From the NCBI RefSeq assembly GCF_014696615.1, contig NZ_JACJQJ010000064.1, forward strand, positions 1-47,040: a stretch of DNA of 47,040 nt. The letters are read 5' to 3'. Each line of letters starts with the position of its first letter. Within the stretch, counting starts at the first letter, position 1. Below are positions 1 to 47,040 of this stretch, one piece after another. This DNA is from Nostoc linckia FACHB-104. GTDB lineage: Bacteria > Cyanobacteriota > Cyanobacteriia > Cyanobacteriales > Nostocaceae. Position numbers and translations under genes: made by a program. The notes below the pieces were generated by a model. The model made no database searches and was not told the DNA's origin. It saw only the letters and a program-made list of their open reading frames with translations.

Positions 1-196
1 TTATTCGTTGGTTGGATGAGATAATCGCTTATTTCGACAATGGGACAACCAGTGGTGCTGTTGAAGGCGTTAATAATAAACTCAAGCTCATTAAACGCTC
101 TGGTTACGGTTTTAGAAACTTTGAAAATTTCCGAATTAGGTGCTTATTAAGTTGGCATTTTAGCTGTTAGTTTAGCATAACAAGTCCTGAAGAACC
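1..196 (+). mobile_element. ISL3-type insertion sequence, right end
   Basis: This is the end of an insertion sequence that begins outside the window: the C-terminus of its transposase (to 170) followed by a short non-coding tail. The tail closes with GAAGAACC at 189-196, which I take as the terminal inverted repeat end; the other end is not available to confirm it. The putative end lies only 3 bp from the stop codon of the neighbouring reverse-strand antitoxin-like gene, so the element may have been inserted just behind that gene. Confidence 0.6.
3..170 (+). CDS. ISL3-family transposase, C-terminal fragment (5' end outside window)
   Basis: An open frame enters from the left edge and gives 55 residues ending at a TAG. 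It contains the segment EGVNNKLKLIKRSGYGFRN followed by 'FENFRIR' and 'LLSWHF', the hallmark C-terminus of ISL3 (DDE) transposases common in cyanobacteria; the E of 'VEGVNNK' is the expected last acidic catalytic residue. No frameshift is seen in the visible part, so whether the full transposase is intact cannot be judged here. Confidence 0.75.
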   Translation: MRWLDEIIAYFDNGTTSGAVEGVNNKLKLIKRSGYGFRNFENFRIRCLLSWHFSC

Positions 197-199
197 AAT

Positions 200-427
200 T
201 TATTTGTGCCATTTCTTCATTTGTGCTTTAGCTTCTGCATGGGAAATAATATCACCATCTGCAACTTGCTGTAGCCCCTGTTCTATCTTATACAAAAAGT
301 AAAGATGTTCCATAATCTCAGGAAACGAAACATCCTGTGGCATCTCCTCTAAGGCTTTAAGTATTTTTTGCTTTGCTGTAGTACCTGTCATGACTGTTCG
401 CCGCCTTTTGCAACTAGCAATCATCAT
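200..427 (-). CDS. small antitoxin-like protein, no partner toxin visible
   Basis: A 75-residue protein; from an internal Met (start at 391) it would be 63 residues. The pattern 'KILKALEEMP.DVSFPEIMEHLYFLYKIEQG' ending in 'ISHAEAKAQMKKW' resembles short antitoxins usually encoded just before a RelE/ParE-type toxin. The first ATG has a plausible ribosome site (AAAAAGG about 6 nt upstream), so I keep it, but the similarity only begins after the second in-frame Met. Downstream on this strand, where a toxin would be expected, lies the end of the ISL3 element. No catalytic function is expected; the probable role is toxin neutralisation and autorepression, by family resemblance only. Confidence 0.6.
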   Translation of the reverse strand: MMIASCKRRRTVMTGTTAKQKILKALEEMPQDVSFPEIMEHLYFLYKIEQGLQQVADGDIISHAEAKAQMKKWHK

Positions 428-487
428 ACTAACCTTTTTCTCAAATCTGTTAGAGCGTAACGCATCGACAAAGATGGTGTGTTACGG

Positions 488-712
488 CTAAATTTCATTG
501 AAGTCTTCTAAAGGTTCATCAAAATCATCAGTAATGGAAATTAAGCCCTGATCGCTGCCAAAAAGTGGAGGACGTTGAGGGAGAGGTTGTAAGGAAACCA
601 ATTTGACTATTGGTTGGTTGTTTTTGGTAATAATAATTTCTTCACCATCGACTGCTTTTTCAATTAATTCTGACATTTCCGTCAGGGCTTGGGTAATATC
701 AATTGTTTTCAT
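488..712 (-). CDS. Phd/YefM-family antitoxin
   Basis: A 74-residue protein. The N-terminus 'MKTIDITQALTEMSELIEKAVDGEEIIITKNNQPIVKLV' is a typical Phd/YefM antitoxin DNA-binding domain. The acidic C-terminus ('ITDDFDEPLEDF') matches the toxin-binding tail usually found on VapC-partnered antitoxins. In such operons a PIN-domain toxin follows at once; here the next 60 bp on the same strand carry a dispersed repeat (GCGTTACG-type palindrome, about 454-492) and then the other antitoxin-like gene. It therefore appears to be an orphan antitoxin, either the relic of a decayed pair or acting with a toxin elsewhere. Confidence 0.8.
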   Translation of the reverse strand: MKTIDITQALTEMSELIEKAVDGEEIIITKNNQPIVKLVSLQPLPQRPPLFGSDQGLISITDDFDEPLEDFNEI

Positions 713-767
713 CAGTTAATGTCCAGCCGCAGTCTTCTATTAGAGCTTATCTCAATTTTATGCTATT

Positions 768-1220
768 TTGATGCATACACGTAACTTTCAAAATATTATG
801 AATCGTTTTTTACTACATTTCTTCAGTATGTTTGTTCTTAGTAGCTTATCTATTGGCAGTTTAGCAATGGCAAGCCCAACACAGGAAACTTCAAAGATAC
901 AATTAGCGCAAAAGCTCAACTGTGATAATGCCCAAACCCAGGTAGAAATTAATCAATGCGCGAAGTTATCCTATCAGAATGCTGATAAAAAATTGAATCA
1001 GGTTTATCAAAAACTTGTGCCAACTTTATCTAGTTCCAGCAAGAGGAAATTAATCACTGCACAGCAAGCATGGATTAAGTTTCGTGATACTAGTTGTGAG
1101 TTTGAAAGAAGCCAATATGAAGGCGGAACTATTGCACCTACTATTTATTTTGGTTGCTTGGAACAGACTACACTGCAACGTACTCAACAATTAGAGGAAT
1201 ATCTTAATTCAGAACGTTAA
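768..1220 (+). CDS. secreted LprI/DUF1311-family protein
   Basis: About 150 residues, with TTG (768), ATG (771) and ATG (798) as candidate starts; the last gives a compact signal peptide. A hydrophobic segment ('FLLHFFSMFVLSSLSIGSL') is followed by an 'AMAS' cleavage-type site, so the product is probably exported to the periplasm. The mature part has four cysteines ('LNCDNAQTQVEINQCAKLSY', 'TSCEFE', 'FGCLEQ') and the signature 'QQAWIKFRDTSCEFE...YEGGTI' of the DUF1311/LprI family, some members of which inhibit lysozyme. The four cysteines probably form two disulfides. No operon partner is evident; a repeat element follows. Confidence 0.75.
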   Translation: MMHTRNFQNIMNRFLLHFFSMFVLSSLSIGSLAMASPTQETSKIQLAQKLNCDNAQTQVEINQCAKLSYQNADKKLNQVYQKLVPTLSSSSKRKLITAQQAWIKFRDTSCEFERSQYEGGTIAPTIYFGCLEQTTLQRTQQLEEYLNSER

Positions 1221-1272
1221 TACTTGAAGGGGGAAGGGTGAAGGGGGAAGGGGGAAATTAAATAAGATTATT

Positions 1273-1420
1273 GTAGGGTGTGTTAGGCGCTTATTTTTAA
1301 TATGATTTGTCACGCAAGAAATATCCTAGCGCCTAACGCACCATCGCTGCGGCGGTGCGTTACGGCTAAATATCATTGTCTCTGTGTCCGATATCCTTTC
1401 ATAGCCGTAACACACCCTAC
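1273..1420. repeat. MITE-like palindromic repeat, 148 bp
   Basis: The element begins with GTAGGGTGTGTTAGGC and ends with GCCGTAACACACCCTAC, which are inverted copies apart from one inserted base. In the middle is a second palindrome, GCGCCTAACGCACC...GGTGCGTTACGG. The ends share sequence with repeats at 454-492, 20745-20772, 33212-33243 and 36375-36402, so this is a dispersed family. There is no coding capacity. A G/A-rich run at 1227-1257 precedes it. Confidence 0.6.
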
Positions 1421-1587
1421 TTAAGATTTGCTTATACACATTTTCACTTCATCGTTTATTTGGTAAATAAATGTAAAGAAACTCGCAATTAAACTTAACT
1501 GAAATTAAGCAATTAGCATCCGGTAAGTCACTCACTGCGGTAGTCTAGATGAGAGTGAATTTATCGCCTTGTTTGACATTTTGTTTT

Positions 1588-2559
1588 ATGACTTCAGCTG
1601 TTTCCAGTCCTACACGCACAATTCGTATTGGTTCTCGTAAGAGTCAACTTGCTCTGGTTCAAACCCACTGGGTAAAAGAACAACTCCAAAAAAGCTTTCC
1701 TGAGATTGCTTTTGAAGTCCATACCATGTCTACCCAAGGCGACAAAATCCTGGATGTAGCATTAGCCAAGATTGGTGATAAAGGTTTATTCACCAAGGAA
1801 TTAGAAGTTGGGATGCTCAACAAGGAGATTGACTTTGCGGTTCATTCCCTCAAGGATCTGCCTACTAATTTACCAGAAGGGTTAACATTAGCAGCAATTA
1901 CCGAACGGGAAAACCCAGCAGATGCTTTGGTGTTGCACGAAAAGTATAAAGGTCAGACCATTGATACCTTACCAGAGGGTGCGGTAATCGGTACATCTTC
2001 TCTGCGGCGCTTGGCACAGTTACGCAATCAGTTCCCCCACTTTACATTTAAGGATGTACGGGGAAATTTGAATACACGCATGGCTAAATTAGATGCGGGT
2101 GAGTATGACGCGTTGATTTTGGCAGTTGCAGGTTTAGAGCGATTGGGAATGAGCGATCGCGTTCACCAAATTCTACCAAAAGAAATTTCGCTTCATGCTG
2201 TAGGTCAAGGTGCATTGGGTATTGAATGCCGTGCTGATGATACCGAGTTGATATCTCTCCTGAAAGCTATCGAACATCCCCAAACACGCGATCGCTGTTT
2301 AGCTGAACGTGCTTTCTTACGCGATTTGGAAGGTGGCTGCCAAGTACCCATCGGTGTGAACACTGAAATTAATGGTGACCAATTAACATTAACTGGCATC
2401 GTTGCTAGTGTAGATGGGCAAAAGCTGGTTAAAGATACCGTCAGCGGAGAAGCCAAAAATGCCGAACAGTTAGGTACAGAACTAGCAAATCTGTTGCGTC
2501 AACAAGGCGCGCAAGAAATTTTGGATGTCATCTTTACTGAAATCCAAAGAGGTTCTTAA
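1588..2559 (+). CDS. hemC: porphobilinogen deaminase (hydroxymethylbilane synthase)
   Basis: Cytosolic enzyme that polymerises four porphobilinogens into hydroxymethylbilane for haem and chlorophyll synthesis. The 323-residue product begins '[26 protein letters not shown]', typical of cyanobacterial HemC; an upstream in-frame ATG at 1549 would add 13 residues lacking family character, so 1588 is preferred. Visible signatures are 'STQGDKILD', the '[14 protein letters not shown]' active-site loop, 'GTSSLRR', 'RGNLNTR' and 'EGGCQVPIG', in which Cys251 carries the dipyrromethane cofactor. Length is normal. It sits alone, 240 bp ahead of glgA, with heptamer-like repeats (GTTGACT/AGTTAAC) between them. 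Confidence 0.97.
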
Positions 2560-2798
2560 GCTATTCCGCAACCTGATATGGTTAGATAAGTAATCAGTGA
2601 ACAGTGAAACAGTGATAAGGAAACTCCAAAAAATAAATTATTCCGTATTAAGGTTGTTGACCGTTGACTGTTCACAGTTAACCGTCAACAGTTAACGCTC
2701 AACAATAACATTGGGAATATTTTTTTACTTGGAAGGCCCTAATTGAGTAACTGAAAACTGATCACTGTGTAGGCAGAATCGGGGAAACATATATTACC

Positions 2799-4223
2799 AT
2801 GCGGATTCTATTTGTTGCAGCAGAGGCAGCACCTGTTGCAAAAGTTGGTGGAATGGGTGATGTTGTCGGAGCATTGCCCAAAATCTTGAGACAAATGGGG
2901 CATGATGTACGCATATTCTTGCCTTACTATGGCTTCCTGCCAGACAAAATGGAGATTCCCAAGGAACCCATCTGGCGGGGATATGCCATGTTTCAGGACT
3001 TTGCTGTTTACGAAAGCATTCTCCCTGGTACTGATGTTCCCTTGTATTTGTTTGGACATCCTGCTTTCCTGCCTCGCCGCATTTATTCAGGAGAGGATGA
3101 AGATTGGCGGTTCACTTTATTTGCCAACGGTGCGGCAGAATTTTGCTGGAATTACTGGAAGCCAGAAATTGTCCACTGTCATGACTGGCATACTGGCATG
3201 ATTCCTGTGTGGATGAACCAAGATCCAGATATTACTAGCGTATTCACTATTCATAACTTGGCTTATCAAGGGCCTTGGCGTTGGTATTTAGAAAAAATTA
3301 CTTGGTGTCCTTGGTATATGCAAGGACACAACACAATGGCAGCTGCGGTGCAATTTGCCGACAGGGTAAATACAGTTTCTCCCACATACGCTGAGCAAAT
3401 TAAAACACCTGCTTACGGAGAAACCATCGAAGGTTTGCTGTCTTTTATTAGCGGTAAATTATCTGGGATTATTAACGGCATCGATACAGAAGTTTATAAC
3501 CCAGCAAACGACAAATATATTGCCCAAACCTTTACTACTGATACTTTAGATAAACGTAAAGCTAATAAAATTGGGCTGCAAGAAGAAGTAGGATTAGAAG
3601 TTAATTCCAACGCCTTTTTAATTGGCATGGTAACTAGGTTAGTAGAGCAAAAAGGTTTGGATTTAGTCATCCAAATTCTTGATCGCTTCCTAGCATATAC
3701 TGACGCGCAATTCGTGTTGTTAGGGACAGGCGATCGCTACTACGAAACCCAAATGTGGCAATTGGCATCCCGTTACCCCGGACGCATGGCAACTTACCTG
3801 CTGTATAACGATGCTTTGTCTCGCCGCATCTACGCTGGTACGGATGCCTTTTTAATGCCTAGCCGCTTTGAACCCTGCGGTATTAGCCAAATGATGGCTT
3901 TGCGTTATGGTTCTGTGCCCATTGTGCGCCGTACAGGGGGATTAGTGGACACGGTATCCCATTTCGACCCCATGAATGATGCAGGTACTGGTTATTGTTT
4001 TGACCGATATGAACCCCTGGATTTGTTCACCTGCATGATCCGCGCTTGGGAAGGTTTCCGTTTCAAACCTCAATGGCAGGAATTGCAAAAACGTGGCATG
4101 ACTCAGGATTTCAGCTGGTATCAATCCGCCAAGCAATACGTGAAACTGTATCGATCAATTTACGGCTTACCAGAAGAAGAAGAAGCACCTCAACCAGAGT
4201 TAGTGCTAAATGAGGCAGGATAG
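2799..4223 (+). CDS. glgA: glycogen synthase (ADP-glucose, GT5)
   Basis: Transfers glucose from ADP-glucose to the non-reducing end of alpha-1,4-glucan in glycogen storage. The 474 residues match the family length. The N-terminus '[27 protein letters not shown]' contains the K-V-G-G ADP-glucose-binding motif. Further signatures are '[12 protein letters not shown]', '[10 protein letters not shown]', '[13 protein letters not shown]', '[13 protein letters not shown]' and the C-terminal GT-B motif '[19 protein letters not shown]' with its E-x7-type acidic/Gln arrangement. Cyanobacteria commonly carry two GlgA paralogues; I cannot assign which one from this alone. A hairpin with a following TTATTT run (4264-4290) probably ends the transcript. 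Confidence 0.96.
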
Positions 4224-4263
4224 CAAAGTGCTGATTTCTTAATATTGAGTATTCCTACTGTAG

Positions 4264-4290
4264 GGGTTTAGCACTGCTAAACCCTTATTT
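4264..4290 (+). terminator. hairpin terminator after glgA
   Basis: GGGTTTAGCA, one base, then TGCTAAACCC form a perfect 10-bp inverted repeat (effectively 8 bp with a small loop), followed by TTATTT. It starts 41 bp after the glgA stop codon. Confidence 0.6.
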
Positions 4291-4339
4291 GTGCGTATCT
4301 ATATCCAATAAGTTTTGAACTCAAAATTGGTTTTGGGGA

Positions 4340-4380
4340 AAAGGTTAAAGGTTAAAGGTTAAAGGTTAAGGGTTAAAGGT
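4340..4380 (+). repeat. STRR heptamer array (AAAGGTT)n
   Basis: Five to six tandem copies of AAAGGTT with minor changes (one GGGTTAA variant), in the gap between the glgA terminator and the MITE-like element. Non-coding. Confidence 0.85.
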
Positions 4381-4492
4381 ATTTTCTTTTCCTTTTCCCA
4401 TTCCCCTTTTTCCCCTTAACCGACAAGTATTGCATCCAAGGATTGATTAATCAAAACCTGAAATTCTCCAATTTGGTAAATTCATAGAATGC

Positions 4493-4629
4493 AGGACTTA
4501 CGCAACTGGCACATTGATCCTCTGGTATAGGAGTCAAGAGTCAAAAGTCAAAAATTTAGATTTTTTGGACTCTTGACATTTGACTCTTGACAAACATAAA
4601 CGAAAAAATATGACACTTGCGTAAGTCCT
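4493..4629. mobile_element. MITE-like element, 137 bp, with flanking 7-bp direct repeat
   Basis: Terminal inverted repeats AGGACTTACGCAA (4493-4505) and TTGCGTAAGTCCT (4617-4629) are exact, and imperfect pairing extends inward. The interior is itself an inverted repeat made of GAGTCAA/TTGACTC heptamers around 4531-4590. The direct repeat TAGAATG is present at 4485-4491 and 4629-4635, consistent with target duplication although the right copy overlaps the repeat end by one base. No coding capacity, so movement would need a transposase in trans. Confidence 0.65.
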
Positions 4630-4669
4630 AGAATGATTAATTTGTCGGACTTTATTCCCAATCCAAAAT

Positions 4670-6673
4670 CTAAAATCCAAAATTAGGTATTGTTGGTGCA
4701 TCTGCATAATACAGCCCTTGATAAAGAACCTCATGCAAAGTTTGCAATAATTCTTGAGTGTTGTAGGGCTTAGAAATAAATTTGTTGACAGTCCCATCTT
4801 TAGTAATTTTATTGCCGCCTACCAAACCACTAACAGCAACAATCTTGACAGAGGGATTCATTTTTTGCAATGTGCGAATGGTGGTTTCACCATCCATCAC
4901 TGGCATCATCATATCTACCAAAACTAAACTAATATTATCTTGGTAGCGGGCATAGATTGCGATCGCTTCAATCCCATTACTGGCAGTTAGCACTCTGTAG
5001 TTATAATTTTCTAAAGAAATCTTGGTGGTTTCAAGAATTTCATCTTCGTCATCTACTACTAAAATTAATTCTCTGTTACCATCTGGCAGTTCAATATTTT
5101 CAGCTAATGATGTTGCCATAGTCTCTACTGCTGGCAAGAATAATTTAAATTCTGTTCCTTGCCCAATTTCGCTATGAACATTAATAAAACCACCGTGACT
5201 TTTGATGATACCTCTCACGGTTGAAAGACCTAAACCTGTACCTTTACCAACCTCTTTAGTAGTGAAAAATGGCTCAAATATTCTATCTAAAATCTCTGGC
5301 GACATCCCAATTCCTGTATCTGCAACAGTAATCACAATATAGGGGCCAATATTAGCCTCAAGATTCATCCGGGCATATTGTTCATCAACTAAGAAATTTT
5401 TCGCAGAGATAGTTAGAGTTCCACCATTAGGCATAGCATCACGAGCATTAACGGTGAGGTTCATCAGCACTTGATGCAAGTGTGTGGCATCTCCAATTAC
5501 AGCCCATAAATCGGGATTAATATCTGAAGAAAATTCAATGGATTTGGGAAATGTACTATTAATAATCTGCTCAATTTCTAAGAACAAATGGTTAATGACC
5601 ACAATTGAACGCTTACCTTCAACCCCCCGCGCAAAATGTAGCACTTGCTTAACTAAAGCGGCTCCGCGCTTACAGTTGCTCTCAATTGTTCTATACATTT
5701 GCTGACTCCACTCTTCACTCGGAGAGCGTTTTAGCTGTAGCAGTTGTGCGGCTGACAAAATAGGTGTCAGTATATTGTTAAGGTCATGGGCAATGCCACC
5801 AGCAAGGGTACCTAAACTCTCTAACCTTTGAGCGCGGAGAAATTGACTTTCTAGTTGTTTTTTTTCTGTAATGTCAGTATTAACTGTCAAAATTGATTGC
5901 GGTTGTCCATCGCGATCGCGCATTAAAGTCCAACGACTGGCAACAATAATTGCTTGATTTTGTTTGTTAATTTGCTGTAATTCTCCGTACCAGCAGCCAC
6001 CTTCCGCTAGACTTTCACGGATATTTTCTAGTTGCGGTAAAATTTGCGCTTGATAAATCAGCTGATTAATATTTTTACCTATTACTTCTGTGGCTGACCA
6101 ACCGTATAAATTTTCTGCTCCTTGGTTCCAAAAGCTAATTTGATTGTCCCAATCGTGGACAATAATTGCATCTGTAGCGATATCGAGCAAAGCAGCTTGT
6201 TGATGAATTTTTTGTTCCGCTTGCTGGCGCTCAGAAATTTCCCTTTCCAAACGCTGATTTTGCTCTTGTAGTGTCTTAGCTAAGTTACACAGCTGCAGAT
6301 GCAATTCAATCCGTGCTAAAACTTCTTCATGCTGTAGCGGTTTAGTAACATAATCCACAGCTCCCAAATTCAAGCCTTTAACCTTATCCACTGTTTCTGT
6401 GAGTGCGGTCATGAAAATGATGGGAATATCCTGTGTTATGGGATTTGCTTTTAAATGACAACAGGTTTCAAACCCATCCATTCCTGGCATGAGTATATCC
6501 AACAGAATCAGGTCAGGTGGAGCATATTCAGCACGTGCGATCGCACTTTCACCATCTTCTGCAACCAAAACAGTAAATCCTGCATTGGCTAAAAAATCAA
6601 ATAACATTTCTAAATTAGTTGGGTTGTCATCAACAATTAAGATGACACCTTTATTATTTAAATCAGCGTTCAT
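4670..6673 (-). CDS. hybrid histidine kinase, REC-PAS-HisKA-HATPase-REC
   Basis: Soluble 667-residue phosphorelay protein with no membrane segment. The N-terminal receiver (about 8-125) has 'VDDNPTN' and phosphoacceptor Asp59 in '[11 protein letters not shown]'. A coiled linker (about 127-155) leads to a PAS domain (about 155-275, '[24 protein letters not shown]'). The HisKA motif '[15 protein letters not shown]' has His296. The HATPase has N ('[10 protein letters not shown]'), G1 ('VADTGIGM'), F ('FEPFFTTKE') and G2 ('GTGLGLSTV') boxes. The second receiver (about 530-650) has Asp587 in '[11 protein letters not shown]'. All key residues are present. A receiver at both ends suggests it is both controlled by an upstream kinase and able to self-relay. 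It lies convergent to glgA and about 150 bp downstream of the next kinase gene on the same strand. Confidence 0.93.
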
Positions 6674-6742
6674 AAAACCTCATTTTTAAATCTGGCAGAG
6701 GTCAGCAATTCTGTTATTCCACATCCGCAATACCCTACATTA

Positions 6743-6834
6743 CAGTCAACAGTCAACAGTCAACAGTCAACCGCTAACCACCAACCGCCAACAGTCAACA
6801 GTCAACAGTCAACAGTCAACAGTCAACAGTCAAC
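6743..6834 (-). repeat. STRR heptamer array (TTGACTG)n overlapping a gene end
   Basis: Tandem CAGTCAA units (TTGACTG on the reverse strand) in two blocks, 6743-6770 and 6792-6834, separated by degenerate copies (CCGCTAACCACCAACCGC). The right block overlaps the last four codons and the stop of the large kinase gene. Confidence 0.9.
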
Positions 6835-9800
6835 AAACTTACTATCTGTTAACGGATAATATTGTTTAATAAAATCTACAATTTGTTTGCCTTTAAACTC
6901 TTTAGCCAGTTGGCGTAAATGATTGGCAAACGGTAAAAATTGTTCGTCCAACTCCTCTAATTTTGCTGCTCTTTGGGCAATACTTCTCAAATCCCCCTTC
7001 ATTGCCAAATCTAGCAAAATTGCAATTTCATCTGCTGGTGGAGGAATTAATGGTAAATTTTGGTTTTTTGTTTTTACATTAACATCTTTTTGCTGTGTTT
7101 GATCGGTTTCCATATCTTCATAAATCCATTCCAAGCCTAAGTAAATCCTTAACTTTTCTAAAAGTTCTGCTACCCGGAATGGTTTCGGCAGAAAATCATT
7201 ACAGCCTACTTCTAAACTCTGTTTTTGTTCAAAATCAAAAACGCTGGCTGATATAGCAATTACTATTACATCCTTAAAATTTGGTAACATTCTCAGGCGA
7301 CGAGTGGCTTCAAAACCATCCATTACGGTCATTACCAAATCCATAAAAATCAAATCTGGTTGAAAGACTAGTGCTTTATTCAGACAATCTAAGCCATCAG
7401 TTGCTTCTAAAACTTCAAAACCTAAAGGCTGTAGTAAATTAACTAAAACAGAACGGTTTGACCATTTATCGTCTACTACTAAAATTTTCTTTTTATCACT
7501 AACAAAACCAGTAATGTTACGTTCAACAATTTTCTTAACATTAGTCGGATAATCGACCTCAGCTAAATCTAAGTCAAGCCAGAAAACACTACCTTTACCC
7601 AAGGTACTTTTCACCTTTAGCTCACCACCCATCATCTCCACTAATTGACAGCTAATTGCTAATCCTAAACCTGTACCTTCTGTTTTTCGGCTATCTTCTC
7701 CTACTTGCTTAAAAGGTAAAAATATTTCTTCTAATTGCTCCTCAGCTATACCTATGCCTGTATCTTCTACTTGAAAGCGTAATTTTTCTGCATGATAGCC
7801 TACTTGAAATCTTACAGTACCTTTTTCGGTAAATTTGACAGCATTGCTGAGTAAATTAATTAAAACTTGTCGTAATCTTTTCTCATCGGCTCGCACAACT
7901 TTTGGTAAAACTGATAGTTGATGATAAACTAATGCGATTCCTTTTTGTTCACTACGGATACAGCAAATTTTTACAATACTTTCTAGAAATTCTGGTAACG
8001 AAAATTCTTTAGGATAAAGTTCTAATTTTCCGGCTTCAATTTTAGATAAATCTAAAATATCGTTAATCAGTGTGAGTAAATGTTCACCACATTGATGAAT
8101 GATGTTGATACCATTCTTTTGATCAGGAGTTAAGCCTTTATTTTTATTAAGAATTTGAGCGTAACCCAAAATCCCATTTAAGGGTGTACGCAGTTCATGA
8201 CTCATGCTAGCGAGGAACTGACTTTTGGCGCGGTTAGCGTTTTCTGCTACTTCTTCAGCACGTTGGCGATCGCGGATTTCTTGTTGTAGTTGTAAATTTT
8301 TCCCTTGCAATTCTAGAGTGCGTTCTTCTACCCTCACTTCTAGGGTGCGATTATATTCTTCTAAATCGTGATAAAGACGCGCATTTTCAATGGAAATTGC
8401 GGCTTGTGATGATAAAAGCTGTAACACTTCCAAGCGCTGTGGTGTAAAGGCTCCAGTAGTTAAATTATTCTCTAAATAAAGAATGCCAATCAGCTTTCCT
8501 TGATGCACAATTGGCGTACATAAAATAGATTTGGGTTGATGCTCAATTATATAGTTATCGTTGGTAAACAGGCTATGATTATTGGCATCATTCAATACCA
8601 AACTTTCTTGAGTTCGAGCCACATAATTAATTAGCGATATTGGTAGCTGTTGACTAGATTCAATAGGTGTTGAGTGCTGTATATCTATTTTATCTGTACC
8701 TACGCTTCCCCTAGATTTAATAACTAACTGTCCAGAATCATCTAAAATCAATAACCCTGTTTCTGCACCAGCATTTTCTAGCACAATGTGCATTAATTTA
8801 GCTAACAATTTATCGAGAATAATTTCTCCCGATAAAACTTGAGCCGCTTTCATCACTGTGCCGATATCCAGAGAACTAGAACTACCAGCAGTTGTAGAAC
8901 TAATTGTGCGATTTATGTCTTGTTGATTACTTCTTGAACGCAATATCTGAGAGAAAATCTGTGGATATCTAGCTTCTAAATTTCTAACTTTAATATTTGC
9001 TCCCCACTGAATATAAGCGTAGTAAGCCTGAGTTACATAATCTCTAGCAAGGTTTTCTCGACCCAGGGAAAAGTAAAACTCTGCAGCTAATTCTGCGGAT
9101 AGAGCTGCTTCTTGGATGTATCCTTGTTCTTTACTTCTTTTGATAGCTTGGTCATATAATTCCATTGCATCTAAATATTGCCCTAATACCCGCGCCTTTT
9201 CTGCAGATACCAAATCATATTTATGCTGATAATTTGCTGGTGCATGGAAAGCCCAATTCTGTATACTTTTTTGATTCGCGGCTACTTTAAGTAAGGCTTG
9301 TTTTTGTTCCGCTTCTGAAAGGTGAGAAAATTGCGCTAATAGAGCCAGCGAATAGTAAAAGTTATGTTGACCATTGATCGTCATTCCCAGCACACCACCT
9401 GCATATTTTTCGGCAGTGGCTGCATTCTGAATAGATTGACTATAATCTTGAGCAAAATAGCAGAAAATTGCATTAGCAAGGTAAGCCGCAAAAATACACA
9501 TATGATTGTTAATCGCAATCAAACTTTGCAAAAACTCTGCATCATTTATCTGCTCACCATGTAAGGTATATTGTTCTTCCGCTTGAGCCAGTAATTTTAA
9601 TACCAAGCGTCGCCAAACATTGAAATAATCGCTTTCTAAATATTGTTTGCGGTTCTGCAGAGATGCAAAATATTGTGCTTGCTTCTGCGCTACTAATTCT
9701 AGAGGCTCCCCGACAAATAATAAATGGTCGCAATAATAAAAAGTATTATAGCCAGCCCAGGGCATATCTCCCGTTTCTAAGGCACTTTGAATTGCTTCTT

Positions 9801-12800
9801 GTAAAGGAGCTAAAGTGACTCTAATATGCTCCTTCCAAACGCTAGCATGAGGATAAAATAAACCGTAGATTTTGGCTTTTAATTCTCTAGCGTTAAATTG
9901 CTCTAATAACTTTAAACCTAACTTTCCAGAATGATAAGCAGAATCTAATTCTCCTACCCCAGATAAATACACAGCATAAAGAGCATAAGCAAAAGCAGCT
10001 AGTGGTGAATGTCCATGTTCAATACAAAGATTTACCTGCGTTAACAGAATCGATAGGAAAATGGGATTGTTGCTCATATAAGCTGCAGGAGCCAGATTCA
10101 TCAGCAAACGTAGAGCTGCTAATTTATATGGATCTGTCAGCGTGGGAAAACTCTCTAAATCTTCCAGCCGAGGTAAAATAGGCACTTTTCCCCCTTCGTT
10201 TGGGGTAAGGGATAGAGGAACACCCAGCATTTCCAGTACTTGCACGCCAGTTTCTATGGCTTTAAGCATCTGATTTTGAGCAATGTAAAACTGGATATTG
10301 AGCGAATACACCTTCATGCGATCGAGTAGATGAGTAGCTTTTTGCAGAACTACATCAGCTAATTTTCCAGCTTGCTCAAAGTTCGTGTTGAGATATAGCG
10401 TTTCCACTGCTTCAACATACAGGTTGAGTGTTAACTCATACTGATTAGTCCAGGAATCTGCTGCGAGCAGTTCAATCCCCAACAATAAATATTGCACGGC
10501 TGTTTCATAGGCGGTGGCTACCTTGGCTTTTGCACCTGCAATTAAATTCAGTTTTGCTAATTCATCTTTTTGGGATTGTTGAATGATTAACTCAGCACCA
10601 ATATTTAATTGGTTGACAATTTCAAAAATATTGTCTTCAATTTCTGTTTCTGATGTGTGTGCAACTAACAACTGACCAATTTGTAAATGAGTCTGCTTCC
10701 TGTCTGCTGTAGGAATTAACGAATAAGCTGCTTGCTGTACTCGGTCATGTAAAAATTTAAAGTCAGTTGGGATGTTTTCATGCTGCTGTTCATTTAAAAA
10801 CAGAGAAACTGCGTAAGTCTGACTCAAAGGCAAAATTAAACCTTTTTGTAGAGATTCCCATAAATCCCTGACAGTTTCTGAGGCAGATTTTTCGTTAACA
10901 ATACTAAGAACATCTAAATTAAATTTATCCCCAATACAGGCAGCTAATTTTACAACTTTCTGCGTAGTTAGCGATAGCTTTTGAATCTGACTGACCATTA
11001 ATTCAACGACATTATCAGTAATTTCAATGTCTCTTATGACTTCAATATTCCACTGCCAACAAGCTTCAGTGTAATTAAATAAAATTTGATTTTCTTGATA
11101 GAGTGATTTTAAAATTTGGGTTAAGAAAAAAGGATTACCTTGAGTTTTACCATAAAGTAATTCCGCGAGAGAGCTTGATTTATTTAAGTTGCTATGGAGG
11201 GTATCACTAACTAACTGGTTAATATGAGCAATCTGCAAAGGCTGAAGTACAATATTGTTAACAACTACACCGGATTTTTGAGTTTCCTCTAAGGTCAAAA
11301 TTAAGGGATGAGTTGCATGAACTTCATTATCTCGATATGCACCAATTAGTAATAAATATTGACTATCTGGGTCACTAGCCAGAAACTGAATCAATTTTAA
11401 TGAAGCTGCATCCGCCCATTGTAAGTCATCCAAGAAAATCACTAAGGGATGTTCAGCTTGACAAAATACATGAATAAACTGTAAAAACAGGCGATTAAAT
11501 CGGTTTTGCGATTCAGTCGAGCCTAATTGTGGCACTTCTGGTTGTGTGCCAATAATTCTTTCAACATCAGGAATAACATCAATAATAATTTGACCATTAT
11601 TACCCAATGCAGCTAAAAGCTTTGCTTGCCAATCTGCAATTTGCTCGCTACTTTCTGTTAATAGCTGCCGAATTAATTCTTGAAAAGCTTGAATCAAAGA
11701 AGCGTAAGGGATATTACGTTTAAATTGGTCAAATTTACCCGAAATAAAATATCCCCGTTGACGGACTATGGGTTTATGAACTTCATTAACTAAGCAGGAT
11801 TTCCCTATACCAGAGTATCCACTTACTAACATTATTTCCGTTGCCCCAAGGCTAACACGCTCAAATGCATTGATGAGCATGGCAACTTCTGCCTCGCGTC
11901 CATAAAGTTTTTGGGGAATCAGAAATTGGCTAGATAAATCTAGCTGACCGATGTTGAAATCTACAATTTGACCTGTTGCTTGTAGTTGTCGTATGCATTC
12001 TTCTAAATCTGCTTTGATTCCCAAAGCATTTTGATATCTATCCTCAGCCGTTTTGGCTAACAATTTCATCACAATATCCCCAAGTACTGGCGGAATATTT
12101 GAGTTAATTTCTTGAGGAGATACGGGAGTTTTAGCTATGTGGAAATGAACTAATTCTAAAGAGTCATTAACTTGAAAAGGTAACTGACCCGTTAACATTT
12201 CATAAAAAGTGACACCTAAAGAGTAAAAGTCAGTCCGATAATCAATTGCACGGTTCATCCTGCCTGTTTGTTCTGGCGACATATAGGCGAGGGTACCTTC
12301 TAAAAAGTTAGGGTCGCTAGGATTTTGAGTTTCGCTGGATAAACATGATGAGATACTAAAATCAATAATTTTTACTTGTCCTGTTTGCGGATTTATTAAA
12401 ATATTTTGTGGCTTAATATCTTTATGAATAATATTATTTTGATGTAAATCGCTAAGAATAATAGCTAACTGAATAGCAATGTTTAAAAATTTAATTAAGT
12501 CAAAATTTTGGATATTAAGAAAATTTTTAAGGGGTTCTCCAGCAAAATCAGTCAGAATTAACGCTAAACCATTTTGATAATTCTCCAATGCCAAAGGTTT
12601 AACAATGCCTGCAATATTTAAACTTTGGAGTATTTGATATTCATGTCTTAATTGAGTAAGTTGTTGTCTGGTGGGATATTCAGCTTTCAGAGTTTTAATA
12701 ATGACCGATGTTTGCTCTGGTTCTCGCACAGCACGGTAAACGCAGGTTGTGGTGCCGTCATAAAGGACTTCGATGAGGTTGTAACCTGCAATGGTAATAC

Positions 12801-12804
12801 TCAT
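6823..12804 (-). CDS. Ser/Thr kinase-ATPase-GAF-histidine kinase-receiver fusion
   Basis: A 1,993-residue multidomain signalling protein. I start at the ATG at 12804 ('MSITIAGYNLIEVLYDG'), the usual beginning of this cyanobacterial family; 28 more in-frame residues upstream look untranslated. Order: Ser/Thr kinase (about 5-275) with catalytic 'HKDIKPQN' and 'IDFS' in place of DFG; AAA-type ATPase (about 300-600) with Walker A 'GYSGIGKS' and 'VIFLDDLQWAD'; a long TPR-like helical region (about 700-1300); GAF (about 1320-1480); HisKA 'SMSHELRTPLNGILG' with His1536; HATPase ('DTGIGIAEEQ', 'GTGLGLAIS'); receiver with Asp1822 in 'FMDLVMTVMDG'; and a short tail. It resembles Anabaena HstK-type kinases with an added receiver. 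It should link Ser/Thr and His-Asp phosphorylation; the input is unknown. The last codons and the stop come from the heptamer array. Confidence 0.92.
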   Translation of the reverse strand: MSITIAGYNLIEVLYDGTTTCVYRAVREPEQTSVIIKTLKAEYPTRQQLTQLRHEYQILQSLNIAGIVKPLALENYQNGLALILTDFAGEPLKNFLNIQNFDLIKFLNIAIQLAIILSDLHQNNIIHKDIKPQNILINPQTGQVKIIDFSISSCLSSETQNPSDPNFLEGTLAYMSPEQTGRMNRAIDYRTDFYSLGVTFYEMLTGQLPFQVNDSLELVHFHIAKTPVSPQEINSNIPPVLGDIVMKLLAKTAEDRYQNALGIKADLEECIRQLQATGQIVDFNIGQLDLSSQFLIPQKLYGREAEVAMLINAFERVSLGATEIMLVSGYSGIGKSCLVNEVHKPIVRQRGYFISGKFDQFKRNIPYASLIQAFQELIRQLLTESSEQIADWQAKLLAALGNNGQIIIDVIPDVERIIGTQPEVPQLGSTESQNRFNRLFLQFIHVFCQAEHPLVIFLDDLQWADAASLKLIQFLASDPDSQYLLLIGAYRDNEVHATHPLILTLEETQKSGVVVNNIVLQPLQIAHINQLVSDTLHSNLNKSSSLAELLYGKTQGNPFFLTQILKSLYQENQILFNYTEACWQWNIEVIRDIEITDNVVELMVSQIQKLSLTTQKVVKLAACIGDKFNLDVLSIVNEKSASETVRDLWESLQKGLILPLSQTYAVSLFLNEQQHENIPTDFKFLHDRVQQAAYSLIPTADRKQTHLQIGQLLVAHTSETEIEDNIFEIVNQLNIGAELIIQQSQKDELAKLNLIAGAKAKVATAYETAVQYLLLGIELLAADSWTNQYELTLNLYVEAVETLYLNTNFEQAGKLADVVLQKATHLLDRMKVYSLNIQFYIAQNQMLKAIETGVQVLEMLGVPLSLTPNEGGKVPILPRLEDLESFPTLTDPYKLAALRLLMNLAPAAYMSNNPIFLSILLTQVNLCIEHGHSPLAAFAYALYAVYLSGVGELDSAYHSGKLGLKLLEQFNARELKAKIYGLFYPHASVWKEHIRVTLAPLQEAIQSALETGDMPWAGYNTFYYCDHLLFVGEPLELVAQKQAQYFASLQNRKQYLESDYFNVWRRLVLKLLAQAEEQYTLHGEQINDAEFLQSLIAINNHMCIFAAYLANAIFCYFAQDYSQSIQNAATAEKYAGGVLGMTINGQHNFYYSLALLAQFSHLSEAEQKQALLKVAANQKSIQNWAFHAPANYQHKYDLVSAEKARVLGQYLDAMELYDQAIKRSKEQGYIQEAALSAELAAEFYFSLGRENLARDYVTQAYYAYIQWGANIKVRNLEARYPQIFSQILRSRSNQQDINRTISSTTAGSSSSLDIGTVMKAAQVLSGEIILDKLLAKLMHIVLENAGAETGLLILDDSGQLVIKSRGSVGTDKIDIQHSTPIESSQQLPISLINYVARTQESLVLNDANNHSLFTNDNYIIEHQPKSILCTPIVHQGKLIGILYLENNLTTGAFTPQRLEVLQLLSSQAAISIENARLYHDLEEYNRTLEVRVEERTLELQGKNLQLQQEIRDRQRAEEVAENANRAKSQFLASMSHELRTPLNGILGYAQILNKNKGLTPDQKNGINIIHQCGEHLLTLINDILDLSKIEAGKLELYPKEFSLPEFLESIVKICCIRSEQKGIALVYHQLSVLPKVVRADEKRLRQVLINLLSNAVKFTEKGTVRFQVGYHAEKLRFQVEDTGIGIAEEQLEEIFLPFKQVGEDSRKTEGTGLGLAISCQLVEMMGGELKVKSTLGKGSVFWLDLDLAEVDYPTNVKKIVERNITGFVSDKKKILVVDDKWSNRSVLVNLLQPLGFEVLEATDGLDCLNKALVFQPDLIFMDLVMTVMDGFEATRRLRMLPNFKDVIVIAISASVFDFEQKQSLEVGCNDFLPKPFRVAELLEKLRIYLGLEWIYEDMETDQTQQKDVNVKTKNQNLPLIPPPADEIAILLDLAMKGDLRSIAQRAAKLEELDEQFLPFANHLRQLAKEFKGKQIVDFIKQYYPLTDSKFVDC

Positions 12805-13246
12805 ATAACAATCCGGGTTGATTCCTGAAAATACTTGCTGAGAAAGGGCATAGGGGAGAAAGAACAAAGATATAGCGATTTCTTCCAAAGATAAAATATA
12901 GCAATTCTATTTCAGTTTTGACTGTTGGCTATCAACGGTTAACAGTCAACAACCCTTCCTGTAAGATTATTTCAATATTTAGTTTCTAATTAGTGAAAGT
13001 TACTTAACTAGCCGATAGTTTCTCAATTAATGCTAAATTTTACTCCTGTTAAAGTTAAAGGCTGTTTTACATAACCAAAGGTGAAAAGGTACAAGTAAAC
13101 AGCATAAAGTCCCCTACAGAGAACATTTCAGAGGGGAAATGAGTAAATTGAGCGCTGATGATATTCTCAAATTTGCATCGTTTTTGAGAAATATCTATCA
13201 TAGTTTGCTATTTTTGCTGTGATTCAGGCTCAGATTCTAGATAAGT
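12805..13246. other. intergenic region between two reverse-strand genes
   Basis: About 440 bp. It holds a short degenerate heptamer stretch (GTTGGCTATCAACGGTTAACAGTCAAC, about 12922-12951, given here as its extent) and otherwise A/T-rich sequence. It must contain the promoter of the large kinase gene and any NRPS terminator, but I see no clear hairpin with a T-run. Confidence 0.4.
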
Positions 13247-16200
13247 CTAATTATTTGCTTGTGCCTGCTCTAAACAAACAATTAATTTTTCGGCTAAAAT
13301 TTGCACGCTTGGTTCTCCCAGCATACCTAAATGTGTGCCTGGCACTTCGTGAATCTCCACACCTTGTTTAGCCATTCCATGCCAGCCTCTACAGGGTTTG
13401 AACTGACACCATCTCAAGATTTCTTTGGTAGTAAATAAAGTGACCTGTCCGGAGTAAGGTTGTGGTACATAATCCGCCATTGTGGCTTGCTTGAAAGTTT
13501 CTATCAATGCCATGTTGTAAGGGTTAGCATCTTCCGTAAAGGACTGTTCGTTCCACAAGTCGAATTTGCTGCTTGGTTTCCCAGTCAACACGGAACCAAA
13601 CCAATCCACTTTAGCCAGAAAATAGTTCCATCTATCTGGCGATCGCAGTTGCAAAAGAGTTAGCAAATATACATAAATTGTCCGCCATAGCGAAGGATGA
13701 TTTATATACAAACTGGGGCTATATGTATCAAACATAGCTAATAAATCCACGCGATCGCCTTGAGCTTCTAACTGACGCGCCATTTCAAAAGCAATGATTC
13801 CCCCACTCGAAAAACCACCCAACAGATAGGGGCCATGCGGTTGCACAGTGCGAATCTCTTGGATGTAGTGAGATGCCATATCCTCAACTCTGGTGTGGGG
13901 AGCCTGTTTACCATCTAATCCTTGTGCTTGTAAGCCATATACAGGCTGCTCTGTACCCAGGTGACGTACTAGAGTTTGGTAGCCAATTACATTACCACCG
14001 AGGGCATGAATTAAGAATAAAGGCCGTTTTGCACTGCTACCTGGCTGAATAGTTACCAAAGAAGACCAAGAAGCCGATATATTTGGTTGGCTGAGAATAC
14101 TAGCTAATTGTTCTATGGTAGGTGATTGCAACAAGGTCGCTAGAGGCAGTTTTTGACCAAATTTCTTTTCAATTTGGGTAAATAATTTTACCGCTAGTAT
14201 CGAGTTTCCACCCAAGTCAAAGAAATTATCTTTGATGCCAATTAACTGAATATTTAGTACCTCTGACCAAATTTGCGCTAAATCAATTTCTATGGCGTTA
14301 CTAGGGGCAACAAAAGCTTTCTCTAATTCTGGCCTTTGGTCGGGGATGGGCAGAGCGCGACGGTCTACTTTACCATTTGGAGTCAGTGGAATTTTGGCGA
14401 TCGCAACAAAGGCGGAAGGTATCATATACTCTGGCAGTTTCTCTTGCAGAAAACGCCGTAACTCATTCATGGAAGGCACAGTTTCGCTATTTACCACAAC
14501 ATACGCCACTAATCGCTTATTTCCTGGCTCATCCTCTCTGGCGATAACTACAGTTTCCTTTACAGAGTCATGTTGTGTGAGTACGCTTTCAATTTCTCCC
14601 AACTCAATGCGGAAACCACGAATCTTTACCTGATGGTCAATCCGACCGAGAAATTCAATATTACCATCACTAAAATAACGGGCTAAATCTCCAGTTTTAT
14701 ATAATTTTGAATTGCTAAAGGGATTGGGAATGAATTTTTGGGCTGTGAGTTCGGGTTGATTTAAATAGCCAGAGGCTAAACATTCTCCACCAATATACAA
14801 TTCCCCAGTCACACCTATGGGGCAAGGATTGAGGTAATCATCCAAAATGTAATATTGGGCGTTTTGGATGGGTTTGCCATAGGGGATACTCTTCCAATGG
14901 GTTTCTACCTTGCCAATGGGGTAATAATTAGACCAAACAGTTGCTTCCGTTGCTCCACCCAAACTAATTACCTCAACCCCTGGAAAGGTTGCTTTCAATA
15001 AATCTGGGAGTGTAACTGGTATCCAATCACCACTCATAAATACGAGTCGCAATTGGGGATGACAATTACTGGCTTGAACTTTGGGGAAAAAGCCAGCTAG
15101 TTGTTGCAGTGCAGGTGGCGCAGAATCCCAGAACGTAATCGGCTCATGGCAGAGAATGTGCAACAAAGCTTCTGGATCTCGCACATCATAGCTAGTCACA
15201 ACTCGGATTGAACCACCTGCGGCTAACAGTCCAAAAATGTCATAAACCGACAGGTCAAAACATAAGGATGTGATAAATAAAACTCTGTCGTCAGAATTGA
15301 CATTAAATGTTTTGTTTACCCATTCAATCAGATTGATAACTGGTTGATGACGAACTACAACCCCCTTGGGTGTGCCTGTAGAGCCAGAGGTAAAAATTAC
15401 ATAGGCAATATCATCAGAATTGGCAGATGCTGGCAAATTTTCTGTAGACAGCAAATCTAGATAGAAACGATTCCACACCTGCTGATGTCCTACTTCCCAA
15501 ACAGATTGAGTATGTGCAGATTTATCTAAACAGATTAAGTGTTGCAGTGCGCTCAGTTCTAGCTCATGGATACTAGGTAACAAGCCAGTTTGGGTGACTA
15601 AACAATTAATTTGCAGAGAAGACAGCAGTAATTGAATCCGTGCTTTAGGAAAGCTGGGTTCTAATGGCACATAGGCACCTCCAGCTTTTAAAATCCCTAA
15701 CACTGCAGGAATCATTTCTATTGAACGTTCTAGATAAACAGCAACTAACACCCCAGGTTTTACACCCAGTTGTTGCAGGTGATGGGCTAATTGATTAGCT
15801 CTACAGTTCAATTGTTGGTAAGTTAATTGTTCCTCGCCACAGACAACAGCTACAGCATTGGGTGTCTGTTCTACTTGCGCTTCAAATAGTTGATGAATAC
15901 AAAGTTGCTCGGCAAAATCAGCTTGTGTATGATTCCACTCAACCAACATTTGCTGTCTTTCATCTGCTGTTAATAGTGGCAATTCTCCTAAACACTGCCA
16001 AGGATTAATTGCCATGCTGGACAATAAAGTCTCAAGATGTCCCAGCATCCGAGTAATTTTGGCATCGTCGAAGAGGTTTTGATCATATTTAAGTTTCAAT
16101 AACAATTCTGACTCTGCATACCCAACTAATGTTAAGGAAAAGTTCGTCTGTTCTTCTAGGCGGAATTCCAGGTTTTGCCATCTACCACCCTGAGAACGCA

Positions 16201-17287
16201 AAGCCGAATTTAATTCATAATTTTCAAATACCAAAATACTATCGAACAAAGGCGTTCCCGGTGGGACATCGCTCCATCTTTGCACCTGGGTGAGGGGAGT
16301 ATGTTCGTATTCTCGCAAAGCTACCCACTGCGATCGCAATTCTTTGAGCCAATTCAGTAGCGGTTTTTCCCCAGAAACCTTAACTCGGACTGGTAAGGTA
16401 TTAATCAACAGTCCCACCATCGATTCAGCTCCCACTACAGAGGAATGACGACAGGCTCTTGTTGCACCAAAGACAACATCAGTTTCACCACTGTAACGGC
16501 TTAAAAGTATTGCCCAAGCACCCTGTACTAAAGTATTCAGCGTTATTTGATGTTGTTTGGCTAAAGACTGCAACATCGCTGTAGTTTTTAGTGAAAGTCG
16601 GATTGCTTGCTCGCCAAAACCGCTTTGTTCACGCGGGGTGGAGTCTACTAATAAAGGTGTGGGTGCAGTAAAGCCTTTGAGCAAGTCTCGCCAATAACTT
16701 TCAGCCGGAGACCAATCCTGTTGCTGTAACCATCCAATGTGGTCTTGATAAGGACGGGGTTGGGAGAGTTGTAAATCTTTGCCTTTGCAGAAAGCGTCAT
16801 AAAAGGTGAATAATTCCTTGATGACAATGGATAAAGAGCGACCATCTAACAAAGCATGGTGAAAAGTCCAAACAAATTGGTAGACAGATGCTTGCAAGCG
16901 AAATAATGCTACACGCATCAAGGGTGCAACATTAAGCTGAAAACCACGCCTGCGATCGCTTTGCAGATAAGCTTGTAATTTAGTTGATTGTTCTATATCA
17001 GATAAGCCACGCCAATCTTGCTGTTCTAGGGGAATGATGACTTTTTGATGCACACATTGCTGCGGTTCTCGTTCACTTTCCCAATCAAAGCTAGTTCTCA
17101 AAACTGCGTGCCTTTCTACAACTTTCTGCCATGCTTGTTGAAATGCAAAAACATTAATTTTTTCATCTACTAAACAAATCATCTGCTCAATATCTACTCC
17201 CGGCTTTTGAGCGAAGAGATGGTTAAATAGCATTCCTTGCTGCATAGATGAAAGTTGATATAAATCTTTTATGCTGACTACTGGCAT
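13247..17287 (-). CDS. stand-alone single-module NRPS (C-A-T-TE)
   Basis: A 1,346-residue peptide synthetase. The condensation domain (about 1-440) has 'HHALLDG', the intact HHxxxDG motif. The adenylation domain (about 460-965) has 'YVIFTSGSTGTPKGV', 'SLGGATEATVWS', 'YKTGDLARY' and 'PLTPNGKVDRR'. The thiolation domain has Ser1029 in 'LGGNSILAVKLF' for phosphopantetheine. The type I thioesterase (about 1085-1340) has Ser1160 in 'GGFSSGG' and a late 'GTHLGML' His. Reading specificity pockets by eye gives D-L-Y-D-F-S-L-V-W-K, closest to the Cys code I remember (D-L-Y-N-L-S-L-I-W-K), but not a match. It lacks Cy, epimerase or methyltransferase domains, and no MbtH, PPTase, transporter or tailoring gene is adjacent. 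An N-terminal C domain needs a donor from another carrier protein or a free acyl donor. The product is unknown. Confidence 0.93.
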   Translation of the reverse strand: MPVVSIKDLYQLSSMQQGMLFNHLFAQKPGVDIEQMICLVDEKINVFAFQQAWQKVVERHAVLRTSFDWESEREPQQCVHQKVIIPLEQQDWRGLSDIEQSTKLQAYLQSDRRRGFQLNVAPLMRVALFRLQASVYQFVWTFHHALLDGRSLSIVIKELFTFYDAFCKGKDLQLSQPRPYQDHIGWLQQQDWSPAESYWRDLLKGFTAPTPLLVDSTPREQSGFGEQAIRLSLKTTAMLQSLAKQHQITLNTLVQGAWAILLSRYSGETDVVFGATRACRHSSVVGAESMVGLLINTLPVRVKVSGEKPLLNWLKELRSQWVALREYEHTPLTQVQRWSDVPPGTPLFDSILVFENYELNSALRSQGGRWQNLEFRLEEQTNFSLTLVGYAESELLLKLKYDQNLFDDAKITRMLGHLETLLSSMAINPWQCLGELPLLTADERQQMLVEWNHTQADFAEQLCIHQLFEAQVEQTPNAVAVVCGEEQLTYQQLNCRANQLAHHLQQLGVKPGVLVAVYLERSIEMIPAVLGILKAGGAYVPLEPSFPKARIQLLLSSLQINCLVTQTGLLPSIHELELSALQHLICLDKSAHTQSVWEVGHQQVWNRFYLDLLSTENLPASANSDDIAYVIFTSGSTGTPKGVVVRHQPVINLIEWVNKTFNVNSDDRVLFITSLCFDLSVYDIFGLLAAGGSIRVVTSYDVRDPEALLHILCHEPITFWDSAPPALQQLAGFFPKVQASNCHPQLRLVFMSGDWIPVTLPDLLKATFPGVEVISLGGATEATVWSNYYPIGKVETHWKSIPYGKPIQNAQYYILDDYLNPCPIGVTGELYIGGECLASGYLNQPELTAQKFIPNPFSNSKLYKTGDLARYFSDGNIEFLGRIDHQVKIRGFRIELGEIESVLTQHDSVKETVVIAREDEPGNKRLVAYVVVNSETVPSMNELRRFLQEKLPEYMIPSAFVAIAKIPLTPNGKVDRRALPIPDQRPELEKAFVAPSNAIEIDLAQIWSEVLNIQLIGIKDNFFDLGGNSILAVKLFTQIEKKFGQKLPLATLLQSPTIEQLASILSQPNISASWSSLVTIQPGSSAKRPLFLIHALGGNVIGYQTLVRHLGTEQPVYGLQAQGLDGKQAPHTRVEDMASHYIQEIRTVQPHGPYLLGGFSSGGIIAFEMARQLEAQGDRVDLLAMFDTYSPSLYINHPSLWRTIYVYLLTLLQLRSPDRWNYFLAKVDWFGSVLTGKPSSKFDLWNEQSFTEDANPYNMALIETFKQATMADYVPQPYSGQVTLFTTKEILRWCQFKPCRGWHGMAKQGVEIHEVPGTHLGMLGEPSVQILAEKLIVCLEQAQANN

Positions 17288-18219
17288 TTGATGGTAATAA
17301 AAATTTTGAATGATGTAATAATTGGTGCCAATGTAACCATCAGGATAAAAATTAGATGATTACAAAATTAAATAAGATTTTTAATGTGGGTTTAGTCTTG
17401 AGACCATTGTCATTTTGTAGGTAGTCTCAAAACAATGATGTTGGGCAAATCTAGAGACCATTATGTAATAAGAAGCGTTGCTAATTCACATCAGAACTAG
17501 AATCTAAATACTCTGCAAGCCATAGCAATTAATAGATTGCAATACATCAAATCTATGCATTAATTACTAAATGAATTTTCTAGACTAGGCAGAGGAATTT
17601 CAAAATTTATGGTAGTGCTGCTTCAACAAGTATCAATAGAATTTAGCAGGTAAAATCTCTATTTTTATATAAAGATAATAAAGAATTATCTATTTTTTGC
17701 AAAGAAAATATAAAGCTATTTTAGTCCTTCCGTAATTTCAACCAATAAAGTGGTTATTTTTAACCAGCTAACTGTAGTAAAAATTTAATTTATACATCAC
17801 AGTGAAAATAAGTATTTAGACAAAAAAATTTACAGTCATTGCAAGCGTTCGCAATGACATTGTGTAATTAATTTTGGGTAACTACTCTTAATTTTTATAA
17901 CCGTGTTATTACGGTTATCTATTTGGTTTACATATCTTAATATTAGGATTAATCTTATAAACAAATCATGGCATATCTAAATTAAGCTATGACATAAACC
18001 AGTAGCTATTGGTAATATTAGTTTCATAAATAAAATTTTTAATTTCTTATATTTAGTTACAAATAAAACGTTAACATTATAGGGTAAGCTTGCTGGGTTG
18101 TATATGTTTTTAGCTTTGCTAATGACTATACATAATCGATTCTTTAATTAGAAGGAATTTATTACTTTAAGGTTGGTTAACTTACACAATACTTATTGGC
18201 AGGACTACTGATTAAACTT
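17288..18219. other. long A/T-rich divergent intergenic region
   Basis: About 930 bp between the divergent NRPS and PATAN-REC genes; no convincing gene. Noted: a broken inverted repeat around 17390-17460 involving GAGACCATT and AGTCTC, and a perfect 8-bp palindromic repeat GTCATTGC/GCAATGAC at 17835-17858 of a kind dispersed in cyanobacterial genomes. It must contain both promoters. Its length is large for this genome and could hide an sRNA, which I cannot identify. Confidence 0.4.
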
Positions 18220-19392
18220 ATGCTATCTCTAGAGCAAACAAGATTAGATAAATTATTGGATGAATTTAAAACCTCTATCAAAATTCAGTACAGTGGCAGT
18301 CTAAACGTTAAAAGTTCTCATAATTCTCAATGGACTTTCTATTATCATCTAGGACAGATAGTTTGGGCAACGGGAGGCAATCATCCTTGCCGCCGTTTGT
18401 ATAGATATATAATGCAGAATTGTCCTCATATTGAAATGAACAAATTACTATTACAGGTTGAGGATACCTCAAGCGATTATTGGGGATATCGTCTACTAGA
18501 AATCTTACATAAAAAATATCAAGTTACTCTCCAACAAATTGACACCATTGTGAGGGGAACAATATCAGAGGTTTTATTTGATCTAGCACAACATCTCAAT
18601 CGCGCTTCATTGCTTTATGAGCGCCATCAAGAAGTAATTTTAACAGCACCTCATGATTTCACAAGTTCAAATATAATTATTCAACAAATACAAGAATCTT
18701 GGAACATTTGGGCAAAGGCTGGATTAGCAACTTTTTCGCCTCACTTAGCACCCATTATCCGCAAACCAGAACAACTCCAACAGCTTGTAAGCCCAACTGT
18801 CTACAAAAACTTTGCACATTTAATGAACGGTAAATACACCTTATGGGATTTAGCCGTAAAAATGAATCAGAGTTTATTATCAATAACGCGTTCCCTACTT
18901 CCTTATATTCGTCAAGGGATTATGGAACTGATTGCAGTACCTGACTTTTCTTTACCAACTACCGAACTCAGAAATAGCTCTAACTTTACACCATTAAAGA
19001 AGCTAAATTCTCCACTCATTGCTTGTGTAGATGATAGCCCTCAAGTTGGTAAATTTCTGCAAGAAATCCTCATCTCAAATGGTTTTAGGTTTATCAATAT
19101 TCAAGAGCCTGTACAAGCTCTACCCATTCTAATTCAGCATAAGCCAGACTTAATATTTTTAGATTTGATTATGCCTGGTGTGAACGGATACGAACTCTGC
19201 GCCCAGTTACGCAGAAGTTCTGCCTTGTCCAACACACCAGTAGTTATCTTAACGGGCAGTGATGGTCTTTTTGATAAGGTTCGGTCTAAGGTTTTTGGTG
19301 CAACAGATTTTGTGACTAAACCTATAGAGGTTGATCAAGTCTTGAAGAAAGTGCGTGAATATCTACCTAATGCATTAGAGACTTGCAACTAA
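18220..19392 (+). CDS. PatA-like response regulator (PATAN-REC)
   Basis: A 390-residue protein. The start is the ATG at 18220 ('MLSLEQTRLDKLLDEF'); a TTG at 18196 would add eight residues. The N-terminal 270 residues are the PATAN/DUF4388-type region first named from PatA of Anabaena ('FYYHLGQIVWATGGNHPCRRLYRYI', a typical segment). The C-terminal receiver (about 274-390) has 'VDDSPQV' and Asp in 'FLDLIMPGVNGYEL', plus the conserved Lys in 'FVTKPI'. PatA-type proteins lack a DNA-binding output and act through protein contacts in heterocyst patterning (PatA) or phototaxis (PixG/TaxP-type). No che-like genes are adjacent, so which process it serves cannot be told from context. Confidence 0.88.
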   Translation: MLSLEQTRLDKLLDEFKTSIKIQYSGSLNVKSSHNSQWTFYYHLGQIVWATGGNHPCRRLYRYIMQNCPHIEMNKLLLQVEDTSSDYWGYRLLEILHKKYQVTLQQIDTIVRGTISEVLFDLAQHLNRASLLYERHQEVILTAPHDFTSSNIIIQQIQESWNIWAKAGLATFSPHLAPIIRKPEQLQQLVSPTVYKNFAHLMNGKYTLWDLAVKMNQSLLSITRSLLPYIRQGIMELIAVPDFSLPTTELRNSSNFTPLKKLNSPLIACVDDSPQVGKFLQEILISNGFRFINIQEPVQALPILIQHKPDLIFLDLIMPGVNGYELCAQLRRSSALSNTPVVILTGSDGLFDKVRSKVFGATDFVTKPIEVDQVLKKVREYLPNALETCN

Positions 19393-19472
19393 CAAAATAG
19401 TGAGCAGGAGATGCAGAAATATAAACTAAAGGGGCAAGAAATAACTCTTGCCCGATGTCGCATTTTCAAATT

Positions 19473-20588
19473 TTAATGAGATTGAAAGTAATGTTTGACG
19501 ATTTGTAAAATGCGATCGCTTGCTTTACCATCACCAAAAGGATTGATAGCGTTTGCCATTGTGTCGTAGGCTATGGGGTTGCTGAGTAACTCCGCCGCTG
19601 CTGCCACAATATTCTCAGTTTCAGTTCCTACAAGTTTAGCTGTACCCGCCGTCACCGCTTCTGGCCTTTCTGTAGTTTCTCGCAGAACTAGTACAGGTTT
19701 ACCAAGACTGGGTGCTTCTTCTTGCAAACCACCAGAATCAGTCAGCAATAAATGCGATCGCGCGATCGCGCCAACTAATTCCTTATAATCTAAAGGTTCT
19801 GTCAAAAATATGCGGGGATGATTCCCTAAAAGCGCTTGTAATGGTTCTCTTACAGTAGGATTCCGGTGTAAAGGTAACAGCAGCGCCGTATCAGGAAATT
19901 TATCTAATATCTGTAAAAATCCCTGAGCAATTCCTTGTAGTGGTTCTCCCCAATTCTCCCGGCGATGAACTGTAGCCAGCAATGTGCGATATGATGACCA
20001 GTCTAAACCCGGAATATTGCAAGCTGGCTCAATTGCAGCTACATTTAACAGCGCATCAATTACCGTATTACCCGTTAAGTGAATTTCACCCAACACACCA
20101 GAACGCTGTAAGTTCTCCATAGCCAGTGGTGTGGGTGCAAAGTGCAATTGCGTAATTTGCGAAATTAGGCGACGGTTAGCTTCTTCTGGGTAAGGATTAA
20201 ATAATTCATCAGTTCTTAATCCGGCTTCTACATGGCCTACAGGAATTTTTTGATAAAACGCCGCCAAAGCTGCGGCAAAAGCTGTTGTAGTATCTCCCTG
20301 TACGATGACTAAATCTGGCTTGCTTTCCTTAAATAACGTTTCCAAACCGCGCAAACTACGACAGGTAATATCACTTAAAGATTGCTGAGGCTGCATAATC
20401 TCTAAGTTTCCATCTGCTTTTAGGTTGAACAGCTGCATTACTTGCTCAACCATTTCACGATGTTGTCCAGTCAAAATTACTTGTGACTCAAAATCTTGTG
20501 ACCTTTGAAAGACTTGAATTACAGGAGCTAGTTTAATTGCTTCTGGACGAGTACCTAAAATTATATAAACTCGTTTTTGATTAGTCAT
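19473..20588 (-). CDS. wecB: UDP-N-acetylglucosamine 2-epimerase (non-hydrolysing)
   Basis: Converts UDP-GlcNAc to UDP-ManNAc for surface polysaccharide or lipopolysaccharide. The 371 residues fit the family. Signatures: N-terminal 'LGTRPEAIKLAPVI', 'TGQHREM', 'VQGDTTTAFAAALAAFY', 'HVEAGLRT', 'PEEANRR', 'TVHRRENWG', 'LTDSGGLQEEAPSLGKPVLVLRETTERPE'. These include the GT-B-like nucleotide-binding elements and the conserved acidic and His residues of the active site. It is convergent with the PATAN-REC gene and not in a polysaccharide cluster; its gene start is followed upstream by a heptamer array. Confidence 0.95.
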   Translation of the reverse strand: MTNQKRVYIILGTRPEAIKLAPVIQVFQRSQDFESQVILTGQHREMVEQVMQLFNLKADGNLEIMQPQQSLSDITCRSLRGLETLFKESKPDLVIVQGDTTTAFAAALAAFYQKIPVGHVEAGLRTDELFNPYPEEANRRLISQITQLHFAPTPLAMENLQRSGVLGEIHLTGNTVIDALLNVAAIEPACNIPGLDWSSYRTLLATVHRRENWGEPLQGIAQGFLQILDKFPDTALLLPLHRNPTVREPLQALLGNHPRIFLTEPLDYKELVGAIARSHLLLTDSGGLQEEAPSLGKPVLVLRETTERPEAVTAGTAKLVGTETENIVAAAAELLSNPIAYDTMANAINPFGDGKASDRILQIVKHYFQSH

Positions 20589-20594
20589 TTAGTT

Positions 20595-20661
20595 ATTGGT
20601 CAAGGGTCAAGGGTCAAGGGTCAATGGTCAAGGGTTAAGGGTCAAGGGTTAATGGTCAAAG
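20595..20661 (+). repeat. STRR heptamer array (GGGTCAA)n
   Basis: About nine tandem units of GGTCAAG with variants (GGGTTAA, TGGTCAA) starting just 7 bp upstream of the wecB start codon. Any wecB promoter must lie within or beyond it, so the array could affect wecB leader length. Confidence 0.9.
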
Positions 20662-20813
20662 GCAATCATGACAAACGACTATTAAGAAAATTAAATTGTA
20701 GAGTATGTTATCCCTATCGAGTAGGGTAGAGCAAAATTTAAGGTGCGTTAGCCTTTGGCATAACACACCCTACTTCATATTTATTCATATATTACAAACA
20801 CCAAATAAACATG

Positions 20814-20834
20814 AAAAAACCCGGCTGAACCGGG
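20814..20834 (-). terminator. Rho-independent terminator for the reverse-strand membrane protein gene
   Basis: On the reverse strand the order is CCCGG, loop TTCAG, CCGGG, then TTTTTT. It lies about 30 bp past the stop of the gene at 20863-21234. Confidence 0.85.
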
Positions 20835-20862
20835 CAGATGTACTGTTTGTCGAAGTTAGCAA

Positions 20863-21234
20863 TTATTTGATTTCGCAAGTTAATGGACAAGCAGCATAGA
20901 CGGAAGTCTGTAATTGTTCTGCCTCTCCATGCAGCCAGCTAAGCCATTTGATTTGTTTTGGATGTACACCTTTAGCAGTTAACACCCCAGCAGCTAAAAC
21001 AACTGCCATGACATTAAACAAAATCAAACCGCCTGCTACTAATAAAACTGCACTTACAGGCATCACAGATTGCAACACAATCGACAACAGACACCCGACC
21101 GTAGCCATCAAAACAACTAATGGGAACCCGACAACCAACAAACATACTGCCAATGTGAAAGTCCAGATCAAAAAACTTTTGATCATTAACAAGGAGTAGG
21201 TCTTACCTAGATTAGAGCTATCTGCCGAAACCAT
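20863..21234 (-). CDS. small integral membrane protein, unknown function
   Basis: A 123-residue protein. The start at 21234 ('MVSADSSNLGKTYSLL') has a Shine-Dalgarno (GGAGGAAAA) about 6 nt upstream; an in-frame upstream start would add seven residues. Three hydrophobic stretches are visible: about 16-45 ('FLIWTFTLAVCLLVVGFPLV', continuing), 50-65 and 65-90 ('AVLLVAGGLILFNVMAVVLA'). The short soluble tail 'VHPKQIKWLSWLHGEAEQ' ends with two Cys. I do not recognise a family with confidence; it looks like a conserved cyanobacterial membrane protein. It has its own good terminator, so it is probably monocistronic. Confidence 0.7.
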   Translation of the reverse strand: MVSADSSNLGKTYSLLMIKSFLIWTFTLAVCLLVVGFPLVVLMATVGCLLSIVLQSVMPVSAVLLVAGGLILFNVMAVVLAAGVLTAKGVHPKQIKWLSWLHGEAEQLQTSVYAACPLTCEIK

Positions 21235-21952
21235 GACTTTTCCTCCCAAATACACAGCAAGATTTTTACTTCAGCTTTATCTCACTTTCGCGAGAACACT
21301 GAACTATTCAATTAGAAGTTCAGTATATAAAAACCTATTGCTAAGATGAGCATTTGTTTACTAAAGTTTACAGTTAATTTTTTGTAAATATGAATGTAAA
21401 GCTTAAGTCATATATAGGTAGAAAGCTTACTATCAACATCTACCAAAAGGAATATAAGAACTTAAGCAGGCACTTCAGAAATGCGATCTCAACGATTAAC
21501 ATCACCTCTGCTTAACATTTCTTATAATAAATCGTAGTCCTTCTCATAATTATCAGATAGTGCTGAAGAAATTATCTGCTAGCGTTTTTGCTGTTAATTG
21601 ATCACTAGTTTTGTCCAGGCTAGAAATAAATTTCTCATTTAGAGAGGATAAAGTATTTTCTCTTAAGTAATATGTCTTAATAAAAACTTGTTATTAGCCG
21701 GAATATCACTGATGCTTTCCAAGGGTTTGAGTATGTTAAACAAGTTGATATCTAGTTAATAAATTTTACATAATTAATAAATGCCATAAAGCTAGTAAAA
21801 AAACATACTCATGTCAGTTGTAAAAAAAGAACTGACAGCGGTTTTCAAGTATCAAGCAAATAAACACTGAGCGCCCTGCACTACAAGCACCTCGAGACTA
21901 TCCATCAGTAAGTTTTCCGCTAATTTAATTTTTTGCTTCATTGTAAAGATTT
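21235..21952. other. intergenic region upstream of pilT
   Basis: About 720 bp of A/T-rich sequence between divergent genes. I see no gene, tRNA or strong hairpin. It should hold the promoters of the membrane-protein gene and of pilT. Confidence 0.35.
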
Positions 21953-23299
21953 ATGACCGACCTACAGCGTCCATCTACTTCTAATCCGCCTCCAGCTCCA
22001 CGTAATGTGCCGCCAATGCCGCCACCAATGCCAGCACCACCGCCACCAACGCTGAGTACCCAACGCCAGGCGACACAAACCTTGGATATGTCAAGTTACG
22101 CTGGGGTTCCTGCGGCACCACCAGTTGCACCTCCACCACCGTCTGCGCCACCACCACCAGCTGCACCTCCAGCGGCGGCGCATCGTCCTGGTGCGCCACC
22201 ACCAATGCCTAATGTTCCCAGTGTCAAAAGCAGCGCGCCGACGCTGACATTAGAGAAGCTAATTGAGGAAGCTTACGAAAAAGGTTTTTCTGACATTCAC
22301 TTGGGTGTAGGTGAAACCCCACGTTTTCGTAATCGGGGCGAAATTGAGAAAACAAATCATCCAGAAACAGATAAAGACACTTTTCTCAGTTGGATGCGGG
22401 AAGTTTTAACCGAAGCTGAAATTAAGCGCTTTGAAGAAAATTTAGAATTTGACGGTGCAACTCAATACGAATTTGCCCGAGTGCGGATTAATATCTTTGA
22501 CTCGCTCAAAGGCTATGCAATGGTATTGCGGTTAATTCCGTTAAAAATCTTAACAATGGAGCAGTTAAGACTACCGCCAATTTTCCGGGAAATTTGTCAT
22601 GCTCACAAAGGTTTAATTCTGGTAACTGGGCCCACCGGTTCTGGTAAATCCACAACGATGGCAGCAATGATTGACTACATCAATAAAGAGATGCCTAAGC
22701 ATATCATTACCATCGAAGACCCGATTGAATTTGTCCACAAAAGCCAAAAGTCCTTGATCAAACAACGGGAAGTGGGAATGCACACCCGTAAATTTGATAA
22801 CGCTTTAAAAGCAGCTTTGCGGGAAGATCCAGATTTAATTCTGGTGGGGGAAATGCGGGATAAAGAAACAGTCAACACCGCTTTAAAAGCTGCTCAAACA
22901 GGTCACTTGGTAATGGGAACACTGCACACCAATAGTGCTGTAAAAACTATTGAACGGATACTTAACCTGTACTCTGGGGAAGAACAAGATGCCATGCGGG
23001 TGGCAATTTCTGAGTCTTTAGTATCTGTAATTGCCCAAGGGCTATGTCGGACGACAGATGGTAAGCGCGCCGCATTCCACGATATCCTAATTAATACTGA
23101 GGCTATTAAAGAATGGATTAAAGATGGGAAATATGACGAAATTACCGAACTCATGAAGCAAGCCAGCTTTGATGGCATGATCACGATGAATCAGTCGTTG
23201 TATAACCTTTACCAAGATGGACGGATTACTGAGGAAACAGCCTTAGAAATGTCACCGACTCCTAATGAAATGGCTCAATTCCTCCGAGGACGAGTTTAG
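21953..23299 (+). CDS. pilT: type IV pilus retraction ATPase PilT with proline-rich N-terminus
   Basis: Hexameric cytoplasmic ATPase that powers type IV pilus retraction for twitching motility, phototaxis and DNA uptake. The 448 residues include a roughly 80-residue Pro/Ala-rich leader (runs such as 'APPVAPPPPSAPPPPAAPP') typical of filamentous cyanobacterial PilT, then the PAS-like N-domain ('EKGFSDIHLGVGETPRFRNRGEI'). The RecA-like core has Walker A 'GPTGSGKST' (226-234), the Asp box 'TIEDPIEFVH', Walker B 'LILVGEMRD' and the His box 'TGHLVMGTLHTNSA'. The PilT-type 'LREDPD' segment is intact. No pilB or pilC is adjacent. The following gene (KaiB-like) is 63 bp downstream, beyond a long inverted repeat. 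Confidence 0.95.
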   Translation: MTDLQRPSTSNPPPAPRNVPPMPPPMPAPPPPTLSTQRQATQTLDMSSYAGVPAAPPVAPPPPSAPPPPAAPPAAAHRPGAPPPMPNVPSVKSSAPTLTLEKLIEEAYEKGFSDIHLGVGETPRFRNRGEIEKTNHPETDKDTFLSWMREVLTEAEIKRFEENLEFDGATQYEFARVRINIFDSLKGYAMVLRLIPLKILTMEQLRLPPIFREICHAHKGLILVTGPTGSGKSTTMAAMIDYINKEMPKHIITIEDPIEFVHKSQKSLIKQREVGMHTRKFDNALKAALREDPDLILVGEMRDKETVNTALKAAQTGHLVMGTLHTNSAVKTIERILNLYSGEEQDAMRVAISESLVSVIAQGLCRTTDGKRAAFHDILINTEAIKEWIKDGKYDEITELMKQASFDGMITMNQSLYNLYQDGRITEETALEMSPTPNEMAQFLRGRV

Positions 23300-23319
23300 T
23301 TACAGTAAATAAGTAAAGT

Positions 23320-23364
23320 AAAAAGTAAAAGGTAAAAAACAAAATTTTTTACTTTTTACTTTTT
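23320..23364 (+). repeat. 20-bp inverted repeat between pilT and the KaiB-like gene
   Basis: Left arm 23320-23339 and right arm 23345-23364 are inverted copies with one mismatch, around a 5-nt loop; they are built from AAAAGTA-type heptamers. As RNA the hairpin is all A-U/G-U except a few G-C pairs and ends in a U-run, so it may act as a partial terminator. The right arm runs into the first possible start codon (TTG at 23363) of the next gene. Confidence 0.7.
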
Positions 23365-24154
23365 GTTGTGGAGTTATGTAGTTCCAGAAACTGACTTGAA
23401 TACAGATAAACTATCTAAAACCCAGCTGTTTAAAGGTATTGCCCTATTTACACCTGGAGGCGATTTAATTTACTGCATCGACCCTAGTAAACAAGGGAGA
23501 TGGCATTTACAGCTGTGTGCTGCTTTGCAGGAAATTTTGGATCTATCAGAACCACCGCATTTTTTAGTCCCTTGCTACACAGCAACAGTTGATCACTGGT
23601 TAGATCCGCGCACCAAACAAGTAAGAACCTTTGCTGAAGCTTATCCAGCAGTTTTGCGACATCAAGCTGTGCTCAACGCAATTTTTGGCACAGGGGATTT
23701 AGCATGGCAAGCTGCGCCTTGGGTTGATGGTTTGTGCGATCGCATGGTATTGGCTACTTATCGTTCCTCATTTCCGCAGCTTTGGGAAGACCATGACTTA
23801 ATTGTGCGCTTAGATGCTGAATCTACACAGAAGTACCATCAAGTCCCCACAAAAACACAGAGTTTCCTACTGAAAACCCAAGCCTATGTGTTGCGGTTGT
23901 TTGTCGCTGGACATAGTGCAAATACGGAACGAATTTTACAAAATTTACACGAACTCCTAGAGCGATCGCTAGGACAACCTTACACTTTGAAAGTGGTTGA
24001 TGTTTTAACTAATCCAGAACAAGCGGAAATCGACCAAGTCAGTGCTACTCCCACCTTAGTCAAAGTTTGGCCCCATCCCATTCGCCGACTTGTTGGTGAT
24101 TTAGATCAAGCAGAAAAAATCCTACAAATGCTAGGCGCGCAAGAGAAATTGTAA
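23363..24154 (+). CDS. KaiB-domain protein with a novel N-terminal domain
   Basis: Up to 263 residues. There is no early ATG; the frame opens after a stop at 23333, and TTG at 23363 or 23366 (or later at 23396) is the likely start, so the N-terminus is uncertain. Residues about 172-260 form a thioredoxin-like KaiB domain: 'YVLRLFVAGHSANTERILQNLHELLE', 'YTLKVVDVLTNPEQAEIDQVSATPTLVKVWPHP' and 'VGDLDQAEKIL' follow the KaiB and SasA-sensor pattern closely. Residues about 20-150 ('FKGIALFTPGGDLIYCIDPSKQGRWH') I do not recognise; they recur, as I recall, only with such KaiB domains. Clock KaiB is about 100 residues, so this is not the core oscillator protein. Position after pilT is suggestive of a link to motility; that is inference. 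Confidence 0.8.
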   Translation: MLWSYVVPETDLNTDKLSKTQLFKGIALFTPGGDLIYCIDPSKQGRWHLQLCAALQEILDLSEPPHFLVPCYTATVDHWLDPRTKQVRTFAEAYPAVLRHQAVLNAIFGTGDLAWQAAPWVDGLCDRMVLATYRSSFPQLWEDHDLIVRLDAESTQKYHQVPTKTQSFLLKTQAYVLRLFVAGHSANTERILQNLHELLERSLGQPYTLKVVDVLTNPEQAEIDQVSATPTLVKVWPHPIRRLVGDLDQAEKILQMLGAQEKL

Positions 24155-24422
24155 GTATGAGGACTGGGAAAAACATTGAGGCTGCAGGGGAGTAGGGGGC
24201 ATAGGAGAGGATTTGCAGCTTTTAGCAGCATGAAAATGATGCAATTTAAATGGCGATTATCTTAGGAAGCAGAGGATAAATACACAAATGCCAAATATCA
24301 AATAAATTAGCTTTTTTCAATCCCCAATGAATGTTAAGTTATGTGAGCCAATATGGCTCAATTAGCAAATTCAATTCTGATATTATCTCCAAGTCTTAAC
24401 TACAAATAACCATCCACTTACA

Positions 24423-24453
24423 CTTCCTTGTAGCAATACTAGGAGGTTTTTTT
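24423..24453 (+). terminator. strong Rho-independent terminator
   Basis: CTTCCT, T, GTA, loop GCAA, TAC, T, AGGAGG, then seven T. The stem pairs fully apart from one T-T mismatch. It is 270 bp after the KaiB-like gene, so it either ends that transcript or an unrecognised small RNA in between. Confidence 0.8.
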
Positions 24454-24519
24454 AACCCATTATTTATGCTCAAATATTAACTTGTCCTAGCCGTCAATCC
24501 ATCTGAGGAATGAAAGGTT

Positions 24520-24570
24520 ATGATGATAAATTTAAATAAATTGAGGGGTATTACCCCTATGGTATGTTGA
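24520..24570 (+). other. possible tiny ORF within a short transcription unit
   Basis: ATGATG preceded by AAAGG (about 3-7 nt upstream) opens a 16-codon frame, 'MMINLNKLRGITPMVC', closing at TGA. It lies between two forward terminators (24453 and 24622), and an internal GGGGTATTACCCC hairpin overlaps it. It could be a leader peptide, a small protein or chance; coding evidence is weak. Confidence 0.2.
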
Positions 24571-24621
24571 AAACTATAAGTGTAAAATGAAACTTGGGTT
24601 TAAAGAAATATTTTGCTTCCA

Positions 24622-24654
24622 ATCCTACTCATTTAATTGTGAGTAGGATGTTTT
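24622..24654 (+). terminator. Rho-independent terminator without an obvious gene
   Basis: ATCCTACTCA, loop TTTAATTG, TGAGTAGGAT form a perfect 10-bp stem followed by GTTTTAT. It closes a short interval (24454-24621) that contains only a 16-codon frame. Confidence 0.7.
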
Positions 24655-24954
24655 ATATTTGTGAGTTTTGTTATAATTATTTCATTATTTGGTTATATAG
24701 TTTAGATACTATCAATAGGCGATCGCACAGTAGATAGCTAAATTATTATTAACAAATTAACAAGAGGTAAGCTAATACGCCTCTAAATTGCATAACTACC
24801 TATAAGGACTGTTGACTGTTGACTGTTGACAGCCCTCACAATGGATGTGCAACTTAAAAGCCGAATAGCTTAGTTAAACTATCCTTGATATTGAACTGTG
24901 TTTCAATAGATAAAAACATATATAAGCGAGTCTTATTTATCTTTCATCCTTAAG

Positions 24955-24978
24955 AAAAAGGCAGGAGAACCTGCCTTT
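24955..24978 (-). terminator. terminator hairpin, best on reverse strand
   Basis: AAAGGCAGG, loop, CCTGCCTTT is a perfect 9-bp stem. On the reverse strand it is followed by TT and then C, giving CTTTTTC; on the forward strand the T-run is only three. No clear reverse-strand gene lies just upstream (24979-25417). Confidence 0.6.
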
Positions 24979-25362
24979 GGAATGAGTCTAAAAATCTATC
25001 TCCATTAAAGATAGCACTTGGCGTTAACAATGCTATGACAACACTGTGACATAAATATGATTATTTCGTAAGTTATTATATTCTATTATCTCAGTATAAT
25101 TAACTAAAAATTATGAGGTTTGAATTGCTAAAAGCCTGATGAATATAGGCTAAAAAAGATGCTGAAGTGGAGTATTGAATTGCTCTGTTGGGTGCAAATT
25201 TTGTATCATTTTTTATGTTTACTTTTATATTCTGAGGTTGCACAAAATACCGCTTAATTTCATAATTTAGTCTCGCCTGGGGCAAACCCTCTGGTACTCT
25301 GTGAGAAAAAAGCAGTTGATAAAGGGGTAGGAAGGAACGCTAGACGCTACCAGCGAAGGGTT

Positions 25363-25391
25363 GGCGCAGCCTCTCGTAGAGAAGCTATGCC
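25363..25391. repeat. dispersed palindromic (REP-like) repeat
   Basis: GGC-g-CAGC-c-TCTC-gta-GAGA-a-GCT-at-GCC folds into an interrupted stem of the type widely dispersed in Nostocales genomes. A second smaller palindrome (CGCT...AGCG, about 25338-25355) precedes it. Confidence 0.6.
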
Positions 25392-25417
25392 AAAGACCTT
25401 AACGGGTGACCTAAACT

Positions 25418-28400
25418 TCAAAGATGCCAAACTCGATAAAATTCTAAATAATCCATATTTTCTGCACAGTGCCACAGAAGTTTAAAAGAGTTGCGATATC
25501 GTTCCCATTCATCATCTAAAACTTGATAGCAGTTGGAATTTTTTAAAGCTGCAATTACTTGTGGTAACTGTTCATAGAGAACTATTTCTTTTAAGTTATC
25601 GGCTGCACGTTTATGTAGTGATATGCTTTCGGTTGATTCCATTAATTGTAATAAAGTGGTAAGTGCAATTGGATTACCTGGATTGAGTTGCGCTAATTTA
25701 TAAGCCCGTCTTCTTTGGGTATCTTCATCTTCAGAGGCGGAGATACCGCGAATTAGTTCGGCAATTTTGGAGTTGATAGAGAAATAATTTGATGCGGCTG
25801 ATTTTTGTTTTCTCTTGTTTCTTCTATGCTGATGAAATGTTGGAGTTGGAGAAACTGTAACGAATGTAGGTAACTCATCACCTTGAAGTGTGGCTAAATT
25901 TTCTAAAGCTTGTCGGCTTTGAGATGAATCAATTGCAGATGTAGCAATTTCTTGAAGTGTAGAAATGGCAATGGAATTGTGAGGGTCGATTTTACCTAAA
26001 CTATAAGCAGCTTTGCGACGAATAGATTCATTTTTGCTAGATGCGATAATTTCTACTAAAGCGGCGATCGCATTTTGATTACCAGCGTTGACTCTGGCTA
26101 AACTATAGGCAAGTTGCCAGCGAACTGAATCATAACGCATAGTTTTGACGAGTTCTTCTAATTTAGCGATCGCAATTTGGTTACCTGGATCGAAAATTTT
26201 ACCCAAGCTGTAAGCCGCATTCCAAATTACGAAATCATTTTGGCTAGAAGAGATGTACTTTTCTAAAGCTGCGATCGCTTTTGGGCGATCGGTTTTTAAT
26301 AATGCCACCCGCGCACATTCTACAATTGGGGCTGGATATCTCCACGGCTTTTCGTCTTGGAAGTCGCCATAACCAAAACGCCACGTTACCAACTGCTGCA
26401 CAATTTCATCAGCTTTTTGACAATCTGCAAATTCAGCAATTCCTTGGGCGGCGACAAAATAAGCTTGATAGCCATAGTAGCCACCGCAGTTATCATTGAA
26501 TTCAATTAATGCTTGGATAAATTCTTCTTTGTGTGTCTGCGGAATATCATCTCTACCCAGCCATAGCAAAATGACTTCGCGCCACTGGGGTTCAAAGATG
26601 CGGTAAGAGGGAGATGAGGGGGATGAGGGAGGTGAGGGGGATGAGGGGGAAGGGTTGAGATTTAATGTGTGATTTAGGAAAAAATGCCAATCAGTAACGG
26701 CTTGGGCGGCAAAATATTCTTGAAAGGTGGGATGGTAAAAAGCATAAACTTTTTCGCCCTGAGTTTCGGAGATACCTACCTGATTTAGCCAACCTAACTG
26801 TAATGCTAATTGAAATAAACCATCATCAGACGCGCCGAGAACTTGGGAAACAAAGCGATGTCTGAGGCGAAACTTGGTTTTTTCTTGGGAAATAGCTAAT
26901 AATGCTAACTCTCCCAAGGCGCGATTTAACTGCTGTCGCTGGGTGAAAGTTGTGGGAAAACGATCCTGTTTCCATTCGTAGATTGATTCTACAAACTGTT
27001 CGTACAACATCGCTTTAGTTGTTGGTAATTTTCCCTGAGCTAATCCCCAAGTACGACATAATAAAGCTAACCTGAGGGGATTTTTTACCGCATCCTTTAA
27101 GCGTCGCCGTTCTGGTTGATTTAACTCTGCTTGTAAACTCTCACCACAAGCGGGATTATCTTGAAACCAATGCTGGATAAATTCTCCTACTTGGTTGGAT
27201 GCAGATTTGGAACCGAAGGAAAATTCTGTGCCATAGCTAAAATTTAAGTTGCGGTAGACTTTAAAAACTTGCAGTGCATTTTTACCGCCATCCCAAACAT
27301 TCAGCCGACAAGTCAAAATTATCCTGGCATCTGCAACCCAGCCTGTCAAAAAACTCGCAATTTTCGTTAAAGCTTGGCTAGAGTCCAAAGCCATTTCATC
27401 CACTGCATCTAAAAGTAACCAAACTCGCCCTTGGTTAAACTGTTCGCAGAATGCTTCTTCAACTTCCTCCGAGACGCGTAATTTACGAAGTGCAGTAGGT
27501 AGCCAATCTTGAATTAAGTATTGTTCTAAAGTTTTCCCTTGCAAATCTGCTAAAGAAACCCAGACAGGTAAATCTTCAGTATTATCTAAAATCCATGCGG
27601 CAATTTTTTGTAACAATGTAGTTTTTCCCGCCCCTGGTTCGCCTAAAATGGCGATGCGCTGGGTATCTTGCGCCCCTAATAATTGTTGAATAAATTCATC
27701 AGGGTTAAAAGTCTGAGTCATTTCCGAATCTTCTGGTTCATATAACCGCGAACCATCTTGCGGCGTGACATCCCCACCTTGACGCAGACGTTGTTTGCGT
27801 TCCACCAAACCTAGGGGAACATAAACCTGATTTAATTCAAAACTCACACCATCAGCACTTGTGAGGGGATTGGTAGTCAACCGTTGGTGATTTTGCGCCA
27901 TTAAAGCATCACGACAAAGTTGCTTCCAGTCGGGAGAAAAAGCAGGGGAGCAGGGAGCAGGGAGCAGAGGGGAAGGGCTTTCTCCTTTTCTCTCTTCTCT
28001 TGCTACTTGCTTCGACTTCTCTGGGCGGTGGGTTTCCCAGTGGATATCAAATTTTTGTAAATTGGCGGCTATGTCTTGGCGATCGCACCATAAATTGAGG
28101 GTAAAGTGCCAAGTTTCTGAACCGCTGCGAGATGGGCGATTATCTTCGAGAATTTCGAGGAAATCTGCAAACCGTTTTAAGGCTTCTTTGATGTGTTCGG
28201 CGTTTAATTGTGCTTCACCTGCTGCCAAACTTGTTAATGTTTGTAAAAATCTCACTTTTGTTCTGACAACTAGGCGATTTTCAGATATCCAGCGAGTTTG
28301 GATTTGGGGACGCAAAGCATCCAAACTGGCTTCATCACTACAGTTTAGGGCATCGTTAGCATAAGCTAATAATACTTCTAACAAGCGGCGCGATCGCTTT

Positions 28401-28432
28401 TTTGCTTCTGGGCCATAACTCGCTCTTGCCAT
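25418..28432 (-). CDS. NACHT-domain NTPase with C-terminal HEAT-like repeats (NLR-like)
   Basis: A STAND-class signal-transduction ATPase, about 1,004 residues from the ATG at 28432 ('MARASYGPEAKKRSRRLLE'). The open frame extends to 28618, but that part translates a G/A-rich repeat, so I exclude it. The N-terminal domain (about 1-135, 'NRLVVRTKVRFLQ...HFTLNLWCDRQDIAANLQKFD') is one I associate with cyanobacterial NACHT proteins; its function is unknown. The NACHT has Walker A 'GEPGAGKTT' (264-272), Walker B 'VWLLLDAVDEM' and sensor 'ARIILTCRLNVW', then a winged-helix region ending 'YAFYHPTFQEYFAAQAV'. The C-terminal part has at least four HEAT/PBS-type repeats ('RRKAAYSLGKIDPHNSIAISTL'). Two low-complexity inserts are repeat-derived. 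Bacterial NACHT proteins include antiphage sensors; a regulatory role is also possible. Confidence 0.88.
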   Translation of the reverse strand: MARASYGPEAKKRSRRLLEVLLAYANDALNCSDEASLDALRPQIQTRWISENRLVVRTKVRFLQTLTSLAAGEAQLNAEHIKEALKRFADFLEILEDNRPSRSGSETWHFTLNLWCDRQDIAANLQKFDIHWETHRPEKSKQVAREERKGESPSPLLPAPCSPAFSPDWKQLCRDALMAQNHQRLTTNPLTSADGVSFELNQVYVPLGLVERKQRLRQGGDVTPQDGSRLYEPEDSEMTQTFNPDEFIQQLLGAQDTQRIAILGEPGAGKTTLLQKIAAWILDNTEDLPVWVSLADLQGKTLEQYLIQDWLPTALRKLRVSEEVEEAFCEQFNQGRVWLLLDAVDEMALDSSQALTKIASFLTGWVADARIILTCRLNVWDGGKNALQVFKVYRNLNFSYGTEFSFGSKSASNQVGEFIQHWFQDNPACGESLQAELNQPERRRLKDAVKNPLRLALLCRTWGLAQGKLPTTKAMLYEQFVESIYEWKQDRFPTTFTQRQQLNRALGELALLAISQEKTKFRLRHRFVSQVLGASDDGLFQLALQLGWLNQVGISETQGEKVYAFYHPTFQEYFAAQAVTDWHFFLNHTLNLNPSPSSPSPPSSPSSPSYRIFEPQWREVILLWLGRDDIPQTHKEEFIQALIEFNDNCGGYYGYQAYFVAAQGIAEFADCQKADEIVQQLVTWRFGYGDFQDEKPWRYPAPIVECARVALLKTDRPKAIAALEKYISSSQNDFVIWNAAYSLGKIFDPGNQIAIAKLEELVKTMRYDSVRWQLAYSLARVNAGNQNAIAALVEIIASSKNESIRRKAAYSLGKIDPHNSIAISTLQEIATSAIDSSQSRQALENLATLQGDELPTFVTVSPTPTFHQHRRNKRKQKSAASNYFSINSKIAELIRGISASEDEDTQRRRAYKLAQLNPGNPIALTTLLQLMESTESISLHKRAADNLKEIVLYEQLPQVIAALKNSNCYQVLDDEWERYRNSFKLLWHCAENMDYLEFYRVWHL

Positions 28433-28509
28433 CGCTGTAGTTGTAGAACTGGACAAAGTTCGGGAATTATCCAAGTTTAACAACTTCCGCACTGGGTATT
28501 TAGTTAGTA

Positions 28510-28642
28510 GGGGGAAGGGGGAAAGGGGAAAGGGGAAAGGGGAAGTGGGAAACGGTAAAGGGGAAAGGGGGAAAAGAAAAGCAAATTCCCTACCCAATCC
28601 CCAATCCCCAGTCCCCAATCCCCAATCCCCAATCCCTAATCC
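28510..28642. repeat. G/A-rich low-complexity repeats (GGGGAAA and CCCCAAT units)
   Basis: Tandem GGGGAAAG-type units (28510-28574) followed by CCCCAAT/CCCCAGT heptamers (28597-28642). The latter end exactly at the stop codon of phoD. Similar CCCCAAT arrays recur at about 34585-34640. Confidence 0.8.
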
Positions 28643-30247
28643 CTATTTCTCCGGTGGTAAATCGATAGTGTAAATAGTTTCCCCTTTCAAGTTATGTAGC
28701 CCGACTGTCATCACAGTTGTATAACTGTTAATTTTGACTGTACCGAAGAATTGCAAACCTTCACTGGGGGGACGATTTGCTTTCATTCCTGGGGGAATGC
28801 TGAGAAACTTAACTTGCGGGCCGAAGGTATTATCTAGTTTGTTTGGCCCAAATGTCCCGGCGTTGAGAGGCCCAGCGACAAATTCCCAAAAAGGCTTGAA
28901 GTCGGTAAACTGTGCTTTAGCTGGATCGTAATAGTGGGCGGCTGCATAATGCACATCCGCAGTTAACCAGACAACATTCTTAATATAGTTGCGTTTAATA
29001 AAACGTAGTAAATCAGCCAGTTCCAGTTCTCTTCCTAAAGCTGCGCCATCTCCATTCGCCCAAGCTTCAAAATCAGTGCTACCATCTGGAACTACCAACC
29101 CTAAAGGCATATCACTAGCAATTACTTTCCAAGTAGCTTTTGATTGCTGCAATTGCCTTTTTAACCATCGTAATTGTTTGCTGCCTAAAAATTCTGTTTC
29201 TTTACTTTGTGTTGTTTGGCGATTAGTTGTGTTTGGCCCTCGGTAGCTACGCTCATCAAGCATGAAAATTTCTAATAATGGCCCATAGCTAAAAGAACGA
29301 TAAATTTTAGCTTTGTCTGTTAAATCACCTTTATAGCGGATGGGCATATATTCTAAAAATGCTTGTCTTCCCCTTTCTGCTAGTAAAGAAGTATCTTTTA
29401 CTGTGTAGCGAGTATCATTAATGGGGAGAATTTCTCCAGGGTACCAGTTGTTAGTTACTTCATGGTCGTCCCACTGCGATAAAATTGGGACTTCTGCATT
29501 AAAACGTCTGACGTTTTCATCCATTAAATTGTAGATATAATTACCACGAAATTCGTCCAAAGTTTCTGCAACTTTTGATTTTGCTGGTGTGGTAATATTG
29601 TTCCAAATTTTGCCGTCATCCAGAGTTACTTGTGAAGGAATTGGGCCATCAGCGTAAATATTATCGCCAGAATGGATGAAAAAATCGGGATTCATTTTCC
29701 GCATGGTTTCGTAAATTTTCATCCCGCCAAAATCAGGATTAATCCCCCATCCTTGACCGGCTGTATCTCCACCCCAAGCAAAAAAGATATCTTTTTTATA
29801 TTTAGATGGAGTACGGAAAGTACCCGTTACAGGTGCGCTGTAAATGTTTTTATCAGCTAAATTTTGGAAAGTTACCCGATAGAATATCTGTTGACCTGAC
29901 GGTAAGTTATTAAGATTTAACCTGGCTGTAAAGTCGCTATCTTCCAAAGCTGCTGGGCCGAAAACACGCTGCACACGGCGGAACGATTCGTTAGTCGAGT
30001 ATTCTACAATCATCCGGGCGGGGCGATCGCTCTTACTCCAAATGATGATGCTATCATCGCTAATGTCTCCGCAAGCTACACCATAAGGTATGCTCGGACG
30101 CATTTTTTCGGATGTAATAATTGCTGGCGCTTGTCCAAAAACTGTTGATTGTGATAGAAGATTTTGAGAGACAATTCCACCGCCTGTAAGTGCTGAAGTT
30201 AGCAAGAATTGGCGGCGGTTTAGCTTCGCTGGCGGTTTGAATTCCAT
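28643..30247 (-). CDS. phoD: Tat-exported alkaline phosphatase, PhoD family
   Basis: A 534-residue extracellular or periplasmic Ca/Fe-dependent phosphomono/diesterase that releases phosphate from organic phosphate. The N-terminus 'KLNRRQFLLTSALTGGGIVSQ' is a twin-arginine signal (RR at 11-12). The PhoD N-domain starts near 50 ('PSIPYGVACGDISDDSIIIWSK'). Metal-site motifs are visible: 'WGGDTAGQGWG', 'FFIHSGDNIYADGP', 'SQWDDHEVTNNW' and 'VVWLTADVHYAAAHYYDP'. Length and order match the family. PhoD genes are often PHO-regulated, but I could not find a convincing PHO box; a perfect 11-bp dyad lies about 65 bp upstream of the start. Confidence 0.95.
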   Translation of the reverse strand: MEFKPPAKLNRRQFLLTSALTGGGIVSQNLLSQSTVFGQAPAIITSEKMRPSIPYGVACGDISDDSIIIWSKSDRPARMIVEYSTNESFRRVQRVFGPAALEDSDFTARLNLNNLPSGQQIFYRVTFQNLADKNIYSAPVTGTFRTPSKYKKDIFFAWGGDTAGQGWGINPDFGGMKIYETMRKMNPDFFIHSGDNIYADGPIPSQVTLDDGKIWNNITTPAKSKVAETLDEFRGNYIYNLMDENVRRFNAEVPILSQWDDHEVTNNWYPGEILPINDTRYTVKDTSLLAERGRQAFLEYMPIRYKGDLTDKAKIYRSFSYGPLLEIFMLDERSYRGPNTTNRQTTQSKETEFLGSKQLRWLKRQLQQSKATWKVIASDMPLGLVVPDGSTDFEAWANGDGAALGRELELADLLRFIKRNYIKNVVWLTADVHYAAAHYYDPAKAQFTDFKPFWEFVAGPLNAGTFGPNKLDNTFGPQVKFLSIPPGMKANRPPSEGLQFFGTVKINSYTTVMTVGLHNLKGETIYTIDLPPEK

Positions 30248-30717
30248 AATTTTTAGCAGTGGTATTTCAGAAGAAGAATTGCTGATTGCTGAGTGATAGT
30301 TACAGTTTTATTAGCTTTGTGTAATAAATACACAAAGCTTTTCGATAGCAAATATGCAAAACTTGCTAATAGCAGAAATGTTGAAAATATTACCAATTAC
30401 CAAGTTGGAATTTATCACGATTAATGGAATTTATTAGTAAATATTCAGTTATAAAAAAGTTAAGAAAAGCTAGCATTGCAATTTTGATGTCATACCCTAA
30501 GTAAGTCGGCAAGCAAAATTCTATATGTATGAAGAAATATAAATTCTCATCTCCAAAGTTCGGGGATTCCCCTAGCTTCTTAACTTCCCCTAGCAGACTC
30601 AGCCTTGTTCTATAAGCTTTTCCAGGTTTTGAGGCTATATTGGCTTCGGGGAAATTCCCTGGCATATTCTTAAGACATAGATGAAGCACCTAAAAATTTA
30701 GATATCAATCAGCCAAT
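30248..30717. other. divergent intergenic region, phoD to 30718 gene
   Basis: About 470 bp, A/T-rich. A perfect inverted repeat lies at 30313-30339 (listed separately). A reverse-strand frame at 30390-30689 exists but shows no family features and I do not call it. Promoters of phoD and of the forward gene must lie here. Confidence 0.4.
30313..30339. promoter_or_regulatory. perfect 11-bp dyad upstream of phoD
   Basis: AGCTTTGTGTA and TACACAAAGCT are perfect inverted copies around ATAAA. It lies 65-92 bp before the phoD start codon. It could be an operator, a 5' leader hairpin of phoD, or (forward strand, with TTTT after it) a terminator-like element. Confidence 0.4.
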
Positions 30718-31122
30718 ATGTTAAAACTTACCTACACAGAAGACAGCTTTAGCTTAGAACATCTGGAAACCTCGTTGCAAACTTGGGTAAATCAAAGAGT
30801 TACACTATCTTTGCATTCTGCAAATAATATTTACATTGAATCTAGTCAAGCAGCATTTTTACTTCCTTGTGATTTATCTAATTTGGAAGAGTTAGAGAAA
30901 TTAAATCAAGCAAATATTTTAGAAATTTGTCCTTGTGATGCTGATGCAGTAGAAGTTGTTCTTAAAGGTACTTGGATAGCATCGAATCAAGAGAGTGAAG
31001 TAGGTATTTTTGTAACTTCACTGGACAAATCTGCGGCATTATTACTTGAACAACTAGCGCAAACTAAACAATTTATGCCATTGTTAACTGTTGAAGATTC
31101 ACAGTTAACAGTCAACAGTTAA
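30718..31122 (+). CDS. conserved cyanobacterial hypothetical protein (alr0857-like)
   Basis: A 134-residue acidic soluble protein beginning 'MLKLTYTEDSFSLEHLETSLQTWVNQRV'. From memory this start and the 'SAAFLLPCDL'-like and 'EVVLKGTWIAS..ESEVGIFVTSL' segments fit a cyanobacteria-specific family named after Anabaena alr0857; function unknown. There is no catalytic motif or membrane segment. The last eight residues ('DSQLTVNS') and the stop are encoded by a heptamer repeat array, so the natural C-terminus has been replaced or extended. It precedes the Y-RNA-like elements on the same strand and may share a promoter with them. Confidence 0.65.
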   Translation: MLKLTYTEDSFSLEHLETSLQTWVNQRVTLSLHSANNIYIESSQAAFLLPCDLSNLEELEKLNQANILEICPCDADAVEVVLKGTWIASNQESEVGIFVTSLDKSAALLLEQLAQTKQFMPLLTVEDSQLTVNS

Positions 31123-31138
31123 CAGTCAACAGTCAACA
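31095..31138 (+). repeat. STRR heptamer array (CAGTTAA/CAGTCAA)
   Basis: Six tandem heptamers overlapping the last codons and stop of the preceding gene and ending 7 bp before the first structured RNA element. Confidence 0.85.
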
Positions 31139-31145
31139 TTCAGTC

Positions 31146-31232
31146 TTGCTGTTCGCGGGACTTTGGTGCGACTTCCGAACCCGAACTTTGAATTCGTCCT
31201 AGTCAGTCGCGCCGCCTTTCCCCGGACAGCAA
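31146..31232 (+). ncRNA. Y-RNA-like structured element, copy A
   Basis: An 87-nt element with nested pairings. Closing stem: TTGCTGTTCG (31146-31155) with CGGACAGCAA (31223-31232), one G-U; then a bulged C (31156) and GGG (31157-31159) with CCC (31220-31222). Second stem: GGTGCGACT (31165-31173) with AGTCGCGCC (31205-31213), nine pairs. Third: CGAA/TTCG around a 7-nt loop CTTTGAA (31182-31196). Copy B preserves all three with compensatory changes, which supports a functional RNA. The single-bulged-C closing stem and location beside a Ro60-like gene match the general plan of Y RNAs, but sequence identity to known Y RNAs is not visible, and no own promoter or T-run terminator is seen. Confidence 0.55.
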
Positions 31233-31351
31233 CCCATAATAGGCAAGGGGGCAGGGGGCAGGGAGCAGGGGGGAGAAGAAAAGCTTATACCCATTTTATT
31301 AATTTCAAAAGTTCCAAAATATTAAATTAGAATTATCTAATTTTTCAGTCT

Positions 31352-31436
31352 TGCTGTTCGCGGGACTTGAGTATGACTTCCGTTCCAACCTGTTAAGTTG
31401 ATTGACCTAGTCATGCTAATCTTTCCCCGAACAGCA
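31352..31436 (+). ncRNA. Y-RNA-like structured element, copy B
   Basis: An 85-nt element. TGCTGTTCG (31352-31360) pairs perfectly with CGAACAGCA (31428-31436); bulged C (31361); GGG (31362-31364) with CCC (31425-31427). Second stem GTATGACT (31371-31378) with AGTCATGC (31409-31416). Third stem CAAC/GTTG around CTGTTAA (31386-31400). Against copy A, G-C became A-U and C-G became U-A in stem two, and the third stem is wholly different in sequence but still paired. It ends 42 bp before the Ro60-like start codon, so it may be processed from, or act in, that mRNA leader. Confidence 0.55.
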
Positions 31437-31478
31437 CTCTAATAATTCGGAATTCTTAGTTTGTAATTCGTAATTTAT

Positions 31479-32906
31479 ATGATTAGTAATAATAACCGCG
31501 TTGAGCAGGTGGCGCGGGAAGATTTGGTGATGTTTATTAATGCTTGTCTGGCTTGTACGGGACAGCGGGAATTTTATGATGATGCTTATGGACAGCGAGT
31601 ATCAATTGATTTTTTACATGATTATATTTTGGGGAATTATCGCTTACTTTATGCTCGTTCTTTGGCGGCGGGGATTAATCATTTTAATCAGGCGCAGATT
31701 ATTTTGAAATTGCTGGCGACGGGAAAGGATACGTTAGCAGAACATAAGGAAGAGGAGGGTGCGTTAATTGCTCATGCGCTTAATTCTTTACCACCGCAAC
31801 GGGCTTGGGGGGTTTTACAGCAGTTGCGTCAACGGCGAATCAACAACCGTCGGAGTCGCGCGATCGCACGGGATTATTTACAACAGCGACGCGATTTAAG
31901 TTTCCATGCTGTGAAGTATCGTCCCAAGGTAAGAGCGATCGCATCTCACGCACATTTGAAACTTCAAGGTGAATTGGGTACTTTTCTGTTCCGCAATTGG
32001 AAGCAAAAGGTGTATGAAACTGAGTTATTCGAGAAGTTTCGTCAAGCACATTTTAGCGAACAGGCTATTTATGATTTACCTTTCACTGTGGCGGAGGGAT
32101 TAGCAGCAAAGCACAAAGTCAAGCGCGATGTGTTTTTAACCCGCATCCAACAGCAAATGACTGTGGGTGAAAAGTTGCGCTTCCAAGGTGCGGCGGAACG
32201 TACTGAAAAGGTGGAAATTGACTTAGATTTGGGAAAGTTACCCTTAACTAAGTTGGCGTTGTATATTTTATCTTTGCCTTTGGAAAGGAGAAAAGAGCAA
32301 AGGGAGATTTTTCACCAAGCTTTAGAGCGATCAGCTCGTTCAGTGCTAAAAAAAGCACCGTTGAAACTGGGAAAAGTGGCAGCAGTTTTAGATTGTAGCT
32401 ACTCTAGCTCAGGTTCTAGCGAAAAGCGTCGCCGTCCTTTGGGTGTAGCTGTTGCTACTCACTATTTATTGCAAGCCGCATCACAGGAATATCGTGCTTT
32501 TTGGACGGTACCCGTAGAAGATGCTTTGCAAGTCCGCCCACATGGACAAACTGACTTAGCTACACCTTTATTAGCCGCCTTGGGTTCTGGTGCAGACTTA
32601 GTTGTGATTGTCTCCGATGGTTGCGATAACTATCCCCCCAATGGTGCGGCGGAAGTGTTGCGGATATTTAGAGCTAAGTTAGATCCAAAAAGAAGAACTT
32701 CCATCATTCATTGCAATCCGGTGTTTAATTCTGAGGATTTCTCCTTGCGAAATCTCAGCGCCAGCGTCCCGACAGTGGGATTGCGCGATGCAGAAGACTT
32801 ACCAACCATGCTGGGATTTGCACGTTTCGCTGATGGTTCTGCACCGTTGTCAGAATTAGAAGCATATTTGGCTGAACGAGTGCAACAAATGTTGAGTGAA
32901 ATATGA
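31479..32906 (+). CDS. Ro60-like (TROVE-type) protein: helical repeats plus vWA domain
   Basis: A 475-residue protein with the two-part design of Ro60/Rsr. Residues about 10-270 are all-helical, with TROVE-like segments such as 'NSLPPQRAWGVLQQLRQRRI', 'RRSRAIARDYLQQRRDLSFHAVKYRPKVR' and basic, RNA-binding-looking surface runs. Residues about 298-475 form a von Willebrand A domain with a complete MIDAS: D305-x-S-x-S in 'AVLDCSYSS', T358 in 'HGQTDLATPL' and D380 in 'VVIVSDGCDN'. Ro60 proteins bind Y RNAs and misfolded RNAs and can hand them to exonucleases. It follows two Y-RNA-like elements and overlaps the next frame by 4 bp (ATGA). Assignment to TROVE proper rests on architecture and recalled motifs; a MoxR-type vWA protein is the alternative. 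Confidence 0.7.
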   Translation: MISNNNRVEQVAREDLVMFINACLACTGQREFYDDAYGQRVSIDFLHDYILGNYRLLYARSLAAGINHFNQAQIILKLLATGKDTLAEHKEEEGALIAHALNSLPPQRAWGVLQQLRQRRINNRRSRAIARDYLQQRRDLSFHAVKYRPKVRAIASHAHLKLQGELGTFLFRNWKQKVYETELFEKFRQAHFSEQAIYDLPFTVAEGLAAKHKVKRDVFLTRIQQQMTVGEKLRFQGAAERTEKVEIDLDLGKLPLTKLALYILSLPLERRKEQREIFHQALERSARSVLKKAPLKLGKVAAVLDCSYSSSGSSEKRRRPLGVAVATHYLLQAASQEYRAFWTVPVEDALQVRPHGQTDLATPLLAALGSGADLVVIVSDGCDNYPPNGAAEVLRIFRAKLDPKRRTSIIHCNPVFNSEDFSLRNLSASVPTVGLRDAEDLPTMLGFARFADGSAPLSELEAYLAERVQQMLSEI

Positions 32907-33346
32907 AGCTTGCAGCTTTGAAGGCGGAAGGTGAGCTTTTGAAGGTGGAAGTTGCAGGTTTTTTCTCGGAAGTTGCACCTTTGAGGCTGAAGGTTGCGGC
33001 TTTGAAGGTGGAAGTTGAGGCTTTGAGCTTGAACATTGCGGCTTTGATGTCGGAAGTTGCGGCTTTGAGCTTGAACATTGCACCTTTGAGGCTGAAAGTT
33101 GCGGCTTTGATGTCGGAAGTTGCGGTTTTTCGCTTGAACGTTGCACCTTTTTTGTCTCACGCAGAGGCGCAGAGGCGCAAAGAAGAAGAGAAGAAGAGCT
33201 ATTTTGTCTCTCGTAGGGTGTGTTGTCGCGTAGCGCAACGCACCACCAACCATCTCAAGTACTTTACCTTACACCATCACACCAGTTTTCCCCATTCCCC
33301 ATTCTCCATTCCCCTTTCCCCCTTCCCCATTCCCCCTTCCCCTTAA
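32903..33346 (+). CDS. heptad-repeat ORF translationally coupled to the Ro60-like gene
   Basis: The ATG overlaps the upstream stop as ATGA. After two codons, twelve 21-nt units (32909-33160) encode twelve heptads of the form [V/I]-A-[A/P]-[L/F]-x-x-[E/N/K], for example 'VAALKVE', 'VEALSLN', 'IAALMSE'. With V/I at a and L at d this is a near-ideal coiled-coil or zipper pattern. The tail (from about residue 87) translates dispersed gap repeats (ACGCAGAGGCGCAGAGG, a palindrome at 33212-33243, CCCATTCC runs) and is probably not selected. Because the array is a minisatellite and is also open in reverse frames, it may be non-coding; the perfect start overlap and frame retention argue otherwise. Confidence 0.4.
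   Translation: MKLAALKAEGELLKVEVAGFFSEVAPLRLKVAALKVEVEALSLNIAALMSEVAALSLNIAPLRLKVAALMSEVAVFRLNVAPFLSHAEAQRRKEEEKKSYFVSRRVCCRVAQRTTNHLKYFTLHHHTSFPHSPFSIPLSPFPIPPSP
32909..33160 (+). repeat. 21-bp minisatellite, 12 units
   Basis: Twelve consecutive 21-bp units of the form GTTGCGGCTTTGAxGxTGGAA. Codons 1-4 of each unit are nearly constant, while codons 5-7 vary among a few alternatives (AAG/AGG/AGC/ATG, GTG/CTG/TTG/TCG, GAA/AAG/AAC). No unit has an indel. Confidence 0.9.
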
Positions 33347-33350
33347 TCTT

Positions 33351-34532
33351 ATGGCTACCAAACAGCAATTATTAACAGATATATCTTTAAAAGGATTGGA
33401 AATTGCACCATCCCAGATACGCGGTGCTGTGCGGATTGTCCCGCTATTGCGTCGTCGGGTGCGCGGAGACTTTCGTTTAGTGCGGCGTGATTATCACGAA
33501 GACATAGCGGTGGTTTCGTTAGAAGCAAGAATTACAGAACCTGGGATGCAATACTACTCCTATGTACCTCACGGCTTGGTACTTTCTTGGAGTGATGACG
33601 GTAGCCCCATCGCGGCTTTTGGGGGACAGATGCTCAAGCCGGATGGAAAGCGTTTAGACTGTGGTTGTGCAAGTGTGCGGTTGATGCATCGCATGGCGAA
33701 GCGGGAAGCTAAGAATCAACTGCGATTGTTACCTCTGCATTTGGCTATGGAAGGTTTTCTCTCGCTGTTTTTTTCAGGGCCAGATATTGCTTGGAGTGAG
33801 TATTCTAAGTATTCTCTATCTCATGGACTGGGTTCACGCTATGAAATGTCCTTCAGTGGACGTTATATAGCGGGGTTGGAAGATGCTTTGCGGGTATTTG
33901 AGATTCATCCCCGCCAAGTTGGGGTGTTGGTATTTGTAGCTGAGACTTTAGCATCGGCTTTTGTCGTTCCTACCCCAGAAGACTATCGGGCTTTGCACAC
34001 CAGTTTACTAGAAGACTTCTACGGCGAGTTAATTTATGAATACAGCATGATGTTTGACAAGCCATTTCCGATGGATTTGTCTGTAGATGATGCTAAAATT
34101 CACAGCTTGGCAGATTTGAGAAATGCGATCGCGCAAATGCGATCCGATTGGGCTGCTTTTCAAGGCTTCATGGCGGAAGGATTACTGCAACGTCCGCTAA
34201 ATTCCCAGCGAGTCTATACAATGGGGCCGTTTGTACTGCAACGTTTTATCACTAGTCTGCTTCCCAAGGAAGAAAACCATATTGGCGAAGCAATTATTCG
34301 TGAAGATGGCGAACTAGAATATCTCAAAACTTACCGCCTTTCCGCCGCCCAAACCCGCCGTGTCTATTTACTCAGTCAATTACACTCATACAACTGGAAC
34401 ATCGACGCAACCGCTAAAGCCCTAGGTAACTCCCGTGAAGAATTCGTCACCCGTTTAGAAACAGCCGGCTTTGGCTACTTACTCAATCAACAAGTCCGAG
34501 ACGCAGCTAGAAAAAAGCGGAAGAAATCATAA
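33351..34532 (+). CDS. ARPP-2-type protein, partner of the Ro60-like gene
   Basis: A 393-residue soluble protein. Its N-terminal half ('LKGLEIAPSQIRGAVRIVPL', 'RRDYHEDIAVVSLEARI', 'YYSYVPHGLVLSWSDDGSPIAAFG') matches, from memory, the ARPP-2 family ('ARG and rhodanese-phosphatase-superfamily-associated protein'), described by genome context in predicted RNA-repair and conflict systems with Ro/TROVE proteins. A middle segment has 'LDCGCASVRLMHRMAKREAKNQLRLLPLHLAMEGFLSLFF'. The C-terminus ('VYLLSQLHSYNWNIDATAKALGNSREEFVTRLETAGFGYLL') looks like a Fis-type helix-turn-helix, followed by a basic tail. No catalytic motif is obvious. It is in the same orientation and only 4 bp after the heptad-repeat frame, so an operon is likely. 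Confidence 0.65.
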   Translation: MATKQQLLTDISLKGLEIAPSQIRGAVRIVPLLRRRVRGDFRLVRRDYHEDIAVVSLEARITEPGMQYYSYVPHGLVLSWSDDGSPIAAFGGQMLKPDGKRLDCGCASVRLMHRMAKREAKNQLRLLPLHLAMEGFLSLFFSGPDIAWSEYSKYSLSHGLGSRYEMSFSGRYIAGLEDALRVFEIHPRQVGVLVFVAETLASAFVVPTPEDYRALHTSLLEDFYGELIYEYSMMFDKPFPMDLSVDDAKIHSLADLRNAIAQMRSDWAAFQGFMAEGLLQRPLNSQRVYTMGPFVLQRFITSLLPKEENHIGEAIIREDGELEYLKTYRLSAAQTRRVYLLSQLHSYNWNIDATAKALGNSREEFVTRLETAGFGYLLNQQVRDAARKKRKKS

Positions 34533-34640
34533 GAGTCAAGAGTCAAGAGTCAAGAGTCAAGAGTCAAGAGTCAAAAGTTATTCTTATTCCCCAGTCCCCA
34601 GTCCCCAGTCCCCAATCCCCAATCCCCAATCCCCAATCCC
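34531..34640. repeat. STRR arrays (GAGTCAA)n and (CCCCAGT/CCCCAAT)n
   Basis: Five GAGTCAA heptamers (34532-34570) begin at the stop codon of the ARPP-2-type gene; eight CCCCAGT/CCCCAAT heptamers (34590-34640) run up to the end of the convergent receiver gene. The whole gap between the two genes is repeats. Confidence 0.9.
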
Positions 34641-35051
34641 TCACACACACTGCGAAATTCCTGCTAAATCAGCAACAGTTCCTGCTAATACATCTAAGTT
34701 AAATGGCTTGTGAAGATACCTTTGATAACCAGCTAAATATGCATTTCTGCGATCGTCATCTGTGACATAAGCGCTAAATGCGATCGCCGGAGTTTTTCTC
34801 CCTGTCTGTGCGTCAAGTTTTCTGATTTTTTTGATGAGAGAATAGCCATCTTCATCTGGTAAGCAAATATCACTAATCAGAATATCTGGTTGGAAGAATG
34901 AAAAGATTTCTATAGCCTGTTTCACTGATGTCGCTGTCTTTACTTCTGCTCCTTCTAATTCAAACAAAATACCTAAAAGCTTAATAGTATCAGGATCATC
35001 ATCAACAACTACTAATCTTAAACCCTGAAATGAAATAGGTTTCTTGTACAT
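34641..35051 (-). CDS. single-domain response regulator (receiver only)
   Basis: A 136-residue CheY-like receiver. 'LRLVVVDDDPDT' holds the acidic pair, Asp61 in 'ILISDICLPDEDGY' is the phosphoacceptor, 'IAFSAYVT' carries the Ser/Thr switch and 'YLHKPF' the Lys. There is no output domain, so it would act as a relay intermediate or by binding a partner. The family type (DDDPDT, 'ALTAYA'-like) is that often paired with cyanobacterial hybrid kinases; no kinase is in the same operon, though a MASE1 hybrid kinase with a similar receiver lies 2.6 kb away. Confidence 0.9.
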   Translation of the reverse strand: MYKKPISFQGLRLVVVDDDPDTIKLLGILFELEGAEVKTATSVKQAIEIFSFFQPDILISDICLPDEDGYSLIKKIRKLDAQTGRKTPAIAFSAYVTDDDRRNAYLAGYQRYLHKPFNLDVLAGTVADLAGISQCV

Positions 35052-35225
35052 GATTCGACTTAGTTAAATTTAAAAACTGGGATTAGCAACCGTATTAAAA
35101 CTACGTGATGAGCTATATATGATTTATCTGCCATTCATATAAAGATTAGATAAAGTTACCTCATGTCGTCTGTCCGGTTTCGTACATACAAATGTAAACA
35201 TATTTATCTGTCTATTTATATAGAT

Positions 35226-35963
35226 TTATCTATCTTCTTGATGTGGCAAGTTTCCGAATAATCGCGTAAATTCGTCTTTTACTACCTGGTAACACTCACA
35301 AGAAGCTGCTTCTAAACCTTTCCTATCTAAGATGCAAATATGTCCGCGATTGTAGCTGATGATTCCTGATTGGCTGAGAATACTAGCCGCGACACTTACA
35401 CCAGCACGCCTGACACCTAGCATTTGAGAGAGAAATTCTTGCGTTAAAGGAAACTCTTGCGATTGCATCCGATCGGAAATTTTTAGCAACCATCGTGCTA
35501 GGCGCTTATCTAAACTATGGAGGCGGTTACAAGCAGCGCCTTGCGCTAATTCTATTAATACAGCTTGTACGTAGCGTAGTAGCAGGTTTTGCAAAGGCCC
35601 ACCTTGGAAAAACTCCGCTTTAAGTATATCTGCGTTAATCCGCATCGCCTCGCCTGGAACTTGCACTATTGCTCGCATTGATGAAATATTGTCTCCCAAA
35701 ATTATAGGCAGACCTACCATGCCTTCTTGACTTACTAAGGCTACTTCCACTGTTGAACCGTCATCCATAGTGGCGAGTAAAGAAATTACTGCCTGATGGG
35801 GGAAATAGGCGTATTGGATTGGTTCTGCGACTTCGCAAATAACTTCCTGAGTTGGGAGAGAAACTAACTTAAAGTGAGAAGCAAGGCGTTCATATATATC
35901 AGATGGTAAAGCCCCAAGTAGCTGATTTTCCGGCTGCATTAGAGGTTTCTTTTCTATTAACAT
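35226..35963 (-). CDS. Crp/Fnr-family transcriptional regulator
   Basis: A 245-residue DNA-binding regulator. The start at 35963 has a good ribosome site (AAGGAG, about 8 nt upstream). The N-terminal cupin-like effector domain spans about 12-130 ('LVSLPTQEVICEVAEPIQYAYFPHQAVISLLATMDDGSTVEVALVS' region). The C-terminal winged helix has 'FPLTQEFLSQMLGVRRAGVSVAASILSQSGIISYNRGHICILD', with the recognition helix around 190-205. The usual cAMP-binding motif with R-[ST] in the beta-roll is not apparent, so it probably responds to another signal. 'EAASCECYQVVKDEF' is a conserved tail in this cyanobacterial/proteobacterial subgroup. Its target is unknown. Confidence 0.9.
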   Translation of the reverse strand: MLIEKKPLMQPENQLLGALPSDIYERLASHFKLVSLPTQEVICEVAEPIQYAYFPHQAVISLLATMDDGSTVEVALVSQEGMVGLPIILGDNISSMRAIVQVPGEAMRINADILKAEFFQGGPLQNLLLRYVQAVLIELAQGAACNRLHSLDKRLARWLLKISDRMQSQEFPLTQEFLSQMLGVRRAGVSVAASILSQSGIISYNRGHICILDRKGLEAASCECYQVVKDEFTRLFGNLPHQEDR

Positions 35964-36374
35964 TAGCTAACTCCTTAAATCCATTACCGCTATAAAAATT
36001 AACCAATGGGCAATAGAAAAATTAAGAACCTTTTCCTAATGTCATGATATAGAGTTTCTCAACAGAAGCGATAACAAAGCTCTACTTAATAATTTGCTTT
36101 ATCCATTGACATAATTATGACACAATTAGCAATTTATTTAACATCAAGATAATAATAGGTATCAGAAGTTCATTTAATCCTATTTTGTTAAATGCTTAAA
36201 AAAATTAATTAAATAAATAGCTACATATTTTTTTATTAGATACAGATTTGATAATAATAATTAACTAGCTAATGATGGATTTTAGTTGAAAAATAATAAA
36301 CTTATGTAAATATAAAACGTAATACAAGTCACAATATATCGCAATCCGATTTGATTTCTGAAAAATCTCAGTAG

Positions 36375-36402
36375 CGTGCGTTAGGCGTAGCCGTAACGCA
36401 CG
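36375..36402. repeat. palindromic repeat CGTGCGTTA...TAACGCACG
   Basis: CGTGCGTTA-GGC-GTA-GCC-G-TAACGCACG is a nearly perfect 28-nt hairpin, a solo copy of the family whose larger version is at 1273-1420. Confidence 0.7.
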
Positions 36403-36430
36403 AGGTATTAGAGACGTTACATATAAGGGA

Positions 36431-36503
36431 CTGTTGACTGTTGACTGTTGACTGTTGACTGTTGACTGTTGACTGTTGACTGTTGACTGTTGACTGTTGA
36501 CTG
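36431..36503 (+). repeat. STRR heptamer array (CTGTTGA)n, about ten copies
   Basis: Ten identical tandem CTGTTGA units, the longest and most uniform heptamer array in the window, ending 15 bp from the stop codon of the oxidoreductase gene. Its uniformity suggests recent expansion. Confidence 0.95.
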
Positions 36504-36517
36504 TGAGAGTTCCGTAA

Positions 36518-37531
36518 TTAATCAAGCTCAATTACGACTTTGCCAAAGTGTGAAGCACTTTTGAGATAATGGTAAGCTTCCTGAGCTTGAGTAAAAGGGT
36601 AAACTCTATCAATCACTGGCTGTAATTGCGAGTTTTGTATTACCTGATTCATCGCCTCAAACATTTTGCGACTGCCAACATAAATGCCTTGCAGTGTTAT
36701 GCTCTTGAAAAGTATAGGCATGGGGTCAATCTCATTTCCTCTTCCTGAGAGTACGCCAATTAAGCTGACACGTCCCCCTACCCTAACTGCTTGTAAAGAT
36801 TTAGGTAATGTACCTGCACCACCTACTTCTACTACATGATCTACACCTATGCGATCGGTCATTGCATAAACTTGTTTTTCCCAATCTGGGGTTGTTTTAT
36901 AGTTGATTGTTTGATCTGCGCCCAAAACTAAAGCCTGTGCTAACTTATGATCGCTGCTGGAACTAAGGATTACTTTCGCACCAAATATTTTGGCAAACTG
37001 AAGCGCAAACAGAGATACTCCACCTGTACCCAGCAGTAATATAGTATTACCTTCAGTAATATTGCCTTTAGTAACTAGAGCGTGCCAAGCTGTGACTGCT
37101 GCACAGGGTAAAGTTGCACCTTGAATATAAGATATATGATTAGATAATATTACTAAGCCATCTTGGTGTAAAACAACATACTCAGACAGCATTCCATCGA
37201 TCCCACCGCCTAAGTCAGATTTCATTTTTTCTTTGGTTAAAGCACCAGAAATCCAGTCTTGGAAGAAGATACCCGCGACGCGATCGCCTACTTTGACTCT
37301 TGTTACCCCTTCTCCGATAGCTAGCACTTCCCCCGCACCGTCAGACATAGGAACCAGAGGATATTTCACCCCCGCCCCATAAGCCCCCTCAGCGACTAGC
37401 AAGTCACGGTAATTGAGGGCTGTGGCTTTGATTTTGATTAAAACTTGTCCCGCACCTGGTTGGGGTTCTGGGCGATCGGTTAATTTGAGTGCATCAATTC
37501 CCGCATTACTTTGAAGTACATAAGTTTTCAT
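36518..37531 (-). CDS. MDR-superfamily NAD(P)-dependent oxidoreductase (quinone oxidoreductase/alcohol dehydrogenase-like)
   Basis: A 337-residue medium-chain dehydrogenase/reductase. The start is the ATG at 37531, preceded by AGGAGGAA 5 nt upstream. The GroES-like catalytic domain has 'VLIKIKATALNYRDLLVAEGAYG' and 'MSDGAGEVLAIGEGVTRVKVGDRVAG'. The Rossmann domain has 'ILLLGTGGVSLFALQFAKIFGAKVILSSSS' (G-x-G-x-x-S). The catalytic-zinc Cys and 'GHE' motif of zinc alcohol dehydrogenases are absent ('NYRD' and 'SDGAG' instead), so it is of the zinc-free quinone-oxidoreductase type. The substrate is unknown. It is monocistronic, with the heptamer array right behind it. Confidence 0.88.
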   Translation of the reverse strand: MKTYVLQSNAGIDALKLTDRPEPQPGAGQVLIKIKATALNYRDLLVAEGAYGAGVKYPLVPMSDGAGEVLAIGEGVTRVKVGDRVAGIFFQDWISGALTKEKMKSDLGGGIDGMLSEYVVLHQDGLVILSNHISYIQGATLPCAAVTAWHALVTKGNITEGNTILLLGTGGVSLFALQFAKIFGAKVILSSSSDHKLAQALVLGADQTINYKTTPDWEKQVYAMTDRIGVDHVVEVGGAGTLPKSLQAVRVGGRVSLIGVLSGRGNEIDPMPILFKSITLQGIYVGSRKMFEAMNQVIQNSQLQPVIDRVYPFTQAQEAYHYLKSASHFGKVVIELD

Positions 37532-37646
37532 CAAATTCCTCCTAGACGAAAATCACAAAAAAACTCAAACTTAGGTAATTTTGCATAACAACTGCAAAAA
37601 ACTAAACAGCGATGCGAAAAGCAGCAGCAAAAATTAGCCCTAATCC

Positions 37647-40265
37647 CTAACCTCTAACTCCTAACTCTAAAAGTTCTGTGGTTGCTGATAACAATTTTCC
37701 TAGTTCAACTGGCTTCGCTAAGTGCATTTGAAACCCTGCAGCCAGTGCTTGTTTTTGGTTCATTTCTCCTGCAAAAGCAGTGAGTGCGATCGCGGGGATT
37801 TTTCCTCCTTTTTCTGGAGGCATAGTGCGAATTAAACGTATTAGCATATAGCCATCTATGCCTGGCATGGCAATATCACTTAAAAGTAAATCTGGTGGTG
37901 ACTGGGCAATTATTTCTAAAGCTTCTCCAGCTGAATTTACTGCTGTTACTGAGGCTCCTAAATTTTCCAGCATAATTGTGAGAAATTCACCTGTATCTCT
38001 GTCATCATCTACTACTAAAATATGTAATCCTGACAAACTACTATAATTCTGGAGCTTTTCGCATTTTTTAACTATTTTTGGCTGTTCAGGCATTAATGGT
38101 AAATTAATAGTAAATATTGCACCTTTGCATTCTCCTAAGCTTTCTACGCGAACAGATCCACCATGCAGTTCTGTGAGATTCTTCACAATTGCTAACCCCA
38201 AACCCAAGCCCCCAAATTCTCGGGTAATTGTGCCATCACCTTGGCGGAAATATTCAAATACATGGGGTAAAAACTCGTGACTAATCCCTTTACCATTATC
38301 TTTAACTTGAATTACAGCATCGGTATCTATCTGTTCTAGCTGTACTTCTATTTCTCCTCCTGGTGGTGTAAATTTTACGGCGTTAGAAAGGAGGTTCCAG
38401 ACAATTTGCTGTAGACGAGCGCCATCACCAGCTACTAGCCCAATATTTTCCTGAAAAAATGTTTTAACTTGAATATTTTTAGCTTCTAATGCTAAATGCA
38501 TTGTCTCCAAAGCCGCTGTAATAGTATTAACTAAATTCACTGGCTGGATATTTAAGACCATTTTCCCTTGTTGAATCCGGGAAACATCTAACAAGTCTTC
38601 AATTAATTGAATTTGTAACTTAGCATTGCGTTCAATAATGTCTAGACCTTGCAGCAGCTTTTCTCCCTGATAGTTGTACATTTTAATTAATGATGCCCAA
38701 CCTAAAATCGGGTTGAGTGGAGTACGTAATTCGTGAGAAAGTACGGCTAAAAATTCATCCTTGAGTCGGTTGGCTTTTTCAGCATCAGCGCGTGCAGCCT
38801 GTTCTCTTGTGAGTAAATCTTCGCGTTCAACTTCTGCTTGTTTGCGCCTGGTGATGTTTCTAAAAAATATACCCAAACCATCTTCCGATGGATAAGCATG
38901 GGCTTCAAACCACTTATTATCAGCTTCGCAAAAAGCCTCAAAATGTACAGGTACGCCATCATTTAAAGCTCGACGATATTCCCACTCAAAGGTTGTATTT
39001 TCAGCACCAGGCCACTGTCGCCAAAAATTTTTACCTAGGAGTTGATCTGAGCCTAAGCCAGTAATTTTGACTGCTTGTTGATTGACATAAGTAATTTGCC
39101 AGTCATGATTTACAGCAATAAATGCATCAGTCATGCTTTCAAGAATGTTAGCTAGACGTTGACGCAGGGAATGTTCACGCTTGAGTAATTCATCTTTTTC
39201 TTGGTTTGATTCTTCCAATCGAACATTAGTTTCTACTAGTGAATCATTTAGTTGAATGAGTTTTTCTGTGAGGGCTGCACGGGCTTGATATTCACCAAGT
39301 CTGACTCTTTCTACAGCTAATGCTATATGACTTTTTGCCCTTTCTGTAATTGCAGTTCCCACAAGTAAGCCAACAGCACACTGCACTAATAAACTTAGTT
39401 TGTGAACATGTAAAACTTCTGGTGGTACAGGAAACTGGGACATTAAGGTAGCATTAGGGTAGACAATTAAATAACAAAATAAAGTTACCAATACGCAGAA
39501 AGTAGAGATTAACATTCCACTGGTAACACCAAAGCGACTTGCTGCCCATAAAACAGGAACAAAGCTCAAAAATGATAGTTGTTGGAACTTAAAGCTGGTT
39601 TGATGAGTTTGGGTAACAGTGAGAATTGCGATCGCCACACAAAATAAGATAATGATGCCAATTTCCAGGATGTAGCGCCGGGATTGCTGAAAATTGACGG
39701 CATTTAAACTAGAATCTGAGGCTTCCAAATTGGGTAACCAGCCTCTATATTGCAGGTATGGAGTTAAAACTAGTAGCGCAGTAGGTGTAATCGCCATGAC
39801 TCCAATAGCATTACCTAACCACCAATGAGGAATATTTTGAGCCAGGGTAGCCGCTGGCATTTTTCCTACAGCTACCCAAGCTAAACTACCAACCACAGCT
39901 AAGCAAGCGGAGGCTACTATCGGTACGCTTAAAGTAAAAATTGCTGCATCTTTGAGGCTATTTAATTTAAGTGAACCTTGATTAAAACGACGATAGAGTA
40001 ACCAAGCAACAGTTGGTTCGATCACATCAACCAAACTAATTAGCTGTTCCCAACCATCTAAGCCCCAAAATCTTGACATCAATAAAGATGCCACCCCTGT
40101 AAGCAAAATACCATAGGGGCCGAACCAAAAAGTGAGAGCGATCGCCACACCTGATGGCGGAAACCATAAGGATATTCCTGGCTGAATTTGGTAGATGAGG
40201 GCCATTTTATGAGCCAAGATTAAGGCTAATAACCCTACAAATGTCATTACAAGCCTTCTGTACAT
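37647..40265 (-). CDS. membrane hybrid histidine kinase, MASE1-PAS-HisKA-HATPase-REC
   Basis: An 872-residue inner-membrane sensor. The N-terminal about 310 residues are a MASE1 integral membrane sensor with roughly eight hydrophobic helices ('GISLWFPPSGVAIALTFWFG' is characteristic). Then come a coiled coil (about 315-370), a PAS domain (about 370-490, 'FIAVNHDWQITYVNQQAVKITG'), HisKA 'FLAVLSHELRTPLNPILGW' with His511, and HATPase boxes ('NLLSNAVKFTPPGG', 'DNGKGIS', 'GGLGLGLAIVKNL'). The C-terminal receiver has Asp797 in 'LLLSDIAMPGIDGY'. All catalytic residues are intact. The MASE1 ligand is unknown. It lies upstream of the MDR oxidoreductase on the same strand with a 115-bp gap. Confidence 0.92.
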   Translation of the reverse strand: MYRRLVMTFVGLLALILAHKMALIYQIQPGISLWFPPSGVAIALTFWFGPYGILLTGVASLLMSRFWGLDGWEQLISLVDVIEPTVAWLLYRRFNQGSLKLNSLKDAAIFTLSVPIVASACLAVVGSLAWVAVGKMPAATLAQNIPHWWLGNAIGVMAITPTALLVLTPYLQYRGWLPNLEASDSSLNAVNFQQSRRYILEIGIIILFCVAIAILTVTQTHQTSFKFQQLSFLSFVPVLWAASRFGVTSGMLISTFCVLVTLFCYLIVYPNATLMSQFPVPPEVLHVHKLSLLVQCAVGLLVGTAITERAKSHIALAVERVRLGEYQARAALTEKLIQLNDSLVETNVRLEESNQEKDELLKREHSLRQRLANILESMTDAFIAVNHDWQITYVNQQAVKITGLGSDQLLGKNFWRQWPGAENTTFEWEYRRALNDGVPVHFEAFCEADNKWFEAHAYPSEDGLGIFFRNITRRKQAEVEREDLLTREQAARADAEKANRLKDEFLAVLSHELRTPLNPILGWASLIKMYNYQGEKLLQGLDIIERNAKLQIQLIEDLLDVSRIQQGKMVLNIQPVNLVNTITAALETMHLALEAKNIQVKTFFQENIGLVAGDGARLQQIVWNLLSNAVKFTPPGGEIEVQLEQIDTDAVIQVKDNGKGISHEFLPHVFEYFRQGDGTITREFGGLGLGLAIVKNLTELHGGSVRVESLGECKGAIFTINLPLMPEQPKIVKKCEKLQNYSSLSGLHILVVDDDRDTGEFLTIMLENLGASVTAVNSAGEALEIIAQSPPDLLLSDIAMPGIDGYMLIRLIRTMPPEKGGKIPAIALTAFAGEMNQKQALAAGFQMHLAKPVELGKLLSATTELLELGVRG

Positions 40266-40567
40266 AGGCTTAAGAAAGCAATTTCCTGATTTTTAACGAA
40301 AAAGCGGGAGAATCTAGAATCTTTAGATAAGAGGTTTGATAGCGGTTCTCATCTTAGTGAGGTACAAGCATAAATAATTAACCGCAGATAAACGCAGATA
40401 AACGCAGATGGAAACAGATAAATTTGTACCCTAGTAGATTAGGAAACGCTATATATCCATAAATATATGGAAAAGAAAGAAAAATTTAAATATATGGTGC
40501 TTGTTTGAAACCCCATAGCGAACAGTAGGAATTTTTCTTCCCCCTTTTATCTTGAACTTTTTACCTC
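40266..40567. other. intergenic region with short tandem repeat
   Basis: About 300 bp. At 40380-40412 there are three tandem AACGCAGAT-type units. The rest is A/T-rich and should hold the promoter of the MASE1 kinase gene. No gene is seen. Confidence 0.5.
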
Positions 40568-41686
40568 TTATCTCAACCGTCGCTGCAACCATAAAGCCAG
40601 TAACGGTAAAGCCAGCCGATAACCCTGTTCTGCATTGTAAATCAAACCCTTGTGCTGTAAACCAGTTAAAGCACCTTGAAGACTACCACCTCTTGATAAT
40701 CCATGTTTTTGTATATACTCTTTACTTTGCGGTTTTTCTGTGGGATCTAAAGCTAAACATTCCAGCAAGTGTACCTGATTTGCTGGCAGAAGCATCAGTA
40801 AAGATTCAAAAATAATCGATAAATCTTTGAGTAATGCTTCGATAGCTTGTTGTACCTCTTCTTCAGTAATTAATCCGTCCGAGCGACACAAAGTTTGCAG
40901 ACGGCGAATTAACGCCATTGCATCGCCTATATGTCCCTGCACTGCTTCTAGGAAAAGTTGTAATGCTTGAGAGCGAGAATCAAATTTTAGTTCTTGTGTA
41001 TGTAAAATCTCTCTCGCCCAAACTGCTAAAACATCTTTACTTAAGGGAGGTAACTGCACAGTTTCTAAAGCATAGTCAGTCTCATCTGTTTGCTGGCTTG
41101 TCTCAGCAATAGTAGCAATGAGAACATAACTGACTTCAGATTGCGCCTTAATTTCTCCTCTAAATGTTGTTTCCCATAAATTATTTCTATCCCAAGAACG
41201 GATATGAGGAAAACTGTGCAAAATTAGCACTACCCGTTGCTGCAAATCTACAGCAATGATTTGTGGTAATGCTAGTAAAATTTCAAATGCTTGCCATAGC
41301 TGCTTTGGGTTGAGAGAAGGCAATAATTTGAGTTTACCTTCAGGATTGCCAACAAAAAACTCATGAGCATTTTGAGCAACCCAACCTTGGATTTTTTCGG
41401 CTGACCAATTTTGGCTAATTGCTTCAGCTAACAATTGTACAAATCGCTGCCCATCTATGGCGCGGATGCAATCTATCTCCAGCACGATCGCACCCACTTC
41501 TTGAGCAGCACCTCGCACCAAGGTTCGTCTTCCACTCCCCGGTACGCCTGTAATCAGCAAATCACCATCCCGCGCCAGCACTTCTACTATGTGCTGAAAT
41601 TCCGCTGAACGTCCAATTAATTGCAAAGGAGTAGACAAATCCAAAATGTACCCGCCTTCTAAGTTCCCACCTGTAACGCCCAGCAT
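40568..41686 (-). CDS. AAA-type ATPase (ORC/Cdc6- or STAND-like)
   Basis: A 372-residue ATPase from the ATG at 41686 ('MLGVTGGNLEGGYILDLSTP'); upstream in-frame codons to 41797 translate a G-rich repeat and are excluded. The core has 'LIGRSAEFQHIVEVLARDGDLLITGVPGSGRRTLVRGAA' (Walker A GVPGSGRRT, with Arg replacing the usual Lys: G-S-G-R-R-T), Walker B-like 'QQRVVLILHSFPHI', and a C-terminal helical region ending in a winged-helix-like segment ('SLQGALTGLQHKGLIYNAEQGYRLALPLLALWLQRRL'). The Arg at the P-loop Lys position could impair hydrolysis or be tolerated; read from the sequence it is clear. Function unknown; a STAND regulator or transposon-type ATP-binding protein are options. Confidence 0.75.
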   Translation of the reverse strand: MLGVTGGNLEGGYILDLSTPLQLIGRSAEFQHIVEVLARDGDLLITGVPGSGRRTLVRGAAQEVGAIVLEIDCIRAIDGQRFVQLLAEAISQNWSAEKIQGWVAQNAHEFFVGNPEGKLKLLPSLNPKQLWQAFEILLALPQIIAVDLQQRVVLILHSFPHIRSWDRNNLWETTFRGEIKAQSEVSYVLIATIAETSQQTDETDYALETVQLPPLSKDVLAVWAREILHTQELKFDSRSQALQLFLEAVQGHIGDAMALIRRLQTLCRSDGLITEEEVQQAIEALLKDLSIIFESLLMLLPANQVHLLECLALDPTEKPQSKEYIQKHGLSRGGSLQGALTGLQHKGLIYNAEQGYRLALPLLALWLQRRLR

Positions 41687-41860
41687 ACTAAGTTGTGCTG
41701 TTAGTGGGCAAGCGTAGGGGGTGGGGATTGGGGACTTGGCTAGGCAGGGGGGCAGGGAGCAAGGGAGAAATGACAAACACCAAACACCCATTACCAATTA
41801 CCAACAATAAATTGAAGCTAACTATGATTACTATCAAAATTATCTAGTGCTTAAATATAT

Positions 41861-41900
41861 TTGACACTAACATAAAGTGCTATAAGATATATAACACTTT
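41861..41900 (+). promoter_or_regulatory. promoter with overlapping dyad (operator candidate) of the P-type ATPase gene
   Basis: TTGACA (41861-41866) is followed after 16 bp by TAAGAT (41883-41888), a good sigma-70 pair. A dyad AAAGTG-c-TATA-agata-TATA-a-CACTTT (41874-41900) covers the -10 region. The arms and spacing are as expected for a dimeric repressor that would block the promoter. The ribosome site AAGGAA lies just after it (41906-41911). Confidence 0.55.
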
Positions 41901-41916
41901 AAAAAAGGAAATAGTT

Positions 41917-44664
41917 ATGGCTCCAGCTGTATCTACCATCGCTCCAGAAGATAAGCAGCTGACTGTTTGGCATGGCTTGGATATTTCGGAGGCGATCGCG
42001 CGTTTGCAAAGTGATGCTGAGTATGGGTTGAGTAAGGCTACAGCACAACGTTTGTTGAATGAAGTGGGCGCAAATGAACTGACGGCGAAGCCTGGTCAAC
42101 CTTGGTGGTTAAAATTTTTACTGCAATTTAACCAACCGTTACTGATTATTTTGTTGTGTGCGGGTTTGGTGAAGGCGGTAACTGGTAGTTTTGTCAACGC
42201 TGGGGTAATTTGGGGTGTGACGACTACTAACGCCATCATTGGGTTTATCCAAGAGTCAAAAGCCGAGAGTGCGATCGCAGCTTTAGCCAAAGCCATTACT
42301 ACAGAAGCCACTGTGATCCGCGATGGTCAAAAAATTCGCATACCATCTAGTGAGTTAGTACCTGGAGATATGGTATTACTAACTTCTGGCGATAAAGTGC
42401 CAGCAGATTTACGGTTAATTCAAGTAAAAAATCTCCAAATCGATGAATCTGCTTTAACAGGGGAATCGGTGGCGGTAGAGAAAGATACTGCAATTCTCCA
42501 GCCAGATACCGCCTTAGCTGAACGGAAAAATATGGCTTATGCGGGTGGTTTTGTTACCTTTGGGCAAGGTACGGGAATTGTTGTGGCTACAGGAAACGCT
42601 ACGGAAACCGGGCGTATTTCCCAACTAATGGAGCAGCATACCAATCTCTCTACGCCTTTAACCAGAAAATTCGACAAATTCAGCCAAAATTGGTTGTATA
42701 TGGTGCTAGGGCTGGCTACCCTCTGCTTTGTTGTGGGATTAGGTTCTCGCAGCTTTCAAGATGCTTTAGAAGCGGCGGTAGCGTTAACAGTCAGCGCCAT
42801 TCCTGAAGGCTTACCAGCAGTAGTCACAGTTACACTGGCCATTGGTGTTTCCCGCATGGCGCGACGCAATGCAATTATCCGCAAATTACCCGCAGTGGAA
42901 ACATTAGGTAGTGCAACTGTCATTTGTTCCGATAAAACCGGGACTTTGACAGAAAACCAAATGACAGTACAAGCCATCTATGCAGGAGGACATCAATATA
43001 CTGTCACTGGTGTAGGTTATGCACCCGATGGGGAAATTCTCAACGACGAACAACCAATAAATTTGAACAGCGATAAGGGTTTGCAAGAATGCTTAATTGC
43101 TGGCTTATTGTGCAACGATTCCCACATTGAATACAAAAATGATCGGTGGGTAGTGATGGGAGATCCCACCGAAGGCGCATTAATTGCAGCTGGAAATAAA
43201 GCTGGTTTCAATCAGTCTACCTTAGCCCAGCAAATGCCCAAGCTGGATGGCATACCCTTTGAATCAGACTTTCAATATATGGCGACTTTGCACGCCACAT
43301 CCAAGGGAAAAACTATATATATCAAGGGTTCAGTTGAGGCGATTTTACAACGCTGCACCTTGATGTTAAATACCAATGGACAACCCCGCCCTATTGATTG
43401 TGTAGAAACATTAAAACAAACTTCCATCGAACGGGAAGTGAATATTATGGCACGCCAAGGCTTGCGGGTGTTGGCGTTAGCGAAAAAGCCCGTTAGGGAT
43501 GAACAAAATACGCTAGATCATCCAGATATTGCCGATGGCTTGATATTTTTAGGCTTACAGGGAATGATCGATCCACCCCGTGAGAGTGCAATTAAAGCGG
43601 TGCAAGCCTGTCAATCAGCCGGAATTCAAGTGAAGATGATTACCGGAGATCATGCTATCACAGCTCAGGCGATCGCTCGTCGCATGGGAATTAACAAAAA
43701 TGGTTCGGTTCTCGCCTTCACAGGTGCAGAACTCGCACAGATGGAACCAGCAGAACTTGCCCAAGTAGCGGAAGAAGGCGTAGTCTTTGCCCGTGTCGCC
43801 CCCGAACAAAAGCTGCGTTTAGTCGAAGCCTTGCAATCCAAAGGCGAAATCGTCGCTATGACAGGAGATGGTGTCAACGATGCACCCGCCTTAAAACAAG
43901 CAGATATTGGGATTGCAATGGGAGGCGCAGGTACAGAAGTTGCCAAAGAAGCTGCAGATATGCTGCTTACCGATGATAACTTTGCTTCCATAGAAGCGGC
44001 TGTAGAAGAAGGGCGTGCAGTTTATAAAAACCTAATCAAGGCGATTTGCTTTATTTTGCCTGTGAATGGTGGGGAATCAATGACAATTTTGATTAGTACA
44101 TTATTAGCGAGAGACTTACCGATTTTATCCTTACAAGTTCTCTGGCTAAATATGCTCAATTCCATCACCATGACAGTACCCTTAGCCTTTGAACCCAAAG
44201 CGCAAAATGTCATGCAACAAGCACCGCGCCATCCCAACGAACCGTTATTATCGGCAAGTCGCTTAAAACGAATTTTAGCAATTTCTTTGTTTAACTGGAT
44301 TGTGATATTTGGCGTATTTGAATATATCCGGCAAACCACAGGCGATTTAAATTTAGCGCGCACAATGGCAATTAACTCTTTGATTGCGGGGCGGATATTT
44401 TACTTGTTGAGCATTAGTCAATTAATACCCAATTTGATTGCCAAAATGGACGGTACAATTCAAGAGAATGTTGATATTCCTGCTATTGCTTTCGGGATTT
44501 TGGGGGCGATTATTTTGCAGATTATCTTTGCTCATGTGCCGTTCATTAATTATGTATTTGAAACAGCACCTTTAAGCTGGCAGCAGTGGTTATTCTGTTT
44601 AGGTGTAGGTTCACCGATGATTCTTTGGGCAGCCGTTGTCAATCGTTTCGATCCGCCCAATTAA
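41917..44664 (+). CDS. P-type cation-transporting ATPase (P2-type, calcium-pump-like)
   Basis: A 915-residue membrane pump. It shows an N-terminal cation-ATPase segment ('[19 protein letters not shown]'), actuator 'LTGES', phosphorylation motif 'SDKTGTLT' with Asp339, nucleotide-binding 'KGSVEAIL', hinge 'MITGDH' and '[17 protein letters not shown]', and about ten membrane helices. The M4 motif 'AIPEGLP' and M5 'VNGGES' retain the Glu and the Asn/Glu positions of calcium pumps. In M6, however, '[10 protein letters not shown]' has Ser where SERCA has the site-I/II Asp (Asp800). The ion could thus be other than calcium. The promoter/operator just upstream suggests inducible expression. A terminator follows at 44671. 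Confidence 0.9.
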
Positions 44665-44670
44665 TAGTAG

Positions 44671-44697
44671 GGTGGGCATTGCCCACCTAATTTTTTA
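44671..44697 (+). terminator. Rho-independent terminator after the P-type ATPase gene
   Basis: GGTGGGC, loop ATT, GCCCACC is a perfect 7-bp GC-rich stem, followed by TAATTTTTTAA. It starts 7 bp after the stop codon. A short repeat (CACAGAGTCACAGAG type) follows at about 44703-44730. Confidence 0.8.
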
Positions 44698-44751
44698 ATT
44701 AAACCACAGAGTCACAGAGAGCGCAGAGAAATAGATTAAAATGTCAATTTA

Positions 44752-45480
44752 TTAGCCACTATCTGTGTTTATCGATTTATCTACAGCTAATTGCCTTAAA
44801 CAATCTGCGAATTCTGCTAAAGAATCGTTTCTTTTAATTGTTTGATTAGTAACTTCTATTATTTTAGCGATTTCTGGTGATTGTGTTTCATTATATTGCA
44901 GTTCTTTTAAATTTCGAGGTTTGTCTTTGAGGTTAGGATTTTTCTTAATTAATATTTCTTTAGAAAGTTCTTCAAGGTACTCTTTGGCATTTTTACCGCC
45001 TGGTGTAGCTTCTGCTATTAAATTAGTTTTACCCAATTGTTTGCGATTAGCAAAATCTACCCATTGTCGGTTAGATCTATTCTCAGTATTTTTGGTAAAG
45101 TAGCAGCATATACCCAGACAATCAACTAAAAGCCAAGCTTCAACTTCTTGGAGTATGAGAATTAATTTGACTTTACCTCCAGAGGAATTAACTACTTCTT
45201 GAATTCTATTAAATAGAGAATTGCTTTCCTTGCGTCTTTGAGCTTGAGATTGTATACCATCAGCATCGATCAGGAAAATTATTAAATCATCTTTTTTAAG
45301 ATAAATATCAACTGCTTTTTTCAATCCATTTGGTTGACGTGCAGCATCATTGTAGGCTTGTTTAGTTGCATATTCAACTTTTACATCACATTCAAAATAT
45401 TCGACTATCTTTTTAGCAATACAGCAGACTGCATCTCTATCATAGTCAGACTCTGGAGTCCAAATCCGAACATTAGGCAT
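44752..45480 (-). CDS. DUF4276/RloB-like protein (Toprim-type nuclease candidate)
   Basis: A 242-residue protein. 'VRIWTPESDYDRDAV' with its conserved Glu (residue 10), 'DDLIIFLIDADG' with the Asp-x-Asp pair (about 71-75), and 'LILILQEVEAWLLVD' with Glu-x-Glu-Ala-Trp are the pattern of DUF4276/RloB proteins, whose fold is related to Toprim nucleases. The ATG is one base after the stop of the AAA ATPase gene, so the two are translationally coupled. In OLD, Gabija and similar systems an ABC-type ATPase works with a Toprim nuclease; here the two parts are separate. The nuclease activity is inferred from the acidic motifs only. No membrane or signal sequence. Confidence 0.7.
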   Translation of the reverse strand: MPNVRIWTPESDYDRDAVCCIAKKIVEYFECDVKVEYATKQAYNDAARQPNGLKKAVDIYLKKDDLIIFLIDADGIQSQAQRRKESNSLFNRIQEVVNSSGGKVKLILILQEVEAWLLVDCLGICCYFTKNTENRSNRQWVDFANRKQLGKTNLIAEATPGGKNAKEYLEELSKEILIKKNPNLKDKPRNLKELQYNETQSPEIAKIIEVTNQTIKRNDSLAEFADCLRQLAVDKSINTDSG

Positions 45481-45481
45481 A

Positions 45482-46669
45482 TTAAGCAGCTAAAATTTCT
45501 TCTATTAAGTGACTATGATAAATTGCACTACCTAGTCCAAAATCAGTCATCCAATCTAAAAGATCATCTCGACTTTCAACTAATTTATCTAGTAAACAAG
45601 CTTTAGTTCCTAATTGACCTTTTTTGCTTAAAAGTATCACTGATATCTCAGAAGATATTTCTTCAGGTGAAAAGCAATCAAGTAGCTGAGAACTATGAGT
45701 TGTAAAAATTACTTGTGTTTTCTTAGAAAGTCTTTTTATAATGGTAGCAACATCTTTCAAAAGACCAGGATGAAAATTTCTTTCTGGTTCTTCAATCCCA
45801 ATAAGTGTAGGAATATCAGATTGGTATAATAGTATAAAATATGCTATTAATCTTAGAGTACCATCTGACATATTTGATAAAGGTATTTCTTTGCCATCTT
45901 CTTCGAGAACTGTAATCATAGGTTCTCTTTGTTCAACTAAGTTTAGACTAATTTTCAGACAGCTTTGAAGTTCATGACTAATTTCATGAAACTTATCTTT
46001 TTCATTAATAGCCCAATATTCAAGAATTTCTTGAGCTTTGCTTGCACTAGGATTAAGGCTTGGGGTAATATTCTTAACTTGCCTGGGTTTAGAAATATTT
46101 TTGTATAATTGTACGATGACCTCAGGGTATGCTCTTATGCTATCAGGATCTATATCATAAAATTTCCAATCTTTAATATAGCTTGCTAATTTTTTGGTGA
46201 GTGGTTTATTTCCATAATTTCCCGCAGTTCTTAAGGCTAAACCATCACCATCAGAATCTGATATATATTTTTGGCTATTTTCACCATTTTCATCATTAAC
46301 CGTTCCTTCTCCATTTATAATATTGATAACTTCAATTCCATTAACTATGAGATTTTCTCTTTTAACAATAGGATGATTTTCCTCTAATTTGATAGCTATG
46401 TTATATCTAACTTTATTATTTTTATCATCTTCTACTACAATTTCATAACTAATCTGTTCAGTATCTAATCTTAAGATTTTATCCATGAAATCTATAGGTG
46501 TTGGTGATTGGGCAAGTAGAAAACTTCTTAGAAAACGTAATGCTTCTAAAGAATTTGATTTTCCACTAGAATTAGCCCCAACTAGAATTGTTAAATTTCT
46601 AAAATTAAGCTCAACATCTCCTAAACTTTTAAAATTATTTATTTTGGCAGATTTAACTTGCATAGTCAT
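45482..46669 (-). CDS. AAA_21/ABC-type ATPase of an OLD/RloA-like defence pair
   Basis: A 395-residue SMC/RecF-like ATPase. 'KINNFKSLGDVELNFRNLTILVGANSSGKSNSLEALRFL' gives the N-lobe with Walker A GANSSGKS (32-39). A middle insert (about 60-250) is family-specific. 'PLSNMSDGTLRLIAYFILL' is the ABC signature, 'PTLIGIEEPERNFHPGLL' Walker B with catalytic Glu, and 'VIFTTHSSQLLD' the H-loop. Length is typical of AAA_21 ATPases that stand before DUF4276 genes. Start at 46669 (an alternative ATG lies two codons later). A/T-rich sequence and the divergence from neighbouring composition fit an acquired module. It may sense DNA or phage products and license the partner; that is inference. Confidence 0.85.
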   Translation of the reverse strand: MTMQVKSAKINNFKSLGDVELNFRNLTILVGANSSGKSNSLEALRFLRSFLLAQSPTPIDFMDKILRLDTEQISYEIVVEDDKNNKVRYNIAIKLEENHPIVKRENLIVNGIEVINIINGEGTVNDENGENSQKYISDSDGDGLALRTAGNYGNKPLTKKLASYIKDWKFYDIDPDSIRAYPEVIVQLYKNISKPRQVKNITPSLNPSASKAQEILEYWAINEKDKFHEISHELQSCLKISLNLVEQREPMITVLEEDGKEIPLSNMSDGTLRLIAYFILLYQSDIPTLIGIEEPERNFHPGLLKDVATIIKRLSKKTQVIFTTHSSQLLDCFSPEEISSEISVILLSKKGQLGTKACLLDKLVESRDDLLDWMTDFGLGSAIYHSHLIEEILAA

Positions 46670-47040
46670 AACTGTATCAATGCTTAATTTATTTATTAAA
46701 TTGTAACTGATTTAGCATAAACTTCACAAAGTTTTAGACATACTCTCTTTTATAAGAAGAAATTAAAGTAATACTATATTTATGTTTGGTATAATATACT
46801 TCTCCCCTTAGCTCTTACTAAATCTTTTTTATTTTTATCATGGATTTAGCTAACTGAGGCTTGATAATTAGAAAAAATTTAGCTTATCAGCAACATTTAG
46901 AATAAATTCAATTACTAAAAGTTACCTAATTATATGGCGCAGGGTAAGCTCATCTAATTCGGTATAATTTAAGCTTGACAAATTAATTAAGATAAGCATA
47001 AACAAAGATGTAAAAAACGCACTTGACTCAAGAGCAAGAT
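46670..47040. other. A/T-rich region upstream of the AAA/DUF4276 pair
   Basis: About 370 bp to the window edge with no gene visible. It should hold the promoter of the reverse-strand pair. A TATAAT (46963-46968) and a TTGACA (46975-46980) on the forward strand might belong to a gene beginning beyond the window. Confidence 0.3.

What the first reader, a model, noticed from the sequence alone, without database searches (positions are those of the whole stretch)
31146..31436. Tandem pair of Y-RNA-like structured elements with compensatory base changes, beside a Ro60-like gene
Seen: two 85-87-nt elements share conserved ends (GCTGTTCGCGGGACTT at 5', CTTTCCCCG-ACAGCA at 3') and both fold into three helices: a closing stem with a single bulged C, a second 8-9-bp stem, and a 4-bp hairpin with a 7-nt loop. 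In stem two, G-C and C-G in copy A are A-U and U-A in copy B; in stem three CGAA/TTCG became CAAC/GTTG; in the closing stem U-G versus U-A. Diverged sequence with kept pairing points to selection on RNA structure. Established: Ro60/Rsr proteins bind Y RNAs, whose closing stem has a bulged base and which in bacteria are encoded beside the Ro gene and can mimic tRNA arms. Inference: these are Y RNAs of a cyanobacterial Ro system of a kind I do not recognise by sequence. A leader regulatory element or dispersed palindrome are the alternatives.
Basis: partly seen in the sequence, partly recalled or inferred. Interest (0 to 1): 0.88.

Follow-up and report, generated by a model that had tools for sequence, protein, structure and literature searches.

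The report
Ro-like protein with dedicated structured RNA
Next to a protein predicted to be shaped like the RNA-quality-control protein Ro60 sit two copies of a small structured RNA that is found together with this protein in several bacterial groups, so the two probably form an RNA-protein particle that the family libraries searched here do not list.

Summary
The two elements are real (31147-31232 and 31352-31437, + strand). They belong to a conserved ~86-nt RNA with three helices: a 13-bp closing stem with one bulged pyrimidine (C in 94 of 104 distinct copies), a 9-bp stem and a 4-bp hairpin, usually with a 7-nt loop. A fold of 37 relatives with no structure given finds these helices; 18 of 26 pairs show kept double changes. 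The downstream 475-aa protein matches no Pfam or NCBIfam family, but Ro60/Rsr are the best PDB matches of its predicted structure. In 581 genomes of two groups, all 94 with the protein have the RNA; one more has a weak RNA copy alone. Two further genomes found by the RNA alone have the gene beside it. ARPP-2 follows in 71 of 80 loci. In two genomes the RNA is on another contig than the gene, which argues against a simple mRNA leader. The element has no Rfam match where searched, and the same genome also has a canonical Ro60 gene with YrlA-like RNAs. Best reading: a divergent class of Ro-RNA particle. Binding and transcription are unproven.

The parts
31147..31232 (+). RNA element, copy A (closing stem with bulged C, second stem, 4-bp hairpin with loop CUUUGAA)
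   Evidence: cmsearch with model R1: 98.1 bits, E 2e-20 (this copy is in the seed of the model); fold z -5.4 with flanks; pair counts
31352..31437 (+). RNA element, copy B (same structure, loop CUGUUAA)
   Evidence: cmsearch with R1: 80.8 bits, E 3.4e-16 (this copy is in the seed of the model); fold z -5.8 with flanks
31338..31343 (+). TAATTT, a -10-like hexamer beginning 14 nt upstream of copy B (weak by itself; inferred from the family-wide signal; no such hexamer was noted before copy A)
   Evidence: read; across the family a TANNNT starts at -20..-11 in 72 of 98 distinct upstream stretches against 23.5 +/- 3.7 in single-base shuffles
31479..32906 (+). 475-aa Ro60-like protein (helical N-terminal part plus C-terminal vWA domain with MIDAS residues D305 S307 S309 T358 D380)
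33351..34532 (+). ARPP-2 protein (PF22549), conserved downstream partner; a Fis-like helix-turn-helix is suggested
   Evidence: Pfam 2e-115; downstream of the Ro-like gene in 71 of 80 loci; weak HTH_8 match in 5 of 26 members, best 0.0013, not in the window's own copy

Best explanation
The elements are genes for a small structured RNA of about 86 nt, transcribed from its own promoter directly upstream of the first helix. It acts in trans as the dedicated RNA partner of the 475-aa Ro-like ring protein. Shown by computation: conserved structure under selection, near-perfect co-occurrence with the protein in 581 genomes, a predicted Ro60-like fold, and retention of the RNA in two genomes where it is no longer next to the protein gene. 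Inferred: the nearly invariant inner part of the closing stem and its neighbours (bulged pyrimidine, GGGACU/UCCC, then AYUUCCG) is the protein-binding site on the outside of the ring, as the bulged lower stem of Y RNAs is for Ro60. The variable upper stem and the anticodon-like 7-nt loop are presented to a second partner or gate access to the ring, whose cavity would take single-stranded ends of faulty RNAs. The vWA MIDAS site and ARPP-2 (perhaps a DNA-binding regulator) would link the particle to its effectors or to its own expression.
For: Structure: RNAalifold without a given structure finds the 26 pairs; 173 double-change cells against 45.6 +/- 6.7 in shuffles; in 104 distinct copies 467 against 124 +/- 13 (alignment fitted to the model, so it leans to the structure). 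Linkage: element upstream on the same strand in 77 of 80 loci. Co-occurrence: cyanobacterial order, protein in 46 of 388 genomes, all 46 with RNA, one genome RNA-only; Myxococcota 48 and 48 of 193, the same genomes. Test by prediction: two Armatimonadota genomes found by RNA alone both have the gene next to it (64% and 49% identity). Trans action: in G004 and G006 gene and RNA lie on different contigs, the RNA intact at 102.5 and 95.6 bits. Protein fold. MIDAS residues in 25 or 26 of 26 members. Promoter-like -10 in 72 of 98 upstream stretches. RNA and protein distances track each other (Mantel r 0.77, n=51).
Against: No expression or binding data exist here. Sequence comparison does not link the protein to TROVE: Pfam 0 of 26, hhalign probability 3% against nine canonical Ro60 proteins, with shallow profiles. 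Foldseek TM-scores are moderate (0.33-0.49) with rmsd 8.5-12.4. In 47 of 77 loci the element ends 14-60 nt before the protein match, as a leader would. In G004 and G006 the RNA lies 123 nt upstream of a possible start of an unrelated reading frame on the same strand, so it could have become a leader of that. Of the extra distant copies, the one in G081 is in a genome whose protein gene is interrupted, and it has a broken pair. The vertebrate Ro60 site (GGUCCGA, three-nucleotide bulge opposite) is not present. Folded singly, the actinobacterial copy is no better than shuffles (z -0.7), and the predicted folds of L076 and L099 depart from the consensus in the apical part.
Confidence: 0.75

Rival explanations
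1. The element is a 5' leader: the Ro-like protein binds the structure in its own mRNA and regulates its own translation or transcript stability.
For: In 77 of 80 loci it lies upstream on the same strand, in 47 of those 77 only 14-60 nt before the protein match. Nothing found here excludes read-through into the gene.
Against: G004 and G006 keep an intact RNA on another contig than the gene. L040, L042 and L052 have it 521-577 nt upstream with an alr0857-type gene between. 11 of 77 loci carry two or three copies. G824 has an extra copy 13 kb away.
Confidence: 0.13
2. The RNA is chiefly a decoy or sensor: its apical hairpin imitates a tRNA anticodon arm and is bound, modified or cut by tRNA enzymes or anticodon nucleases, the Ro-like protein only stabilising or reporting it.
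For: 98 of 104 distinct copies have a 7-nt apical loop; position 1 is Y in 95 of 98, position 2 U in 97, position 4 U in 89, position 6 A or G in 88, position 7 A in 78, while positions 3 and 5 (34 and 36 of an anticodon loop, numbering recalled) vary. A tRNA-like domain is known in YrlA and was suggested as an anticodon-nuclease inhibitor (PMC7790460, passages).
Against: No tRNA match by ARAGORN in the window or by Rfam. The stem is 4 bp rather than 5, and 6 of 104 copies have 6-, 8- or 13-nt loops. The loop pattern is shared by descent, so it is not an independent statistic.
Confidence: 0.1
3. A dispersed palindrome or mobile repeat that happens to lie here.
For: Two copies in tandem; the spacer is a dispersed repeat.
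Against: Only two copies reported in the own genome, both here; tied to one gene across four phyla; not found in 341 of 342 protein-less genomes of the order and 145 of 145 in Myxococcota (large searches with stricter filters that lose some weak matches).
Confidence: 0.01

Closest known systems
Canonical bacterial Ro60 (Rsr) with YrlA-type Y RNAs (RF02553)
   Same: Ring-plus-vWA fold by prediction, MIDAS residues, small structured RNAs encoded in tandem just upstream of the gene in this genome
   Different: The protein has no TROVE or vWA_Ro60 sequence match; the RNA has no YrlA or tRNA match and no tRNA-like module; partner gene is ARPP-2; both systems occur in this genome
Vertebrate Y RNA with Ro60
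   Same: Lower stem with a single bulged cytidine: ninth nucleotide in Y RNA (passages of PMC4726728 and PMC11277228), model position 10 here
   Different: No GGUCCGA motif; no three-nucleotide bulge opposite; instead nearly invariant GGGACU, AYUUCCG and UCCCC blocks
Sister family: Ro-like protein plus ARPP-1 (L178, L179; the Alkaliphilus protein in L176 is placed here by its ARPP-1 neighbour only)
   Same: Detectable homology to this protein (hhalign probability 99.2%; tblastn E 8e-13 for the Alkaliphilus protein) and an ARPP-family gene directly downstream
   Different: No copy of this RNA beside it; in G048 next to an RNA ligase gene

Membership tests
Ro60/Rsr (TROVE proteins) | Helical ring followed by vWA domain | tested here: met
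Ro60/Rsr (TROVE proteins) | Sequence match to Pfam TROVE (PF05731) or vWA_Ro60 (PF25045) | tested here: not met
   0 of 26 members at E up to 10; the canonical Ro60 of the same genome matches both; hhalign probability 3%
Ro60/Rsr (TROVE proteins) | MIDAS residues DxSxS...T...D | tested here: met
   D305 S307 S309 D380 in 26 of 26, T358 in 25 of 26
Ro60/Rsr (TROVE proteins) | Conserved basic/His segment corresponding to the KY..R..H..K stretch of canonical Ro60 | tested here: inconclusive
   Region picked by eye; 18 of 26 members align into residues 155-215 of the canonical protein, only 4 of 26 with at most 6 of 300 shuffles as good, the window's own protein not among them; 4 of 90 control tiles also low
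Ro60/Rsr (TROVE proteins) | Binds Y RNA outside and single-stranded RNA ends in the ring | not testable with these tools
   needs purification and binding assays
Y RNA (broad sense: RNA partner of a Ro protein) | Encoded beside a Ro-type gene | tested here: met
   77 of 80 loci; 94 of 94 protein genomes carry the RNA, in G004 and G006 elsewhere in the genome
Y RNA (broad sense: RNA partner of a Ro protein) | Closing stem with single bulged base | tested here: met
   bulge C in 94, U in 10 of 104 distinct copies; helix 1 paired in 97.4% of cells
Y RNA (broad sense: RNA partner of a Ro protein) | Vertebrate GGUCCGA motif with three-nucleotide bulge opposite | tested here: not met
   consensus is G, bulge, GGGACU / UCCCC with 4 bp after the bulge
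Y RNA (broad sense: RNA partner of a Ro protein) | Physical binding to the Ro protein; stable 80-110-nt transcript | not testable with these tools
   no expression or binding data available here
YrlA (RF02553) | Match to the Rfam model | tested here: not met
   no match at E up to 10 in 30700-31600, at E up to 1 in seven element-bearing loci or up to 0.5 in two more (L048, L080). Control: 3 of 7 canonical TROVE loci give YrlA matches, all below its gathering score
YrlA (RF02553) | tRNA-like module | tested here: not met
   no tRNA by ARAGORN in the window or RF00005; 6 of 7 canonical TROVE loci of this and related genomes give RF00005 at 36.8-51.9 bits
cis-acting mRNA leader | Always upstream of and in the transcript of the regulated gene | tested here: not met
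   intact RNA on another contig in G004 and G006; intervening gene in L040, L042, L052; extra distant copies in G081 and G824

The most novel reading that the evidence does not exclude
A previously undescribed class of Ro ribonucleoprotein in at least four bacterial phyla, running in parallel with canonical Ro60-YrlA in the same cell, whose RNA displays an anticodon-arm look-alike with U at the middle anticodon position and variable outer positions. The particle would watch tRNA anticodon damage or modification and, through the ARPP-2 protein with a Fis-like DNA-binding end, switch on a response.
Probability: 0.15. Interest if true: 0.92.

Novelty: new variant of a known kind. Interest (0 to 1): 0.82.

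Why it matters
Bacterial Ro particles have been studied in few species and are recognised by one protein model (TROVE) and one RNA model (YrlA). A divergent branch seen by neither, but with a constant RNA partner in 46 of 388 genomes of a cyanobacterial order and 48 of 193 Myxococcota genomes searched, would widen the known spread of Ro RNPs, offer tractable hosts (Myxococcus, Nostoc), and show which features of Y RNAs recur (a bulged closing stem) and which do not (a tRNA-like module). The conserved ARPP-2 neighbour gives a first lead to the effector or regulator.

Tried and rejected
Dispersed palindrome: rejected. YrlA or tRNA: rejected. Phage origin: no relative of the protein found in viral contigs; a DNA pattern gave 10 viral hits, none scoring as this RNA. 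Defence-system membership: no PADLOC model for the Ro-like protein or ARPP-2. PHROGs: one match at E 0.4, not useful. ARPP-2 fold: poor model (pLDDT 63.3) and no significant PDB match, best E 0.086. Other conserved neighbours: across 31 hand-picked diverse loci the Ro-like gene is in 31 and ARPP-2 in 29; the other printed clusters were frames antisense to or overlapping these genes, a kinase-like family (by eye) in 7 and alr0857 in 5. Sequence link to TROVE: hhalign with shallow profiles failed; a motif seen by eye is only suggestive.

Literature: seven searches listed nothing that by title or abstract describes this protein family or RNA; the library does not hold Chen et al. 2014 or the identifier that I recalled for Burroughs and Aravind 2016, so an earlier mention there cannot be excluded. 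Papers seen: search listings, and passages only of PMC9503650, PMC7790460, PMC11277228, PMC7159879 and PMC4726728.

Rows dropped or chosen: seed alignment A4 is the two window copies and 35 elements picked by hand for diversity from the regex hits; L038 was in the first alignment and left out for its odd apical loop. A8 holds 114 matches at E up to 1e-9 from 100 chosen loci, 104 distinct, some loci being the same genome fetched twice. One search used 98 distinct upstream stretches; one search used 51 hand-listed loci with one RNA copy and a full gene match. Phylum and order names of fetched loci are my reading of the record titles.

Full report
Observation. The two elements were read at 31147-31232 and 31352-31437. 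Rfam gives no match in the whole window at gathering scores. Around the elements at E up to 10 there are six sub-threshold matches; none spans an element, one touches the first 8 nt of copy A on the opposite strand.

Relatives. A scan of one genome per species found 89 relatives of the protein, of which the best 80 were fetched, by title from Cyanobacteria, Myxococcota, Armatimonadota and one actinobacterium; one record titled Comamonas falls in the Myxococcota set of the later search. A second actinobacterium turned up among 296 genomes of that phylum, with the RNA upstream at 65.8 bits. The element lies upstream of the gene on the same strand in 77 of the 80 loci. The three misses: L050 has 39 nt of flank; L063 ends 293 nt upstream, and G124, which I take to be its genome, has the RNA near the end of another contig, as a contig break would give; L030 is the same contig as G004:C72, and in G004 the RNA is on another contig.

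Structure under selection. Thirty-seven elements were aligned. RNAalifold, given no structure, returns a 13-bp closing helix interrupted by one bulge, a 9-bp helix and a 4-bp hairpin; 18 of 26 pairs have kept double changes. Against shuffles the double-change cells are 173 versus 45.6 +/- 6.7 and the covariation score 0.562 versus 0.231 +/- 0.012, 0 of 500. With 104 distinct sequences from an alignment fitted to the model the figures are 467 versus 124 +/- 13 and 0.547 versus 0.234. The outer eight pairs of the closing stem change as pairs. The bulged base is C in 94 and U in 10 of 104, and the blocks GGGACU, UUCCG and UCCCC are nearly invariant. The invariant pairs of the inner closing stem carry no covariation evidence of their own. 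Folded singly, four of five further copies have z -3.9 to -6.0, the actinobacterial one -0.7, and L076 and L099 depart from the consensus in the apical part.

Co-occurrence. In 388 genomes of the window's order the protein is in 46 and the RNA in 47; all 46 carry both. The RNA-only genome, G213, has a weak copy (41 bits) 23 nt before a partial ARPP-2 match and no Ro-like match within the 10 kb read, as if the protein gene had been lost. In 193 Myxococcota genomes both are in the same 48. The hypergeometric log10 P values are -58 and -46, but they ignore shared ancestry, and the RNA model was built from some of these genomes. A test with less of that weakness: in 19 genomes of the class of an Armatimonadota genome the RNA model alone found four, two of them new, and both new ones have the protein gene directly downstream at 64% and 49% identity. 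RNA and protein distances correlate (Mantel r 0.77 in 51 loci, 0 of 2000 permutations), as shared inheritance would give.

Acting in trans. In G004 and G006 the protein gene and ARPP-2 sit on one contig while the RNA remains beside an alr0857-type and near a PhoD-type gene on another, scoring 102.5 and 95.6 bits. In G004 the protein gene lies about 98 kb from the nearer end of its contig, so this is not a contig break. There the RNA lies 123 nt before a possible start of an unrelated frame (GTPase-like by eye), so a new leader role is not excluded. Three loci (L040, L042, L052) have an alr0857-type gene between the RNA and the Ro-like gene. Eleven of 77 loci, all with genus names that I place in Nostocales, have two or three copies. 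G824 and G081 have extra distant copies, but in G081 the protein gene is interrupted and the extra copy has a broken pair. Against this, in 47 of 77 loci the element ends only 14-60 nt before the protein match. A TANNNT hexamer begins 11-20 nt upstream of the first helix in 72 of 98 distinct upstream stretches (single-base shuffles 23.5 +/- 3.7; three control windows further upstream 11-22), and at least five of the first six bases after the last helix are pyrimidines in 61 of 98 (5 of 98 at a control position). This fits a transcript that starts at the first helix; it is not proof of one.

A second system in the same genome. The own genome also has a canonical Ro60 (TROVE and vWA_Ro60 by Pfam), with tandem YrlA-like and tRNA-like RNAs just upstream (L118: RF00005 51.9 bits; RF02553 29.4 and 26.6 bits, below its gathering score of 69; sequence read). 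Canonical TROVE is in 20 of 58 relatives. So the new pair is not a replacement for Ro60 but a parallel one in this genome.

Partner gene. ARPP-2 is downstream of the Ro-like gene on the same strand, within about 2 kb, in 71 of 80 loci; of the other nine, four are cut by a contig end. In 58 relatives strong ARPP-2 matches occur in exactly the 16 genomes with this Ro-like protein, in G008 on another contig; one more, weak, lies beside a sister-family gene in G048. Five of 26 members give a weak Fis-type helix-turn-helix match; that it is at the C-terminal end is my reading of the sequence. The related ARPP domain was proposed to act on ribose moieties (PMC9503650, passages); I found no stated function for ARPP-2.

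Apical loop. Ninety-eight of 104 distinct copies have a 7-nt loop with the common pattern Y U N U N A A, the variable positions being those of anticodon bases 34 and 36. Likeness to an anticodon loop is my reading, with numbering recalled, and no tRNA model matches.

Judgement. What is shown is an RNA family, its structure, and its tie to a protein with a predicted Ro60-like fold. What is inferred is that they bind, that the RNA is a discrete transcript, and what the particle does. Because the protein fails the TROVE sequence test and the RNA fails the YrlA test, I do not file them as members of those families; I describe them as a divergent Ro-type particle.

Noticed in passing
L118:309-2331 (own genome, contig C149): Canonical Ro60 gene with tandem YrlA-like, tRNA-like RNAs just upstream: the own genome carries two different Ro-type systems.
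   Followed up: partly
L178:2497-5985, L179:3579-5914, L176:3842-6414: Further Ro-like proteins without Pfam matches, each followed by an ARPP-1 gene, in G048 (L178) also next to an RNA ligase gene; none has this RNA beside it. They may have an RNA of their own.
   Followed up: partly
window 25418-28618, - strand: A NACHT protein with EAD4 and HEAT domains lies upstream; similar genes lie upstream on the opposite strand in 12 of the 80 fetched loci.
   Followed up: no
window 31241-31277: The G-rich spacer between the two RNA copies is a short dispersed repeat; 43 of the 44 matches of the query in the own genome lie elsewhere and fall on this spacer.
   Followed up: no
window 32903-33150: Between the Ro-like gene and ARPP-2 lies a reading frame of repeated short units (LKVAALKVEV-like), seen in the translation.
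   Followed up: no
L132:4928-5442: G213 has a weak RNA copy followed after 23 nt by a partial ARPP-2 match and no Ro-like gene, apparently a decaying locus.
   Followed up: partly
first 6 nt after the element in the loci: A pyrimidine-rich run directly follows the closing stem in 61 of 98 distinct downstream stretches; whether it is a terminator or a processing site is open.
   Followed up: partly
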